Source: Veillonella magna DSM 19857
GTDB taxonomy: Bacteria > Bacillota > Negativicutes > Veillonellales > Veillonellaceae
DNA: 64,000 nucleotides
Reading direction: 5' to 3'
Assembly: GCF_000428745.1 (NCBI RefSeq)
Contig: NZ_KE386795.1
Coordinates: 332,692-396,691, forward strand
Part shown: piece after piece, positions 1 through 64,000 of the stretch
How the letters are laid out: the number at the start of each line of letters is the position of its first letter
Position numbering within the stretch: the stretch's first letter is position 1
Notes under the pieces: generated by a model
What the model was told of the DNA's origin: nothing
The model's database searches: none
The model's input: the letters and a program-made list of their open reading frames with translations, nothing else
Made by a program: the position numbers and the translations under genes

Positions 1-3000
1 GGCGATTATAAAACCTTTGCCACCAATGTGTATACGGCCTATGTAAATAAAATAGTGCAGTACGAAACAGCGATTGCGCAGAATGTGTACAATGGGACAA
101 CTACCGATGCGGCTACGCTGGCTACTTACGCTACGGATTTGCAGAAGTATGAAACGGACTTGCTGAACTTAGGCTATAATCAGACGCAGATTAATGTCCT
201 TAAAGTAAATAACATTAAAGGTATTACTCGTACATATGATAATGGTAAGTTAATTTTAACTGTTGATGCCAATGCGATGAAAACAGCCTACGCAGATGCG
301 AATACGGCAACCGGCGCAGTAACATCGGCGCAGTCAAGTGATACGGATCAGACGGCGATAGATGATGCAACAAGCACTATGTTGGGGAGCAGCAACTATG
401 ATAATAATCAGGCGATAGGCAAGCAGAGTATTGCTATTGGTTTTGATGCGTTGGCGGATGGAAGTTCTCCCAATGCGGTTGCGCTGGGAGCGAACACACA
501 GATTACCAGTTCTGACTCTGCCGTTGCCCTAGGGGCGAATAATGCTATCCAAAAATCAAAAGGAGCTCTGGCGATGGGGAATAATGTCACCATATCCAAC
601 TCTTCCGGTGCTATTGTTTTTGGTGATCGTGTAGCGGGAGGCGATGGTAAACTGTGGGCAGCTGTTACCGACAATGCAAAGGAATCGGTTGCCATCGGCT
701 TAAATGCCTATACAAGTAATGCACCATATGCGGTAGCCATTGGTTCGAATGCTCGAGCTTATAATACGGGTACCAAAAGTGATGGGCAAGAGTCAGTTGC
801 AATCGGTTATAATGCGAGAACAAGAAATATGTCCTATTCTATAGCTCTTGGTTCCAACGCACAGGCAGAAGATACGAGTAATACCTCTGCTTACGGTAAT
901 AGTATCGCTATAGGTAGGCAGGCAACAGCAAATACTTCAAACTACTCGATTGCTATTGGTAGTGATCCAACACACCAACAGGGAGCTAATGCAACTGGCT
1001 CTACAAACTCAATTGCTATCGGTCATAAAGCTAAAGTAACTAATGCTACAGATTCTATTGCATTCGGAAGAGAGGCAAATGCAAATGGTAAAACAGGAGC
1101 TTTGGCAATAGGATCAGCTACAACAGCAAATTCGGATTACTCCATTAGTATGGGGTATAACACAAAGAATAATGGTACTTCTTCGATTGCGATTGGTAAT
1201 AATGTACAGTTTGCTAATACTAGTAACGAAAGTATCGTTATCGGTAATAACATAAAATTAGAAGGTGGGGGTAAAACATCTACCAGTTCTATTTTGATAG
1301 GTGGAACTGCTTCGGATGGCTCGCGACCATCTATTACAAAAGTTAATGGTGGTGATATGAACTATTCCGTAGTCATCGGTGCCGGCGCAAGAGTATCTGA
1401 TGCGCTACTGGGAACAGATGCAAAATATTGGATAAAAGGCATTGCTGATGAGACCGTTTTTCCTACTATGCAATCTGTTACTAATGATGATGACGGTATT
1501 ATCGGTGGTAAAGGCGAAGGTACCGCCGTAGGTAACTCTACTTGGGCTTCCGGACAAGCAGCGGCTTTTGGTAATAATGCCTATGCTTTGGGTCGTTCTT
1601 CGATTGCCATCGGTAATGACGACAATGCCGCTTATTATGACTCTCGATATAACGTATCAACCTATGATGCAGAGCATTACTATAATAGCTTGTATAAGCA
1701 GATGTTACTGCAAAAGTCTAATCCGTATGATGTAAATAGCTCTGTTAATGGGTATATATTAGATAAGAATGGTAATCTCATTCGAGCTAACGATAGTATG
1801 GGGCGTATACGATATTCTCCGACTATGGCAGTGGGACAAGGATCTATGGCTATTGGTTCTCGTTCCATGGCCTATGCGGATAATGCAACAGCCATCGGTG
1901 CATTAACATTCGCTATCGGGAAGGGTTCCACTGCCTTAGGTACCCTTACTCGTGCCGAAGGGGCTGCCTCTATGGCAATGGGGAATAACTCCTACGTATT
2001 TGCGAATAATGCCATTGCATCAGGTTCGAGTTCGCAGGTATTGAGTGAAGGTGGTAATGCCTACGGTTACAGAACATACGCCGGTGGTAAAAATTCATTA
2101 GCAGTAGGTAGTAATGCCTATGCGAACGTAAAAATAAACTTTGGTACAAAGGATGGTCATGCCGTTTTTGATGCTAATGGATTATATAACAGCGATCCCT
2201 CTCGCTATGCAAAATCAATTTTAACCGGCAAGGATTTAAAGGAGATTACTGCAAATGATGATTTAATTACTGCTGATGGACTTAATGGCGATAAAAGCTA
2301 TCTGGATAACTTAGATGATTTGCTGACGGCGGATACCAATCCGGGGTTAACGACGGCGAAGGCGGAAACAACGACCTTCCACGGTGTAAGTGGTGTAGTT
2401 GTTGCTGCTAAGAAAGAAGATGATCCTGATAAAAATGCAGAGAACTCTATTGTAATCGGTAACAATGCGATTGCCACTGCCGGCAATGCCATTGCTATGG
2501 GTAAAGGTGCTATTATAACAGATGATGCCACCAACGGTATGGCTCTTGGTTCGTACTCCATGACGACAGGACGTAACTCGGTGGCATTAGGTTTAGCTTC
2601 TCGCGCTACCGGTATGAACTCGATGGCATTAGGTACCGCATCATCGGCTAATGCTGAAAATGCGTTGTCTGTAGGTATTGCCGCTATCAACGAAGGGAAA
2701 AACTCCTCAGTTATCGGCTTCTCCTCAGGCGTCGCTCATGATTCGGAAAACTCCATTATTTTCGGTACTAACTCTGTTATTGATGCCGGGGTAACGAACT
2801 CAATCGTAATTGGTACCGGCTCCAGCATCGGACGCTACTTAATGGATGATAATCATTTACTTGAAGAAATTAATACAGAAGTAGGTGGCGTGACCGGGGT
2901 CATTAAAGAATCTTTTAAGCAAGTTGAAACCGATGAAGCTAAAAAGATTGACGGTGCTATGGCAATTGGTGTTAATGCGCGTGTATATAATGCTGAGTCA

Positions 3001-3315
3001 ACGACAGATTCTACGGCAACGACACGTACCAGTGAAGAAAGAAAAACATTGGCCCGTGAAAACGGTACGAATGCTATGGCTATCGGTAACGGTGCGGAAG
3101 CATGGCTAGAAAATTCAGTTGCCTTAGGGGTAAATTCCGAAACGGATTACACACCTGAACAGATGGCGATGGTTGCTTGGCGTACGCCGGGGGCCGTAGC
3201 GGCTTCTACCGATGTAAATACAGGCATTATCTCTATCGGCAAAAAAGGAATGGAACGCCGTCTTGTTAATGTAGCAGCCGGTGCTTATGATACGGATGCC
3301 GTTAACGTGAGCTAG
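1..3315 (+). CDS. Trimeric autotransporter adhesin, first segment (5' end outside window, ends at in-frame TAG)
   Basis: The frame is open from base 1, so the true start and signal peptide lie upstream; the GTG at 28 is only the first in-window start-like codon. The segment begins with a helical stretch, followed by a long YadA-type head built from roughly 14-residue left-handed repeats of the S-x-A-I-G-x-N-A type, from about 0.4 to 3.2 kb. It ends in a typical neck (RRLVNVAAGAYDTDAVNVS) immediately followed by TAG at 3313-3315. In related necks the next residues are Q-L, and here TAG is followed by CTC (Leu), so the stop most simply replaces a CAG Gln codon. The frame continues to 15228. The protein would be a surface adhesin anchored as a trimer in the outer membrane. 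As written, this segment lacks the anchor and could not be displayed without readthrough. Confidence 0.85.
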   Translation, partial: GDYKTFATNVYTAYVNKIVQYETAIAQNVYNGTTTDAATLATYATDLQKYETDLLNLGYNQTQINVLKVNNIKGITRTYDNGKLILTVDANAMKTAYADANTATGAVTSAQSSDTDQTAIDDATSTMLGSSNYDNNQAIGKQSIAIGFDALADGSSPNAVALGANTQITSSDSAVALGANNAIQKSKGALAMGNNVTISNSSGAIVFGDRVAGGDGKLWAAVTDNAKESVAIGLNAYTSNAPYAVAIGSNARAYNTGTKSDGQESVAIGYNARTRNMSYSIALGSNAQAEDTSNTSAYGNSIAIGRQATANTSNYSIAIGSDPTHQQGANATGSTNSIAIGHKAKVTNATDSIAFGREANANGKTGALAIGSATTANSDYSISMGYNTKNNGTSSIAIGNNVQFANTSNESIVIGNNIKLEGGGKTSTSSILIGGTASDGSRPSITKVNGGDMNYSVVIGAGARVSDALLGTDAKYWIKGIADETVFPTMQSVTNDDDGIIGGKGEGTAVGNSTWASGQAAAFGNNAYALGRSSIAIGNDDNAAYYDSRYNVSTYDAEHYYNSLYKQMLLQKSNPYDVNSSVNGYILDKNGNLIRANDSMGRIRYSPTMAVGQGSMAIGSRSMAYADNATAIGALTFAIGKGSTALGTLTRAEGAASMAMGNNSYVFANNAIASGSSSQVLSEGGNAYGYRTYAGGKNSLAVGSNAYANVKINFGTKDGHAVFDANGLYNSDPSRYAKSILTGKDLKEITANDDLITADGLNGDKSYLDNLDDLLTADTNPGLTTAKAETTTFHGVSGVVVAAKKEDDPDKNAENSIVIGNNAIATAGNAIAMGKGAIITDDATNGMALGSYSMTTGRNSVALGLASRATGMNSMALGTASSANAENALSVGIAAINEGKNSSVIGFSSGVAHDSENSIIFGTNSVIDAGVTNSIVIGTGSSIGRYLMDDNHLLEEINTEVGGVTGVIKESFKQVETDEAKKIDGAMAIGVNARVYNAESTTDSTATTRTSEERKTLARENGTNAMAIGNGAEAWLENSVALGVNSETDYTPEQMAMVAWRTPGAVAASTDVNTGIISIGKKGMERRLVNVAAGAYDTDAVNVS

Positions 3316-3693
3316 CTCATGCAGTTATGGGATTCCGTACAGCGCGAAATGAATCCAATCGATTTAAATAACGGTGTTCACTTCGTGGCTACTAACTTCC
3401 AGCAGATTAATTCTACTCCAACGACTGACTATGCGACTAAATACGGGGCGCAAGTTACCTATGATCGCTTTATCAGAACATTAAGCGAATACAAAGGGTA
3501 TTTGATCAAAGCAGAATATGGTGGATCTACCTTAACAGACAAAGCAAATACTAGCTATCGTAAAGAATTAACACAGTTGCGTAATGATTTAGTTAATAAA
3601 TATGGTATTTCCTTAGACCAACTCAATGCTGATTCGAAGTTAAATAACTTCTACGGCACGTTGACAGAAAATACTACCGATCACTTGTTGTAG
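3316..3693 (+). pseudogene. Trimeric autotransporter adhesin, middle segment between two in-frame TAG codons
   Basis: This stretch is in the same frame as the segments on both sides. It starts with L-M-Q-L-W-D-S-V, the normal continuation of a neck motif, and runs 125 codons to a second TAG at 3691-3693. It encodes a mostly helical region (T-x-L-x-E-Y-K-G, R-K-E-L-T-Q-L-R-N-D-L) resembling the start of the first segment, so it is probably a repeated post-neck domain. An ATG at 3319 opens it, but I see no convincing ribosome-binding site, so I regard it as part of the long adhesin rather than a separate gene. A C-to-T change (CAG to TAG) would explain the second stop too. Confidence 0.7.
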
Positions 3694-6600
3694 GTAAATT
3701 TAGATGCCGATGGCTTACATGCAAAATTTGCTTTGCCTGAGTATGCATTACAGGATTTAGTAGAAGCCCGTGATACTGATATTAGTGTATTAACGCAAGA
3801 TGGCAATTACATTACGGGGATGACGAGTGATGCACTTACTGCTAAACTTGCAGAAATCAACTACGATAACTCCCAAGCTCTTACCGAAGGTAGTATTGCC
3901 ATCGGCTATAATGCGCGTGTCGGTGAAAAGACAACTGACAGTACCGGTGCTACTGCAATTAAGGGACAAAAGGGTGGCGTAGCTATTGGTTACGAGGCGC
4001 GTAACATGGCTGAAACAGATAATCCGAACGGTGCCAGCGTAGCCTTGGGTGATAAGTCTATCGTTACCGAAGCTGACGCTACGACAACAACAAAAGGCGT
4101 TTACTATACTAATGAAGCCAAAGATGGTATTACCGCAACTCCGAATGCCGGTGTTGTATCCGTCGGTACAAGTACTGAAATAAAGACAGCTGACGGTATT
4201 ACTTACAATCCTAGTACACGCCGTATTATCAACGTGGCTGCCGGTGCTCTTGATACCGATGCGGTAAACGTATCACAGCTGAAATCGTTGGCAGCGCAGA
4301 CAATTAAATTTACTACTAATGGTACAACGACTGCTAGTGGTGAAGGAGAAACTGAAACAACGACTTCCAATGCAGCAACGGATGCTGTTAAAGTAGGTAC
4401 CGAAAACGGTATGAACTTCAGCTTAAAGGGTGCCGATAACGGTAAGGACATTACTACTACGGCTTCGGGAACGGATGTTACTTTTACTTTGAATAAGGCG
4501 ACGACAGTAACGGATACAGGTGACGATGCTGATAAGGCAGTAACCTCCGGTGCCGTCAAGACCGCTATTACAACGGTTGAAAATACAATTAATGACTTGA
4601 ATGGTAAGGTTACAACCAATACTTCCAGTATCGGTACGCTAAATGATCAGATGGCCCATACGATTGGGGTAACCGGTAATACAACTCCGGCTGGTACATC
4701 GAATGCAAAATCCTTAATAACCGGAGATATTTCCTTCGCTATTGAGGGTGATGATACAGATATTACAACGACGACTACGGCAACCGGTGTACGTATTGCT
4801 GTAGATAAAACCGGTAAGGTTGCAGAAGGTGATACTAAGCTTGTTACCGGGGATACGGTTAATACAGCGATTACTAATGCAAAGAATGCCGCAACTACGA
4901 CATTGACCGAACATGCAGATAGTCCTGTTACGGTAACTAAGACGACAGTAGCTGATGGCCACTCCAACTACAACGTAACCTTTAATGGAACAAAAGCAGC
5001 TGAGCAGATTCCACTTACTTATAAGGCCAATGGAGCTAGCAGCACAACTACGCCTACAGTTATGTTGTCTGACGGTTTAAATTTTACAAGCACCGATAAC
5101 CTGACAGCTTCCGTAGAAGCAAACGGCGTTGTGAAGTACACTTTGAATAAAGCCCTTACAGGCATTAGTTCTATTAGTAATACTGCTACATCCGGAAATA
5201 CAACGACAGGTACTACGATCACATTAAGCCCAACATCCAATGAGGTAAATGTTGGTGGTGCCAAGATTACCGGTTTGGCTAATGGTAGTGCTGATAGTGA
5301 TGCTGTAACGTACGGTCAATTTAGTAACCGTAAAATTAGTTTGAAGGGTAATAGCAATTCTTCTACTACAGAAAAAACATTGGCCAATGATGTATCTTTC
5401 AATATTGTCGGAGCCGAGGCAGCACAGGGTTCTACCGGCCCAGATATTACTACCGCTGCCAATGGTGATAATGTAACTATTACTTTGAACAAGGCAACAA
5501 GTATTGCTTCCGGTAATACGCAGGTGGCTACGTCCGGTCAGGTGTATGATGCAGTAACCAAGGCAAAGACAAAAGTAGCAGTAAATCCTGCCGAAAACGG
5601 AATTTTAACGGTAACAAATACTCCGGGCGAAGGCACTGCAGCTGATACATATACATTATCTATTAATCAGAAAACATTGGAATCGAATACGCAGTTATCC
5701 TATCAAGCATCGGGAGATACAAAGGAAGGAACAACGTTACCGCGGAAAACTTCGCTAGCTACAGGTTTGAATTTCAAAACTGCAAATAACAACCTTACTG
5801 CGACCACCGATACAGATGGTGTAGTTACCTATGGCTTGAGTTCTACCCTGACTGATATTACAAGTATTACAGGCCCTAAGGGCAAAGATGGTCAAACAAC
5901 GACAATGACTTTCGGGGGAGATAAAGGTCAGACGATTACTCTTACGGAAGGTACAAAGCTAACCGGTTTAGCTGATGGTGAAAATGGTAGTGATGCCGTT
6001 AATGTATCGCAGTTGAATAACTTAAAAAATAAAGTGGGCTATGAAAATGCCATGTCCAGTAAAACGGACAAGACTCCGGGCGCTGCCGGTAAAGACGGCC
6101 TTGATGGTAAAGACCTCGGTACCCAGATTGCTGCAATTCGTGAAGGCGAAGCGGGACCGATGGTTTACACCGATGGAGAAGGTAACCGTGTTGTAAAAGA
6201 CGGGGATAACTTCTACACGAAGGATAGTTTAGCCGGTACTGAAAAAGCAGCTGACGGTACGTATTACAACATAGGTAAGTTAGCCGAAGCCGGAGCTAAG
6301 ATTGAAAACGGTAAAGTCGTAGGCACAGACGGTAATGAAATTACTGACCCGGCTATCTTGGAAAAAGTAAATACTGCTAAGGTAACTCCCACATCAGTAG
6401 AAAGTAAAGATGTGCAGATTAGTGCAGTCGATCCTAAGACCGGCGAACCGAAAGCACCGACTACTATCGGTAATGTGAAGAGCACGGTAGGACTTAATGG
6501 TGCAGACAATAAATCTATTGATTCTTCGACAGCTAAAACTAATGTAACTAACTTGTTAGATAAAAAAGGTTCAGTAATTAATACCATAGCTACTGTTGGT

Positions 6601-9600
6601 GATTTACAGGCATTGGCACAGGCCGGTCTTGATTTCACGGGCAATAGTTATACAACTACGCATGATGATGAAAAAGACCAGGATGTTAAGACACTTGATA
6701 CAGCCCATACTACCTTAGGTGGTACGATTGCTGTTAAAGGCGAAAGTGAATACGATTCAACTGCCTTTAGCGGTAAAAATATTTCCACTAAGGTTGACGC
6801 CGACACAGATACAATTACTATTACGATGAAGGACAAACCTGAATTTAAAGGTGTAACTTTGAAAGATAGTACGGAACCGGATACTAACACCGTTACATTA
6901 ACACCGGGTAAGGATACTGAAGATGGTACAACCACATTAACGTTGAACAATGGGAAAGATTCGGACAATACTGGAAATGTAAACACCAGTGTTAAGATTA
7001 CCAATGTAGCAGCCGGTACTGATGCTAACGATGCTGTTAATGTATCGCAGTTGAATAACTTAAAAGAAAAAGTGGGTGCTGAAAATGCCGTATCCAGCAA
7101 AACGGATAAAACTCCGGGTGCTGCCGGTAAAGACGGTCTTGATGGTAAAGACCTGGGTACTCAGATTGCCGCAATTCGTGAAGGCGAAGCCGGACCTATG
7201 GTCTATACCGATGGTGAAGGCAACCGTGTTGTAAAAGACGGGGATAACTTCTACACGAAGGATAGCTTAGCCGGTGCTGAAAAAGCAGCGGACGGTACGT
7301 ATTACAACACAGATAAGTTGACGGAAGCCGGTGCTAAGATTGAAAACGGTAAGGTAGTAGGTACAGATGGTAATGAAATTACTGACCCGGCTATCTTGGA
7401 TAAAGTGAATGCAGCTAAGGTAGAACCGAAGTCGGTCGATAGGAATAGTGTACAGATAAGTGCAGTTGATCCTAAGACAGGTGAACCGAAAGCGCCGACA
7501 ACTATCGGTAATGTGAAGAGCACGGTAGGACTTAATGGTGCAGATAATAAATCTATTGATTCTTCGACAGCTAAAACTAATGTAACTAACTTGTTAGGTG
7601 AAAAAGGTTCAGCACTTAACACCGTAGCTACTATTGGTGATTTGCAGGCATTGGCACAGGCCGGTATTGATTTCAAAGGAAATACCGGTGATGCTATTCA
7701 TAAGGCATTAGGTTCTACCTTATTAATTAAAGGTGAAGAAAATGCTAATTTTGATGACGGTAGTTTTGAATCTAAAAACTTAGCGACTAAAAATGATAAT
7801 GGTACTCTTCGTATCGGTATGAAGAAGACACCAACCTTTAACGGTGTTAAGGTAAGCAATGGAACAAATACGGTTGAATTGAAACCGGGGGAAGAAGCTA
7901 ATACCTTAACATTGACCAATGGTACTGATGGCGATAATAGTGTAATTAAGGTTACCAATGTAGCCGCCGGTTCTAATGACACGGACGCAGTAAACTATTC
8001 CCAGTTGAAAGACCTCATTGATAAAGTAGGTGCTGAAAATACCAATGCCGGTACAGATGGTAAATCTCCATCTACAAATCCATCCGGCAATGATGGACTT
8101 GACGGCAAAGATATGGGTTCGCAAATCCAGGCTATCCGTGATGGTGAAGCCGGACCGATGGTGTATACCGATGGAGAAGGTAACCGTGTTGTGAAAGATG
8201 GCAACACTTACTACAAGAAATCTGATCTAGTCGGAATGGAAAAAGCCGGTGATAGCTATTACAATATCGAAGCGTTAGAAAAGGCCGGTGCCAAGATTGT
8301 GGATGGCCAGATTGTTAACGCCGACGGTAAGGTGCTTGAAGGCGATGAACTGAAGAAAGTACAGGATGCTGCTAAGGTTACAACCATGCCTAAGGCTGTA
8401 GATGCTAAGGATGTACAGATTTCTACGGTTGATCCTAAGACAGGCGAACCGAAAGCACAGACCAATATCGGTAATGTGAAGAGCAATTACGGTTATGATG
8501 GTATTGGTGAAAATGCTGAGGGCACTACTAAAGCAATTGATGCTGCTCATGCAAAAACAGCTATGAACGGCGAAGATGGAAAATCTGGCTTGCTCAATGC
8601 GAAAGGTGCTGACCTTAATAAGGTAGCTACTGTTGGTGATTTACAGGCAGTTGCACAAGCCGGTCTTGATTTCACAACGAATGATAAAGTTACAGATACA
8701 GCAGGTACTATTCATAAAGCCTTAGGTTCTGCATTGGCTATCGAAGGTAAATCTGGTGCTACGTATAAAGATACTGAGTATGGCTTCGATAACATGGTAA
8801 CAACTATTGATGGTGATAAAGTTCGCATCGGTATGAAGAAAGCTCCGGAATTTACCGGCGTAACCTTGAAGGATGGTACAGATTCCAATGCTAACACTGT
8901 TATACTAACACCGGGTAAAGATACTAATAATAGAACTACCTTGAACTTAACCAATGGTACTGATGGAAAAGATAATCAAGTCAAGATTACTAATATAGCC
9001 GCCGGTACTGATGCTAACGATGCCGTTAACTACTCGCAGTTACAAAACTTGGATAATCAGGTTAAGGAGTTGCAGAACGGTGAAAACGGTCCGATGGTGT
9101 ATACCGATGGTGAAGGCAATCGCTTGGTAAAATCCGGGGACACTCTTTATAAAGCATCTGATGTAAAAGCAAGTGACTTGGTAACAAATGATGGCACACA
9201 TTATGATGCAACGAGCTTACCGGAAGGGGCTAAGTTGAGCGATGATGGTACGACAGTTGTATCTAAGGATGGTTCTGCTATTTCCGAAGATGAGTTGTCT
9301 AAGGCTAAGCTTACTCCTGTAACTTCCAACGTACAGATTAGCGCAGTCGATCATAAGACAGGCGAACCGAAAGCACCGACCACTATCGGTAATGTGAAGA
9401 GCAACTATGGTTACGATGGTATTGGTAAAAATGCTGAGGGCGCTACTAAAGCAATTGATGCTGCTCATGCAAAAACAGCTATGAACGGCGAAGATGGAAA
9501 ATCTGGCTTGCTCAATGCGAAAGGTGCTGACCTTAACAAAGTAGTGACTGTCGGTGATTTACAAGCAGCTGCACAAGCCGGCCTTGATTTTACGGGCAAT

Positions 9601-12600
9601 AGTTATACAACTACGCATGATGAAAAAGATCAGGATGTTAAGACCCTTGATACTGCTCATACTACCTTAGGTGGTACGATAGCTATCAAAGGTGGCGTTG
9701 AGTATAATGCAAGTGATTTCTCGGATAAAAATATTTCTACTAAGGTTGATGCTGTTACGGATACCATAACCATTACGATGAAGGATACCCCTGAGTTTAA
9801 GGGAGTAGATTTAGTTAATGATGGTAATACTGTAAAATTAACACCGGGTAAGGATACTAATAATAGAACTACCTTGAACTTAACTAATGGTACTGATGGA
9901 AAAGATAATCAAGTTAAGATTACTAACGTAGCCGCCGGTACTGATGCTAACGATGCCGTTAACTACTCACAGTTACAAAACTTGGATAACCAGGTTAAGG
10001 AATTGCAGAATGGTGAAAACGGTCCGATGGTGTATACCGATGGTGAAGGCAATCACTTGGTAAAATCCGGGGACACTCTTTATAAAGCATCTGATGTAAA
10101 AGCAAGTGATTTGATAACAAACGATGGTACACATTATGATGCAACGAGCTTACCGGAAGGGGCTAAGTTGAGTGATGATGGTACGACAGTTGTAGCTAAG
10201 GATGGTTCTGCTATTTCTGAAGATACGCTGTCTAAGGCTAAGCTTGCTCCTATAACTTCCAATGTACAGATTAGCGCCGTCGATCCTACGACGGGCGAAC
10301 CGAAAGCACCGACCACTATCGGTAATGTGAAGAGCAATTACGGCTATAACGGTATCGGTACGGAAGCTGATGGAACCCAGGCGAAAGGAACCGACGCATT
10401 CATTACTAAAGACGATGCACAAAAAGCAATGGGTTCCGTTGATAAAGATGGCAAGATTATTAGTGAAGGTCTATTAACTGCAACAGGTGCTAATCTTAAC
10501 AAGGTAGTAACTGTTGGTGATTTACAGGCGGTAGCTCAGGCCGGTCTTGATTTCACAACAAATGATAAAGTTACAACTACAGCAGGTACTATTCATAAAA
10601 CCTTAGGTTCTACATTGGCTATCGAAGGTAAAGATGGTGTTACGTATAGCGATACCGATTATAGTTTCGATAACATGGTAACAACTATTGACGGTGATAA
10701 AGTTCGTATCGGTATGAAGAAATCGCCGGAATTTACCGGTATTACTTTGAACAACAATTCTAACAAGGTTGTCTTCGCTCCTGGTAAAGATGGAGCAGGC
10801 AATACTAGTTTGAAGGTATCCAACGGAGATACAACACCAGATGCAGATACGCGCGTAATCATCGACAACATTAAAGATGGCAAATCTCTGAACTCGGCAG
10901 TAACGAAAGGCGCTTTGGATAAAGCTGTAGAAGAGTTACACAATCGTGAAGGCGTAGATAATGGCACCATGGTATATACCCATGAAGGTAAAACGCTTGA
11001 TCGTGATGGTAAGAACTTCTATGAAAAGGGGTCGATTGCTCCGGATAAAGCTGAAAAAATAGGTACTACATTCTACAGCAAGGACGCTATGGCCAAGGAT
11101 GGGGTAACGATTTCCGTTGAAGGTAAGGTAATCGATAAAGACGGTAATGAAATTACCAATCCTGGTATCTTGTCTAACTATCAAGTGAAACCGGTTGATC
11201 CGTCTACGATTGAAATTTCTACCGTAGATCCGGCAACAGGCGAGCCGAAAGCACCGCAGACGATTAGTAGCGTAAAGAGCAATTACGGTTATAACGGTAT
11301 CGGTACGGAACTCAATGACAAAGGCGAAAAAGTTCCGGCGAAAGGTACTGATAAAGCAATTACGTCTGAAGAGGCTAAGTTAGCTATGAATGGTGTAAAA
11401 GGTGAAGACGGAAAAGTCATTAAGGAAGGTTTATTAACTGCCAAAGGTGCCGATCTGAACAAGGTAGCTACTGTTGGTGATTTACAGGCAGCCGCGCAAG
11501 CCGGTCTTGATTTCAGTACCAATAATGATAAAGATAACAAGGAACAGACGATTCATCGTGCCTTAGGCTCCACATTATCTATCAAGGGTAAGTTAGATGG
11601 ACAATACAGTGCTGACTATGATTCGGATAATCTGGTGACTACAATAGCTGATGACAACACCATTCAGATTGCGATGCTTCGCAAACCGGCTTTCGAAGGT
11701 ATTACGGTTGAAAATGGCAAAGACGGTAGCAACGGGAAAGTAGATATTACTGCCGTGCCGGTAAATGGTAAGGATGCTACCGAAGGCATGACAATCAATC
11801 TTGCCGGTAAAGATGGTAAGAATGGAACAGCAGGCAATAACGGCGATGTTCGTATTTCCGGTGTAGCTGATGGTGTAAACGGCAATGATGCTGTCAACTA
11901 CTCCCAGTTGAAAGACCTTATAGACAAGGTGGGTGCAGCGAATGCAAACGCCGGTTCGGATGCTAAATCTCCGGCAAATACCCCGGCCGGTCAAGACGGA
12001 CTTGACGGTAAAGACATGGGTTCGCAGATTCAAGCTATCCGTGACGGTGAAGCCGGTCCGATGGTGTACACTGATAAGGATGGTAACCGTCTTGTAAATG
12101 ATGGTGGTACTTACTATAAGACATCCGATTTAGCGGGAATGGAAAAAGCCGGCGATAGCTATTACAATACCGAAGCATTAGAAAAGGCTGGTGCCAAGAT
12201 TGTGGGTGGCCAGATTGTTAATGCCGACGGTAAGGTGCTTGAAGGCGATGAACTGAAGAAAGTACAGGATGCTGCCAAGGTTACAACCATGCCTAAGGCG
12301 GTAGATGCTGATGATGTTCAGATTTCTACCGTTGATCCTAAGACGGGCGAACCGAAAGCACCGACTACTATCGGTAATGTAAAGAGCAATTACGGTTATA
12401 ACGGTATTGGAACGGAAGCCGATGGCAAAACTCCGGCGAAAGGTATTGCCAACGCAATTACGCCTGAAGATGCCAAGACAGCTATGAATGGGGTAACAGG
12501 TACTGACGGGAAAGTAGCCGGTGGACTCCTCAATGCCAAAGGTGCTGACCTTAACAAGGTGGCTACTGTGGGTGATTTACAAGCGGCCGCACAGGCCGGT

Positions 12601-15228
12601 CTTGATTTCACGGGCAATAGTAAAACAGAAGGTAAAGTTGATACCGCCCATACTACCTTAGGTGGCACGATTGCTATCCAAGGTGGCGCCGAGTACAAGG
12701 ACAGCGAGTTCTCGGATAAAAATATTTCCACTAAGGTTGATCCGAAGACAAAAACAATTTCTATTAACATCAAGAAGAAGCCGGAATTTGATTCGGTAAT
12801 CCTCGGTCAGACGGATAAACAGGTAACCATCCGTACTACGAATGGTAACGAAGTTAACTTTACTTCTACACATCCCCAAGGCGGAGATACGAATGTAGTT
12901 CTCTCCGGTATCAAGGATGATCCGACTCGTCGCGATACGGCGATTACCCGTGGTGCGTTGGAAGATCTTGGTATTCTCAAAGGCGAAGTAGGTCCGAGCC
13001 ATATTGCCGGTTCGGATGTTGGCGGCAACCTTTCCAACGGAGATAATTTGAATGATTACTCCTTGAACAAACAGGTACAGTCACAGCGTGAAGGGTTATC
13101 CGGTAACGTGGTGTACACCGATGCGAAAGGCAATCGTTTAGTCAAAGCCGGTAACAGATTCTACAGTGCGGCGCCGTTGAATAAGTATATCTTGGAAAGC
13201 AAGCTTCGTCAGGATCCGTTGACCGGAATGTGGTTTAACATTTCTGATTTCGATGAAGATAATAAAGTTAAGGAAGAAGCTAAGGGCAATGGACTGACTG
13301 CCGAACAGTTGGCTAAAAAGGCAGGTGTATCGGAAACAAATGTATCCGATATCAAGCTGTCCGCAGTAAACATGTCCGGCGATACCAATACTCCGACCGA
13401 AATCGGCAATATCAAGAGCACGATCGGTCTTAACGGAACTTCGCCGAAGCTTGATGACAAGGGGCAAATTGTTCGTGATGATACGAACATGCCTGTTATG
13501 GTTCCATCCGTAGCGATTAGTGCAAAGGATGCTAAGACGGCTATGAACGGGGGTTCTGATGAATTCGGTGTAGAAAAAGAAGGTCTCCTCAATGTAAAAG
13601 GTTCACAGCTTAACACGGTAGCTACCGTTGGTGATTTGCAAGCTGTGGCCCAGGCTGGTCTTGATTTCAAAGCGAATAATAATTCCGATGGTACAAAGAA
13701 TCCGTTGCATCGTACCTTAGGCAGTGAAATTAGTATAAAAGGCGCTGATATCAACGATGGAAAAACATTTACCCCGGACACATTACCGAAGGATAAGACG
13801 ATTAATGATTATGCGTTTAATGCGAATAACATTATGACGCAGGTACAAGGTAATGTCATTCGCATCGGAATGAAGTCGGAACCGGAGTTTACAGGCGTTA
13901 ATCTCATCAGTGCTAATCAGCCTACGTTACGATTAGAAAATAAAGATGGGCATTTGATGCTTACTGAAGTAAAAGGTGATGTAGTTCAGTCAACCGTACG
14001 ATTGGCTACACAAAATGATGGCTTCTACATCAAAGATGCTAATGGAAATAAAACCTTAGTACGCATTAACAATGAAGATGCTATCGAATTCAATAAGTAC
14101 TTAACGGTAACAAAAGCAGATTCTAAATCTGATGGTACATCTGCTACCGGTAACACGAGCACAACAGGTAGTACCGGCTCCGGCACATCTACCGGCGAAA
14201 ATGTAAATGCAGGTACGACTACAGGCGGTAATACAACAGGAGCCTCCACTTCTGATACAACACCGAAGGCGGTAGGCACAGTGGATGTAGTCGTAAAAGA
14301 TGTTCCTACAGAGGATGGTGATATTGCTAATAAGATGTATGTAGATAAGCAGATTGGCGATATTATCAAGAACTTCAATACGAAAAATGAATTGGAAGGT
14401 CAAGGTACTATTGCTACCAATACGTCTACTGATAAATTGGCAGTATCCGGTGTTACGGTTAAGCAGTACTTAGATGATAACTACATGACGCGTCCGGAAA
14501 TCAACCGTCGCTTTACGGAAGTATCCAAACAGGCTAACGCCGGAACAGCAGCGGCTATGGCTGCCGCCGGTATTCCGCAGGTAACCAATATGTATGATGA
14601 TAATCTGATGATTGGTGCCGGCGTTGGTTCTTACGGTGGTGAATCGGCGGTAGCTATTGGTGTATCCGGTACGAATGACGATCGTGACATTACCTACAAG
14701 ATTGCAAGTACCTATGACAGCCGCGGTAAATGGAGCTTATCTGCCGGTATTGGCTTCTCCGTAGGTTCAGGTCGAGATAATCCGACGAAGCCGGAACGTA
14801 AGACGATGTCCGAACGTATCGATCGCTTGACCGAGGAAAATAAAGAGCTTCGCAAGGCTAACGAAGATACGTTGAAAGCATTGGATGAAGCTAACAAGAA
14901 TCATTTGATGTCCTTAGAAGCAGCAAATAAAGCACAGTGGGCTCAGCTTCAAGAATCCGGCCAAGCCAAGATTGATGTTATCAACGCCACCAGTCAGGCT
15001 AAGCTCGATGCGATGAAGAAAGCAAACGAAGCGGAACTCGATGCACTTCGCAAAGCAAATAAAGCAGAGCTTGATAAACTCCGCGCGTCCAATCAGGCTG
15101 AAATTAAATCGTTGACGGAAAAGAACAATCAACTTCAACAGCAGGTTGAAAAATTAGAAGCAATGATGAATCAGTTGATGGCGCAGAATCAAGCAAAGGA
15201 AACAACTACCGCAACAACGACTAAATAG
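3694..15228 (+). CDS. Trimeric autotransporter adhesin, stalk and YadA anchor segment
   Basis: The frame resumes directly after TAG and stays open for 3,844 codons to a TAG at 15226; the first ATG-type start is at 3733. In order it holds a short YadA-like head (about 3.89-4.06 kb), a neck (RRIINVAAGALDTDAVNVSQL, about 4.22-4.28 kb) and a stalk of eight related modules of about 0.9-1.1 kb. Each module shares V-G-D-L-Q-A-x-A-Q-A-G-x-D-F, VQIS(A/T)VDPKTGEPKAP-like and GPMVYTD motifs. A Ser/Thr/Gly linker follows (about 14.1-14.3 kb), then the YadA anchor (about 14.50-14.77 kb, ending G-I-G-F-S-V-G). The protein does not end at the anchor: about 145 further residues form a Lys/Glu/Ala-rich coiled coil. 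With no signal peptide of its own, export needs continuous translation from upstream. Confidence 0.85.
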   Translation, partial: VNLDADGLHAKFALPEYALQDLVEARDTDISVLTQDGNYITGMTSDALTAKLAEINYDNSQALTEGSIAIGYNARVGEKTTDSTGATAIKGQKGGVAIGYEARNMAETDNPNGASVALGDKSIVTEADATTTTKGVYYTNEAKDGITATPNAGVVSVGTSTEIKTADGITYNPSTRRIINVAAGALDTDAVNVSQLKSLAAQTIKFTTNGTTTASGEGETETTTSNAATDAVKVGTENGMNFSLKGADNGKDITTTASGTDVTFTLNKATTVTDTGDDADKAVTSGAVKTAITTVENTINDLNGKVTTNTSSIGTLNDQMAHTIGVTGNTTPAGTSNAKSLITGDISFAIEGDDTDITTTTTATGVRIAVDKTGKVAEGDTKLVTGDTVNTAITNAKNAATTTLTEHADSPVTVTKTTVADGHSNYNVTFNGTKAAEQIPLTYKANGASSTTTPTVMLSDGLNFTSTDNLTASVEANGVVKYTLNKALTGISSISNTATSGNTTTGTTITLSPTSNEVNVGGAKITGLANGSADSDAVTYGQFSNRKISLKGNSNSSTTEKTLANDVSFNIVGAEAAQGSTGPDITTAANGDNVTITLNKATSIASGNTQVATSGQVYDAVTKAKTKVAVNPAENGILTVTNTPGEGTAADTYTLSINQKTLESNTQLSYQASGDTKEGTTLPRKTSLATGLNFKTANNNLTATTDTDGVVTYGLSSTLTDITSITGPKGKDGQTTTMTFGGDKGQTITLTEGTKLTGLADGENGSDAVNVSQLNNLKNKVGYENAMSSKTDKTPGAAGKDGLDGKDLGTQIAAIREGEAGPMVYTDGEGNRVVKDGDNFYTKDSLAGTEKAADGTYYNIGKLAEAGAKIENGKVVGTDGNEITDPAILEKVNTAKVTPTSVESKDVQISAVDPKTGEPKAPTTIGNVKSTVGLNGADNKSIDSSTAKTNVTNLLDKKGSVINTIATVGDLQALAQAGLDFTGNSYTTTHDDEKDQDVKTLDTAHTTLGGTIAVKGESEYDSTAFSGKNISTKVDADTDTITITMKDKPEFKGVTLKDSTEPDTNTVTLTPGKDTEDGTTTLTLNNGKDSDNTGNVNTSVKITNVAAGTDANDAVNVSQLNNLKEKVGAENAVSSKTDKTPGAAGKDGLDGKDLGTQIAAIREGEAGPMVYTDGEGNRVVKDGDNFYTKDSLAGAEKAADGTYYNTDKLTEAGAKIENGKVVGTDGNEITDPAILDKVNAAKVEPKSVDRNSVQISAVDPKTGEPKAPTTIGNVKSTVGLNGADNKSIDSSTAKTNVTNLLGEKGSALNTVATIGDLQALAQAGIDFKGNTGDAIHKALGSTLLIKGEENANFDDGSFESKNLATKNDNGTLRIGMKKTPTFNGVKVSNGTNTVELKPGEEANTLTLTNGTDGDNSVIKVTNVAAGSNDTDAVNYSQLKDLIDKVGAENTNAGTDGKSPSTNPSGNDGLDGKDMGSQIQAIRDGEAGPMVYTDGEGNRVVKDGNTYYKKSDLVGMEKAGDSYYNIEALEKAGAKIVDGQIVNADGKVLEGDELKKVQDAAKVTTMPKAVDAKDVQISTVDPKTGEPKAQTNIGNVKSNYGYDGIGENAEGTTKAIDAAHAKTAMNGEDGKSGLLNAKGADLNKVATVGDLQAVAQAGLDFTTNDKVTDTAGTIHKALGSALAIEGKSGATYKDTEYGFDNMVTTIDGDKVRIGMKKAPEFTGVTLKDGTDSNANTVILTPGKDTNNRTTLNLTNGTDGKDNQVKITNIAAGTDANDAVNYSQLQNLDNQVKELQNGENGPMVYTDGEGNRLVKSGDTLYKASDVKASDLVTNDGTHYDATSLPEGAKLSDDGTTVVSKDGSAISEDELSKAKLTPVTSNVQISAVDHKTGEPKAPTTIGNVKSNYGYDGIGKNAEGATKAIDAAHAKTAMNGEDGKSGLLNAKGADLNKVVTVGDLQAAAQAGLDFTGNSYTTTHDEKDQDVKTLDTAHTTLGGTIAIKGGVEYNASDFSDKNISTKVDAVTDTITITMKDTPEFKGVDLVNDGNTVKLTPGKDTNNRTTLNLTNGTDGKDNQVKITNVAAGTDANDAVNYSQLQNLDNQVKELQNGENGPMVYTDGEGNHLVKSGDTLYKASDVKASDLITNDGTHYDATSLPEGAKLSDDGTTVVAKDGSAISEDTLSKAKLAPITSNVQISAVDPTTGEPKAPTTIGNVKSNYGYNGIGTEADGTQAKGTDAFITKDDAQKAMGSVDKDGKIISEGLLTATGANLNKVVTVGDLQAVAQAGLDFTTNDKVTTTAGTIHKTLGSTLAIEGKDGVTYSDTDYSFDNMVTTIDGDKVRIGMKKSPEFTGITLNNNSNKVVFAPGKDGAGNTSLKVSNGDTTPDADTRVIIDNIKDGKSLNSAVTKGALDKAVEELHNREGVDNGTMVYTHEGKTLDRDGKNFYEKGSIAPDKAEKIGTTFYSKDAMAKDGVTISVEGKVIDKDGNEITNPGILSNYQVKPVDPSTIEISTVDPATGEPKAPQTISSVKSNYGYNGIGTELNDKGEKVPAKGTDKAITSEEAKLAMNGVKGEDGKVIKEGLLTAKGADLNKVATVGDLQAAAQAGLDFSTNNDKDNKEQTIHRALGSTLSIKGKLDGQYSADYDSDNLVTTIADDNTIQIAMLRKPAFEGITVENGKDGSNGKVDITAVPVNGKDATEGMTINLAGKDGKNGTAGNNGDVRISGVADGVNGNDAVNYSQLKDLIDKVGAANANAGSDAKSPANTPAGQDGLDGKDMGSQIQAIRDGEAGPMVYTDKDGNRLVNDGGTYYKTSDLAGMEKAGDSYYNTEALEKAGAKIVGGQIVNADGKVLEGDELKKVQDAAKVTTMPKAVDADDVQISTVDPKTGEPKAPTTIGNVKSNYGYNGIGTEADGKTPAKGIANAITPEDAKTAMNGVTGTDGKVAGGLLNAKGADLNKVATVGDLQAAAQAGLDFTGNSKTEGKVDTAHTTLGGTIAIQGGAEYKDSEFSDKNISTKVDPKTKTISINIKKKPEFDSVILGQTDKQVTIRTTNGNEVNFTSTHPQGGDTNVVLSGIKDDPTRRDTAITRGALEDLGILKGEVGPSHIAGSDVGGNLSNGDNLNDYSLNKQVQSQREGLSGNVVYTDAKGNRLVKAGNRFYSAAPLNKYILESKLRQDPLTGMWFNISDFDEDNKVKEEAKGNGLTAEQLAKKAGVSETNVSDIKLSAVNMSGDTNTPTEIGNIKSTIGLNGTSPKLDDKGQIVRDDTNMPVMVPSVAISAKDAKTAMNGGSDEFGVEKEGLLNVKGSQLNTVATVGDLQAVAQAGLDFKANNNSDGTKNPLHRTLGSEISIKGADINDGKTFTPDTLPKDKTINDYAFNANNIMTQVQGNVIRIGMKSEPEFTGVNLISANQPTLRLENKDGHLMLTEVKGDVVQSTVRLATQNDGFYIKDANGNKTLVRINNEDAIEFNKYLTVTKADSKSDGTSATGNTSTTGSTGSGTSTGENVNAGTTTGGNTTGASTSDTTPKAVGTVDVVVKDVPTEDGDIANKMYVDKQIGDIIKNFNTKNELEGQGTIATNTSTDKLAVSGVTVKQYLDDNYMTRPEINRRFTEVSKQANAGTAAAMAAAGIPQVTNMYDDNLMIGAGVGSYGGESAVAIGVSGTNDDRDITYKIASTYDSRGKWSLSAGIGFSVGSGRDNPTKPERKTMSERIDRLTEENKELRKANEDTLKALDEANKNHLMSLEAANKAQWAQLQESGQAKIDVINATSQAKLDAMKKANEAELDALRKANKAELDKLRASNQAEIKSLTEKNNQLQQQVEKLEAMMNQLMAQNQAKETTTATTTK

Positions 15229-15287
15229 GTATAGCCATTAAAGGCATAACCATTAAAGGTCTAACCATTAAAATGATACCTATTAAA
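15228..15287 (+). repeat. 15-bp imperfect tandem repeat, four units, after the adhesin stop codon
   Basis: Four successive 15-mers end in ATTAAA (GGTATAGCCATTAAA and variants, the last divergent at its 5' end). They begin at the last base of the adhesin stop codon, and a partial fifth unit follows. They are non-coding. Several other genes in the window have similar short arrays just after their stop codons. Confidence 0.8.
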
Positions 15288-15320
15288 GGCGTAGCCGGTT
15301 CAGTAATGTTTCCAATTATA

Positions 15321-15363
15321 AAGGCCCTGTCCTATAGAAATATCTATGGGGCAGGGCCTTTTG
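15321..15363 (+). terminator. Rho-independent terminator of the adhesin
   Basis: A 9-bp perfect stem (AAGGCCCTG at 15321-15329, CAGGGCCTT at 15352-15360) is extended by imperfect inner pairs and followed by a short T run. It lies about 95 bp after the adhesin stop. Confidence 0.8.
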
Positions 15364-15411
15364 AGTTATTGACAATAATGGCGTAATTTATTGTATAAAA
15401 CTTTAATATAT

Positions 15412-15440
15412 TTGACGGCAATACATATATTTGCTAAAAT
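15412..15440 (+). promoter_or_regulatory. Sigma-70-type promoter of the type III toxin-antitoxin locus
   Basis: TTGACG (15412-15417) is separated by 17 bp from TAAAAT (15435-15440), with a TGC extended -10 element just before it. A second weaker TTGACA lies at 15369. Transcription would start near 15447, about 27 bp before the first RNA repeat. This is where the antitoxin RNA promoter sits in type III systems. Confidence 0.7.
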
Positions 15441-15473
15441 GGATATGAAAGAAAGAGATAACTATTCCTTTCT

Positions 15474-15579
15474 GATGATGATGTGTGACGGTTCTGACAC
15501 ATCGGTAAAATAAAAACTGACCGAGCGATGATGATGTGTGACGGTTCTGACACATCGGTAAAATAAAAACTGACCGAGC
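15474..15579 (+). ncRNA. Type III antitoxin RNA repeats (two perfect 53-bp units)
   Basis: Two identical 53-bp units lie head to tail (15474-15526 and 15527-15579), and the next bases (GATGA) begin a third unit that gives way to a terminator. Each unit can form a 7-bp hairpin, GATGTGT/ACACATC, whose loop holds CGGT. That CGGT can pair with ACCG near the unit's 3' end, giving a possible H-type pseudoknot, the fold known for ToxI-type antitoxins. Position between a strong promoter and a terminator, directly before the toxin gene, matches type III architecture. The family assignment of the RNA rests on this layout and on the toxin. Confidence 0.75.
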
Positions 15580-15584
15580 GATGA

Positions 15585-15617
15585 AGTGGTGGGCGTATAG
15601 TCCACCACTATTTTTTT
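15585..15617 (+). terminator. Attenuating terminator between antitoxin repeats and toxin gene
   Basis: A perfect 8-bp stem AGTGGTGG (15585-15592) / CCACCACT (15602-15609) is followed by A and seven T. The toxin ribosome-binding site (GGAG, 15618) abuts the T run, so only readthrough transcripts would carry the toxin message. Such a terminator is a standard part of type III loci, keeping antitoxin RNA in excess. Confidence 0.85.
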
Positions 15618-15626
15618 GGAGAAGCC

Positions 15627-16091
15627 ATGAATATTGAATATAAGATAGTAACTTTAACAGAAAAGTTCTATTTAGATTATCCTAGTGATAACTATCCTGA
15701 AATATTAGAAAAGTCAAAAAGGGCATATAATTGTTTGATGTTAGAATTAAACGATTATTACATATGCATCCCTTATAGATCGGAAATGAGACATAAACAA
15801 GGATATAAATTTACAAAATCAAAACGTTCTATAAAAAGTCAATCAGGACTTGATTATACAAAAATAGTTATTGTTAAGAATATAGAGTATCTGTCAAAGC
15901 TAAATGCTGTAATTGATGCTGATGAGTTTAAAGAAACTGTAGAAAATATTGGTAAGATAGCCAGAGGGGCCAACAGATTTATTACCGACTATATAAAAAT
16001 AGTGAGAAACAATGTGGATGATAAGGGGCTACCTAAAAGATTTAGATTTTCTACACTACAATACTTTCACAAAGAACTTTCTATTCTATAA
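15627..16091 (+). CDS. Type III toxin-antitoxin system toxin, TenpN-like endoribonuclease
   Basis: A 154-residue basic protein. In type III systems the toxin is an endoribonuclease that cuts its own repeat RNA into units, and those units then bind and inhibit it. The call rests on the central block I-P-Y-R-S-E-M-R-H-K (about residues 50-60) followed by S-G-L-D-Y-T-K-I-V-I-V (about residues 74-84). I recall the same pattern, RSN-x-x-HK then GLDYSK, from TenpN toxins. The upstream promoter, tandem repeats and terminator complete the locus. The ATG at 15627 has GGAG 5 bp upstream. The gene is clearly more A/T-rich than its neighbours, consistent with horizontal transfer. A CptN-like subfamily is the alternative. 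I am confident of type III and less sure of the subfamily. Confidence 0.8.
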   Translation: MNIEYKIVTLTEKFYLDYPSDNYPEILEKSKRAYNCLMLELNDYYICIPYRSEMRHKQGYKFTKSKRSIKSQSGLDYTKIVIVKNIEYLSKLNAVIDADEFKETVENIGKIARGANRFITDYIKIVRNNVDDKGLPKRFRFSTLQYFHKELSIL

Positions 16092-16140
16092 AAATAAATG
16101 TTCGGTTAAGACTCTTAGTGATTAACCGAACATTTATTTT
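16091..16140. terminator. Perfect 19-bp inverted repeat, bidirectional terminator between toxin and lexA
   Basis: The arms 16091-16109 and 16122-16140 are exact complements around a 12-nt loop, with A-rich and T-rich outer ends, so the structure can terminate both convergent genes. Each arm contains CGAACAT or its complement. A 14-base stretch of the arm (ACCGAACATTTATT) recurs in the yneA-like promoter at 16987. Confidence 0.85.
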
Positions 16141-16160
16141 ATTCTATCATTGTTTTATTG

Positions 16161-16847
16161 TTAGATGTGATCGCGGATAAGACCGATAACTTTTCCTTCG
16201 ATAATACATTCTTTGGTGATTATCGGTTCAAAATCTTCATTCTCCGGCTGCAGACGGATGTAATCTCTTTCACGGTAAAACCGTTTTACCGTTGCTTCGT
16301 CATCAATACGCGCTACTACGATATCTCCGTTATTGGCAGTAGACTGATTGCGAACAATGAGCAAATCCCCTTCGAACATGCCTACATTCCGCATGGATTC
16401 TCCTTGCACACGCAGCAAGAAGCATTCCGAATTGCCAATTAACGAAGCAGGCAAGGGAAGAACGGCTTCTTGATTTTGAATAGCCGTTACCGGAGTACCG
16501 GCCTGAACGACACCGATAAGCGGTACATTTCGAAGCTGGCCACTGCGAAATTCATAGGGGTCGGACGATGTCACTTCATCATCCTTGGATATTTCCAGTT
16601 GCTTCGGCGTCGAAGACGGCATCATGCCTACAATAGTAATAGAGCGATTCTTATTGCGATCGCGTTTAATGTAGCCGAATCGTTCCAATGTATCTAAATG
16701 GCTCTGCACCGTAGAGGTAGAGCTGACACCGATATAATCACAAATTTCACGAACGCTGGGGCAGCGGAATTGAGTAAGCTGACATTCCTTGATAAAGTCT
16801 AAAATAACCTTTTGTTTTGTATTAATATCCGTAGCCGGTCGTCTCAT
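16161..16847 (-). CDS. lexA: LexA repressor (SOS regulator)
   Basis: This 228-residue transcriptional repressor of the DNA-damage response undergoes RecA-stimulated self-cleavage. A winged helix-turn-helix occupies about residues 1-72 (C-P-S-V-R-E-I-C-D-Y-I-G, then S-T-S-T-V-Q-S-H-L). The cleavage site A116-G117 lies in VVQAGTPV, and the S24-type catalytic dyad is S151 (G-E-S-M) and K188 (A-T-V-K-R-F). Length is close to other Firmicute LexA proteins, with a slightly long linker. It is divergent from the LysM gene at 17074, as lexA is from yneA in Bacillus, and its promoter overlaps a region rich in CGAAC/GTTCG half-sites, suggesting autorepression. Confidence 0.95.
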   Translation of the reverse strand: MRRPATDINTKQKVILDFIKECQLTQFRCPSVREICDYIGVSSTSTVQSHLDTLERFGYIKRDRNKNRSITIVGMMPSSTPKQLEISKDDEVTSSDPYEFRSGQLRNVPLIGVVQAGTPVTAIQNQEAVLPLPASLIGNSECFLLRVQGESMRNVGMFEGDLLIVRNQSTANNGDIVVARIDDEATVKRFYRERDYIRLQPENEDFEPIITKECIIEGKVIGLIRDHI

Positions 16848-16932
16848 GGGGATTCCTCACAATCTAAAAAAAACTACTTATTACTGTATACCAATCAATC
16901 ACAATACATATGTTATATATATCTTATTATTT

Positions 16933-16962
16933 ATTATAAAGCGCACCCCGTAGCAATGTCAA
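16933..16962 (-). promoter_or_regulatory. lexA promoter
   Basis: Reading the minus strand, TTGACA (plus 16957-16962) is followed after 18 bp by TATAAT (plus 16933-16938). Both hexamers are consensus. The -35 lies 4 bp from the central palindrome at 16967. Confidence 0.75.
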
Positions 16963-16966
16963 ATGA

Positions 16967-16978
16967 TTGTTCGAACAA
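16967..16978. promoter_or_regulatory. Candidate LexA operator between divergent promoters
   Basis: TTGTTCGAACAA is a perfect 12-bp palindrome, 4 bp from the lexA -35 and 5 bp from the -35 of the divergent yneA-like gene. It contains both halves of the Gram-positive SOS box (GTTCG and CGAAC), but abutted in inverse order instead of as CGAAC-N4-GTTCG. Further half-sites occur at 16989-16995 and 17045-17051. LexA binding is inferred from position only. Confidence 0.5.
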
Positions 16979-16983
16979 AACTA

Positions 16984-17013
16984 TTGACCGAACATTTATT
17001 CTTGTGCTATACT
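16984..17013 (+). promoter_or_regulatory. Promoter of the yneA-like gene
   Basis: TTGACC (16984-16989) and TATACT (17008-17013) are spaced by 18 bp, with a TGC extended -10 element. A CGAACAT half-site sits inside the spacer at 16989-16995, where a bound repressor would block RNA polymerase. Confidence 0.65.
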
Positions 17014-17073
17014 AAGCACGTAAACAAACATACATACGTTGAATATGTTCGAAATATAATGGGGTGATTTCTC

Positions 17074-17403
17074 ATGAGACGTAATTTATTAGCAATAAAG
17101 AGAGATATGACAGTTGTATTAGGGATGTGTTTACTTATGTTGGCGGGATACTTTGTTATTCCCGGCACGCCTACACTGGATACGACCAATACGCAGCAGA
17201 TTACCGTACAGCGAGGTGATACGCTTTGGAGTATTGCTCAACGAGTAACGCATGATACGATGGACATTCGTCATTATGTATATACGGTAAAGCAATTAAA
17301 TAATTTAGCTAATGAAGGTGATTTACAACCGGGTATGGTTCTTCAAGTGCCTAAGTTATCCAATCATTCCGACAAAGGCTCTACGTATATGGCTCAAAAC
17401 TGA
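17074..17403 (+). CDS. yneA: LysM-domain membrane protein, YneA-like SOS division inhibitor
   Basis: A 109-residue protein with a short basic N-terminus, one membrane segment (about residues 12-30) and an extracytoplasmic LysM domain (about 42-92: ITVQRGDTLWSIAQRV, ending P-G-M-V-L-Q-V-P). LysM binds peptidoglycan. YneA of Bacillus has this size and layout, is transcribed divergently from lexA, and delays division after DNA damage. Here too the gene is divergent from lexA and shares its putative operator. The ATG at 17074 follows GGGGTGA. The functional call is by synteny and architecture; a plain LysM protein is the alternative. A strong terminator follows. Confidence 0.75.
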   Translation: MRRNLLAIKRDMTVVLGMCLLMLAGYFVIPGTPTLDTTNTQQITVQRGDTLWSIAQRVTHDTMDIRHYVYTVKQLNNLANEGDLQPGMVLQVPKLSNHSDKGSTYMAQN

Positions 17404-17424
17404 CGAGAGCACATAACTTTATAT

Positions 17425-17470
17425 AAAAAACAGCGCGATTTCCACGATGACCGGAGACGCGCTGTTTTTT
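17425..17470. terminator. Bidirectional terminator between yneA-like gene and recombinase
   Basis: A 13-bp perfect stem (17425-17437 and 17458-17470) carries A6 on the left and T6 on the right, so it can end both convergent transcripts. Confidence 0.85.
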
Positions 17471-17478
17471 GTTTTATG

Positions 17479-18474
17479 TTACCGTTTACTGAAAATCGAG
17501 CTGATCGGATTGTCTACAAATTTATTGGCTTCGTTGATATAGCGGCGAACCATGGCCACGCTGTGATGGCGGGTTTGACGCATAATGTTACGTTCTTCCA
17601 CGCCAAAGGCGGCAGCCGTAGTGGCAAAGCCGTGACGCAAGCTATGCGCACCGTACATATCCGGGTTAAGACCGATAGCGGCCACATATTTTTTTACAAT
17701 CTCCGCAATACTTTTATCGCTGATTGCCGTCTTACGCAGGGTCATTGTCTTCGTAAAACCTCTAAAAATAGGGCCTTCTTTAATACCGGAATACCTAAGC
17801 CATACCTTGAGGGCCCTTACAGCGCAAAATTCGGAATTTTCCACATAGGGGATAGCCACAACGGCACCTTGACCTTCTTGGTCAGCTTTAGATGCCTTTA
17901 CAAAGATTTCAACACCTTGCGGTGAGAAATGAAGGGTTTCTACGGTAATCTTGCTCAGTTCGCTGCGGCGAAAGGCCCCCATAAAGCCGATTAATAGGAT
18001 GGCTTTATCGCGAAGCAGTTGGATTTCGGACAGGCCCAGCTTCGGCATTTCTTCGAAGATATCTTCCAGATCTTCCAGGAGAATGGGTGTCTTACCTTGT
18101 TGATAGGTGCCTTTAAGGCGGCGAATCCCGCGAAGTGCTTGTTTAACCAAGATGGAGGCACAAGGGTTTTCGGCTATACCGGAGGCATTAAAATTTTCGG
18201 AAATAGCGCTGATGCGACGGGAAATCGTATTGGCTTTGGCGTAATCGGCCAAATCGTTGATATAGTTGACAATAGTTTCGGGAATCGCCGGAAAGGCCGT
18301 AACATGATGAAAATTACACCAGTCAACAAAATCGTTCCAATCGGATTCGTACGCATCAATGGTATTTTCCGCTTTGGATAATAAAATACTTTGCTTTGCT
18401 TTGGCGGTAAGCTTTGAACTGGCGGCCAAGCTGTTGTGATCGCGTAAATAAAAATGTTTGGATGCATCAGTCAT
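17479..18474 (-). CDS. Cre-like tyrosine site-specific recombinase
   Basis: A 331-residue DNA recombinase. A SAM-like core-binding domain (about residues 30-125, with T-I-D-A-Y-E-S-D-W-x-D-F) precedes a catalytic domain (about 130-325). The full set of active-site residues is visible: R169 (G-A-F-R-R-S-E-L), K196, H277-x-x-R280 (H-S-L-R-H-G), H304 and nucleophile Y312 (V-R-R-Y-I). The motifs A-S-K-A-D-Q-E-G and S-V-A-M-V-R-R-Y-I are typical of the Cre-like branch rather than XerC/D. ATG at 18474 follows GAGG. There is no adjacent tRNA, phage or transposon gene, so it is not obviously part of an integrated element. A lox-like palindrome lies 110-146 bp upstream. Possible roles are dimer resolution, a relic integrase or DNA inversion. 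Confidence 0.9.
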   Translation of the reverse strand: MTDASKHFYLRDHNSLAASSKLTAKAKQSILLSKAENTIDAYESDWNDFVDWCNFHHVTAFPAIPETIVNYINDLADYAKANTISRRISAISENFNASGIAENPCASILVKQALRGIRRLKGTYQQGKTPILLEDLEDIFEEMPKLGLSEIQLLRDKAILLIGFMGAFRRSELSKITVETLHFSPQGVEIFVKASKADQEGQGAVVAIPYVENSEFCAVRALKVWLRYSGIKEGPIFRGFTKTMTLRKTAISDKSIAEIVKKYVAAIGLNPDMYGAHSLRHGFATTAAAFGVEERNIMRQTRHHSVAMVRRYINEANKFVDNPISSIFSKR

Positions 18475-18828
18475 AGGAGAACCTCGTCAATTAATTTCTG
18501 TAAACGATTGCGTAATGTAATACATGCGTGTTAATTCGTATGTACATATAATAACTTGGCTAACTGCCAAATTTTATACAAAAAATTACTTCCGATAATA
18601 TATCGTTATCGGAAGTAATTATAGCATATTCGGGAGAACCCGTCTATACGGTATATAATTTTATATGTGTTATCACGCATACATTACAGCTAATCGCAGT
18701 AATCTACACTGCTATCTCGGCAGCTACCAATTCTATGCTGATACATAATCAAGGTCGATGTCTTTATTGGCCAAGACCGGTTTAATTAGCAAATGATCGG
18801 CAAATACATTTGATCTAGCAAATATGTT
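18475..18828. other. Intergenic region between recombinase and mtaD
   Basis: This 354-bp stretch holds the 18584-18620 palindrome, a small TTGGC/GCCAA hairpin near 18556, and just after the mtaD stop (about 18785-18835) several loosely repeated TTTGC-containing units. I see no coding potential and no RNA gene. Confidence 0.6.
18584..18620. repeat. 15-bp perfect inverted repeat with 7-bp core (lox-like site and/or mtaD terminator)
   Basis: AATTACTTCCGATAA (18584-18598) and its exact complement (18606-18620) flank TATATCG. On the minus strand the hairpin is followed by six T, so it can terminate the mtaD-side operon. It also looks like a tyrosine-recombinase core site, with long inverted arms and a short asymmetric centre, and lies just upstream of the Cre-like gene. 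The left arm plus centre resemble the Bacillus dif site as I remember it. The two uses are not exclusive. Confidence 0.7.
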
Positions 18829-20106
18829 TTAGTTTGCGAACACACTATGAATCTTGGTAATTTCCGCACGTAATCGTTCTTCGTCGATTGTAAGCAATTC
18901 ACGATGCTTCATAAGAACTTTGCCGGCTACAACTACGGTATCGGCGTCGGACGAATTGGCTGCGTATACTAATGACGCTACATCGTTGTAACGTGGCATC
19001 CAATGCATGCCGGTTGTATTATACAATACAATATCTGCCCGCTGTCCGGATTTTAATACCCCTAAGTCGTCATAACCGAGTACGCGCGCGCCTTCAATGG
19101 TACCCATGTTCCAAGCTGTCTGTGCCGGAATGGCTTTGGGATCATAGAGTCGAGCTTTATGCAGTGTCGCAGCCAAACGTACTTCTTCCAGCATGTCCGC
19201 ATTGTTGTTGCTGGCGGATCCATCCGTACCGAGACCTACTGTAATGCCTTTGGCAAGCATTTCCGGTACCGGCGCAATACCACTGGCCAGTTTAAGATTA
19301 GATTGCGGATTATGGGCCACCCGAACATTTTTTTCTCGCATAATGTCCATATCTTCATCGGTTACATGTACGCAATGAGCAGCCACACAACCGCGATCGA
19401 ACAAGCCTAAGTCATTCATGTGTGCAATCGGTGTTTTACCGGTTTGCTTAATCACATTTTCTACTTCACCCTTCGTTTCAGACAAATGCATATGAATTTC
19501 CGCACCGATGTCTTCGCTTAACGCAATGACACGGCGAATATAGTCGTCGGGACATGTATAGGGAGCGTGTGGTCCCAGCATTACCTTAATGCGATTATCG
19601 TCATAGCCGTTCCACGTCGTAAATAACTCCTTGTTCTCTATCAAGGCTTTATCTGCCGTCGGTGCTACTCCGGCAAGACCACGGGATAATACGGCACGAA
19701 TACCTGTTTCTTGTACAGCCTTAGCAGTTTGTTCCATAAAGAAATACATATCGCTAAAGCAGGTAGTACCGCTGCGAAGCATTTCGGCAATGCCCAGCTG
19801 TGTCCCCCAGTATACGATATCGTCGGTCAGCTTGGCTTCGGCCGGCCAGATGGCATGTTCCAACCAGTCCATTAATTCCAAATCATCGGCGTAATTACGC
19901 AACAATCCCATGGCGATATGCGTATGCGTATTTACGAGGCCCGGTGCAGCCAGCATGCCTTTGCCGTCAATTGTTTCTTTGGCGGCTTCCTTCGGTGCTT
20001 CCGTTGAAATTTCGGCAATGTGTCCGCCATTAACCGAAATGTAGGCATCGCGTATAACCGTATCATCGGAGAGTACGTCTACATGTTGTATTACTAAATC
20101 TATCAT
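18829..20106 (-). CDS. mtaD: 5-methylthioadenosine/S-adenosylhomocysteine deaminase
   Basis: A 425-residue amidohydrolase that deaminates MTA and SAH, and often adenosine, to the inosine forms in the cytoplasm. Metal ligands H61-x-H63 (N-T-H-T-H), the H-M-H-L-S-E-T segment (205-211), H244 and D295 (G-T-D-G-S) are all present. Length and the A-H-N-P-x-S-N-L-K-L-A-S-G motif fit the MtaD/SsnA family. It lies downstream of ahcY on the same strand with a 226-bp repeat-containing gap, so it may be co-transcribed. With MtnP and AhcY present as well, the cell has parallel routes for both nucleosides. Start ATG at 20106 follows AAAGGATG. Confidence 0.93.
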   Translation of the reverse strand: MIDLVIQHVDVLSDDTVIRDAYISVNGGHIAEISTEAPKEAAKETIDGKGMLAAPGLVNTHTHIAMGLLRNYADDLELMDWLEHAIWPAEAKLTDDIVYWGTQLGIAEMLRSGTTCFSDMYFFMEQTAKAVQETGIRAVLSRGLAGVAPTADKALIENKELFTTWNGYDDNRIKVMLGPHAPYTCPDDYIRRVIALSEDIGAEIHMHLSETKGEVENVIKQTGKTPIAHMNDLGLFDRGCVAAHCVHVTDEDMDIMREKNVRVAHNPQSNLKLASGIAPVPEMLAKGITVGLGTDGSASNNNADMLEEVRLAATLHKARLYDPKAIPAQTAWNMGTIEGARVLGYDDLGVLKSGQRADIVLYNTTGMHWMPRYNDVASLVYAANSSDADTVVVAGKVLMKHRELLTIDEERLRAEITKIHSVFAN

Positions 20107-20255
20107 TGATACATCCTTTATCTTCTTCGTTTATTGGTTATCTGCCTAATAGTAACCGTTGAAAAATAATTACTGAATTGAAATACTCCGAAACACAGTA
20201 TTACTACTGTTTCAGTAGTGTCAATTACAGGATTGCCTATTCACTGAAAAATGAT

Positions 20256-20359
20256 TAGGTAATCGAAGTCAGGCAATTGTTTAGGTAATCGTAGTCAGGT
20301 AATTGATTAGTTAACCTTAGTCAAGCGATTGATTAGTTAACTTTAGTCAGGTAATCGAT
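20256..20359 (-). repeat. 26-bp tandem repeat, four units, spanning the ahcY stop codon
   Basis: Four 26-bp units (20256-20281, 20282-20307, 20308-20333, 20334-20359) are recognisable. The unit nearest the gene encodes the last residues of AhcY and the TAA stop, and the other three are diverged non-coding copies further downstream. This suggests serial duplication of the gene's 3' end. Confidence 0.85.
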
Positions 20360-21577
20360 TTGTTCCTGTGTTAAATGATCCACTTCGTATCCCATGGATG
20401 CCAACTTAATTGCAGCCATGCGCGTATCCAATTCATGAGGCAACACATGAACATCATGTTCCATAGTCGTGCCGTGTTTCAGTAAGTATTCAGCAGCCAA
20501 GGCCTGCATAGCGAAGGACAGGTCCATGATTTCTGCAGGATGACCGTCGCCGGCAGCCAAGTTAACAAGGCGTCCTTCTGCCAATACGTACAAAGTGCGT
20601 CCGTCGGCCATGCTGTAGCCTTCAATGTTTTTGCGTACATTTTTATGGCTCTTCGCTACTTCGGCCAATTCTTTCGTGTTTACTTCGCAATCGAAGTGGC
20701 CCGCATTACACATGATAGCTTTATCCTTCATCACATCAAAGTGTTGACGGCGGATAACATCCTTGCAGCCTGTTACGGTAATGAAGATATCGCCGATGCG
20801 TGCTGCTTCAATCATGGGTAACACTTTAAATCCGTCAAATACGGCTTCGATAGCTTTAATCGGATCTACTTCGGTGACATATACGTGAGCACCAAGTCCC
20901 TTAGCGCGCATAGCTACTCCTTTACCGCACCAGCCGTATCCGGCTACGACAACATTTTTACCCGTTACGGTAAGATTGGTTGTGCGCATAATACCATCCC
21001 ATACGGATTGACCGGTACCGTAACGATTGTCAAAGAGATATTTGCAGTACGAATCGTTAACGGCAATCATCGGGAATGCCAATTTCTTTTCATTGGCCAA
21101 TGCGTGTAAACGATGTACACCGGTTGTGGTTTCTTCGGAACCGCCGATCAAGCGTTCTCGTGCATCCTGACGCGTCGTATGCAGCAAATGAACCAAATCG
21201 CCGCCATCGTCAATAATGATGTGCGGCTTATGATCCAATGCTTTATTGAGGAACATGGTATATTCTTCATCCGTGCAATTATGCCATGCATAGACGGTAA
21301 GTCCCATATCAACCAAAGCAGCAGCTACATCATCCTGCGTGGACAGCGGATTGGAACCGGTTACGATTACATCGGCACCGGCTTTTTTTAGTACCGTAGC
21401 CAAGTAGGCTGTCTTTGCTTCTAAATGAACGCTGACTACCACAGTTTTGCCTTCAAAAATTTTGCTGGTTTTAAAGTCATCTACCAAGCTGTTCAGGGCA
21501 GGCATGAAATTAGACACCCATTCGATTTTTTTATGGCCTTCCGGAGCCAACGCAATATCTTTAATTAATGATTTCAT
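20333..21577 (-). CDS. ahcY: Adenosylhomocysteinase (SAH hydrolase)
   Basis: A 414-residue NAD-dependent enzyme that splits S-adenosylhomocysteine into homocysteine and adenosine, removing the product inhibitor of methyltransferases. Visible family motifs are D-D-G-G-D near 123-127, E149 (G-S-E-E-T-T-T-G), the active-site stretch N-D-S-Y-C-K179-Y-L-F-D183-N-R-Y-G-T-G, and the NAD-binding G213-Y-G-W-C-G-K-G. It lacks the long insertion of eukaryotic forms, as in archaeal and thermophile-type enzymes. Its ATG overlaps the mtnA TGA (ATGA), so the two are translationally coupled. The 3' end is the seed of a tandem repeat array. Confidence 0.96.
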   Translation of the reverse strand: MKSLIKDIALAPEGHKKIEWVSNFMPALNSLVDDFKTSKIFEGKTVVVSVHLEAKTAYLATVLKKAGADVIVTGSNPLSTQDDVAAALVDMGLTVYAWHNCTDEEYTMFLNKALDHKPHIIIDDGGDLVHLLHTTRQDARERLIGGSEETTTGVHRLHALANEKKLAFPMIAVNDSYCKYLFDNRYGTGQSVWDGIMRTTNLTVTGKNVVVAGYGWCGKGVAMRAKGLGAHVYVTEVDPIKAIEAVFDGFKVLPMIEAARIGDIFITVTGCKDVIRRQHFDVMKDKAIMCNAGHFDCEVNTKELAEVAKSHKNVRKNIEGYSMADGRTLYVLAEGRLVNLAAGDGHPAEIMDLSFAMQALAAEYLLKHGTTMEHDVHVLPHELDTRMAAIKLASMGYEVDHLTQEQIDYLTKVN

Positions 21578-22662
21578 CTCTCTTGAACCTCCTTGTGAAG
21601 TCTTGCAATAGACTTCGTATAATCAGGATATAACACACCGGCTTCGGTTATGATGGCGGACACGTACTCATGCGGTGTCACATCAAAGGCAGGATTGAGG
21701 ACAGGCACGCCATCCGGTGCCGTTTGACATCCTTGAAAATGAGTAACCTCCCGAGAGTCTCGAATTTCGATAGGAATATCCTTGCCGGATGCCAGTGTAA
21801 AATCAAAGGTGCTGTACGGTGCTGCCACATAAAATGGAATGCCATGTGCTTTGGCCAGTACGGCTACGCCGTAGGTTCCGATTTTATTGGCCACATCCCC
21901 CTCTGTGGTAATGCGGTCGGCACCGACGATAACGGCATCGATAAGTCCTTGCTGCATCGCATAGGCAGCCATATTATCCGTAAGCAACGTAACAGGAATC
22001 CCATCTTGGTGTAATTCAAAGGTAGTAAGCCGTGCACCTTGTAACAACGGGCGGGTTTCATCGGCATAGACCATGCTTAGCTGACCGTTTGCATGTAATT
22101 CACGTATTACGCCTAACGCCGTACCGATGCCTGCGGTAGCTAATGCACCGGCATTACAATGTGTTAAAATACGCAATCCCCGGCGTCCTTCAAAAATACG
22201 CGCTCCCGCTTTGGCCATGGCACGATTCAAGGCCAGGTCTTCCTCGTTTATAGCAATGGCTTCCGCTTCAATGCGATCCAGACAATCAGCCAGGTATACA
22301 GCATGATTATCGGCGCCATCATTACCGTTGTTTTCTATGCAGGTGCGCACTAAGGTGCAAACGCGCTCTACCGCCCACGCCAAATTAATAGCGGTCGGAC
22401 GAGTGGCCTTTAATGTATTCGCAAATTCGAAAAAGGCGGTAAACTGTTCGTCTCTATCCCCTTGGGCCGCTGCTTCGCGAGCAGCCAAAACCAAAGCGTA
22501 TCCGGCAGCAACACCGATAGCCGGGGCGCCTCGAACACGAAGCATTTTGATGGCCTCCGCCACTTGTCGCCAATCGGTGCAATGTATGTATTCTTCACTG
22601 ACGGGCAACTTTGTTTGATCTAGTAAAATCAAAGCTTGTCCGTTCCATTCAATACTATTCAT
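21574..22662 (-). CDS. mtnA: S-methyl-5-thioribose-1-phosphate isomerase
   Basis: An enzyme of the methionine salvage pathway that converts the aldose MTR-1-P to the ketose MTRu-1-P. Diagnostic segments are R-V-R-G-A-P-A-I-G, T-H-C-N-A-G-A-L-A-T-A-G (catalytic Cys) and V-G-A-D-R-I (catalytic Asp). The reading frame extends upstream to 22722, but the start at 22662 (M-N-S-I-E-W) is preferred: it lies 17 bp past the mtnP stop, behind AGGAG, and matches the family N-terminus, giving 362 residues. It is coupled to ahcY by a 4-bp overlap. No mtnB, mtnC/X or mtnD is visible nearby, so the fate of the ketose is unclear. Confidence 0.94.
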   Translation of the reverse strand: MNSIEWNGQALILLDQTKLPVSEEYIHCTDWRQVAEAIKMLRVRGAPAIGVAAGYALVLAAREAAAQGDRDEQFTAFFEFANTLKATRPTAINLAWAVERVCTLVRTCIENNGNDGADNHAVYLADCLDRIEAEAIAINEEDLALNRAMAKAGARIFEGRRGLRILTHCNAGALATAGIGTALGVIRELHANGQLSMVYADETRPLLQGARLTTFELHQDGIPVTLLTDNMAAYAMQQGLIDAVIVGADRITTEGDVANKIGTYGVAVLAKAHGIPFYVAAPYSTFDFTLASGKDIPIEIRDSREVTHFQGCQTAPDGVPVLNPAFDVTPHEYVSAIITEAGVLYPDYTKSIARLHKEVQER

Positions 22663-22679
22663 AACAGGCTGTTCAACTC

Positions 22680-23474
22680 CTATAAGGTAAATCCGCCGTA
22701 TTCGGCCAAGCGATGATGACAACTGCAGTCCGCATTGGGATCTAAGCGATCGATAGTTTTAAGAATGAGTGCTTTAAAGCTATCGGATAATTGTTTCATC
22801 ACTTCCGTTACCTCGTGATGAGTTAACGCTGTTTCGGAAATACCCGCAGCAAAGTTGGTAACCATGGAAATCGTAGCGTAGGCAATTTCAGCTTCCCCTG
22901 CTAAAGTAACTTCCGGCACATTTGTCATACCTACCGTATCGCCACCGAGCATGTGGAACATCTTAATTTCTGCCGGCGTTTCAAAACGCGGACCTTCGGT
23001 GCATACATAGGTGCCGCCGTTATGCACGTTCAGTCCCAATTCCTTAGCCGCTGCTTCGATGTGACCGCGCAATTCCGGACAGTACGGTTCCGTCACATCA
23101 AGATGAACAACGCCCTTCTTTCCACCATCATAGAAGGTGTTGACCCGCGATTTGGTAAAATCCAAAAATTGATCGGTTAATACAAAATGCCCCGGTTTGA
23201 ATTCCGGATTTAAGGAGCCTACGGCTGTCGTAGAAATAATCATGGTTACGCCTAATTTTTTAAGGCCCCAAATATTCGCGCGATAATTAATCAAATGCGG
23301 CGGAATGGAATGCTTGCTGCCATGGCGTGCCATAAAAATAACCGGCTTGCCATGATAGCTTCCCTGTGTATATGTAATTTCCCCATAGGGAGTCATCAAT
23401 TGCTTTTCTTCAATCGATTCTAACATGGACGGATCGTATACGCCGGTCCCTCCAATAATGGCAATGATTCCCAT
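22680..23474 (-). CDS. mtnP: 5'-methylthioadenosine phosphorylase
   Basis: A 264-residue purine nucleoside phosphorylase family enzyme that phosphorolyses MTA to adenine and methylthioribose-1-phosphate, the MtnA substrate. Motifs are G-G-T-G-V-Y-D-P, the phosphate/ribose segment R-H-G-x-x-H-x-I-P-P-H-L-I-N-Y-R-A-N-I, T-E-G-P-R-F-E-T, and the base-binding M-T-N-V-P-E-x-x-L-A. ATG at 23474 has GAGGTG upstream. First gene of the mtnP-mtnA-ahcY-(mtaD) group; a terminator separates it from hslO. Confidence 0.95.
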   Translation of the reverse strand: MGIIAIIGGTGVYDPSMLESIEEKQLMTPYGEITYTQGSYHGKPVIFMARHGSKHSIPPHLINYRANIWGLKKLGVTMIISTTAVGSLNPEFKPGHFVLTDQFLDFTKSRVNTFYDGGKKGVVHLDVTEPYCPELRGHIEAAAKELGLNVHNGGTYVCTEGPRFETPAEIKMFHMLGGDTVGMTNVPEVTLAGEAEIAYATISMVTNFAAGISETALTHHEVTEVMKQLSDSFKALILKTIDRLDPNADCSCHHRLAEYGGFTL

Positions 23475-23500
23475 ACTATCACCTCGAGTTACATAAAATA

Positions 23501-23542
23501 AAAAAACTCACTACCCTCTTATTATAACAGGCAGTGAGTTTT
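23501..23542 (-). terminator. Terminator of the riboflavin/hslO operon
   Basis: AAAACTCACT (23503-23512) pairs with AGTGAGTTTT (23533-23542). On the minus strand the hairpin runs into a T-rich tail 40 bp after the hslO stop. The loop strand carries a TATAAT-like hexamer that could serve the mtnP promoter. Confidence 0.75.
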
Positions 23543-23581
23543 AATCAAGGCACAGTCGGCATATTGACGACTGTCATTAAT

Positions 23582-24448
23582 TTATTTCATATCAAAGAGC
23601 GAGGCTAACTCGTCACGGCTGAAGTGATAGGCATTATTACAATAATGACATACCAGCTCCGTCGTTTCATCCTCTAACAAATCTCGTTTATCCGTATCGG
23701 ATAATGTCATAAGAACCTGTTCGAATCGCTCGCGACTGCAGGTACATTGAAAACGCACCGGCGCATTATATACTTCTTGCACCGTCAATCCGTCAAGGAC
23801 GTGTTCCACCAAACCTTCCCCGTCCGGATGTTCGGATAAGTAGGTCGTAATAGGACCTAAGGCATTAATGTTGGCTTCTACCTTAGCCAATGCTTCATCG
23901 GTGGCATCCGGCAAGGCTTGTACGAGGAAGCCGCCGGCTACACTGACGGTGTTGTCCGTTCCGACTAATACGCCAAGGCTGATGGTAGCCGGAATCTGTT
24001 CGGAAATATAGAGATAATACGCCAAGTCCTCAGCGACTTCGCCGCTTTGCAAGGGACTTTGCGATGTGTAATCTTGACGAAGCTTGGTAAAGCGCGTTAC
24101 CTGCACTTCGCCGTTATGACCGACAGCAACGCCTACATCAAGCTTGCCGGCACGCTTTAGTGGAATATCCACATGCGGATGATCGACATAGCCGCGTACC
24201 GTAGCATCGCTGAATGCATCAACATGGACAACGCCTAGCGGCCCGTCACCTTTTAAGCGAATACTTACATTCTCTTCATTTTTAAAATCACCGGCCATCA
24301 GCAAGGCACCGGTCATGGTACGACCTAATGCAGCCGTAGCCACCGGCCACAAATCATGACGATGACGCGCTTCTTCTACGGTGGCTGTTGTAACAGCTAC
24401 CGCCATGCGTACGCCTTCGCGTGTCGTATACCGTTTAATATAATCCAT
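23582..24448 (-). CDS. hslO: Redox-regulated chaperone Hsp33
   Basis: A 288-residue cytoplasmic holdase activated by oxidation. The C-terminal zinc switch is intact: C-T-C (about residue 234) and C-H-Y-C (about residue 267). The N-terminal domain has the usual M-A-G-D-F-K and G-x-x-G-P-L-G segments. The ATG is only 3 bp after the ribH stop, so hslO is the last gene of the FMN-controlled riboflavin operon and its ribosome-binding site lies inside ribH. An oxidative-stress chaperone riding on the flavin operon is a notable coupling in an anaerobe. Confidence 0.95.
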   Translation of the reverse strand: MDYIKRYTTREGVRMAVAVTTATVEEARHRHDLWPVATAALGRTMTGALLMAGDFKNEENVSIRLKGDGPLGVVHVDAFSDATVRGYVDHPHVDIPLKRAGKLDVGVAVGHNGEVQVTRFTKLRQDYTSQSPLQSGEVAEDLAYYLYISEQIPATISLGVLVGTDNTVSVAGGFLVQALPDATDEALAKVEANINALGPITTYLSEHPDGEGLVEHVLDGLTVQEVYNAPVRFQCTCSRERFEQVLMTLSDTDKRDLLEDETTELVCHYCNNAYHFSRDELASLFDMK

Positions 24449-24451
24449 ATA

Positions 24452-24913
24452 TTACTGTAATTCCTCCAATAAGTTAATCATTTCAATAGCACCCATAGCG
24501 CAGTCAAAGCCCTTATTGCCTGCTTTCGTACCGGCGCGTTCGATAGCCTGTTCGATATTTTCCGTCGTCAAGATACCGAACATAACCGGCACTTCGGTTT
24601 CCAAGCTAATATGGGCAATGCCCTTGGATACTTCGTTACATACATAATCATAATGCGAGGTAGCACCGCGAATAACGGCACCTACACAAATTACCGCATC
24701 GAACTTACCGCTTTTAGCTGCCTTTTTAGCAATTAACGGAATTTCAAATGCGCCGGGCACCCAAATCGTAGTGATGTCTTCATCTTTCACATCGTGACGA
24801 ATCAGCGCATCTTTGGCAGCGGCAATTAATTTACTGGTAATAAATTCGTTAAAACGAGAACCTACGATAGCAAAACGTTTTCCTGTTCCGACTAAATGAC
24901 CTTCTTTAACCAT
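24452..24913 (-). CDS. ribH: 6,7-dimethyl-8-ribityllumazine synthase
   Basis: Riboflavin biosynthesis: condenses the ribityl-aminopyrimidinedione with dihydroxybutanone phosphate. Motifs are [29 protein letters not shown], and G-N-K-G-F-D-C-A-M. The frame opens at 24982, but the start at 24913 (M-V-K-E-G) has AGGAGG 8 bp upstream and gives 153 residues, the usual size. Confidence 0.95.
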
Positions 24914-24979
24914 GAGTATGGCCTCCTTATATTTCTTGCGTGGTGTACACAATATATAACCTATTATATAGTATAGAGA

Positions 24980-25055
24980 CATATATGTTGTTTCTATATA
25001 TTTAAAACTAACATGTTGTTCGTATATATTAGAAACGAATCAGTTGTTCGTATGT
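24980..25055 (-). repeat. 28-bp imperfect tandem repeat (about 2.7 units) after ribBA
   Basis: Units at 25028-25055 and 25000-25027 (both starting AYATACGAACAAC on the minus strand) and a partial one at 24980-24999 lie between the ribBA stop and ribH. They are non-coding and resemble the other arrays found after stop codons here. Confidence 0.65.
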
Positions 25056-25095
25056 TGCGCTGACATACAGAGCCGTGCGACGAAGCGATGCGTCG

Positions 25096-26301
25096 TTAGA
25101 TTTGATCGAAGAGATGACCCATCTTTTCTTTTTTCGTACGCAAATACGCAGCATTAACACTGTTGGCTTTGACAATAACTGGTACGCGCTTATCCACCTG
25201 AATACCCCAATGTTCGAGGTTTTCTTTTTTCGACGGATTATTGGTAAGTAACTTAATACTCTTAATACCGAGGTAGCGGATAATTTGTGCTGCCAAGGAG
25301 TATTCGCGCATATCTGCCGGGAATCCCAATTCCACATTAGCCTCTACCGTATCAAGGCCTTGTTCCTGCAACGCATAGGCTTTGATTTTATTGGTTAAAC
25401 CAATGCCACGTCCTTCTTGACGCATGTATACCACAACACCGCGACCAGCTTTTTCGATAGTGGTCAGTGCATTAGCCAATTGTTCGCCACAATCACATCG
25501 TTTGGAACCAAATACATCACCGGTCAAACATTCGGAATGAACCCGTACTAATACGTCTTCCCCGTCTTTCACATCACCTTTGACAATGGCCAAGTGTTCC
25601 TTATGGTCCAAGTCGTTTTTGAACACGTAAATATGGAAGTCGCCGTACTTGGTAGGCATATTGGCATCGGCAGCCAATTTAATCAATGGTTCGTGAATTT
25701 TGCGATATTCGATTAAATCAGCTACGGAGGCCACCTTTAACCCATGTGTATCGGCAAAGGCCAACAAATCATCAAGGCGAGCCATGGATCCGTCATCCTT
25801 AGTGATTTCACAGATAACGGAGGCTTCCTTTAAACCGGCCAGACGGCATAAATCAATAGAGGCTTCCGTATGACCCTGGCGAACCAAGACGCCCCCTTCT
25901 TTGTAACGAAGCGGAAATACATGACCGGGACGACGGAAATCTTCCGGACGAGCATTATCGGCAATCAAGGTACGAATCGTCAAGGCTCGTTCGTACGGTG
26001 ATACACCGGTAGTTGTCGTCACATGGTCTACCGTAACGGTAAAGGCCGTTTCATGATTATCGGTATTTTTTTCTACCATCTGGTCAATACCAAGTCGTTC
26101 CAAATCGGCGGCTAACATCGGGGTACATACGATACCGCGGGCTTCTTTTACCATGAAATTAATATTTTCCATGGTCGCAAATTCTGCGGCAATCACCAAA
26201 TCGCCTTCGTTTTCGCGTTTTTCATCATCTACGATGATCACCGGTTTGCCAACCTTCATATCTTCCAATACTTCTTCAATTGTATTCAGCTTGTGTCCCA
26301 T
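25096..26301 (-). CDS. ribBA: Bifunctional DHBP synthase / GTP cyclohydrolase II
   Basis: Supplies both riboflavin precursors. The RibB domain (about residues 1-200) shows D-D-E-x-R-E-N-E-G-D, R-P-G-H-V-F-P-L and G-H-T-E-A. The RibA domain (about 205-400) carries zinc cysteines C-L-T-G-D-x-F-G-S-x-R-C-D-C and the motif R-Q-E-G-R-G-I-G-L. The frame opens at a GTG at 26310 that overlaps the ribosome-binding site; the ATG at 26301 with AGGAG 8 bp upstream is preferred (401 residues). Confidence 0.96.
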   Translation of the reverse strand: MGHKLNTIEEVLEDMKVGKPVIIVDDEKRENEGDLVIAAEFATMENINFMVKEARGIVCTPMLAADLERLGIDQMVEKNTDNHETAFTVTVDHVTTTTGVSPYERALTIRTLIADNARPEDFRRPGHVFPLRYKEGGVLVRQGHTEASIDLCRLAGLKEASVICEITKDDGSMARLDDLLAFADTHGLKVASVADLIEYRKIHEPLIKLAADANMPTKYGDFHIYVFKNDLDHKEHLAIVKGDVKDGEDVLVRVHSECLTGDVFGSKRCDCGEQLANALTTIEKAGRGVVVYMRQEGRGIGLTNKIKAYALQEQGLDTVEANVELGFPADMREYSLAAQIIRYLGIKSIKLLTNNPSKKENLEHWGIQVDKRVPVIVKANSVNAAYLRTKKEKMGHLFDQI

Positions 26302-26316
26302 ATGGATCACTCCTTT

Positions 26317-26991
26317 TTATATAAATCCGTTCTTTGCCAATAGTTCGCTGGTAATGCCACCGCTTTGTTTGCCTGTTGCCGGTACGGCAGTGTTCTCTGC
26401 CGGCGGCAATGTCATAAACTGCCGTATATAGCGCCCGAATATATCGGTCTCGATATTCACCTTTGTGCCCGGCTTAGCATGAGCCAGAATTGTTTCCTTA
26501 ATCGTGTGCGGAATGATAGAAATCGTAAACTGTGTATCGCTTCGTCCGGCTACGGTTAAGCTGGCGCCGTCGATAGCCACCGATCCTTTATAGACAATGT
26601 ATTCCATAACCTCCGGGGCCGCCTCGATGGTGAAGACCACTGCGTTGTCCTGTTTCTCTATGGTTCGTATCGTACCGATGCCGTCAACATGTCCGGCTAC
26701 CACATGTCCACCGAAGCGTCCGCCTACGGCCATGGCCCGTTCCAAATTGACAGGACTACCCGGTTTTAAATCGGCCAGTGTTGTCATTCGTACGGATTCA
26801 GGCATTACATCTGCCGTAAAGCTATGCGCATCAAAGGTGGTTGCCGTCAGACAGACACCGTTGACCGCAATGGAGCAGCCGATTTCTATATCGGATAAAA
26901 TTTTATGGCCCGAAATTGTAATGCGCAAGGATTGCGCACCGGCAACGATGCGTTCTATGCGACCGGTTTCTTCAATAATCCCTGTGAACAT
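26317..26991 (-). CDS. ribE: Riboflavin synthase alpha subunit
   Basis: A 224-residue enzyme that dismutates two lumazines to riboflavin. Two tandem lumazine-binding barrels are visible, the first starting M-F-T-G-I-I-E-E-x-G with V-N-G-V-C-L-T, the second with I-D-G-A-S-L-T-V. It overlaps the ribD 3' end by 20 bp, indicating translational coupling. The last 25 residues after I-R-Q-F are longer than usual and low in complexity. Confidence 0.95.
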   Translation of the reverse strand: MFTGIIEETGRIERIVAGAQSLRITISGHKILSDIEIGCSIAVNGVCLTATTFDAHSFTADVMPESVRMTTLADLKPGSPVNLERAMAVGGRFGGHVVAGHVDGIGTIRTIEKQDNAVVFTIEAAPEVMEYIVYKGSVAIDGASLTVAGRSDTQFTISIIPHTIKETILAHAKPGTKVNIETDIFGRYIRQFMTLPPAENTAVPATGKQSGGITSELLAKNGFI

Positions 26992-28126
26992 AGCGTCCCT
27001 TCCTTTCCGTGTAGTAGGATTCTACGCGCACATTTCCATCTAACAGGCACGCATCACAAATGGTAAGGGGCACTGCTTCGGCTAAGGTAGAAGCCCCTAT
27101 GCCTCCGATGGCCGGTATGGCATCGCTTCCACCGATAAGCATGGCACCCATGTAGGTAATCAGCTTATCAAATAATCGTTGCTCCGTAAATGCGGCAATA
27201 ACTTGGCTGCCTCCTTCAACGAGTAACGACTGATAGCCTTTTTCGCCAAGCATGTCCAACAAGGCGATTAGGGAAAGCTGCGCTGCGTTAGCCTCCGTCG
27301 ATTCCGGCGCCGTGTCGTAAGGTAAGGTAACAATTTCGGCACCGGCCTTTTCTAATTCATAGCGATGGGACGGCGGGCAATCGGGACCGACCGCAATCAG
27401 CAAATGACGTTCCTTGTTACTAAACAAGGCAGCATCTATCGGTGTCCGGCCGTGGCTGTCCAACACGATAACATCCGGCTGAGCAAACTGCGCCGAGTCC
27501 GTTAACCGATGTGTCAAGGTTGGATTATCCGCCAAGACGGTACCGATGCCAACCAAGATGGCATCGTGATACTGTCGCAAGCGATGTCCGTCAGCCCTGG
27601 CAGATTCATTGGTAATCCATTGTGAATCGCCGGTACGTGTAGCAATTTTACCATCCACCGACATGGCCGACTTCAAGGTAACAAAGGGTCGACTCGTCAG
27701 CATGTACGTAATGAAAGCATCATTTAATGCTGCGCATTGCGTATCCAGTACACCTACCTCTACCTGAATACCTGCGTCGCGCAGCATAGCAATACCCTTA
27801 CCGGCTACCAACGGATTAGGATCCACCATGCTGATTACAACGCGACTTATGCCGGAAGCAATTACCCGTTTGGCACAGGGCGGTGTTTTGCCGTAGTGTG
27901 CGCAAGGCTCTAAGGTTACATACAGCGTGGCGCCTACTGCGTTCTCACCGGCTTCGTCCAGAGCGTATACTTCTGCGTGAGGACCGCCTGCTTTATGATG
28001 ATAGCCTTGTCCGACGATGACGCCGTGTTTTACCACGATGGCTCCTACCATAGGGTTGGGAGCGGTATGACCTTTAGCTTTTTTTGCTAAGGCTAAGGCA
28101 GTCGCCATATACTCTTCATCCGTCAT
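26972..28126 (-). CDS. ribD: Bifunctional pyrimidine deaminase/reductase
   Basis: Second and third steps of the riboflavin pathway. The deaminase domain (about residues 1-145) has zinc motifs H-A-E-V and P-C-A-H-x-G-K-T-P-P-C. The reductase domain (about 147-370) has S-x-D-G-K-I-A and a V-E-G-G segment. The frame opens at a GTG at 28144, but the ATG at 28126 (M-T-D-E-E-Y) has AGGAGAG at good spacing and is preferred. First gene after the FMN riboswitch. Confidence 0.95.
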   Translation of the reverse strand: MTDEEYMATALALAKKAKGHTAPNPMVGAIVVKHGVIVGQGYHHKAGGPHAEVYALDEAGENAVGATLYVTLEPCAHYGKTPPCAKRVIASGISRVVISMVDPNPLVAGKGIAMLRDAGIQVEVGVLDTQCAALNDAFITYMLTSRPFVTLKSAMSVDGKIATRTGDSQWITNESARADGHRLRQYHDAILVGIGTVLADNPTLTHRLTDSAQFAQPDVIVLDSHGRTPIDAALFSNKERHLLIAVGPDCPPSHRYELEKAGAEIVTLPYDTAPESTEANAAQLSLIALLDMLGEKGYQSLLVEGGSQVIAAFTEQRLFDKLITYMGAMLIGGSDAIPAIGGIGASTLAEAVPLTICDACLLDGNVRVESYYTERKGRYVHRDY

Positions 28127-28150
28127 GTTGCTCTCTCCTAACACTATACT

Positions 28151-28182
28151 AAAAAAGGACTACAGCATAGCCATAGTCCTTA
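28151..28182 (-). terminator. Riboswitch expression-platform terminator before ribD
   Basis: On the minus strand AAGGACTA (plus 28174-28181) pairs with TAGTCCTT (plus 28155-28162), followed by a run of T. It lies between the FMN aptamer and the ribD ribosome-binding site. Confidence 0.85.
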
Positions 28183-28227
28183 AGATATCTTGAATATTAC
28201 GGTCGCATCAAAACGACGCAATCAAAC

Positions 28228-28350
28228 CGTGTCTTTTCCCATCCAGACTATACTGTCGGTCTCGGAATTCAACCGAGTCAACCCATCGCAGGGCTTGCGG
28301 ACTTTACCGCCGGTCAGGAATTGAGGAAACCTCCTCGCACCTTGCCTCAA
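28228..28350 (-). promoter_or_regulatory. FMN riboswitch (RFN element)
   Basis: Minus-strand leader of ribD. Conserved RFN blocks in order are GAGG...CCTGACCGGCGGTA (plus about 28346-28305), AGCCC-GCGA (about 28295-28282), GACCGACAGTATAGTC (about 28262-28245) and GGATGGGAAAAG (about 28244-28232). FMN binding should favour the downstream terminator and lower expression of ribD-ribE-ribBA-ribH-hslO. Confidence 0.93.
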
Positions 28351-28478
28351 AGACTATCGTATGCAGTTACTGTTTTAAGAACAGCAAGCAATCACTGAAT
28401 CAATAATTGCATGCACAATACGTTTTACAATTTGATTATACTAGCAATATACAAAAAAGGCAAATCGGGATTTATCTA

Positions 28479-28891
28479 TTAAAAGCGCTTGCCCCGTTCG
28501 TAGGCTTCGTTGAATACCTTATAATTTTCAATGGTACCCAGCTCACGCGCTGCATGCCACAACCAATTCGGATTGGACAAGATGATAGCCCGGATAAATA
28601 GCATCCGGTGCTCGATTGATAACACCGCCGGAGGATACATCGATAAGTTCAATACCATCTTCTTTCATCCATTGTACGATAGTTACAAATTCATCCGTCG
28701 TAGTTCCCTCTTCGTCGTATTCGGCTCCGGAAATCCGTGCCCACACCGCACCGGTGAAGACGCTTTTCACCGCGCGAATCACTTCGCGGGCAATACGATA
28801 TCTGTTTTCCAAAGAACCGCCATAATTATCGGTGCGTTTATTTACCAGCGGAGTGATAAACTGGTTAAGGTACTTTACTTAATTCTGCCAT
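28479..28891 (-). pseudogene. NADH:flavin oxidoreductase (old yellow enzyme family) remnant
   Basis: Only pieces of a gene of about 1 kb remain. The ATG at 28891 begins M-A-E-L-S-K-V and soon hits a stop. A +1 frame then reads L-N-Q-F-I-T-P-L-V-N-K-R-T-D-N-Y-G-G-S-x-E-N-R-Y-R through D-V-S-S-G-G-V-I to I-Y-P-G-Y, typical central OYE sequence. It then shifts again to a tail N-P-N-W-L-W-H-A-A-R-E-L ending in TAA at 28479. Compared with YqjM/NamA-type enzymes, most of the N-terminal half and a block after Y-P-G-Y are missing, so at least two deletions occurred. A MarR-type regulator lies next to it. Confidence 0.85.
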
Positions 28892-29016
28892 GATAAAAAC
28901 TTCTTTTCTTTCATTACCCTATAATACACAAATCACACACTTTATTTGCTTGTGCATGCAAGTAAATAAGGAAAAAGAAAACTCTACTGCTTGTAGAGTT
29001 TCCCGGCCAATCCCCA

Positions 29017-29394
29017 TTACAATAAATCTGCTTCGTAATTAGCCAGTACCTCATTTACTTTTTTTAGTGCTTCTTCTAATACATCCTGACCGACTTGTGT
29101 TAGTCGCACTTCAATGCCGCGCTTATCATCGGCGCAGGCAATGCGTTCTATAACGTGACAATTCGTTTCAAAACGCGATAGCAAACGTGAAGTGGCACTC
29201 AAGCTAAGGCCAATCTTTTGACTCAAATCAGATATGCGAAGTTCTTCGCTTTCCGATTTATGCAGAAAGTACAACGCATAGAATTCATTAACACTAATGC
29301 CGTGGCTTACTCCCCGTAAGGCTTCTTCCAAAGCTGCAGATATTTCACGCTCTTTATCGCGTAAAGATAACCATTGCTTAATGTAATTACTCAC
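29017..29394 (-). CDS. MarR-family transcriptional regulator
   Basis: A winged helix-turn-helix regulator of 125 residues if started at the GTG at 29394 (M-S-N-Y-I-K-Q-W-L), which has AGGAGG 8 bp upstream; the frame itself opens at 29433. The recognition helix region (I-S-D-L-S-Q-K-I-G-L-S-L-S-A-T-S-R-L-L-S-R-F) and the wing (A-C-A-D-D-K-R-G-I-E-V-R-L-T) are typical. The adjacent OYE gene is a pseudogene, so this may be an orphaned regulator or control itself or genes elsewhere. Confidence 0.88.
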   Translation of the reverse strand: MSNYIKQWLSLRDKEREISAALEEALRGVSHGISVNEFYALYFLHKSESEELRISDLSQKIGLSLSATSRLLSRFETNCHVIERIACADDKRGIEVRLTQVGQDVLEEALKKVNEVLANYEADLL

Positions 29395-29477
29395 GCCACA
29401 TACCTCCTTTATTAAATTTGCTTGCATAAACAACTACAACCGTAATATCTAAAACTTTCTATCTTGTCAAGACATAA

Positions 29478-29562
29478 AAAATATCTCGCCGATGAAAATA
29501 TCTCGCTGATGAACATATCCTGCCGATAAAAATATTTTGCCGATAAAAATGCCTCGCCGAAG
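29478..29562 (-). repeat. 17-bp imperfect tandem repeat, five units, downstream of the YeiH gene
   Basis: Five 17-mers of the form AAAATATCTCGCCGATG follow each other without gaps, 72 bp after the 3' end of the YeiH gene and 84 bp upstream of the MarR start. They are non-coding. Confidence 0.8.
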
Positions 29563-29633
29563 AATATTCCCGGTGCAACAAAATATATTGTTACAAACTC
29601 ATTCGGAATATTTCCTGCGAGGCTGCGAATAGA

Positions 29634-30626
29634 TTAAATTAATCCGATGCTATGTTGTACCAACAAGGACACGGAAGCAACGGCGAACCAACATACAAAG
29701 CCAAGCGCAATCGGCTTTACACCATTTTTCAATAGATGAATAAGATTAGTGTTCAAACCGATGGCAACCATAGCCATGATGATGAAGAACTTACCGGCCT
29801 GTCCGAGAAAGTGTGATACGGACGGAGCCAATATACCGGTGGTGTTAATGATAGAAGCGACTACGAACCAAAGAATAAACCACGGGAAGATTCGGCTAAC
29901 CTTAAAGTTGCTGTCCCCTGCTCCACCGGCTTTTTTCTTGGACCAAATAACAATACCGGCGATAATCACACAAATCGGTACGATCATAAGCGCACGAGTT
30001 AATTTAACGATAGTTGCATAATCACCGGCCGCATTACTGTAGGAATAACCAGCAGCTACTACCGAGGACGTATCATTAATGGCTGTACCTGCCCACATAC
30101 CAAAACCGGAATCACTCAGTCCCATCCAATGACCGAGGAACGGGAAGATAAATACGGCCAGTACATTGAATAAAAAGATAGTAGAAATGGAAAAGGCAAT
30201 GTCCTTATCCTCTGCTTCGATAACCGGGGCTACCGCTGCAATGGCCGATCCGCCGCAAATTGCTGTACCTGCACCGACCAGTGTGGTCATCTTCAAGTCA
30301 AGACGAAGGAGACGTCCCACTACTAATGCTACTACGAAGGCGGTCAGTAAAGTAAAAATCATAACGCTGAAGGATGAAGCGCCGACGCTGATAACATTGT
30401 ATAAATTCATTTCAAAGCCCAACAAAATAATCGAATATTGTAATACCTTTTTACCGGAATATTTAATACCCGGCTCAAATATGTCCGGCCGTTTAATACC
30501 TGCTAAAATCATACCTAACAAAATACCGAATACAGGACCGCCGATAATCGGAAAGGTTTTACCTAACCAATAGGCGGGAATGGCAATAAGTAATGCCAAT
30601 ATCATACCGCGAGCATATTTTCCCAT
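29634..30626 (-). CDS. YeiH/UPF0324 family membrane protein (putative sulfate exporter)
   Basis: A 330-residue inner-membrane protein with about ten hydrophobic segments and the family signatures P-I-I-G-G-P-V-F-G-I-L-L-G, L-V-G-A-G-T-A-I-C-G-G-S-A-I-A-A and G-T-A-I-N-D-T-S-S-V-V-A-A-G. Sulfate/anion export is the annotated role of the family and is not proved here. A GTG at 30635 lies in the ribosome-binding region; the ATG at 30626 with AGGAG 8 bp upstream is preferred. Divergent from a LysR gene, the same pairing as yeiH-yeiE in enterobacteria. Confidence 0.88.
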   Translation of the reverse strand: MGKYARGMILALLIAIPAYWLGKTFPIIGGPVFGILLGMILAGIKRPDIFEPGIKYSGKKVLQYSIILLGFEMNLYNVISVGASSFSVMIFTLLTAFVVALVVGRLLRLDLKMTTLVGAGTAICGGSAIAAVAPVIEAEDKDIAFSISTIFLFNVLAVFIFPFLGHWMGLSDSGFGMWAGTAINDTSSVVAAGYSYSNAAGDYATIVKLTRALMIVPICVIIAGIVIWSKKKAGGAGDSNFKVSRIFPWFILWFVVASIINTTGILAPSVSHFLGQAGKFFIIMAMVAIGLNTNLIHLLKNGVKPIALGFVCWFAVASVSLLVQHSIGLI

Positions 30627-30743
30627 AGACTCCACTCCTTATATACTAGTTACATAACAAATTTGTTTATTTCTTTTGATGCATCACTGAAAATTACAGG
30701 CTCATTGTACCATCTTAGTGAATGTACGTAAAATTGTATTGTA

Positions 30744-30770
30744 TGATATAATCAATAGGTAATTACCTAT
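30744..30770 (+). promoter_or_regulatory. Extended -10 promoter and 16-bp palindromic operator of the LysR gene
   Basis: TGATATAAT (30744-30752) forms an extended -10. ATAGGTAATTACCTAT (30755-30770) is a perfect 16-bp palindrome lying over the expected transcription start. It is a candidate autoregulatory site for the LysR protein in the divergent intergenic region. Confidence 0.5.
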
Positions 30771-30884
30771 CTTTATTTTTATATACATTTGATTTATCTA
30801 TAAAATCATAGTTGTTGTATGGGAATAAATTAATGTACTACTCAGATTCCGGAAATATACACTACCAAGGAGATGTCACCTGTT

Positions 30885-31766
30885 ATGACGTTACGCCACT
30901 TTACTATATTTTTAGCCGTTTGCGAAGAAATGAATATGACCAAGGCCGCTGCCAAATTACATATGACACAACCATCGGTCAGTCAGGCTATTCGCGAATT
31001 GGAAGACTACTATAATACGCCTTTATTCGAACGACTGGGACGCAAATTATATCTTAGCGAAAGCGGGAAACGACTACAGCCGTATGTCAGTCAAATACTC
31101 ACTTTAAATCGATTTATTGATTCTATGATGCACGGTCATAATGAAAACTTTCCCATTCGCCTGGGTGCCAGTTTAACCATCGGTGAAACCTTACTGGTAC
31201 AGGTAATGAAAGATATTACTAGGTTGGCTCCGCAGCAGGAAATCGTTTCGGAAATACATAATACGGACGAACTGCAGGCGATGTTGTTAAATGATACGTT
31301 AGACATTGCCTTGATCGAAGGACAAATCACAGCCCCTACCCTAGTGGCAGATCCCTTTATGATTGATGAATTAATATTGGTGGTTCCCCGTGCGTGGCAA
31401 TCGATGGTGCCATCGACAATTACAACGGAAGAGCTTCCTTCCATTAAATTATTTCTCCGCGAAGAAGGCAGCGGTACCCGTAGCTTGTTCGAAGGTTTAA
31501 TTAAAGAACGCCACATTCCTTTGCAAATCGTTGGCAACTATAACAACACGGCGTCACTCAAGCAAGCTGTCATTGCCGGTTTCGGCGGTACGGTTATATC
31601 TCGCCGTTTGGTTACCGAAGAGTTACAAGCGGGATTGATGACACACATCCCTATTACCGACTTATCACTGCAGCGTTTATTCAGCATTGTGTATCATAAA
31701 GATAAGTACATCAATAAAAGTTTGCAACGAGTGATTGACGTGGCCCATGCCTTGATTAATAAATAA
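30885..31766 (+). CDS. LysR-family transcriptional regulator, YeiE-like
   Basis: N-terminal winged helix-turn-helix (about residues 1-60: H-F-T-I-F-L-A-V-C-E-E-M-N-M-T-K-A-A-A-K-L-H-M-T-Q-P-S-V in pieces) followed by a periplasmic-binding-like effector domain (about 90-290). Divergent from the YeiH gene, which it probably controls. The frame opens at 30873, where the ATG abuts AGGAG, so the ATG at 30885 is more plausible, giving 293 residues. Confidence 0.9.
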   Translation: MTLRHFTIFLAVCEEMNMTKAAAKLHMTQPSVSQAIRELEDYYNTPLFERLGRKLYLSESGKRLQPYVSQILTLNRFIDSMMHGHNENFPIRLGASLTIGETLLVQVMKDITRLAPQQEIVSEIHNTDELQAMLLNDTLDIALIEGQITAPTLVADPFMIDELILVVPRAWQSMVPSTITTEELPSIKLFLREEGSGTRSLFEGLIKERHIPLQIVGNYNNTASLKQAVIAGFGGTVISRRLVTEELQAGLMTHIPITDLSLQRLFSIVYHKDKYINKSLQRVIDVAHALINK

Positions 31767-31796
31767 ACATGTAATGAAACTTTCTTATTCCATTGT

Positions 31797-31841
31797 ATTG
31801 CAGTCACATCTATTGCAATTACATCTATTTTAATTACATAT
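31797..31841 (+). repeat. 15-bp imperfect tandem repeat, three units, after the LysR gene
   Basis: ATTGCAGTCACATCT, ATTGCAATTACATCT and ATTTTAATTACATAT follow head to tail 30 bp after the stop codon. Confidence 0.7.
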
Positions 31842-31893
31842 AACAGTAATTTAGATCTTATAATAGGTAAACAATACCTGTATTCGAGTAATA

Positions 31894-31931
31894 AAAAGAA
31901 GCGTAGACAAAATTTCGTCTACGCTTCTTTT
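31894..31931. terminator. Bidirectional terminator between LysR gene and lactate dehydrogenase
   Basis: A perfect 15-bp stem (31894-31908 and 31917-31931) with A and T runs on the outer sides serves both convergent genes. Confidence 0.88.
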
Positions 31932-31997
31932 GTTGTCATCAACTATTCCACATATACGTGTGATAGGCTGTTGACATGCAATTATACGTGTACTATT

Positions 31998-34823
31998 TTA
32001 TTTACGTTTTGCCGTGGAGCAACGATCCAATAAGTAAGCGATGCTTACGAACGGAATGCCACCGTTTTCCCCTAAGCCGATTTCGCAGGTAGAGCTGGAG
32101 CTTACACCCAAGGTGCAACCGTATTCTTTTACTTCCGCTGCCAAATCCTTAGTGGCACATTTATTTAATTCCGGTGTAAAGAAGCCTTTCTGTCCGGCGA
32201 AGCCATCGCAGGCAAAGCTCTTGATGTTGAATACTTTGTCCGTGCAGGCACGTGCCAACAATTCAATGTATTTCTGTTTGCCGAGAACCTTAACCTTACA
32301 CTGTTTATGAACCAACACAGATTCATTGCATTTAGTAACTTCCAAATCCGGCAAAATGCTATACAAGAATTCGGAAATATCGAGAATCTGTAAGCCCTTA
32401 ATGTGTTTGAATGCGTGATTGAAGCAAGCGGAGTGATCGATAACGATTGGATAAATACCGCCTTCGCTGGCTTTTGTCAAAGCTGCCGTCAAATCTGCCA
32501 ATGCCTGACGATCGATATCTTCGTAATTTTCAAAGCTCAAGCCACAGCAGAGATTTTCAATGTGCGGCGGATAAATTACATTGTAGCCTGCTTTTTCGCA
32601 AAGACTTTCAAATACCTGCTGTAAGCTGCGGGTATCGTCATAACCCTGGTTCTGGCGGAACGCACGGTTAGCGCATGTGCTGAAGTATACTACATTCTTA
32701 TGGAAGTCAGGACGACGTTTATTGCGTAATTTATAAGTGTTTGCTTTCGGCATTGTCGTCGGCATGTACGGAGTTAAGCCGGTGAAGTCATGCGCATCTT
32801 CACTAATCTTAGCTAACAATGTCTTCGTAGCAATCTTACCGGCTACACCACCTAAGGTTACGCCAACACGAGCTGCATTGATGGTAGCGTTGAAGTTGTT
32901 GTAGATGGCATGAGCCAAGCTGGCTCCTTTCGCATTGATTTTACGCATGGACAACGCGATTTGTGCCGTATCGATGCCCAACGGGCAAAGTTGGCTACAC
33001 ATGGAACAAGCTGCACAAGTATCAACACCGTAATATTCGTAGCCTTTACGCAATTCTTCTGCCATTTCCGTGTTGCCATCTTTTAAGAGGCGTTGTTCTT
33101 CACGAAGTAAAGAAATGCGTTGACGCGGTGTCAAGGTAAGATTACGGCTCGGGCAATTCTTTTCGCAGAAGCCGCATTCCATACACATATTGAAGAGCGG
33201 ATCGATATCGCTCATGGCTTTTAAATTCTTTTTATAAATGTCCGGATCATCTGTAATCATTACGTCAGGATTCAACAAACCGGACGGGTCGAAGATGTCT
33301 TTAATCTTGCGATTTACCGCATAGGCCTTCTTGCCCCATTCCATTTCAACGAACGGTGCAACCATACGGCCCGTACCGTGTTCGGCCTTAACGGAACCTT
33401 CAACAGCGGATACGCGTTCAGCCATTTCTTTGACAAGACCGGTGAAGTTATCCATTTCCGTTTTATCGTTAAAGTTAGGTGTAATGATGAAATGAACATT
33501 ACCGCTCAAAGCATGGCCGAAGATGATACCGCTATCTACAAAACCGTATTTATGGAACAATTCGGTAATCATTTCGATACCGGATGTGAAGTCTTCAATC
33601 TTGAAGCATACGTCTTCCGTAATTACCGTGGTACCCGGTTTGCGCAGGCCTGCCGCAATCGGTAACAAGCCTTTACGGATAACCCACCATTTGTCATATT
33701 CCGCAGCATCCTTGGAGTACAAGCTTGGAATAACGGTCGGAATATCTTTTAAGGTTTCCTGAATGTACGCTAAGTTCTTATCCAAGGTAGCTTCATCATT
33801 GCTTTCGGACTGGAACAAAATGCAGCTGGTGCCTTCCGGAATGCCGCGAACAAAATCAGGTACTTCGTCAAGCTGCTGAACACTCTTCAAGCTGAGGTAG
33901 TCCATCATTTCTGCTGCTACAACAACATCGCGGGACATACCTGCCAAAGCAACAACGGCTTTCGATGCATCTGTCAATTTGCCGAAGAACAACAAACCAC
34001 AGCCCTTGTATTTAGCATCATCCACGCAGTTATACGTAACTTCGCTGACGAAGCCCAACGTACCTTCACTACCTACAAAGAGGTGATTGATGATATCTAC
34101 GATATCTTCAAAATCTACCAAGGAGTTAAGGCTGTAACCGGTGGTGTTTTTAATTTTGAATTTACGATTGATGAGGTCAACCAATTCGCTATCGGCCATA
34201 ATATCCTTGCGCAAGGATACTAGCTGATCTACCAAGTTTTTCTTTTCTGTTAAGAAACGTTCTACACTGGCACGATCGGATGTATCGAGGATAGTACCGT
34301 CAGCCAATACAACGCGAATGGAACGAATGGTTTTATACGAGTTCTGTGCCGTACCGCAGCACATACCACTGGAGTTATTGTTTACAATCCCCCCAACAAG
34401 AGCCGTCGTAATCGTTGCCGGGTCAGGACCGATTTTTTTACCGTACGGTGCCAATTTTTCGTTAGCATCGGAACCGATAACACCGCAAGACAAGCGAATG
34501 GCATTGCCGTTTTCCAATACATGTGCATATTTAAAACCGTCATTAGCCACGATCAATACATCTTCACTGGATGCCTGACCGGACAAGGAACTGCCGGCAG
34601 CGCGGAAGGTTACCGGTGTACCGCAACGATTAGCCAATAAAACCAATTCCACTACTTCTGCTTCGTTATTTGGTTTTACAACCACTTTCGGTAAGTAGCT
34701 GTAGCAGGATGCATCAATACCGTAGGCATAACGACGTAAATAATCTGTAAATACTCTATTAGGGCAAATCTTTTTCGCCTCTTCAGCGAAGGTGTCATAA
34801 TCCCTTGTTAGCATAGAACCCAT
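31998..34823 (-). CDS. FAD-linked, Fe-S containing D-lactate dehydrogenase-like oxidoreductase
   Basis: A 941-residue fusion. An FAD-binding PCMH domain (about residues 35-260, P-V-T-F-R-A-A-G-S-S-L-S-G-Q) and an FAD-oxidase C-terminal domain (about 270-525, E-H-G-T-G-R) come first. Two 4Fe-4S motifs follow, C-M-E-C-G-F-C-E-K-N-C-P (about 544-557) and C-A-A-C-S-M-C-S-Q-L-C-P (about 600-613). The C-terminal CCG-type domain (about 700-930) has C-C-G near 754. This is the layout of respiratory D-lactate dehydrogenases of the Dld-II/YdiJ type, which feed electrons from D-lactate to a membrane or flavin acceptor; D-2-hydroxyglutarate or glycolate are alternative substrates. Lactate use is central to Veillonella, making it a likely core enzyme. 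ATG has AGGAGG 8 bp upstream. Single gene. Confidence 0.85.
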   Translation of the reverse strand: MGSMLTRDYDTFAEEAKKICPNRVFTDYLRRYAYGIDASCYSYLPKVVVKPNNEAEVVELVLLANRCGTPVTFRAAGSSLSGQASSEDVLIVANDGFKYAHVLENGNAIRLSCGVIGSDANEKLAPYGKKIGPDPATITTALVGGIVNNNSSGMCCGTAQNSYKTIRSIRVVLADGTILDTSDRASVERFLTEKKNLVDQLVSLRKDIMADSELVDLINRKFKIKNTTGYSLNSLVDFEDIVDIINHLFVGSEGTLGFVSEVTYNCVDDAKYKGCGLLFFGKLTDASKAVVALAGMSRDVVVAAEMMDYLSLKSVQQLDEVPDFVRGIPEGTSCILFQSESNDEATLDKNLAYIQETLKDIPTVIPSLYSKDAAEYDKWWVIRKGLLPIAAGLRKPGTTVITEDVCFKIEDFTSGIEMITELFHKYGFVDSGIIFGHALSGNVHFIITPNFNDKTEMDNFTGLVKEMAERVSAVEGSVKAEHGTGRMVAPFVEMEWGKKAYAVNRKIKDIFDPSGLLNPDVMITDDPDIYKKNLKAMSDIDPLFNMCMECGFCEKNCPSRNLTLTPRQRISLLREEQRLLKDGNTEMAEELRKGYEYYGVDTCAACSMCSQLCPLGIDTAQIALSMRKINAKGASLAHAIYNNFNATINAARVGVTLGGVAGKIATKTLLAKISEDAHDFTGLTPYMPTTMPKANTYKLRNKRRPDFHKNVVYFSTCANRAFRQNQGYDDTRSLQQVFESLCEKAGYNVIYPPHIENLCCGLSFENYEDIDRQALADLTAALTKASEGGIYPIVIDHSACFNHAFKHIKGLQILDISEFLYSILPDLEVTKCNESVLVHKQCKVKVLGKQKYIELLARACTDKVFNIKSFACDGFAGQKGFFTPELNKCATKDLAAEVKEYGCTLGVSSSSTCEIGLGENGGIPFVSIAYLLDRCSTAKRK

Positions 34824-35095
34824 GTTAGGACCTCCTAATACTTAAACGCATATTATATGCGGACATACACTTTATTAAAAGGATACCATATATCAAGCTA
34901 CAATGTAAATCTAGCAATACATGTATATAAAATTAGTATAATCGTTAGTTTCTTATCTCAATAGCGTATACCATTTATAACTTTATATAGTTCTATAATA
35001 ATTATTGTTAAGTAGGGAGTCCATCATGTATAATAGATTCGATAGATGTTAGCGACACATACTATACCTAGTACAAATAGAAAGAAGGTGACATT

Positions 35096-35593
35096 GTGCC
35101 AGATTCGTTAGGCCATCATTTACTTATTGACCTATATGCTTGTTTGGAGGATGCTCTGTCATCCCCTGTTATTATTCAAGAAAGTGTAACAAATGCATTG
35201 GAAGCAGCTAATCAGGAAATTGATGAAATAAGTTGCCAGGTGCTGGATGATGAAGTTGTATTATTAGCGGTTTCGCCGCATTGTCATGTGGCCGTTCATG
35301 CGTACCCGCATATGGGATATGCCGCGGTAGATATTTATGCCTTTGCTATTGATGTACGCTCTGCCCTTCTCATGAAGGAGTTAAAGCAAGCCTTCGGCGC
35401 AGAACGTGTTAAGGCCACCAGTGTACAACGCGGTGATTTTGGTTCCGAACGCGATATGAAGCCCCGCAAGCGAACCTCCCTTTCCCCAATGGCACGCGTG
35501 ACGCGTACTCGTACCAGTCTTAAAAAGACGGGTACCAAATTAAAAACGACGGGAGCCAAGGTATTCCGTGTAATTACTAAAAAAAATAAATAA
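35096..35593 (+). CDS. S-adenosylmethionine decarboxylase (SpeD)-like protein with altered active site
   Basis: A 165-residue protein starting at GTG behind GAAGGTG. Residues 5-117 align by eye with prokaryotic SpeD: G-H-H-L-L-I-D-L-Y-A-C, then H64-V-A-V-H68-A-Y-P-H-M-G-Y-A-A-V-D-I-Y. In Thermotoga SpeD the pyruvoyl serine is S63 inside E-S-H, with S55, H68 and C83 assisting. Here the matching positions appear to be C63 (preceded by H62), V55, H68 and F83. So the residue that becomes pyruvoyl is Cys, Glu62 is lost and the proton donor Cys is Phe. Residues 120-165 form an extra Lys/Arg/Thr-rich tail absent from SpeD. No speE is adjacent. It is probably not a normal decarboxylase; the real role is unknown, and the tail suggests nucleic acid or membrane contact. 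Confidence 0.75.
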   Translation: MPDSLGHHLLIDLYACLEDALSSPVIIQESVTNALEAANQEIDEISCQVLDDEVVLLAVSPHCHVAVHAYPHMGYAAVDIYAFAIDVRSALLMKELKQAFGAERVKATSVQRGDFGSERDMKPRKRTSLSPMARVTRTRTSLKKTGTKLKTTGAKVFRVITKKNK

Positions 35594-35607
35594 GACACTT
35601 TGAACTG

Positions 35608-35646
35608 AACCCCTTTCGTTAGACAAAATCTAACGAAAGGGGTTTT
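35608..35646 (+). terminator. Terminator of the SpeD-like gene
   Basis: A perfect 16-bp stem (35608-35623 and 35629-35644) with a CAAAA loop and a short T run follows 15 bp after the stop. Confidence 0.88.
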
Positions 35647-35664
35647 GTTATGTCAAGAAAAAGA

Positions 35665-35712
35665 AAAAGGACAGGCACCAGTACAGTTATCTGTAGTAGT
35701 GCCTGTCCTTTT
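35665..35712 (-). terminator. Terminator of the HAD phosphatase gene
   Basis: A perfect 14-bp stem (35665-35678 and 35699-35712) is followed on the minus strand by T4 and a T-rich tail. It lies back to back with the terminator of the SpeD-like gene. Confidence 0.8.
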
Positions 35713-35755
35713 ATATTATCCCTTTCTATGTTATGTCTTCCTATATTATGTTCTT
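35711..35755 (-). repeat. 15-bp imperfect tandem repeat, three units, after the HAD gene
   Basis: TTATATTATCCCTTT, CTATGTTATGTCTTC and CTATATTATGTTCTT (plus strand) lie between the HAD stop codon and its terminator. Confidence 0.6.
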
Positions 35756-35808
35756 TGACATTGTGATACAGTAGTAAGCCCTACCTTCGAAGGGATTATA
35801 GTGAAGGA

Positions 35809-36486
35809 TTACAACAAGGTGTCCACTGCGATATTCAATACTACATCGGACGGTGTATCACATATATAATCGGCACCGGCAGCTTCCAATTCTTCACGGC
35901 TGCCGTATCCATAGGCAACCCCAACTGCTTTACAGCCTAATTCTTTAGCGGCTACCATATCATATTTACGATCGCCTACCATATACCAACCAGTGATGCG
36001 TTTCTTCGTGCCGTCATCGGAAAATTCTTTCATAGCTCGTACGGCTTCTGCTAAAATTTGCGGCTTATGTACAATGCCCTTTGCCTGATCGGCGCCTTTA
36101 ATCAATTCAAAATATTTGGTAAGACCGAAATGCTCCAATACCTGTTCTGCCAAATGCTGCGGTTTTGCCGTAGCCACTGCTACATACGTATTGGTTTGAC
36201 GCAAGGTTACCAACATGCGTTCCACATCTTCATATACTTTATTTTCAAATTTACCGATGGTATCGTATCGTTCTTTAAAGAAGCCGTACATTTCCTCTGC
36301 TTCTGCCAAAGTCATGCCGCACTGCTCCTGCATAGAATCAATAATCGGCGGTCCGATAAATAAGCGAAGCGTATCTTCATCCGGCGTGGGAATCCCCTTC
36401 TTTTCAAATGCGTACTCCAAGGATTTATAAATACCTTCGGCGGAATCAGTCAACGTACCGTCAAGATCAAATAATACACAAATCAT
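35809..36486 (-). CDS. HAD-superfamily phosphatase, phosphoglycolate phosphatase-like
   Basis: A 225-residue HAD subfamily I hydrolase: D7-L-D9-G-T (nucleophile and acid/base), a helical cap (about 15-85), A-T-A-K-P, and G-D-R-K-Y-D-M. The motif set matches Gph/PpaX-like enzymes that dephosphorylate small phosphometabolites; the substrate cannot be fixed from sequence. ATG at 36486 is preceded by AAAGGA. Divergent from the BFD-type ferredoxin gene. Confidence 0.88.
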   Translation of the reverse strand: MICVLFDLDGTLTDSAEGIYKSLEYAFEKKGIPTPDEDTLRLFIGPPIIDSMQEQCGMTLAEAEEMYGFFKERYDTIGKFENKVYEDVERMLVTLRQTNTYVAVATAKPQHLAEQVLEHFGLTKYFELIKGADQAKGIVHKPQILAEAVRAMKEFSDDGTKKRITGWYMVGDRKYDMVAAKELGCKAVGVAYGYGSREELEAAGADYICDTPSDVVLNIAVDTLL

Positions 36487-36611
36487 ATAGTTATCCTTTC
36501 CTCTTACAAACTACGTCTTTATATGCTAAAATAGATGCACCTATATTATATAGGAAAAAGTTTAGGAAGAACAAGTTATCAGGTGATATCGCTGTACATA
36601 AGGAGGTTATC

Positions 36612-36854
36612 ATGGAGTTTGAAGAAAATAAAGTCCCTGATTCGATTTTAGATAAATACACTAAGGTTTGTACTTGTCGCAGCATTAGCCGCAAAACAAT
36701 CAAAGAAGCTATTGCCGACGGCTGTGATACAATTCCCAAAATAAGAGAACGTACGGGTGCAGGCACCGGTTCGTGTGGTGGAAAAAATTGCGGTGTGCGT
36801 ATCGTTAAACTATTGCAGGATATGGGTAAACTTCCTAAGCCTGCCTCTAAGTAA
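36612..36854 (+). CDS. BFD-like [2Fe-2S]-binding protein
   Basis: An 80-residue protein with a BFD/Fer2_BFD domain: C-T-C-R (about residues 21-24), then a helix pair and G-T-G-S-C-G-G-K-N-C-G (about 53-63), giving the C-x-C...C-x4-C cluster ligands. Such small proteins deliver electrons or handle iron, as bacterioferritin-associated ferredoxin does. The frame opens at 36408, but AGGAGG lies directly before the ATG at 36612 and the upstream 68 codons overlap the divergent promoter, so the short form is right. It converges on the sufCBDSU operon. Confidence 0.88.
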   Translation: MEFEENKVPDSILDKYTKVCTCRSISRKTIKEAIADGCDTIPKIRERTGAGTGSCGGKNCGVRIVKLLQDMGKLPKPASK

Positions 36855-36876
36855 CTGTAACATAAATTTGTAACAT

Positions 36877-36920
36877 AAACCCCCTGCGGTTAGTTCTTAT
36901 GAACAACCGCAGGGGGTTTT
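36877..36920. terminator. Bidirectional terminator between BFD gene and sufU
   Basis: A perfect 15-bp stem (36877-36891 and 36905-36919) with AAA and TTTT outer ends lies between the convergent genes. Confidence 0.88.
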
Positions 36921-36956
36921 ATCATTATATCTGTATACGTACTACTATTACCGATA

Positions 36957-37391
36957 TTAGTGCTGTTCTTTTTTCAACGCTTCCTTCAGCGTATGCCAAG
37001 CCAATACAGCGCATTTAACACGAGCCGGCATATTGGAAATATTTTTTAATGCAATAGCATCTTCCAATTCTTCCAGCTCATCATCATCGGTAACTTCCTT
37101 TTTGATCATACCGAGGAAGAGCTCTACCAAGCGCATAGCTTCTTCCAATGATTTACCTTGAATGATATCAATCATCATGGAAGCGGATGCTTGGCTGATT
37201 GCACAACCGGAACCGGTATACGCTGCATCCTTTACAATGCCATCTTCCACATTAATCTGTAGGGTCAAATCGTCACCGCAGCTTGGATTGTGTCCGTGTT
37301 CGGATGTTGTAAATTCCGCTAACTCACGTTTATTTCGTTTATCCTGATTATGCTCCAAAATCAATTCTGTATACAGCTGATCCATTTCCAT
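36957..37391 (-). CDS. sufU: SufU sulfur-transfer protein
   Basis: A 144-residue NifU/IscU-fold protein that accepts persulfide sulfur from SufS in Firmicutes. Zinc/sulfur cysteines lie in N-P-S-C-G-D, G-S-G-C-A-I-S-Q-A-S and V-K-C-A-V-L-A-W. The SufU-type insertion between the second and third cysteines is present (about residues 80-110). Last gene of sufCBDSU. Confidence 0.95.
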   Translation of the reverse strand: MEMDQLYTELILEHNQDKRNKRELAEFTTSEHGHNPSCGDDLTLQINVEDGIVKDAAYTGSGCAISQASASMMIDIIQGKSLEEAMRLVELFLGMIKKEVTDDDELEELEDAIALKNISNMPARVKCAVLAWHTLKEALKKEQH

Positions 37392-37407
37392 GTCGAACGA
37401 TTCCTCC

Positions 37408-38637
37408 TTAGTCTTTAAAACCCATTGTCGGGCGTACCTTCTTCAAGGCTTCCAAGAAGGCATCTAAATCTTCCTTGCGAGTGTAAATATACATGCTCAG
37501 TCGGCTCGACGCAGGGACTTTGTAATACGCCCCCAACGGCTGCGCACAATGATGACCGGAGCGGACACAAACACCGTAGCTATCCATGATAGTAGCTACA
37601 TCGTGCGGATGTACATCATCAACGGTAAAGGCCACTACGCCATGCTTTTCTGCCGGATCGGCAGAGCCTAACAAATGAATATGCGGAATAGCTGTCATCT
37701 TAGGCAACAAATATTCTACTAATTCATGTTCATATGCCTGAATTTCATCCATGCCATAGCTTTCCAAATATTCAATAGCGGCCTTGAGCATAACAGCGCC
37801 GTGAGCATTTGGTGTACCGGCTTCGAATTTATACGGTACTTCGTTATACGTAGTAGATTGTTCCTGTACGTATTCGATCATATCACCGCCTAAAAGGAAC
37901 GGAGGCATGTCTTCCAACAAGTGACGCTTGCCGTACATAACTCCAATGCCTTGAGAGGCACACATTTTATGACCGGAGAACACAAAGAAATCACAATCTA
38001 ATGCTTGCACATCAATTTTCTTATGTGGTGTTGATTGTGCTCCGTCAAGCACTACTACGGCACCTACTTCATGGGCCCGGCGGATTAATTCATCCACCGG
38101 GAATTCCATGCCGAGTACATTGCTTACATGGGCAAATGCTACAATCTTAGTAGTTGCATCAATTTTATCCATTTCACCGGGCAATAAATGACCTGTTTCA
38201 TCCAGATACATATATTCCAAGGTAGCGCCGGTGCGTTCAGCCACGCGCTGCCAAGTTACCAGGTTAGCATGATGTTCTGCAATGGTAATGACAATCTTAT
38301 CACCCTTTTTCACATGGTTCATGCCGTAACTGAAAGCAATTAAATTTAAGCTTTCCGTTGTATTTCGCGTGAATACAATTTCTTCGCGTTGTTTTGCATT
38401 GATGAAGCGTTGTACGGTATCTCGAGTGCTTTCATAGGCCTCGGAAGCCTCTACTGCCAATATATGTGCCCCTCGATGCGGATTACCGTTATGCTTTTTC
38501 AAATGGGTTTCTAACGCATCCATAACAGCCTGCGGAATTTGCGTAGTCGCACCGCTGTCCAAATATACGAGGCGATGGCCGTTATGCGTCTGATTTAAAA
38601 TTGGAAAGTCCTTATAGGCCTCTGCAATCGATTTCAT
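37408..38637 (-). CDS. sufS: Cysteine desulfurase SufS
   Basis: A 409-residue PLP enzyme that removes sulfur from cysteine for Fe-S assembly. The PLP lysine is in F-S-G-H-K-M-C-A-S-Q-G, and the catalytic cysteine is in R-S-G-H-H-C-A-Q-P (near residue 365), the short-loop type II pattern that needs SufU. It lies 16 bp upstream of sufU. Confidence 0.96.
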   Translation of the reverse strand: MKSIAEAYKDFPILNQTHNGHRLVYLDSGATTQIPQAVMDALETHLKKHNGNPHRGAHILAVEASEAYESTRDTVQRFINAKQREEIVFTRNTTESLNLIAFSYGMNHVKKGDKIVITIAEHHANLVTWQRVAERTGATLEYMYLDETGHLLPGEMDKIDATTKIVAFAHVSNVLGMEFPVDELIRRAHEVGAVVVLDGAQSTPHKKIDVQALDCDFFVFSGHKMCASQGIGVMYGKRHLLEDMPPFLLGGDMIEYVQEQSTTYNEVPYKFEAGTPNAHGAVMLKAAIEYLESYGMDEIQAYEHELVEYLLPKMTAIPHIHLLGSADPAEKHGVVAFTVDDVHPHDVATIMDSYGVCVRSGHHCAQPLGAYYKVPASSRLSMYIYTRKEDLDAFLEALKKVRPTMGFKD

Positions 38638-38658
38638 AGTACACCTTCTTTATAACTG

Positions 38659-39711
38659 TTAAATTTTCGCTCGAACAGCAGCCAACGCCGCTTCTTCGAT
38701 GTCTTCGTTGCCAATGCGATCGATAATCGGACGCAACATAGATTCTACGATGATATGTTTAGCTTCGGATTCGCTAAAGCCGCGACTCATCAAATAGAAC
38801 AGCTTCGTCTGATCGAGCTGACCTGCGCTGGCAGCATGATTGCCTACTACATTGTCTTCTTTACAGAGCAATAACGGTAACGATACGGATTTAACTTCCG
38901 GATCGAGTAACAAGCATGTATCTTCTTCGGCACCTTCGGAAGCTACACTGCCGCGGATGAAATCAAGGGTGCCTCGGAAGGCTTTCTTCGATTTACCGCT
39001 GAGCGCACCTAAGGTGTGAATATCGCTGACTGTCTTCTTACCAATATGCGACATAAGCATGGAAATATCAAAACGTTGCTCTTTTTCGCCGAGATATGCT
39101 AAATCATGTACTAATTCAGCGCGTTCACCGATGAGGTCTTCGTCATAGTAAAGAATATTTTCCTTACCACCCAATTCAACGTTAATATATTCTACCTTGC
39201 TGTCATCCTCGAATTTAGTGTAGCGATGTTCAATCTGCTGCACCCCTTCACCTAACAGCTGTACCTTCTTAACCGTTACGTTAGCCTGTTTCTTCGCCAA
39301 TACTTCTGTTAACAAGGTTACATTACCGCTTTCGGCACGACCCTTTAAATGATATAACAATTCAAGTGTCGCATTTTCACCGACAGTGGCAAAAATTCTT
39401 GTTTTTTCATTTACCGTATCGGCATCGGCATCAATAACAACTTCCACTTTTTCATGAGCTCCGTCCGGCACCGTTACCGCAAAGCCTGCTGTATAATGTG
39501 CAGTCACGGCTTCCAACGATTCCTTGTTAGCACCCAAAAAGCTTTCCTTTAATAATTCGCGTTTACCAAGCGGTGCTACAATTCCCTCTTCCGAGAAAAC
39601 AGTAACCATGGCCGGATGTTGCCCTTCTTCAATCTGGCTTTCCGTATAATTTACCTTTAGCCACCGGAAAGTCGGTCTGGGCAATTCATTAAATATTGCA
39701 CGTTTTTCCAT
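38659..39711 (-). CDS. sufD: Fe-S cluster assembly protein SufD
   Basis: A 350-residue beta-helix scaffold subunit of SufBCD. The C-terminal family part reads D-P-E-V-K-S-V-S-L-P-L-L-L-C-K-E-D-N-V-V-G-N-H-A-A in pieces, with Y-L-M-S-R-G-F-S-E-x-E-A. It is shorter than E. coli SufD, as usual in Firmicutes. Confidence 0.95.
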   Translation of the reverse strand: MEKRAIFNELPRPTFRWLKVNYTESQIEEGQHPAMVTVFSEEGIVAPLGKRELLKESFLGANKESLEAVTAHYTAGFAVTVPDGAHEKVEVVIDADADTVNEKTRIFATVGENATLELLYHLKGRAESGNVTLLTEVLAKKQANVTVKKVQLLGEGVQQIEHRYTKFEDDSKVEYINVELGGKENILYYDEDLIGERAELVHDLAYLGEKEQRFDISMLMSHIGKKTVSDIHTLGALSGKSKKAFRGTLDFIRGSVASEGAEEDTCLLLDPEVKSVSLPLLLCKEDNVVGNHAASAGQLDQTKLFYLMSRGFSESEAKHIIVESMLRPIIDRIGNEDIEEAALAAVRAKI

Positions 39712-39720
39712 CAGTACCTC

Positions 39721-41130
39721 CTAACCGATAGAGCCTTCCAGCTCTAAGGTAATCAAATTATTCATTTCAACAGCGTATTCCAACGGAAGTTCCTTGGAAA
39801 TCGGTTCAACAAAGCCGCGTACTAACATGGCACGCGCTTCCTCTTCGCTGATACCACGTGTCATGAGGTAGAAAATGGCTTCATCGGAAATACGGCCAAT
39901 CTTTGCTTCATGACCGAGGTCAACATTATCGTTTTCAACGGTAATGGATGGAATGGTATCGGATTGAGAAATATCGTCAAGCATCAAAGATTCGCAAGAT
40001 ACGGTTGCCTTGGAATGTTCTGCCTTCTTGCCGATGTTAAGAACACCGCGATAAATAGCAGCACCACCGCTCTTGGAAATAGATTTGGAGTTAACATTAC
40101 TTGTTGTGTACGGCGCTGCATGAACAACTTTAGATCCCGTATCCAAGTACTGACCTTCACCGGCAAAGGTAACACCGGTAAATTCACAATGAGCTCCTTC
40201 ACCGCTGAGGATACTCATTGGATACAAACAAGATACTTTGGAACCGAAGGAGCCGCTAACCCATTCGATTGTACCATGCTTGCCAACAACACAGCGTTTC
40301 GTATTCAAGTTATACATATTCTTAGACCAGTTTTCAATGGTAGAATAACGCAATGTTGCATTGTCCTTTACAAACAATTCAACGCAACCGGCATGAAGGT
40401 TAGCCACGTTATATTTTGGCGCGGAACATCCTTCAATGAAGTGCGCCTTCGCCCCTTCTTCTACAATAATCAAGGTATGTTCGAACTGACCGGCCCCCGG
40501 TGCGTTCAAACGGAAATACGATTGTAACGGAATATCAACCTGAACACCGGCCGGAACATATACAAAGGACCCACCGGACCATACGGCACCGTGCAAAGCA
40601 GCAAACTTGTGATCCGTAGGCGGTACCAATGTCATGAAATACTTACGAACAATGTCTTCGTAATCATGAAGCGCTGTTTCGATATCGGTATACACAACAC
40701 CTTGTTTTACCAAATCTTCTTGAATGCTGTGATATACAACCTCGGAGTCATACTGCGCGCCTACACCGGCCAAGGATGTTTTTTCCGCTTCCGGAATACC
40801 CAAGCGATCGAAGGTGCTCTTAATATCTTCCGGCACTTCGTTCCAATCGCCCTTCATATCTACTTTCGGTTTAACGTAGGTTACAATATTTGACATATCT
40901 AAACCGCTAATGTCAGGAATCCAATTAGGGATATCCATTTCGTTATAAATTTTAAGAGATTTTAAACGGAAGTCCAACATCCATTCCGGTTCGTTTTTAT
41001 TTTCCCAGATTTCACGAATGATATCTTCCGTCAGACCGGCATCGGATTTATAGGAATATTCGAAATCATTTCGAATATCATAGACGCCACGGTCCATATC
41101 CTCCACATATGTTTTCTTTCTTGTTTCCAT
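39721..41130 (-). CDS. sufB: Fe-S cluster assembly protein SufB
   Basis: The 469-residue core scaffold of SufBC2D on which [4Fe-4S] clusters form. Recognisable blocks are the N-terminal W-M-L-D-F-R-L-K-S-L, V-P-P-T-D-H-K-F-A-A-L-H-G-A-V-W-S-G-G-S in pieces, and the C-terminal Y-L-M-T-R-G-I-S-E-E-E-A. Between sufC and sufD with 9-10 bp gaps. Confidence 0.97.
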   Translation of the reverse strand: METRKKTYVEDMDRGVYDIRNDFEYSYKSDAGLTEDIIREIWENKNEPEWMLDFRLKSLKIYNEMDIPNWIPDISGLDMSNIVTYVKPKVDMKGDWNEVPEDIKSTFDRLGIPEAEKTSLAGVGAQYDSEVVYHSIQEDLVKQGVVYTDIETALHDYEDIVRKYFMTLVPPTDHKFAALHGAVWSGGSFVYVPAGVQVDIPLQSYFRLNAPGAGQFEHTLIIVEEGAKAHFIEGCSAPKYNVANLHAGCVELFVKDNATLRYSTIENWSKNMYNLNTKRCVVGKHGTIEWVSGSFGSKVSCLYPMSILSGEGAHCEFTGVTFAGEGQYLDTGSKVVHAAPYTTSNVNSKSISKSGGAAIYRGVLNIGKKAEHSKATVSCESLMLDDISQSDTIPSITVENDNVDLGHEAKIGRISDEAIFYLMTRGISEEEARAMLVRGFVEPISKELPLEYAVEMNNLITLELEGSIG

Positions 41131-41139
41131 GAATGCCTC

Positions 41140-41883
41140 CTAGACTAAAGCCTTGTAAGCGTCATAGCCCTGTTTTTCGATTTCTGCTACCAACGAAGCG
41201 TCGCCGGTTTTTACGATGCGACCGTTAATTAAAATGTGTACGAAGTCAGGTTTTAATTTCTGTAAAATCGAATTGTGGTGTGTAATGATCAACACTGCAT
41301 TATTTTCGTTATGGAAACGACTTACACCTTCCGATACGATACGAACAGCGTCAACGTCCAAACCAGAGTCCGTTTCATCAAGCATAGCTAATTTAGGATT
41401 CAAAATGGACATTTGCAAGATTTCATTCTTCTTGCGTTCACCACCGCTGAAGCCGTCATTTACATAGCGCTGTGCATAAGAGCTGTCAAAGCTGAGTTCA
41501 TCCATTTTGGACTTCAATTCTTTTTTGAAAGCCAATGCGCGCTGCTGTTCACCGGTAATCGTGGTTTTAGCAGTACGGATAAAGTTTTCCACCGTAATGC
41601 CAGGAATAGAAATCGGACTCTGGAAAGACATAAAAATACCTGCTTTGGCACGATCGTTAACGGCATCTTCCGTAATGTCTTTACCATCGAAGACGATTTT
41701 ACCTTCCGTCACTGTATAGGCCGGATTACCCATAATAGCATTAGCCAAGGTGGATTTACCGGCACCGTTGGTACCCATTACCACATGAATTTCCCCTGTA
41801 TTTATTGTTAAGTCAATCCCCTTGAGGATTTCTTTCTCCTCTACCGCTACGTGTAGATTTTCCACTCTAAGTAGCTCTGCCAC
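41140..41883 (-). CDS. sufC: Fe-S assembly ATPase SufC
   Basis: A 247-residue ABC-type ATPase partner of SufB/SufD: Walker A G-T-N-G-A-G-K-S-T (about residues 38-46), signature F-S-G-G-E-R-K-K, Walker B L-A-M-L-D-E-T-D-S-G-L-D. First gene of the operon. GTG start at 41883 with AGGAGTG upstream. It is preceded by a leader of about 155 nt that contains a terminator-like hairpin. Confidence 0.97.
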   Translation of the reverse strand: MAELLRVENLHVAVEEKEILKGIDLTINTGEIHVVMGTNGAGKSTLANAIMGNPAYTVTEGKIVFDGKDITEDAVNDRAKAGIFMSFQSPISIPGITVENFIRTAKTTITGEQQRALAFKKELKSKMDELSFDSSYAQRYVNDGFSGGERKKNEILQMSILNPKLAMLDETDSGLDVDAVRIVSEGVSRFHNENNAVLIITHHNSILQKLKPDFVHILINGRIVKTGDASLVAEIEKQGYDAYKALV

Positions 41884-41943
41884 AATACGTCACTCCTTCG
41901 TTTAGTTATATATTTGATATCGATTATGGTATAAAATCAGAAT

Positions 41944-41978
41944 ATAAAAAGCGGTACTCCACCAAAGTGGAATACCGC
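41944..41978 (-). terminator. Terminator hairpin inside the suf leader (candidate attenuator)
   Basis: On the minus strand GCGGTATTCCAC pairs with GTGGAGTACCGC (12 pairs including one U-G) around TTTG, followed by five T (plus 41946-41950). It lies between the suf promoter at 42046-42074 and the sufC start. It could instead be the lysA terminator, but a promoter lies between it and lysA. Confidence 0.75.
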
Positions 41979-42000
41979 ATAATATCTAGTAAAATCTTAG

Positions 42001-42013
42001 TACCACTTTGGTA
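42001..42013 (-). promoter_or_regulatory. Candidate antiterminator segment in the suf leader
   Basis: On the minus strand TACCAAAGTGGTA is a small palindrome whose ACCAAAGTGG is fully complementary to CCACTTTGGT in the left arm and loop of the downstream terminator. Pairing of the two would prevent the terminator from forming. Confidence 0.5.
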
Positions 42014-42045
42014 AGTAATCATAAAGATGTTTATATCCATTTCCT

Positions 42046-42074
42046 ATTATACAATCTATATGATAACTCTGCAA
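42046..42074 (-). promoter_or_regulatory. suf operon promoter
   Basis: On the minus strand TTGCAG (plus 42069-42074), a 17-bp spacer and a consensus TATAAT (plus 42046-42051). The transcript would start near 42039, about 155 nt before sufC. The rest of the 41884-42228 gap is A/T-rich, with a second TATAAT near plus 42162 and no coding potential. Confidence 0.7.
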
Positions 42075-42228
42075 GCTAATTTCTACTATTTTACTATGAT
42101 TTTCTCTATAGTTTCCTATTTTTTTGAAATATCTAGTGATTTCGCTAAACGACGTAAAATATTATATCATAGAATTAATTTTTTCGATACCCTTTACAGG
42201 GATTAAATTCTTTGTTTTTGATAATTTT

Positions 42229-43485
42229 TTACAATTTGCTGAAATCCAAGGTAGCAAATAAATCATCCAACGTTTCTGCACGACGAATGAGCTCTACCCG
42301 ACCATCTTCGTGAAGCAATAATTCTGCGGAACGAAGCTTACCGTTGTAGTTGAAACCCATCGCATGACCATGTGCACCGGCATCGTGAATAACGATGCGA
42401 TCACCGATGTCAATCTTAGGTAGATGACGATCGATAGCGAATTTATCATTATTTTCACAAAGCGATCCCGTTACATCATATACATGATCTGCCGGTGCCT
42501 GTTCCTTACCCATTACAGTGATATGATGATAGGAACCGTACAGTGCCGGGCGCATGAGGTTCGCCATGCACGCATCCAAGCCGATATAGTGTTTATAAAT
42601 ATCTTTGCGATGAATAGCGGTAGCTACCAAATATCCGTACGGCCCTGTTACCATACGACCACATTCAAAGGCTAAAGAAATAGGACTGTGCCCATTACCT
42701 TCAATTTTTTCTTCGTAGGCTCTCTTAATACCGGCACTTAATGCTTCAAAATCAACCGGTGTCTGCTCAGGCTTATACGCTACCCCAATACCGCCGCCAA
42801 AGTCAATAAATTCCACTTCCACACCAGTTTTTTCCTTCACGAGAAGTGCTAAATCAAACATGAGTTCTGCCGTACCGATAAGACCGTTAATGTCAAGCTC
42901 GTTCGACACAACCATTGTGTGCAAACCGAAATGCGACACGCCATGGTCCTTACAGTACATTACAGCTTCGATAATTTGATCCTGCGTCATACCATATTTA
43001 GCCTCTTCCGGCAAACCAATGATAGTATTGCCTCCCTCTTTGAGCGAACCCGGGTTATAGCGGAAGCAAAGACGTTCCGGTAAACGACCGTTATGCTTTT
43101 CAATATACGCGATGTGTGTAATATCGTCCAGGTTGATGATAGCACCCATTTCCAATGCTTTCGCATATTCTTCGTAAGGCGTATCATTGGAGGAAAAGAT
43201 AATATCACTACCTGTAATACCAACCTTTTCACAAAGTACTAACTCTGCCAGGGAAGAACAATCGGCACCTACGCCTTCTTTTTGTAAGAGACGCATAATA
43301 TATGGATTCGGAGTCGCCTTTACCGCAAAGTATTCTTTAAAATCCTTTGCCCAAGAAAAGGCCTTGATAAAACGACGAATATTTTCTACAATCCCCTTAG
43401 CATCGTAGATGTGAAAAGGTGTTGGGTACTGAGCAATGATGCTCTCCAACTGTTCACCGGTAAACGGTACTTTTTTTTCGTTCAT
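42229..43485 (-). CDS. lysA: Diaminopimelate decarboxylase
   Basis: A 418-residue PLP enzyme of alanine-racemase fold that makes lysine from meso-DAP. The PLP lysine is in F-A-V-K-A-T-P-N-P, with H-T-M-V, F-I-D-F-G-G-G-I-G, C-G-R-M-V-T-G-P-Y-G and S-L-C-E-N-N-D holding the catalytic Cys. The C-terminal A-G-A-H-G-H-A-M-G-F-N-Y-N-G-K-L-R replaces the more common A-Y-G. Because Veillonella-type walls carry diamines on peptidoglycan, a lysine/ornithine decarboxylase role should be kept in mind, but the C-E-x-x-D pattern favours LysA. Monocistronic. Confidence 0.88.
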   Translation of the reverse strand: MNEKKVPFTGEQLESIIAQYPTPFHIYDAKGIVENIRRFIKAFSWAKDFKEYFAVKATPNPYIMRLLQKEGVGADCSSLAELVLCEKVGITGSDIIFSSNDTPYEEYAKALEMGAIINLDDITHIAYIEKHNGRLPERLCFRYNPGSLKEGGNTIIGLPEEAKYGMTQDQIIEAVMYCKDHGVSHFGLHTMVVSNELDINGLIGTAELMFDLALLVKEKTGVEVEFIDFGGGIGVAYKPEQTPVDFEALSAGIKRAYEEKIEGNGHSPISLAFECGRMVTGPYGYLVATAIHRKDIYKHYIGLDACMANLMRPALYGSYHHITVMGKEQAPADHVYDVTGSLCENNDKFAIDRHLPKIDIGDRIVIHDAGAHGHAMGFNYNGKLRSAELLLHEDGRVELIRRAETLDDLFATLDFSKL

Positions 43486-43640
43486 AATCTCTCTCCTTAT
43501 TTTTTATTCTGATTATTGTTTTTTGTATGCATATAAGATTAACTATACCTATTATATTGATAAAGATTCACACTGTCAATTCTATAGAAAGTCATAATAT
43601 GCATACTAACATCTCTTTTGCGCATACTCTATAGATAAAT

Positions 43641-43681
43641 AAAAAACCGTCGCCTGCTATTAGCAAAGACAACGGTTTTTA
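43641..43681 (-). terminator. groESL terminator
   Basis: AAAAACCGT pairs with ACGGTTTTT (43642-43650 and 43672-43680) around a 21-nt loop. It lies 40 bp after the groEL stop. Confidence 0.7.
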
Positions 43682-43720
43682 TTTATATGAGTTGAATGAA
43701 ACGGATCACTCAGCGGGGCA

Positions 43721-45358
<1,638 letters not shown>

Positions 45359-45450
45359 TTAAAACTACCTCCATTATTATCACCTCATCAATAGGTGATA
45401 CCATTTATGTCAGTGTGATGTATCAAATCGTGTTGTTAATTATGTTACGC

Positions 45451-45735
45451 TTAGCCGATGATTGCCAAGATATCACGTTCGCTGATTACGAGATGATCAA
45501 CGCCGTCAATCTTAACTTCTGTGCCGGCATATTTGGAGAACATTACTTTGTCACCAACTGCTACTTCTAAAGCCACACGCTGGCCATTGTCGTAAACCTT
45601 GCCTGCACCGACAGCTACTACTTCACCTTCGGAAGGCTTTTCTTTAGCTGTATCCGGTAAAAAGATACCACTTTTAGTTTTTTCTTCTTTTTCAAGCACG
45701 CGAATGATAACTCGATCGCCTAACGGTTTCATCAT
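45451..45735 (-). CDS. groES: 10-kDa co-chaperonin GroES
   Basis: The 94-residue lid of Gro[13 protein letters not shown], the mobile loop [16 protein letters not shown] and Y-A-G-T-E-V-K-I are diagnostic. The frame opens at 45789 inside the CIRCE element; the ATG at 45735 with AGGAG upstream is the real start. Confidence 0.98.
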
Positions 45736-45775
45736 TATGAATCTCTCCTTTGATTTATGTCTTTCAAGTTTGTTG

Positions 45776-45802
45776 TTAGCACTCAACAACCTCGAGTGCT
45801 AA
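45776..45802. promoter_or_regulatory. CIRCE operator (HrcA site)
   Basis: TTAGCACTC (45776-45784), nine bases, GAGTGCTAA (45794-45802): a perfect match to the CIRCE consensus, just downstream of the groESL promoter. Confidence 0.98.
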
Positions 45803-45813
45803 TCACAGTTATT

Positions 45814-45841
45814 ATTATATCCAAACTGAAAATAATTGCAA
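45814..45841 (-). promoter_or_regulatory. groESL promoter
   Basis: On the minus strand TTGCAA (45836-45841), a 16-bp spacer and TATAAT (45814-45819). CIRCE starts 11 bp past the -10. Confidence 0.75.
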
Positions 45842-45994
45842 GTCCTTTTTTGACTTTTTGACTTAAAACAATTACATAATTTGAATGCGCGAATACCTAT
45901 CACCCTCTATCAGGTACTTCGATGTACGAAATATGTGTAAGGAATATGTAACAGTATATACTCTAAAGGAACATACTATGAAACGCATACTATA

Positions 45995-46051
45995 AAAACC
46001 CTTTAATATAACAAGCACCATTACGATAGATGCCATTACATCAAAGGGTTT
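45995..46051 (-). terminator. Terminator of the pdtaS-pdtaR pair
   Basis: AAACCCTTT and AAAGGGTTT (46043-46051 and 45996-46004 on plus coordinates) enclose a 38-nt loop with a smaller hairpin inside, followed on the minus strand by T-rich sequence, 16 bp after the pdtaR stop. Confidence 0.65.
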
Positions 46052-46066
46052 CTTCCTTCACAATAG

Positions 46067-46645
46067 TTAGCGTACTGTTTTCTTTTCTTGTTCTTTAATA
46101 ATTCGTCGACACACTTCGATAACAGGCAGCCGTTTATCCATAGCAAAACTACGGATACGTCTGTAGGCAACGTCTTCATTGATTTTTAAATTTTCCATCA
46201 ATATGGCTGTGGCCTTACGAACCCATTTTTGTTCTTCCAATGTATCTTCCAATTTGTCAATCGTTTCGCGATGTAGCTGACTTTCTTGAAAGCGATTGTA
46301 TGCCATTTCCAGGGTAGGAATGAGTTGTACTTCATTAAGAGGTTTGATCAAGTACCCGTACACGCCGGATTCGGCTGCCTTTTTTACCAAATCCTGTTGG
46401 CTATAAGCAGTAAGTAAAACGACCGGCGCAATTTGTAAATGTCGAATCTGGCGAGCCGCTTCGATTCCGTCGAGTTCAGGCATCTTAACATCCATCACGA
46501 TAATGTCCGGTTGTAATGTTTTTGTTAACTGCAGTGCTTCAACTCCATTTTGCCCTTCACCTACTATCTCGTAGCCGGCTGCATCCAAGGCATCGCATAT
46601 ATCCATTCTGATTAATGATTCATCGTCAACAACAAGCACGCGCAT
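46067..46645 (-). CDS. pdtaR: ANTAR-domain response regulator (PdtaR/EutV-like antiterminator)
   Basis: An N-terminal receiver domain (about residues 1-120: D-D-E near residue 8, phospho-acceptor in M-D-V-K-M-P-E-L-D-G, T-A-Y-S, and K-P-L) joined to a C-terminal ANTAR RNA-binding domain (about 130-185: R-K-A-T-A-I-L-M-E-N-L-K-I-N-E-D-V-A-Y-R-R-I-R). Phosphorylated ANTAR proteins bind twin hairpins in mRNA leaders and block terminators. The start at 46645 is chosen because the ATG at 46654 overlaps the GGGGG ribosome-binding site. The partner kinase is directly upstream. Confidence 0.92.
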   Translation of the reverse strand: MRVLVVDDESLIRMDICDALDAAGYEIVGEGQNGVEALQLTKTLQPDIIVMDVKMPELDGIEAARQIRHLQIAPVVLLTAYSQQDLVKKAAESGVYGYLIKPLNEVQLIPTLEMAYNRFQESQLHRETIDKLEDTLEEQKWVRKATAILMENLKINEDVAYRRIRSFAMDKRLPVIEVCRRIIKEQEKKTVR

Positions 46646-46735
46646 GATTGGCATCCCCCTTTATCTCTACTTTATAATTGCTCTCTTATTTTGTCATCGG
46701 TATACTCTATCCCAATTATTATATGTTATGTTGTA

Positions 46736-48172
46736 TTACAAATTGGTAAAGGTAATGCATACCGAAGCCCCACCGCTCGTACCGGACTCAAAGGTAATCT
46801 CACCGTGTAATTCATTCTCTACAAGGCTGTGAATAATTCTAAGTCCCAATCGTCGCGAACGCTTGCCATCAAAGTTTGCAGGAAACCCTATACCGTTATC
46901 CGTTACACGTAAGCGTACTCGACCGTCCTCTTCGCTTCCTTGAATGTGTACATACGAATGTTCTTGGATTGTTTTACCTTGCACAAAGGGCTCTATAAAG
47001 CCATGCTCCAAGCTATTAGCAATCAATTCGTTAATTAACAGTGATACATAGCCGGCGCGTCGAGAATCCAAAAGGATTCGCTGCCCTCGATAATCGCAAT
47101 GTACGTTAATATCTCTGGGAACCATAGACTGGATTAACAATCGCCCCAACTCTTCACATATGGTACGCAGTTCAATATAATCTTCTTCATATCGGGAAAC
47201 AACTTCGTGGACTAAGGCCATACTTTCAATACGGCTGACCGCTTCTTGCAACGAGCGTTTTACTTCATCACTCTCTGAACGACGTGCATCCATTCGCAAC
47301 AATCCGGCAATAATTTGTAAATTATTTTTTACACGATGGTGAATTTCTTTAATCACAGAGTTTTTTACTAATAATGCTTGTTCGGTTCGCCTGAGCACAG
47401 TAGTGTCTTTCAATACGAGAATATGACGTTGATGACGACCTCGCCCCGTTATAGGAATTAAGGTTTGTTCAATCGTAATATCTCCGTATGTTTCTTCAAA
47501 ACGAACACCGCGATGAGACAGTATGGAACGCTTTACCAAGGATAGCTTCAAGGCTCCGCCGAACACACTGGTCCCTACCAGACGTTTATCAAAGCCGAGA
47601 ACATCTACCATTTGTGCTGCGGCATCATTAGCATATATGATGGTACCCTCTCCGCTAAAAATGATAATACCGTCTTGATAGGATACGGGTGTATAGAGAT
47701 CCGGTTGTTCGAGTAGCGGAACCATAATAGCCATATAGGCCGATTCATTTAACAGATGTCGCCGTTCTATTTCTTCCGAAGTAACATCCGACTCATGGCG
47801 CTGTAAAAAAATAATACTGCCAATCAATTTTCCGCCGTTGTCGATAATAGGATAACCTTCTAGGTCGTATAAAGACGATTTCTTATCGCTCACCAGATTA
47901 CGCACGGGCAATGACGTATTAGCCATTTCGTACAACTTATCATTTTCTTCTTTTAAAAGTATGCTAAACCCCTTTGAACCGTCACCGTCTCCGAGCAATC
48001 GTCCTTGCCCGTACAGTATAAGCCGATCATCGTCAGCGTTGGTAAGCACATAGGCTTCCTGATGTGTTAAGCTCGCCGCAAAGGGTAAATAACCGGCGGT
48101 TAACGCTAACAAACTAATTTGTGCTTCTGTCTTATCGGTATGAAGACGACAATACTCCTTATACTGTTCCAT
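46736..48172 (-). CDS. pdtaS: Sensor histidine kinase, PdtaS/EutW type
   Basis: A soluble kinase of 478 residues with no membrane segment: an N-terminal GAF-like sensor (about 1-150), a PAS domain (about 160-270, D-G-I-I-I-F-S-G-E-G-T-I-I-Y-A-N-D-A-A in pieces), then HisKA_2 with E-I-H-H-R-V-K-N-N-L-Q and an HWE/HisKA_2-type ATPase domain (N-E-L-I-A-N-S-L-E-H, D-N-G-I-G-F). This pairs with ANTAR regulators as in PdtaS-PdtaR. The ATG at 48172 with AGGAGG 7 bp upstream is preferred to the TTG at 48178. It follows tsaD closely, so it may share its transcript. Confidence 0.93.
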   Translation of the reverse strand: MEQYKEYCRLHTDKTEAQISLLALTAGYLPFAASLTHQEAYVLTNADDDRLILYGQGRLLGDGDGSKGFSILLKEENDKLYEMANTSLPVRNLVSDKKSSLYDLEGYPIIDNGGKLIGSIIFLQRHESDVTSEEIERRHLLNESAYMAIMVPLLEQPDLYTPVSYQDGIIIFSGEGTIIYANDAAAQMVDVLGFDKRLVGTSVFGGALKLSLVKRSILSHRGVRFEETYGDITIEQTLIPITGRGRHQRHILVLKDTTVLRRTEQALLVKNSVIKEIHHRVKNNLQIIAGLLRMDARRSESDEVKRSLQEAVSRIESMALVHEVVSRYEEDYIELRTICEELGRLLIQSMVPRDINVHCDYRGQRILLDSRRAGYVSLLINELIANSLEHGFIEPFVQGKTIQEHSYVHIQGSEEDGRVRLRVTDNGIGFPANFDGKRSRRLGLRIIHSLVENELHGEITFESGTSGGASVCITFTNL

Positions 48173-48189
48173 GCGCAAGCCTCCTCACT

Positions 48190-49218
48190 TTATCCGCGCC
48201 AGGATTCATCGCCTAATGGAATTGACGGTTTGGCGTTCAATGTTAACTTTGAAAATTTTCCTGCTTTCGCCATATAATAGGCACGGCAACCAATCATAGC
48301 TGCATTATCCGTTGCTAAAATTCGTCCGGGACGATAGAATGTTAACCCTTCTTCTTCACACATCTGTGCTAATGACCGTTGAAGACCTTGATTGGCTGAT
48401 ACACCGCCGGCCACCGTAATTACCTTCTGCCCGGTCATACGTGCTGCTTCTCTGGTTTTTTCCACCAAACTATCTAATACTGCCTTTTGGAAGGAAGCCG
48501 CCACATCGGTATCGACGATAGGCGTCCCCTTTTGTTTAGCACTGTTCAAATAATTCAAGACTGCCGATTTAAGACCACTGAAGCTAAATTCGAGATTTCC
48601 TTTTTCGTGTAATGCTTTCGGGAATTCGATAGCATTTGGATTTCCCTTAGCAGCCAAGGCATCAATGTGAGGTCCACCGGGATAGGGGTATCCCATAACT
48701 CGCGCTATTTTGTCAAACGCTTCACCGGCTGCATCATCTCGTGTCTGTCCCAAAACTTCAAAGGTTTCATAATCTTTTACCACAACCAGCATAGTATGCC
48801 CGCCGGATACGACTAAACTTAAGAACGGAGGCTCTAACTCCGGATTAGCGAGAAAATTAGCAAAAATATGGCCTTCCATATGATTGACGCCGATAAGCGG
48901 TTTCCCTGCGGCAAAGGCTAACCCTTTAGCAGCCGCTACACCAACCAACAAGGCTCCCACAAGGCCCGGGCCGTACGTAACCCCGATATGATCAATATCT
49001 TCCAATCGCACGCCGGCGTCCTCAAGCGCCTGATCCACTACAGGTACGACTTGTTCAATATGATGACGTGACGCAATTTCGGGAACTACACCGCCAAATT
49101 TTCGATGAATGGGTACCTGGCTGGAAATAACATTTGAAAGCACGGTACGCCCGTCTCGCAATACAGCAGCTGATGTTTCATCACAGCTGCTTTCTATTGC
49201 CAATGTGTAGATGCTCAT
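48190..49218 (-). CDS. tsaD: tRNA t6A threonylcarbamoyltransferase TsaD
   Basis: A 342-residue ASKHA-fold enzyme that transfers threonylcarbamoyl to A37 of ANN-decoding tRNAs. Metal ligands are H-M-E-G-H, with E-S-S-C-D-E-T at the N-terminus and V-S-G-G-H-T. Its ATG overlaps the rimI TGA. Confidence 0.97.
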   Translation of the reverse strand: MSIYTLAIESSCDETSAAVLRDGRTVLSNVISSQVPIHRKFGGVVPEIASRHHIEQVVPVVDQALEDAGVRLEDIDHIGVTYGPGLVGALLVGVAAAKGLAFAAGKPLIGVNHMEGHIFANFLANPELEPPFLSLVVSGGHTMLVVVKDYETFEVLGQTRDDAAGEAFDKIARVMGYPYPGGPHIDALAAKGNPNAIEFPKALHEKGNLEFSFSGLKSAVLNYLNSAKQKGTPIVDTDVAASFQKAVLDSLVEKTREAARMTGQKVITVAGGVSANQGLQRSLAQMCEEEGLTFYRPGRILATDNAAMIGCRAYYMAKAGKFSKLTLNAKPSIPLGDESWRG

Positions 49219-49667
49219 AGTATTTCCTCCTTAACCAGCGACATGATATAGGCATCCTCAGTTGGATTGGTGTAATAGGATTTTCGTATTCCCTTTACCG
49301 TAAAGCCTAAACGACGATATAATGCCAGGGCAGCTATGTTAGAAATACGCACCTCTAAAAATATTTCCGTCATGCCGCGATTAAATAGTTCTTTTATTAG
49401 CTTACGCGTCACAATAGCACCGTAGCCTTCGCGGCGACTCTTGGGACGAACTGCGATATTCGTAATTTGCCCTTCGTCATATACCATCCAGGCACCGGCA
49501 TAGGCAACTGCCTGTCCGTCTTCTTCCACCAAAAAATAAATACGTTCTTTCTGTTCTTCTAACTCGCGAATGACAGACTCCAACGACCACGGCGTTGAGA
49601 ACGAATCAGTTTCAATGGCATAGATTGCTTCGGCATCTGCCTTGGTTGCCTGACGCACAACAAACAT
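49215..49667 (-). CDS. rimI: Ribosomal protein S18-alanine N-acetyltransferase
   Basis: A 150-residue GNAT enzyme: acetyl-CoA site R-R-E-G-Y-G-A (about residues 78-84) and the C-terminal A-L-A-L-Y-R-R-L-G-F. It lies between tsaB and tsaD with overlaps on both sides (TAATG and ATGA), the common bacterial arrangement. Confidence 0.93.
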   Translation of the reverse strand: MFVVRQATKADAEAIYAIETDSFSTPWSLESVIRELEEQKERIYFLVEEDGQAVAYAGAWMVYDEGQITNIAVRPKSRREGYGAIVTRKLIKELFNRGMTEIFLEVRISNIAALALYRRLGFTVKGIRKSYYTNPTEDAYIMSLVKEEIL

Positions 49668-50425
49668 TATGGTTCCTCCTTCGCTGCATCCGTTACGATA
49701 ACCGACGGTGTTTCTTCGTTACGCGCTGCATCGGGATGCTTTTTTTCCCACAATACCTCTGCCTCGGAGCGGCGGATATAGTAGGGTAATAACGTCATGG
49801 CATCGGTCGTATCACCGGAAGTAAAATGTGGAATGGCCGCCATTAAAAGCGACGAAGCTTTCGGCATGCGTAGTAAAAGCGGTGCCAGCGCAATCGACCC
49901 GCCTGCCTCCTCGATAGCCGTAGCCGCCTTCACGGCTCCATCACCGGCAACCATAGTTATATCCGTACCTTGCGACAATTCCTCGATAACTTCACTCCGA
50001 GCACGTACCTGTGGTAACTGATCGCATATGAGTTGTTCCTCTTCCCAATGATAGCGAGCTTCATAAACGTTCTTTTTTTGTGCATCGATCAATATACCGA
50101 TTCGATGCTGTGAATTATAAAAATTGTACGCTAATGCATCCATTGTCATGATTCCTACCAAAGGAATATTAAGAGCGTATGCCATTGCTTTGGCTGTCCC
50201 CATGCCGATTCGTAAACCGGTAAAAGAACCGGGACCGATGCTAACTGCAATGCCTGCTATATCAGCAGGCGTAATGTTACACTGCTTCATTAATCCTTCA
50301 ATATGGGGAACTAATTGTTCGGAATGAGTTAATCCCGCCGATACTGTCAATTCACCGACAAAAGAATGTTCATCAGCCAATGCTATACTTGACACAGCAC
50401 TACTTGTTTCAATTCCCAAATACAT
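49667..50425 (-). CDS. tsaB: tRNA t6A biosynthesis protein TsaB
   Basis: A catalytically inactive TsaD paralogue that scaffolds the TsaBDE complex. M-Y-L-G-I-E-T-S, G-P-G-S-F-T-G-L-R-I-G and the central fold match the family. It starts at the ATG at 50425 (GGAGG upstream), overlapping the tsaE 3' end by 17 bp. Confidence 0.94.
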   Translation of the reverse strand: MYLGIETSSAVSSIALADEHSFVGELTVSAGLTHSEQLVPHIEGLMKQCNITPADIAGIAVSIGPGSFTGLRIGMGTAKAMAYALNIPLVGIMTMDALAYNFYNSQHRIGILIDAQKKNVYEARYHWEEEQLICDQLPQVRARSEVIEELSQGTDITMVAGDGAVKAATAIEEAGGSIALAPLLLRMPKASSLLMAAIPHFTSGDTTDAMTLLPYYIRRSEAEVLWEKKHPDAARNEETPSVIVTDAAKEEP

Positions 50426-50906
50426 AGGGACCTCCAATCTGTACGAGCTCGTTATAAAGGATATACGATGAAGAAAATATAAATTTTCGTTCTGTATCGC
50501 TAATGCGATTAATTGTTACCCACAATGTTTCCTCAGGCATAGCGTCCGGAAATTTGTCGGCCCACTCAACAATGCTTTTCGTGTCATCCGTAAATTCATC
50601 AAATCCGATAGGAGCTAACTCATCCTCTTCGTCAAGACGATATAAATCAAAATGATATAAATTGTCATCTGCGGTTTCATAGGTATTCATTAAAGCAAAC
50701 GTAGGACTGGTCACTTCTTCATTAATACCGAATCCGATTGCAATACCTTGAGAAAAATGGGTTTTTCCTGTCCCGAGATCACCAATCAACGCAACGCAAA
50801 GCGGTGCATCCATGGATTTCATAAAGGTGCCTAACCGTTCACCTAAACGCCGTGTATCTTCTACCGATGAGGTTTGACACAGCAAATTTGCAGTACCTGT
50901 CATCAT
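50409..50906 (-). CDS. tsaE: tRNA t6A ATPase TsaE
   Basis: A P-loop ATPase of the t6A complex: Walker A G-D-L-G-T-G-K-T (about residues 42-49), T-S-P-T-F, and H-F-D-L-Y-R-L. The start is uncertain: ATGs at 50906 and 50903 and a GTG at 50918 are possible, with only a weak ribosome-binding site. First gene of tsaE-tsaB-rimI-tsaD. Confidence 0.93.
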   Translation of the reverse strand: MMTGTANLLCQTSSVEDTRRLGERLGTFMKSMDAPLCVALIGDLGTGKTHFSQGIAIGFGINEEVTSPTFALMNTYETADDNLYHFDLYRLDEEDELAPIGFDEFTDDTKSIVEWADKFPDAMPEETLWVTINRISDTERKFIFSSSYILYNELVQIGGPYVFGN

Positions 50907-50940
50907 GTCACCTAACACTTTCTATTACTGTCTATTTCTA

Positions 50941-50980
50941 TTACTATTTATTACTATTTATTACTATTTATTACTATTTA
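50941..50980 (-). repeat. 10-bp perfect tandem repeat, four units, between thiL and tsaE
   Basis: TTACTATTTA is repeated four times exactly, with degenerate copies on both sides (about 50925-51000). It lies 70 bp after the thiL stop and 35 bp before the tsaE start, in what would be the tsaE promoter or leader. Confidence 0.9.
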
Positions 50981-51049
50981 TTTCTATTATTGACTATTTT
51001 ACACTATATGTACTGCCTGTTTTATTTTATGTAGCCTAATCAATCCCAA

Positions 51050-52027
51050 TCACTTTGAAAAATGATTATATCCCTGTGCCGGAATGATCTTCTTTTCACC
51101 TTGTGCGGTTCGTAGGCAAACCCCGGGGGCACCGGAAACCACATGTCCAATCAGTTGAATTCCTTCCAACGCAGAAACTTCGTTGACTATATCCTCCGGA
51201 ATGGTAAAGACAAGTTGAAAGTCCTCACCTCCATACAACGCGAATGACCAAGGAGAAATTTCTTTTTTCTTTGCCCATTGTATAACTTCCGGATGGAAAC
51301 GCATAGCGGTTTCATCGATTTCAATGGCAACGCCCGATGCATGGGCTATTTCGTTTAACTCACTCCCCAAGCCATCGCTGATATCATTCATTGCGTGCGC
51401 GCCCAAACTGCGAAGCACATTTCCTAAATATACTTGAGGTTCCGGGCGTTGGTGTACTCGTTTACAATGTGAATAGCCACGTGCATTATCAAGTAGTGCC
51501 TCCAAACCAACTGCTGAATCACCGATGGTATTGGTAATGCCAACTACATCACCTACTTGTGCTCCACTGCGGTATAGCTCTGTTTCTTCCGGCACTTCAC
51601 CGATAATTGTCAACGATACTGTCAACGGTCCATCGGTGCATACCGTATCGCCGCCTATAATATTGACGTGATGCGTTTTACAAATAGATTTCAAGCCTTC
51701 ATACATTTCTTGCAATCGTTGAGAATTACCGTCAGGTGGAGCAGCCACAGCGATAACGACCTGTCGCGGCACACCACCCATAGCTGCTATATCACTAATA
51801 TTTGCCGTACCTAAACGGTAGCCTATATCAAAAGGAGCCGTCGTCTTCGACGAAAAATGTATGCCTTCCACCATCATATCCGTACTGACTAATTGATGAT
51901 ATCCTTCCTTGGCTTTATATACGGCACAGTCATCTCCAATACCATATATTACAGTGCTCATATCGTATATAGTATCATCTGCTACAGATTTTATAAAATT
52001 AAATTCACCCATTTCACGCATCTGCAT
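51050..52027 (-). CDS. thiL: Thiamine-monophosphate kinase
   Basis: A 325-residue PurM-like kinase making thiamine diphosphate from the monophosphate. Motifs are G-I-G-D-D-C-A-V, T-D-M-M-V-E-G-I-H-F, N-I-S-D-I-A-A-M-G-G, G-G-D-T, and D-I-S-D-G-L-G-S-E-L. ATG at 52027 has GGAGG upstream. Confidence 0.95.
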   Translation of the reverse strand: MQMREMGEFNFIKSVADDTIYDMSTVIYGIGDDCAVYKAKEGYHQLVSTDMMVEGIHFSSKTTAPFDIGYRLGTANISDIAAMGGVPRQVVIAVAAPPDGNSQRLQEMYEGLKSICKTHHVNIIGGDTVCTDGPLTVSLTIIGEVPEETELYRSGAQVGDVVGITNTIGDSAVGLEALLDNARGYSHCKRVHQRPEPQVYLGNVLRSLGAHAMNDISDGLGSELNEIAHASGVAIEIDETAMRFHPEVIQWAKKKEISPWSFALYGGEDFQLVFTIPEDIVNEVSALEGIQLIGHVVSGAPGVCLRTAQGEKKIIPAQGYNHFSK

Positions 52028-52150
52028 AGCTTACTCCTCCACATCATCCACCTTCTTATCGGGACGTATTCCTCATATACTCCTATGATGGTTCTGTTCT
52101 AATCCACTTCTATCCTAGCATTATATCAAAATTTATCAGTTGATGAAACA

Positions 52151-52181
52151 AAATCCCGTATCGTACGTGGATACGGGATTT
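52151..52181 (-). terminator. Terminator of the amidase-GerMN pair
   Basis: A perfect 12-bp stem AAATCCCGTATC / GATACGGGATTT (52151-52162 and 52170-52181), T-rich on the minus-strand 3' side, 30 bp after the GerMN stop. Confidence 0.85.
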
Positions 52182-52210
52182 GCTTGACCCAGATATGCAT
52201 GTCTAAGCCA

Positions 52211-52783
52211 TTATTTTACAATTAAATTATCCATTCGACTCAACGGATCACTCAAATCATAAGCGCCGAAAGATGTTAGCGGTTTTCCATCAATTCGGAA
52301 CAACACACCTTTTACATCTTTGAATTCCGTTACTGTGTTTACAACCGCTGCCAAACGTAATTGTGCGGTAAGCTCGCCGCCGTTATCGTTTGCCACAAAG
52401 GCCTTGTTCATGTCTACCGTGGCAATACCGTCTTTAACAGTCACACCTTTTACAACTGTGCCTTTAGCAAAAACAGGATATTTTTGACGAGCATCTTCTT
52501 CAAAAATCACAGACAATGCATATTTCACTGTCTTCTTATTACTGTCCAAGGTAACAGATTGTGGTCGTACACCGCGTCCGTCATCGGTCGGCACGTATAC
52601 TACCATTTTACTCATCGGATCGTTGGCTGCTTCTTGTGTCGTAGCTTCAGCAGACATGGTTGCCTTTGCACCGCTATCCTTAGTTACAGCTGTGCTGTTA
52701 GCCGTTTCGCCACTGCAACCGGCTGCAATAGTCATGATAACGACCAAGGCCGCCATGAGGAAATTCCTTAGGTGCTTTGTCAT
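52211..52783 (-). CDS. GerMN-domain lipoprotein
   Basis: A 190-residue protein with a lipoprotein signal peptide: hydrophobic segment then lipobox T-I-A-A-G-C (Cys near residue 23), an Ala/Thr/Ser-rich linker, and a GerMN domain (about 55-185, V-Y-V-P-T-D-D-G-R-G-V-R-P, then G-V-T-V-K-D-G-I-A-T-V-D). GerMN proteins are linked to sporulation but also occur beside cell-wall amidases in non-sporulating relatives. It starts 6 bp after the amidase stop, so the two are probably one operon. Confidence 0.88.
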   Translation of the reverse strand: MTKHLRNFLMAALVVIMTIAAGCSGETANSTAVTKDSGAKATMSAEATTQEAANDPMSKMVVYVPTDDGRGVRPQSVTLDSNKKTVKYALSVIFEEDARQKYPVFAKGTVVKGVTVKDGIATVDMNKAFVANDNGGELTAQLRLAAVVNTVTEFKDVKGVLFRIDGKPLTSFGAYDLSDPLSRMDNLIVK

Positions 52784-52788
52784 AGTCG

Positions 52789-53916
52789 TTACCCCCTAAA
52801 ATAATTTTCAATACCTGCCGCAATTTCATCGGCAAAGTTTTCCTGTGTTTTTTCCGTCTTTAGCAGGGCTTCTTCCGAAGGATTGGATATAAAGCCTAAT
52901 TCAACTAATACAGCCGGCATTGCAGAGTGTCGCAATACATACAGGTTACCCGGTTGAATCCCTCGGTCACCGCCGAATCCGCTTTCCCCCGCAATTTGCG
53001 ATTGTATACGGGAAGCCAGTTTTGTATCATATGGCGTCTTATCGTAATAATAAGTAGCAATACCGCCAACATTTGGATTTGTAAAAGAATTGATATGAAC
53101 ACTTACGAATAAATCGGACGAATTATAGTTACCCACATTGACACGGGCTTGTAATTCATCAGGACCGCTGGCATTCGGTGCGTACACATCTACATCGGTA
53201 GTGCGGGTCATAAATACTTTAGCCCCTTTTGCTTCCAATGCTTTTTTAAGAGCTTTCGCAATCGGTAAGGTTACATCTTTTTCTTGTACGCCGGTAGGTC
53301 CGATTGCACCTGGATCACTACCGCCGTGACCGGGGTCAATGGTAATAATTTTACCGGCAATACCACCGCTGGTACGATATTTCACTGTATTGGTAGTCGC
53401 CTGAGGGGCAACCGGTTTCTTCTTTGCCTCTCTGGCTACTTTAGCTGCACGCCATTTATCACTGCCGTAATACATATCGGTCGGTGCTACGCCTTTCTTT
53501 TGAATATCAATAACCATACGATACGGTTTATTATTCACGGTATCTTTTGTTAAAGAAAATACTTTAACGTCATTTTCATCTATGGATGTCGGTGTCTTGA
53601 TATTCACATTAACATTTTTGCCCTTCTCGGCCAAGCTTACCGATGAAGCAATGGATTTATCCATTTTTACCTGTGAAGGGGCGCCTTTAATTTCCGCATT
53701 CTTTAATACAATTGTTGTATTCAGTCCCGATTTATCAATCGTGGCTGTAGCATCGGTTGGGCTCGACAGGCTCAACACAACGCGTACGAAAGGTATCGGG
53801 GCATCTATGCGTGTTACCCAATGCACATCCGTTACCTCTGTCCGGGCCGCTACTGTAGTCATCAACATAGGTAAGCACATAACTACGGTAGCCAAGGCTA
53901 ACCAAACTTTACGCAA
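52789..53916 (-). CDS. N-acetylmuramoyl-L-alanine amidase with AMIN domain
   Basis: A 375-residue secreted wall hydrolase that cuts the stem peptide from muramic acid. A signal peptide (1-24) precedes an AMIN domain (about 28-135) and a catalytic Amidase_3 domain (about 185-373). Zinc/catalytic residues lie in D-P-G-H-G-G, Q-E-K-D, S-V-H-I-N-S and V-E-L-G-F-I-S-N. It resembles AmiC of diderms, consistent with daughter-cell separation. A TTG start at 53916 with AGGAG 9 bp upstream is the best start. Confidence 0.94.
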   Translation of the reverse strand: MRKVWLALATVVMCLPMLMTTVAARTEVTDVHWVTRIDAPIPFVRVVLSLSSPTDATATIDKSGLNTTIVLKNAEIKGAPSQVKMDKSIASSVSLAEKGKNVNVNIKTPTSIDENDVKVFSLTKDTVNNKPYRMVIDIQKKGVAPTDMYYGSDKWRAAKVAREAKKKPVAPQATTNTVKYRTSGGIAGKIITIDPGHGGSDPGAIGPTGVQEKDVTLPIAKALKKALEAKGAKVFMTRTTDVDVYAPNASGPDELQARVNVGNYNSSDLFVSVHINSFTNPNVGGIATYYYDKTPYDTKLASRIQSQIAGESGFGGDRGIQPGNLYVLRHSAMPAVLVELGFISNPSEEALLKTEKTQENFADEIAAGIENYFRG

Positions 53917-53993
53917 ATTTAATCACTCCTATCAAAGTAACAGTCACTCTCGATGCTTAACTACTGTATTATACCACACTTACCTGTTGATTA

Positions 53994-54032
53994 CAAAACA
54001 ACGAGAGCCACCGCTACTGCGATGACTCTCGT
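53994..54032 (-). terminator. Terminator of the MBL-fold lipoprotein operon
   Basis: ACGAGAG (54001-54007) pairs with CTCTCGT (54026-54032); on the minus strand it is followed by TGTTTTG. Confidence 0.6.
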
Positions 54033-54034
54033 CA

Positions 54035-54070
54035 TTTATCTACGTATTTATCTACGTATTTATCTACGTA
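54035..54070 (-). repeat. 12-bp perfect tandem repeat, three units
   Basis: TTTATCTACGTA occurs three times exactly between the amidase start and the MBL gene stop. Confidence 0.9.
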
Positions 54071-54085
54071 CTATATATATTCCAA

Positions 54086-54139
54086 ATATATATTATCGTT
54101 CTGTCGTAACCGATATATATTATCGTTCTGTCGTAACCG
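54086..54139 (-). repeat. 27-bp tandem duplication spanning the MBL gene stop codon
   Basis: 54086-54112 and 54113-54139 are identical. The second copy encodes the last residues (V-T-T-E-R) and stop of the MBL gene; the first lies downstream. The arrangement is the same as at ahcY. Confidence 0.9.
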
Positions 54140-55061
54140 ACCAGCTATCACCGTTCGTATGAATATGAATTTGTCCCATCGTATCCGTACGATATATAGT
54201 GATGGATTTTGTCGGTGAAACCTCCTTCCCATCATTTAGCAATCGTTGCAGGCTTTCTTTATGAGGATGACCGTAATCATTGTGTAATCCACAAGAAATA
54301 ACCGCAATTTCCGGACGAACGGAACGAATAAAATCCTTCGATGAAGATGTTTTGCTGCCGTGGTGTCCCACCTTTAAGACACGACTGGAAAGCTTGGTGT
54401 TTTCTTCCTTAATAAGACGTGCTTCCTCTTCCTTTTCCGCATCGCCCGTAAATAGCATAGAGAACTTGCCGGCCACTAGTTTACCTACAATAGAATTATT
54501 ATTGAGATCGGCTTTTCCCTTTTTATCCGTAAGTTCCGTATCCCATGGAGCGTATACTTCAAATACAGCACCATCGCCAAGGGTAACAATATCACCCTTC
54601 CGCAAAGCTTTAGGTGTAATTCCCATTTTATTTAACTCTTTTCGGTATGTCTTATATACCGTACTCTTAGCTTCAAAGCCATTATCGTATACATTTTCAA
54701 TGGGAATCGCTTTGGCAATAGCATAAAAGCCACCAAGATGATCGGCATGAGGATGTGTGATAATCACATTTTTCAACCGATTGACATGAAGCGCTTTCAA
54801 TTGCTTGACAATGGCTTCACGATGATCTACATCACCGGTATCAATCAGTGTATATTCATCGCCTATTTTTATTAAATGCGCATCTCCTTGCCCAATGTCT
54901 AACGTATACACATCGAGTGATTCACCATGCCACGTAGTAGCTGTATGCGAACTTCCGTTACTAATTGATGTGGAAGCTACGCTTGGACCACACCCTGCCA
55001 AGGAAAATACAACGGCTATCATCATGCAAAGAAGAGCTAAATAATGTTTAATTGTTTTCAT
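54120..55061 (-). CDS. MBL-fold hydrolase lipoprotein (ComEC C-terminal-like)
   Basis: A 313-residue protein with a lipobox (F-S-L-A-G-C) near residue 24, so probably membrane-anchored outside the cytoplasm. The rest is a metallo-beta-lactamase domain like the C-terminal part of ComEC: D-I-G-Q-G-D-A, D-T-G-D, metal motif T-H-P-H-A-D-H-L-G-G, F-T-G-D-A, and V-G-H-H-G-S-K-T-S-S-S. The substrate is unknown (nuclease or phosphodiesterase suggested by the family). The ATG at 55061 (GAGG upstream) is preferred to the GTG at 55073, which overlaps the upstream stop. Confidence 0.9.
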   Translation of the reverse strand: MKTIKHYLALLCMMIAVVFSLAGCGPSVASTSISNGSSHTATTWHGESLDVYTLDIGQGDAHLIKIGDEYTLIDTGDVDHREAIVKQLKALHVNRLKNVIITHPHADHLGGFYAIAKAIPIENVYDNGFEAKSTVYKTYRKELNKMGITPKALRKGDIVTLGDGAVFEVYAPWDTELTDKKGKADLNNNSIVGKLVAGKFSMLFTGDAEKEEEARLIKEENTKLSSRVLKVGHHGSKTSSSKDFIRSVRPEIAVISCGLHNDYGHPHKESLQRLLNDGKEVSPTKSITIYRTDTMGQIHIHTNGDSWSVTTER

Positions 55062-55069
55062 ACTACGCC

Positions 55070-56581
55070 TCACTCTTCTTCAGTCATCAGCGCCTGTATG
55101 GAAATACCAATTTCACGGGCCACTTCACTAGGCGTAAAGCCAAAAGGTTTTATCTCATGCAAGCGGTCAGCTGCATTACCGTGGAGGAAAACGCCTAAAA
55201 CAGCAGCTCGGCTTTCGGGAAGACCTTGTCCAATCAAAGCTGAAATAATTCCTGTCAGTACATCGCCCATACCGCCTGTGCCCATGCCTTCGTTGCCACT
55301 GCCGTTGATATATACGTGACCACCAGGTAAAGCAACAACCGTCGGTGCGCCTTTTAGGACTAAAACTACATTGTGTTTTGTAGCAAATTCTCTGGCCACT
55401 TCTACGCGAGAGGCTTCAATATCCGCAATGGTCATTCCCGTTAAGGCTGCAAACTCGCCGGGATGCGGTGTAAGTACTGCTGGGCGTTGACGATCAATAA
55501 AAGTAGTTCCCATTGTTTCTATGCGACCCAGTGCAAATAAGCCATCGGCATCAATTACCAAAGGACCTTCAAAGGTATTTACAAAATTACGTACCATCTC
55601 TTTTGCTTCTTGATTTCTCCCTAAGCCCGGACCAATAGCGACAGCATCTTTATCGACGGTATGCATACGCACATGCAACATATTTCCAAATGATCCTGTC
55701 ATCACCTCAGGCATAACTTTTTGTGTAACGATATCCAAGCAGGATGTAGGCACTGCTAATGTCACCTTACCGGCGCCGCTATATACCGCTGCTTCGGCTG
55801 CCATTACGGGAGCGCCATACATCCCTTCGGAACCGCCTAATATAACGACATGCCCATTGGTGCCTTTGTGCGCCGTAGGTATTCGTTGCGGTAACAACTT
55901 TTTAGCAAATTCAGTCGTGACATACATAGTTCGACTTGGTTCGATAAACATATCCCAAGATACGCCTAATCCTTTTTCCACAATCGTCCCGCAATAACTG
56001 CGTCCCGGATACAGCAACATACCTTGCTTTACAGCTCCCAATGTTACCGTCACATCCGCTGCCAGTGTTGCCGAATCCACAGCTCCTGTATCTGCTACGA
56101 GACCTGTAGGTACATCAATAGCTACTACCAATGGTTCATACGTCATTTTCTGAATATGTGTTTGTATCATATCTAATTCCTGGCGTAGGTCATCTCGCAA
56201 ATCACCTACTATACCGGTACCGGCAATAGCATCAACTATACAATCACAGGTAGGCAGCATATCTAACGAGTCGGTAATCAACTCCAATTTCTGGCAGATA
56301 GCAAATTGTTCCTGACAAAGGCTTGTTCCTTTATCTATATTTCCAATGACATAGACAAACACTTCTTTACCGAGTGCTTTTAAATGACGCGCTGCTACCA
56401 TACCATCGCCGCCATTATTCCCTGTACCGCAAATAATGAAGATACTCTGTACATCTGCTTCAGAAATAACATCGGCCACCCCATGACCGGCATTTTCCAT
56501 AGCATACCCCAAAGGCATTCCTAAATCTTCTTGAATACAATGATCTACATATTGCGCCTCGCTTTTACTCCATACACGCAT
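55070..56581 (-). CDS. nnr: Bifunctional NAD(P)HX epimerase/dehydratase
   Basis: A 503-residue metabolite-repair enzyme. The N-terminal NnrE/YjeF domain (about 1-215: G-T-G-N-N-G-G-D-G, D-V-P-T-G) epimerises damaged NAD(P)HX. The C-terminal NnrD kinase-like domain (about 225-495: H-K-G-x-x-G-H-V, A-I-G-P-G-L-G, T-P-H-P-G-E, G-T-G-G-M-G-D-V-L-T-G) dehydrates it. Downstream of acpS, a common neighbour. Confidence 0.96.
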   Translation of the reverse strand: MRVWSKSEAQYVDHCIQEDLGMPLGYAMENAGHGVADVISEADVQSIFIICGTGNNGGDGMVAARHLKALGKEVFVYVIGNIDKGTSLCQEQFAICQKLELITDSLDMLPTCDCIVDAIAGTGIVGDLRDDLRQELDMIQTHIQKMTYEPLVVAIDVPTGLVADTGAVDSATLAADVTVTLGAVKQGMLLYPGRSYCGTIVEKGLGVSWDMFIEPSRTMYVTTEFAKKLLPQRIPTAHKGTNGHVVILGGSEGMYGAPVMAAEAAVYSGAGKVTLAVPTSCLDIVTQKVMPEVMTGSFGNMLHVRMHTVDKDAVAIGPGLGRNQEAKEMVRNFVNTFEGPLVIDADGLFALGRIETMGTTFIDRQRPAVLTPHPGEFAALTGMTIADIEASRVEVAREFATKHNVVLVLKGAPTVVALPGGHVYINGSGNEGMGTGGMGDVLTGIISALIGQGLPESRAAVLGVFLHGNAADRLHEIKPFGFTPSEVAREIGISIQALMTEEE

Positions 56582-56609
56582 AAAATATATCTCCTTTCAT
56601 ATAAACGAC

Positions 56610-56972
56610 TCACATCATAACTACATTGGCCACTGCATATGCATGACAGTGACTAATGGAAAGACTTATCTTTGTTATATTCCTCTCTTCAACCATCTGT
56701 CCGAACACACCGCTGCACTCCAATTGCGGTGCGCCCCACTCATCGTGAATCACGCAGATATCTTGCCACGAACCATATCGCAAGCCTGTGCCCAACGCTT
56801 TAAGAAATGCCTCTTTAGCTGCGTAAATTCCGGCCATGGATGCATATTGTTGCTTTCCTCGTCCCTTGCAATAGGCTTGCTCACGTTCCGTAAAAACGCG
56901 ATGAACAAAAGAAGGACGCTTCACAGCGTTAGCAATTCTCTCTATTTCAATGATGTCAATTCCTATATGCAT
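56610..56972 (-). CDS. acpS: Holo-[acyl-carrier-protein] synthase
   Basis: Transfers phosphopantetheine from CoA to ACP. M-H-I-G-I-D-I-I-E-I-E-R-I (metal Asp) and A-A-K-E-A-F-L-K-A-L-G-T-G are diagnostic. The frame opens at 56996, but the ATG at 56972 gives the family N-terminus; 120 residues. Confidence 0.95.
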   Translation of the reverse strand: MHIGIDIIEIERIANAVKRPSFVHRVFTEREQAYCKGRGKQQYASMAGIYAAKEAFLKALGTGLRYGSWQDICVIHDEWGAPQLECSGVFGQMVEERNITKISLSISHCHAYAVANVVMM

Positions 56973-57046
56973 ATTCCTGTAACCTCCCTTTGTCATCTTG
57001 TATCATCATAGCAAACAAATATTCGCAATTCAAGTCATTTTATATA

Positions 57047-57081
57047 AAAAGCAGTCTTACCCTACAGGCAAGACTGCTTTT
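57047..57081 (-). terminator. Terminator of the frr-uppS-cdsA-dxr-rseP-ispG-proS operon
   Basis: A perfect 12-bp stem AAAAGCAGTCTT / AAGACTGCTTTT (57047-57058 and 57070-57081), with T-rich sequence after it on the minus strand, 35 bp past the proS stop. Confidence 0.85.
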
Positions 57082-57115
57082 GCTATATACTTTTAAAAAT
57101 TTACGAAGCAAACAT

Positions 57116-58837
57116 TTATAATGCTTGTAATCGATCACATACCACGTCGGCTACATCTTCTAATTTGCAGGTGATGCTTTCCCCGTCTTTACGGATGCGT
57201 ACTTCCACTTCATTTGTTTCCGCCGTAGTTTTGCTGATTGTCAATCGAATCGGATAACCGATAAGATCGGCATCTTTAAATTTGACACCGGCGCGTTCTT
57301 TACGATCATCTAACAATACGTCGACACCGGCCTTACGCAATGCGTCGTAAACCGTAGTTGCCATAGACATTAACTGTTCATCTTTAGCATTAATTGGTAC
57401 TACCACAGCTTCAAAAGGTGCGATGGCGCGCGGCCAAATAATTCCGTTTTCATCGTGGGATTGTTCGATAGCCGCTGCCAATGTTCTCGATACCCCGATA
57501 CCATAGCACCCCATTACCAACGGAGACGGACGACCGGACTGATTTAAGAAAGTTGCATGTAATGCTTCGCTGTACTTAGTCCCCAATTTAAATACTTGAC
57601 CGACTTCAATGCCCTTAGCTAATTCCAACTCTCCACCGCAATGAGGACAACGATCGTCTTTCGTAATCAATCGAATCGGCGCGATACGCATATCCTTTGT
57701 ATCAAAATCACGTTTCGGATTAATATTAATGTAATGGGCATCACGCTTATTGGCACCACCGCATACATTGTACATTTCCATAACCGTTTCATCAACAACG
57801 ATAGCAAAATCATCTGTCTGATGCAACCCTACCGGACTGATAAAGCCTGCTGTTAAGCCTACACGTTTTAAATCTTCATCCGAAGCCATTTCCGGTTCTA
57901 CCGTAGATTCCATAGCATGCTGCAATGCAATTTCATTCACTTCGTGATCGCCGCGAACAATAGCAAGTACGACTGTCCCATCTACATTGTATACAACTGC
58001 CTTGATGGTTCGTTCCAACGGCAAATCAAGCATAGTAGCTACAGCATCAATCGTTTTTGCATCCGGTGTATCTACGAGCGTCAATTTGCCTTCCGGTTCG
58101 GCCACAGCTGCTTTCAGCACCGCCGGTTTACCAATTTCAATGTTGGCCGCATAGTCACAATTTTTGCAATGAATCACATCAGCTTCACCGGCATCGGCTA
58201 AAGCCATGAATTCATGACTGTTACTTCCGCCGATAGCACCGGAGTCTGCCTCTACCGGCTTAAAGTATAAACCGCATCGTGTAAACACGCGAACATATGC
58301 ATCGTACATAGCTTTATACGATGCATCCAATCCTTCTTCATCCATATCAAAGGAATACGCATCTTTCATAATAAATTCACGACTGCGCATCAAACCGTAG
58401 CGAGGGCGACGTTCATCGCGATACTTACTTTGCATCTGAAACAGATTCAATGGAAGTTGACGATACGAATTAACTTCATTACGCACTAAAGTCGTAATCA
58501 TTTCTTCGTGAGTTGGTCCCAAGCAATATTCACGGTCATGACGATCCTTAAGGCGAATCATTTCCGCGCCATATACTTTCCAACGACCCGATTCCTGCCA
58601 AATTTCCGCTGGCTGAACTATAGGCATCATGATTTCCTGAGAACCGGCACGTTCCATTTCTTCTCGCACAATGGCTTCGATTTTACGAATGCTTTTCCAT
58701 GCCAAAGGCAAGTACGTATATAGGCCATTGGCCATCTTGCGGATAAAACCGGCACGCAACATATATTGTTGACTGATAACATCTGCATCGGCCGGCGTTT
58801 CGCGCAACGTCGGGGCATACAACTTACTAGCTAACAT
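57116..58837 (-). CDS. proS: Prolyl-tRNA synthetase
   Basis: A 573-residue class II synthetase of the bacterial type with an INS editing domain (about 225-405) between catalytic motifs 2 and 3. Motif 1 lies near P-I-V-Q-P, motif 2 is R-D-E-R-R-P-R-Y-G-L-M-R-S-R-E-F in pieces, and motif 3 is G-C-Y-G-I-G-V-S-R. The C-terminal anticodon-binding domain is complete. It follows ispG by a few bases. Confidence 0.97.
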   Translation of the reverse strand: MLASKLYAPTLRETPADADVISQQYMLRAGFIRKMANGLYTYLPLAWKSIRKIEAIVREEMERAGSQEIMMPIVQPAEIWQESGRWKVYGAEMIRLKDRHDREYCLGPTHEEMITTLVRNEVNSYRQLPLNLFQMQSKYRDERRPRYGLMRSREFIMKDAYSFDMDEEGLDASYKAMYDAYVRVFTRCGLYFKPVEADSGAIGGSNSHEFMALADAGEADVIHCKNCDYAANIEIGKPAVLKAAVAEPEGKLTLVDTPDAKTIDAVATMLDLPLERTIKAVVYNVDGTVVLAIVRGDHEVNEIALQHAMESTVEPEMASDEDLKRVGLTAGFISPVGLHQTDDFAIVVDETVMEMYNVCGGANKRDAHYININPKRDFDTKDMRIAPIRLITKDDRCPHCGGELELAKGIEVGQVFKLGTKYSEALHATFLNQSGRPSPLVMGCYGIGVSRTLAAAIEQSHDENGIIWPRAIAPFEAVVVPINAKDEQLMSMATTVYDALRKAGVDVLLDDRKERAGVKFKDADLIGYPIRLTISKTTAETNEVEVRIRKDGESITCKLEDVADVVCDRLQAL

Positions 58838-58843
58838 CTTTAA

Positions 58844-59914
58844 CTACGACTCCTTTGCTAAATATGCATCTATTTCTTCAAACAATGCATTAACTAATTC
58901 CGCTTCCGGAACAGTCTTTATAATTTCACCTTTACAGAACACGATTCCCTTACCGTCACCACCGGCAATCCCAAAATCAGCTTCTCTGGCTTCTCCCGGA
59001 CCATTTACTACACAACCCATAACGGCAACGCGAATCGGTGCTTTAATAGATTTTAATCGTTCTTCGACAATTTCAGCCATGTCAAATAAATTTACTTGGC
59101 AACGGCCACAGGTAGGACAGGAAATCATAGTAGCTCCGTAGTTTCTCAGTCCTAAAGAGCTCAAAATTGTTTTTCCTACTTCTACTTCATGAATCGGATC
59201 ACCGGTTAATGATACGCGTAAGGTATCACCGATTCCATCGGCTAATAACGATCCAATTCCAATGGCCGACTTAATTGTTCCTTGTGTAACCGTTCCTGCT
59301 TCGGTAACACCTAAATGAAGCGGATAATCCACTTTGTCTGATAATTTACGATACGCCTCAATCATAAGCGGTACATCGGTAGCCTTAATGGAAAGCTTCA
59401 TTTCTCTATAATCCAAGCGTTCCAAAATCCGAACATGTTCCAAAGCTGCTTCTACCATACCATCGGCACAAGGATGTCCGCCATACTCTTTTAAAATATG
59501 TGCCGGCAAAGATCCGGCATTAACACCGATACGAATAGGAATATGTTTTGGCTTGGCTTTTTCAATGACAGCCAGCACATTTGCTTCGCCACCGATATTT
59601 CCCGGATTGATACGTAAACCGTCAACGCCGCTTTCGATTGCTTCCAACGCTAAGCGATAATCAAAATGAATATCGGCAATGACCGGTATATGAGCACCGG
59701 CCTTAACTGCTTTCAGCGCTTTAGCAGCTTCCATCGTCGGCACGGCAACGCGCACCAATTCACAGCCTGCCTCAGCTAAACGGTTGATTTCGGCAATAGC
59801 CTGTTCGGATTTAACAGGATTGGTGGTTATCATAGATTGTACACTAATCGGTGCGCCATTACCGATTTTTACAGTTCCTACCTGGATACCACGTGTTGGT
59901 TTTCTTGTAATCAT
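58844..59914 (-). CDS. ispG: 4-hydroxy-3-methylbut-2-en-1-yl diphosphate synthase
   Basis: A 356-residue [4Fe-4S] enzyme of the MEP isoprenoid pathway. T-R-K-P-T-R-G-I-Q-V-G at the N-terminus, cluster cysteines in S-C-P-T-C-G-R-C, and V-M-G-C-V-V-N-G-P-G-E are typical. Confidence 0.97.
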   Translation of the reverse strand: MITRKPTRGIQVGTVKIGNGAPISVQSMITTNPVKSEQAIAEINRLAEAGCELVRVAVPTMEAAKALKAVKAGAHIPVIADIHFDYRLALEAIESGVDGLRINPGNIGGEANVLAVIEKAKPKHIPIRIGVNAGSLPAHILKEYGGHPCADGMVEAALEHVRILERLDYREMKLSIKATDVPLMIEAYRKLSDKVDYPLHLGVTEAGTVTQGTIKSAIGIGSLLADGIGDTLRVSLTGDPIHEVEVGKTILSSLGLRNYGATMISCPTCGRCQVNLFDMAEIVEERLKSIKAPIRVAVMGCVVNGPGEAREADFGIAGGDGKGIVFCKGEIIKTVPEAELVNALFEEIDAYLAKES

Positions 59915-59931
59915 CAGTTTCTCCTATATCA

Positions 59932-60948
59932 TTAAAGGCGACTTATGTCATGGGTTGTTGCATATATGAAAATCAATAATAAAATGGTAAGACCTGCCAT
60001 TTGAATATATTGCAACACACGCGGTGGCATACGACGTCTTGTTATTCCTTCAATCAGTAACATAATTAAGTGCCCACCATCCAACACAGGAATCGGCAGT
60101 AGATTGATAACACCTAAATTTAGACTAAGTATAGCGGTAAATTGCAACAAATAAACGAAGCCGGCTTGAGCAATTTGCCCCGCCATCTGAGCCACCCCTA
60201 TGGGCCCAGATACTTCTGCTGCTGTCTTGCCGGTTATCATTGTCCATAAACCGGTTAGCATATCCCGCAAAATATCCCGCGTAACTACAACAGATTGAAC
60301 TGCTGCCTCACCTATAGAATAGGACTGACTAATACTAGTCGGATTAATACCTATAACAGAAACACCCGTTTCGGCCTTCATCGGAATAACCGCTTTTTCC
60401 TGTGTTTCACCGTTTCGTTCCACTACGATGGGAATCACTCTTCCCGCAGTACCTTCCAGATTTTTTGTAATATCACCCCAAACGGCAACGGGTTTACCGT
60501 CAATACTTGTAATACGATCGTTAATTTCAAAATGTGCCGCTTCTGCCGGAGATCCATTGACAATTCTTCCAATAATCGGTTCGTTGGAAGGTTGCATTGA
60601 ACCAACGGTAGCAAATACGCCAAAGAAGATGACAATGGCGAGTAAAAAATTAAAAGTAGCACCTGCGGCAATCACGATAAAGCGTTGCCACACCGGTTTT
60701 GACAAAAACGATCGTTCATCGATGGGTTCCGACGGATCCATGCCGGCAATTTTATTATATCCGCCCAAAGGAATCATTCGAATAGAATAGAGTGTTTCAC
60801 CCTTTTGCTGTTTATATAATGCCGGACCAAATCCGATGGCAAACTCATCTACGCGCATTCGGCAAAGCTTTGCCGCTATAAAATGTCCTAATTCGTGAAT
60901 AAATACAATGATGCCGAAAACGAAAATTGATGCCAATATAGTTATCAT
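59932..60948 (-). CDS. rseP: Site-2 membrane protease RseP
   Basis: A 338-residue intramembrane zinc protease. H-E-L-G-H (near residue 18) in the first membrane segment and L-D-G-G-H in a later one hold the metal. One PDZ domain (about 110-190, G-S-P-A-E-A-A-H-F-E-I-N-D-R-I) lies between. It may cleave anti-sigma factors or signal-peptide remnants. Confidence 0.95.
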   Translation of the reverse strand: MITILASIFVFGIIVFIHELGHFIAAKLCRMRVDEFAIGFGPALYKQQKGETLYSIRMIPLGGYNKIAGMDPSEPIDERSFLSKPVWQRFIVIAAGATFNFLLAIVIFFGVFATVGSMQPSNEPIIGRIVNGSPAEAAHFEINDRITSIDGKPVAVWGDITKNLEGTAGRVIPIVVERNGETQEKAVIPMKAETGVSVIGINPTSISQSYSIGEAAVQSVVVTRDILRDMLTGLWTMITGKTAAEVSGPIGVAQMAGQIAQAGFVYLLQFTAILSLNLGVINLLPIPVLDGGHLIMLLIEGITRRRMPPRVLQYIQMAGLTILLLIFIYATTHDISRL

Positions 60949-60956
60949 ATACTCTC

Positions 60957-62102
60957 CTATACCATTAATTCTCGTGCTTTACGACGTGCCCAACTATCAA
61001 CGGCCAATAGATTTTCCAATGTAAACTCCGAATCACTTTCTGCTTGCTCCAGAACTCCGACAACGGTTTTATAAATATCACCAAAACGAATTGCTCCGTC
61101 AAGGAACGCATATACCGCTGTTTCATTAGCAGCATTGAAGATAGCCGGTTTAAATCCTCCCGCCTTTCCTACTTCGTAAGCCAGACGCAACGCCGGAAAA
61201 TCATCGTACCGCGGTGGGAAAAATTCTAATTGCAATGCGTCTTCAAAGCGCAGGGTATCCATTTTTAACGGATAACGCTTCGGATACGTCAATGCATATT
61301 GTATAGGTTCGCGCATATCAGGATTTCCCAATTGTGCCAATATAGCACCGTCCTTCATCATAATCATGGAATGAACGATACTTTGCGGATGCACCGTTAC
61401 CTTAATATGATCAAAATCAAAGCCAAATAACCAATGTGCTTCTATAACTTCCAACCCCTTATTAAACAGGCTGGCCGAATCAATGGTTATCTTGCTTCCC
61501 ATGTTCCATGTAGGATGCTTCAAGCAATCGGCTGCCGTTGCGGTAGCGATTTTTTCCGACGGCCATAAACGTAACGGTCCGCCGGATGCAGTTATCAGTA
61601 AGGAATCCACATTGTCGCGTGTCTGTCCTTCCAAGCATTGAAAAATAGCACTATGTTCGCTATCAATAGGAAGTAATTCTACACCATATTCCTTGCAAAG
61701 TGCCGTAATCAAAGGCCCACCGGCCACTAACGTTTCCTTATTGGCCAGACCAATTGTTTTTTTTGCTTTAATAGCCGCGATAGTCGGTTCAATCCCTACG
61801 GCACCCACTACGGCGGTTACTATCATATCGGCACTTTCACAGACAGCTGCGGCCATTAGTGCCTCATGACCGCCGATAAGGACAGTTTCCCCTTGATAAC
61901 GAGCCTTTAATTGTACATATGCTTTTTCATCCACAACACCGGCAATTTTTGGGGAAAACTCCTTAATCTGTGCTTCCAATACATCGATATTACTATGGGC
62001 AACTAGTGCATCTGCCCTGAATAAATAGGGATGTTGTCTTATAACATCCAATGTTTGCGTGCCGATAGAACCGGTACTCCCAAGAATACTTATGCCTTTC
62101 AT
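60957..62102 (-). CDS. dxr: 1-deoxy-D-xylulose 5-phosphate reductoisomerase
   Basis: Second step of the MEP pathway; 381 residues. NADPH site G-S-T-G-S-I-G-T-Q-T-L-D-V; metal/active site D-S-E-H-S-A-I-F-Q and N-K-G-L-E-V-I-E-A-H-W-L-F. In operon with cdsA and rseP. Confidence 0.97.
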   Translation of the reverse strand: MKGISILGSTGSIGTQTLDVIRQHPYLFRADALVAHSNIDVLEAQIKEFSPKIAGVVDEKAYVQLKARYQGETVLIGGHEALMAAAVCESADMIVTAVVGAVGIEPTIAAIKAKKTIGLANKETLVAGGPLITALCKEYGVELLPIDSEHSAIFQCLEGQTRDNVDSLLITASGGPLRLWPSEKIATATAADCLKHPTWNMGSKITIDSASLFNKGLEVIEAHWLFGFDFDHIKVTVHPQSIVHSMIMMKDGAILAQLGNPDMREPIQYALTYPKRYPLKMDTLRFEDALQLEFFPPRYDDFPALRLAYEVGKAGGFKPAIFNAANETAVYAFLDGAIRFGDIYKTVVGVLEQAESDSEFTLENLLAVDSWARRKARELMV

Positions 62103-62119
62103 AGGGACTCCTTCTATTC

Positions 62120-62935
62120 TTATACAAGTAAATATACTAATGTAAGCGGTGCTGCAAAAAGGAGGCTGTCGAAACGATCCAGTACGCCGCCATGCCCCGG
62201 CAAGAGAACACCAGAATCCTTTACACCGCTATCGCGTTTTAATTTAGATTCAAACAAATCCCCCAAGGGGGCTGCTACACCGACTAATGCACCTATAGCT
62301 ATACCATCATGTACAGCAATACCGGCAATAAACGCATACAGCAAACCGGTACATATACATCCTATAAAGCCTCCGATAAAGCCTTCCAGTGTTTTGTTCG
62401 GACTGATACGAGGAACAATCTTTCGTTTTCCCCACAGCCGTCCCGCAAAATACGCAAAGGTATCGCTGGCCCATGTACATAACAATAATAGCCACAAGTA
62501 ATATACACCCGGAGATGTCGGTATAAAGGATAGCCGGAATACTTCATATACTGTATGATCACGCAAAAGAATCAGTGCAGCCATCCCCGATACCGTATAT
62601 GTAAAGCCAAGGCAACCATACGCAATCGCTGTTAACTCATTGCTACGCGCAGAAAATATATAGTACACACCGAGCAGCAGATACAAAACTACCACAGCTG
62701 CCAAAGCAGTCGTATAGGCACCTGCCAGTAAACATCCCATGACTATGATAACAGCCGGATAGCCCCACACATAGGGGAGTTCAATCTTGCGGCGTTTCAT
62801 CATAACCAAAAATTCACGCCAACCGACGATAGTCAGCAATGCTACCAGACCATTATATAAAAGCCCGCCGTAGGTGATGGCTCCAATAGCGATACAAATT
62901 CCTACAATCGCAGTAATTACCCTGGTTTTCAGCAT
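62120..62935 (-). CDS. cdsA: Phosphatidate cytidylyltransferase
   Basis: A 271-residue membrane enzyme that makes CDP-diacylglycerol. Several membrane segments, with the C-terminal signature G-D-L-F-E-S-K-L-K-R-D-x-G-V-K-D-S-G and P-G-H-G-G-V-L-D-R-F-D-S. It starts just after the uppS stop. Confidence 0.96.
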   Translation of the reverse strand: MLKTRVITAIVGICIAIGAITYGGLLYNGLVALLTIVGWREFLVMMKRRKIELPYVWGYPAVIIVMGCLLAGAYTTALAAVVVLYLLLGVYYIFSARSNELTAIAYGCLGFTYTVSGMAALILLRDHTVYEVFRLSFIPTSPGVYYLWLLLLCTWASDTFAYFAGRLWGKRKIVPRISPNKTLEGFIGGFIGCICTGLLYAFIAGIAVHDGIAIGALVGVAAPLGDLFESKLKRDSGVKDSGVLLPGHGGVLDRFDSLLFAAPLTLVYLLV

Positions 62936-62936
62936 A

Positions 62937-63710
62937 TTACTCCTCCGTTTTCAATCCGCCAAAGCGTCTTTCTCGTTGTTGATACGCTCGAATCGCATCG
63001 AATAATACACGCTCCGTAAAATCAGGCCAACATATATCGGTAAACCAAAATTCCGCATACGCCAATTGCCAAAGCAAGAAATTACTGATTCTAAAGTCGT
63101 TGCTGGGACGAATCAGCAAATCAACATCCGAAAATTCCGGTGTATACAAGGACTGTGCCATGCGCTCTTCCGTAATTTCTTCTGCTGTCATCTCACCGGC
63201 GCCGACTTTTTCAGCTAAATAGCGCGCTGCTCGTACCAACTCATCACGGCCACCGTAATTAATGGCTAACTGCAGCATCAAGCCCGTATTATCTTTTGTC
63301 AATGCTTCTGCATCGGCTATAATTCTCTGTAATTGTTCATTAAGACCTTCTATGTGCCCGATAAAACGAATACGTACGTTATTGGCATGCATGTCCTGTA
63401 CATTTCCGGTCAAATATTCACCAATCAAATTCATAAGCAGTGATACTTCTGATGCCGGCCGTTTCCAATTTTCCGTAGAAAAACCGTACACCGTTAATGC
63501 CTTCACACCTACAGAGTCAGCGGCACGCACTATTTTCTTTAATACCTCCGCACCTGCTCTATGTCCCATTGTACGTGGTAATCCACGCCGTTTAGCCCAC
63601 CTTCCGTTGCCATCCATGATAATAGCCACATGACGAGGTATATTATTTGGATCTAATGTAGTAGAGGCCACTCGTTCAGCCTTTTTCTTACCCAATAATC
63701 GTTTCAGCAT
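62937..63710 (-). CDS. uppS: Undecaprenyl diphosphate synthase
   Basis: A cis-prenyltransferase supplying the lipid carrier for peptidoglycan. Active site I-M-D-G-N-G-R-W-A, with G-F-S-T-E-N-W-K-R-P and the C-terminal R-I-S-N-F-L-L-W-Q. The frame opens at 63740, inside the preceding small ORF; the ATG at 63710 with GAGGTG upstream is preferred (257 residues). Confidence 0.96.
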   Translation of the reverse strand: MLKRLLGKKKAERVASTTLDPNNIPRHVAIIMDGNGRWAKRRGLPRTMGHRAGAEVLKKIVRAADSVGVKALTVYGFSTENWKRPASEVSLLMNLIGEYLTGNVQDMHANNVRIRFIGHIEGLNEQLQRIIADAEALTKDNTGLMLQLAINYGGRDELVRAARYLAEKVGAGEMTAEEITEERMAQSLYTPEFSDVDLLIRPSNDFRISNFLLWQLAYAEFWFTDICWPDFTERVLFDAIRAYQQRERRFGGLKTEE

Positions 63711-63942
63711 ATTGCACCTCTTTACACTTCTCAAACGCACTGTTAATCATGGGATGAAACAGTAATACTTCATAAGAAGTACCATTGCTTGTAATGCGTG
63801 CTACGTAATAGCCATCGCTATCTATCTTAAAAAATTTATTGTAATTTTGCCCGACAGATACCGTAAAAGGGACATTGGCAGCCCGCAAAAGTCCTTCTGC
63901 GAGCTGCCATGGCAAGCCGATTATATCCTCTAACACAATCAT
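63688..63942 (-). CDS. Hypothetical small protein between frr and uppS
   Basis: An 84-residue ORF whose ATG overlaps the frr stop (TAATG) and whose end overlaps the uppS start by 23 bp, so it is probably translated by coupling. No signal peptide or membrane segment. The sequence, with F-F-K-I-D-S-D-G-Y-Y-V-A-R-I and V-L-L-F-H-P-M, matches no family I recognise. Tight fit in a conserved operon is the main support. Confidence 0.65.
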   Translation of the reverse strand: MIVLEDIIGLPWQLAEGLLRAANVPFTVSVGQNYNKFFKIDSDGYYVARITSNGTSYEVLLFHPMINSAFEKCKEVQYAETIIG

Positions 63943-64000
63943 TAAACTTCCAATACGTCCTTTTCTTTTTTATCCTTCAAATCATCAACGGCTTTAATTT
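63942..64000 (-). CDS. frr: Ribosome recycling factor, C-terminal end (cut by window edge)
   Basis: The last 18 codons read I-K-A-V-D-D-L-K-D-K-K-E-K-D-V-L-E-V then stop, the typical RRF C-terminus ending K-E-K-x-V-L-E-V. The position before uppS-cdsA-dxr agrees. The rest lies beyond 64000. Confidence 0.85.
   Translation of the reverse strand, partial: IKAVDDLKDKKEKDVLEV

Follow-up and report, generated by a model that had tools for sequence, protein, structure and literature searches.

Introduction

The closest described relatives of the protein studied here are the class 1b AdoMet decarboxylases (SpeD; TIGR03330, PF02675), represented by the structures 1tlu, 1vr7 and 1tmi. SpeD has also given rise to SpeDA and SpeDC, arginine and ornithine decarboxylases that retain pyruvoyl chemistry (PMC10407285); that paper makes no mention of Negativicutes, Veillonella or Selenomonas. 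In trypanosomatids, a dead AdoMetDC paralogue of the eukaryotic two-sheet fold, the prozyme, acts on its active partner (PMC5201418). The E. coli-type class 1a SpeD (TIGR03331) belongs to the same superfamily.

Here we describe a SpeD-like gene of Veillonella magna DSM 19857, located in a window of 64,000 nucleotides, the whole stretch of DNA that was analysed. Like class 1b SpeD, its product has the fold in residues 1-113 together with H64, H68, D79 and R112-G113; unlike class 1b SpeD, it lacks S55, E62, Ser63 and Cys83, falls below the TIGR03330 cut-off and carries an extra conserved tail some 50 residues long. It resembles the prozyme as a dead AdoMetDC paralogue beside an active one, but the bacterial form persists without an active SpeD. 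It resembles SpeDA and SpeDC as an extra, neofunctionalised bacterial SpeD homologue; unlike those pyruvoyl enzymes, the tailed form is without the pyruvoyl serine in most members and without C83 in many. A class 1a SpeD is encoded on contig 10 of this genome (G000) and, in contrast to the tailed form, has 260 aa and an intact KSHLTVHTYPE site. Our search of the open-licence literature found no description of a class-wide tailed form, which does not by itself prove novelty.

Results

The window gene encodes a SpeD fold with an altered active site

The Pfam domain AdoMet_dc (PF02675) matched residues 8-113 of the window protein (E 1.4e-19, 70.8 bits), while the score against the TIGR03330 equivalog was 62.1 bits, below the cut-off of 75.65. 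In the AF2 model the core had a pLDDT of about 97, and the top Foldseek matches of the core were the T. maritima SpeD structures 1vr7, 1tlu and 1tmi (E 8e-11 to 4e-10). Against 1vr7, E was 7.8e-11 and TMt 0.88, with 28% identity in the structural alignment. These results demonstrate that the gene encodes a class 1b SpeD fold, and the fold motifs that the initial annotation had called clear are indeed so.

The first sequence alignment used T. maritima and B. subtilis SpeD sequences; the T. maritima family alignment was then redone with PDB sequences. Compared with T. maritima SpeD, the window protein carries S55 to V, E62 to H, S63 to C and C83 to F, and H64 and H68 are retained. The by-eye reading in the initial annotation (H-C for the E-S processing site, Val for Ser55, Phe for donor Cys83, His68 kept) was therefore exact. 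Where class 1b enzymes have the pyruvoyl-forming Ser63 after Glu62, the window protein has H62-C63, and of the catalytic pair His68 and Cys83 it has only His68, with Phe at 83. Nor does it keep the S63, H68 and C83 of SpeDA and SpeDC (PMC10407285), having C63 and F83. It does share with the prozyme type the dead active site of an AdoMetDC paralogue, and it belongs to the tailed family as defined here, namely proteins with RGDFGxxxDMKP and a cationic tail that fall inside the tail clade. Its nearest named relatives are found in Veillonella sp. R32, V. ratti, V. intestinalis and V. seminalis (73-75% identity), and the H62-C63 pair is common to V. ratti, V. seminalis and V. intestinalis.

The features of the locus are collected in Table 1. 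The intact frame, start signals and strong terminator described at first sight are all present.

Table 1. Features of the tailed SpeD-like gene and its surroundings (positions in the window)
Feature	Position	Strand	Basis
Tailed SpeD-like gene, 165 aa, GTG start	35096..35593	+	ORF, domain matches, orthologues
SpeD-fold core, residues 1-113 (V55, H62, C63, H64, H68, F83, R112, G113)	35096..35434	+	alignment, AF2, Foldseek
Codons 62-63, CAT TGT = His-Cys, at the E-S processing site position	35279..35284	+	sequence and alignment
Codon 83, TTT = Phe, at the donor Cys83 position	35342..35344	+	sequence and alignment
Class-specific basic tail, residues 114-165: DFGSxxDMKP, then predicted-helical cationic stretch	35435..35590	+	
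Shine-Dalgarno-like AAGAAGG, 5' of GTG	35081..35087	+	
Sigma-70-like promoter match TTGTTA-18-TATAAT	35005..35034	+	consensus match only
Intrinsic terminator, 17-pair stem	35607..35645	+	

A second long inverted repeat, AAAAGGACAGGCAC ... GTGCCTGTCCTTTT, lies at 35660-35715 of the window, immediately past the gene's terminator and between convergent genes. No riboswitch or other RNA family was detected at the tailed gene, all weak Rfam matches being far under their gathering scores. No conserved operon partner was found either; the neighbours vary among families and represent inherited synteny (ctsR-mcsA-mcsB-clpC, a FabK-like gene, a flavodiiron gene and rRNA; recD2-comF). In deep families (L089, L092, L101, L107) the gene adjoins the ctsR-mcsA-mcsB-clpC region, an rRNA operon or both, and many tailed-form matches lie close to contig ends, perhaps owing to this location.

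The tailed form is restricted to Negativicutes

We assessed the distribution of the tailed form with several profiles. The class was taken as Negativicutes from its named members Veillonella, Megasphaera, Dialister, Negativicoccus and Anaeroglobus. The order-level family profile matched 283 of 300 class genomes, and 223 of the 227 good ones. In the PF02675 search, 118 of 120 class genomes matched, and most had two matches, one to the short tailed form and the other to a long SpeD of the E. coli type. The tail-only profile matched all 14 class genomes searched; in 384 other genomes of the phylum it gave nothing apart from three weak matches (E 2e-4 to 9e-3). Within the phylum sample, this computation shows that the tailed form is restricted to the class. 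In its own genome the tail module occurred only at the window gene, and no relative was found among viral contigs. Two nearly complete genomes of one family (G466 and G536 of family f156; 100% and 99% complete) had no AdoMet_dc protein, tailed or canonical, and possessed both SpeE and NspC, so the tailed gene is not indispensable everywhere.

The active site was changed repeatedly under a constant tail

We read the active-site residues of 122 tailed sequences. In deep families E62, S63, H68 and C83 are intact, position 55 is Thr and the tail is the same. A large group carries Gly63, mostly with C83 retained, and in the window's own order site 63 is C, S, A, T, F or V and site 83 is always F. 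Site 63 was not Ser in 85 of the 122 members, being replaced by Gly, Cys, Ala, Thr, Phe, Val or His; site 83 was replaced by F, Y, L, I, N, Q, R, S, T or A. E62-S63-C83 is intact in at least 22 tailed members, which may still be enzymes.

In a tree built from 148 columns with the catalytic columns excluded, in which many forks are unresolved, the tailed forms made up a single clade (SH-aLRT 99). Parsimony on this tree gave at least 9 Ser/non-Ser changes at site 63, at least 13 Cys/non-Cys changes at site 83 and 2 at H68; on so short a tree these counts are approximate, and parsimony gives no direction. Loss of the active site is the natural reading because the deep members and the outgroup are intact. 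Judged from these sequences, the tail appears older than the loss of the active site, an order that the single sequence behind the initial annotation could not reveal.

One tailed Gly63 form (L107:6385-6837) scored 105.6 bits against the TIGR03330 cut-off of 75.65. It would be annotated as an adenosylmethionine decarboxylase on that score, yet Gly63 cannot yield a pyruvoyl group.

These data bear on whether the protein has remained an enzyme but acts on another substrate or by another chemistry, comparable to the ODC- and ADC-type SpeD homologues and working through Cys63 here or without a pyruvoyl group. The E62-S63-H68-C83 set of deep members, the retention of H64 and H68 in nearly all dead members and the neofunctionalisation of SpeD elsewhere (PMC10407285) are consistent with such an enzyme, and altered activity is conceivable for Ser63 or Cys63 members. 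However, S63, H68 and C83 are described as essential to self-processing of T. maritima SpeD and as expected in the ODC and ADC types (PMC10407285), whereas Gly63 members can form no pyruvoyl group and site 83 drifts across ten residues. We consider this explanation improbable.

Core and tail are under purifying selection

In the 85 members without Ser63, D12, C16, T108, R112 and P123 were conserved at 100%, D79 at 99%, H64 at 98%, H68 at 96%, G113 at 96%, D120 at 93% and D114-F115-G116 at 87-89%; Y14 was also retained. The persisting core residues are mostly conserved in active SpeD too and may only hold the fold. Residues of the processing and substrate side that are invariant or nearly so in canonical SpeD (about F49, G53, G56, E62, T69, E72 and G84, the last conserved at 90% in the canonical outgroup) are lost in the same members. 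The suggestion in the initial annotation that the protein possibly still senses AdoMet runs against this loss, and AdoMet binding as a retained function is disfavoured on the strength of residue conservation.

Computation of dN/dS showed that both core and tail are under purifying selection. Values ranged from 0.01 to 0.14 in nearly all pairs with computable dS, the highest being 0.16 (tail, L113/L117). The least saturated pair, L124/L155 (dS 0.28), gave 0.14 and 0.13; several other pairs are saturated. The eroded active site and the intact speD elsewhere in the genome might suggest a decaying relic of a redundant speD. This is extremely improbable for the window gene, which has its own RBS and terminator, and it is refuted for the family by retention in nearly all good class genomes, by the low dN/dS and by the conserved tail motif. 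The initial annotation had favoured repurposing over decay, and the near-universal presence in the class, low dN/dS, single clade and constant tail uphold it.

The tailed protein is independent of spermidine synthesis

A search of the V. magna genome for a normal speD and speE found both. The canonical SpeD on contig 10 scored 439.7 bits against TIGR03331 (cut-off 255.8) and is, by inference, the spermidine enzyme of the organism; speE lies on contig 20. As first noted, speE is not adjacent to the window gene, and neither is the canonical speD. A second protein with a spermidine synthase domain is encoded in the same genome (G000:C8:32357-32890), within a 506-aa open frame.

None of 30 class genomes searched with TIGR03331 yielded an E. 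coli-type SpeD, while the control genome G497 in the same set was positive. In those 30, any PF02675 match is single, and the tailed proteins read from 21 of them all have Gly63. A prozyme-type paralogue would be expected always to accompany an active SpeD; here the sole PF02675 match, where read, was the tailed form. SpeE and NspC were both present in 14 of the TIGR03331-negative genomes. In the three operons read (G330, G088 and G481), speE stands with a Lys/Orn/Arg-type decarboxylase, a carboxynorspermidine-synthase-like (CASDH-like) dehydrogenase and nspC, that is, the carboxyspermidine route; gene identities were taken from NCBIfam in L231 (G330) and L236 (G481), L235 being the locus of G088. 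In these 14 genomes (the three named and 11 others), speE is over its cut-off though no intact SpeD of any kind was found. Ten genomes without SpeE were sequence-checked, and 8 of them also lacked NspC (G500, G506, G524, G529, G530, G533, G542 and G568). These 8 have no recognised spermidine route and keep the dead, Gly63 tailed protein. Conversely, the PF02675 search included 20 genomes whose tailed form has an intact site, and each of them carries one or more additional AdoMet_dc matches, so a tailed form as the only intact SpeD was not observed. The computation shows that the tailed protein is independent of spermidine synthesis. The regulatory role that the initial annotation had entertained, if taken to act on the SpeD pathway, is contradicted as a general function, since the protein persists where the pathway is absent.

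The same results weigh on a prozyme-like role, in which the dead paralogue would pair with the E. coli-type SpeD and tune its activity. Both genes occur in the window genome and in most relatives, and there is a precedent in trypanosomes, where AdoMetDC is activated by its dead paralogue (PMC5201418). But the canonical partner belongs to another class (1a), the tailed gene was not adjacent to speD in the loci read, and the dead form persists in the 30 genomes without a TIGR03331 match, which argues against such pairing as the general function; we give it little credence. For the family, decay and a general prozyme role are both excluded, because tail and core are under purifying selection and Gly63 forms persist without another SpeD.

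The tail is a conserved cationic module

Tails average 42 residues with a net charge of +9.6 (range 5 to 20), and the core is near -2. The layout is RGDFGxxxDMKP followed by a cationic amphipathic stretch, the commonest form across families being DMKPKxKxxxxPLRRVxNTGAKVxxxLxR. The basic tail pointed out in the window protein comprises residues 114-165 with a net charge of +14, and both motif and cationic stretch are kept across the class.

Helical amphipathicity exceeded that of self-shuffles at p<0.05 in 72 of 122 tails, related tails not being independent; the window's own tail was not significantly amphipathic against shuffles (p 0.17). By the HeliQuest formula, for which the cut-off is 1.34, D was 1.9-2.8 in nine tail stretches, a value driven by charge. 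In the window tail AF2 predicted, with low confidence, a strand (124-128) followed by a helix (131-163; pLDDT about 57-70). For a Gly63 orthologue the prediction, likewise of low confidence, was a strand at 124-129 with a shorter helix at 138-147 (pLDDT 48-66). Hydrophobic positions recur in the tail with helical spacing across families. Most likely, the tail acquires structure upon binding something.

One possible but tentative explanation is that the tail targets nucleic acid instead of a membrane, namely RNA or DNA (ribosome, rRNA or nucleoid), and that the core is a non-catalytic scaffold. The Lys/Arg-rich composition, net +5 to +20, would suit such binding, as would the position of the deep-family gene between ctsR-mcsA-mcsB-clpC and the rRNA operon, though this may be only inherited synteny. 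On the other hand, the helical hydrophobic pattern across families is unneeded by a plain RNA-binding tail, and a Pfam search found no known nucleic-acid-binding domain. The recurrence of hydrophobic positions slightly favours a membrane over nucleic acid.

Discussion

The reading that we prefer, with moderate confidence, is that the tailed protein is a pseudoenzyme: a non-catalytic binding protein of SpeD fold, held through its tail at an anionic surface that is most likely the membrane. The ancestor of the class would have gained the tail while its active site was still intact. The job depending on the tail may then have become the selected one, and the active site would have eroded repeatedly afterwards. 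The pyruvoyl cofactor would no longer be made, and the protein would work by binding. On the model of T. maritima SpeD, the core may dimerise and could bind a ligand or partner through the fixed residues D12, C16, H64, H68, D79, T108 and R112. Attachment to the anionic surface, probably the inner face of the cytoplasmic membrane, would be through the RGDFG-x3-DMKP linker together with the cationic amphipathic stretch that follows.

Negativicutes attach diamines to peptidoglycan as anchor sites for the outer membrane (polyaminated peptidoglycan, OmpM; PMC10628300). The pseudoenzyme could conceivably be a membrane-docked envelope or polyamine-related factor that is class-defining for these diderm Firmicutes, for example one sensing or presenting peptidoglycan diamines; we regard this more specific role as unlikely, the envelope link consisting of a shared taxonomic range only.

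Vpar_0438, annotated as an AdoMet decarboxylase proenzyme, falls 18-fold on coaggregation (PMC6529473). We set this aside as evidence on the tailed gene, as the fall could belong to either of the two genes, tailed or canonical, and the gene number suggests the latter. Essentiality data for Veillonella were not found in the literature searched.

From a pyruvoyl enzyme, evolution appears to have made a non-enzymatic protein, which is retained by nearly all of a bacterial class. Its active site was lost repeatedly, and several stages of the loss persist among living lineages. For some tailed genes, such as the high-scoring Gly63 member, the automatic label of AdoMet decarboxylase is mistaken, and in tractable Veillonella the tailed gene is a clear target for gene removal.
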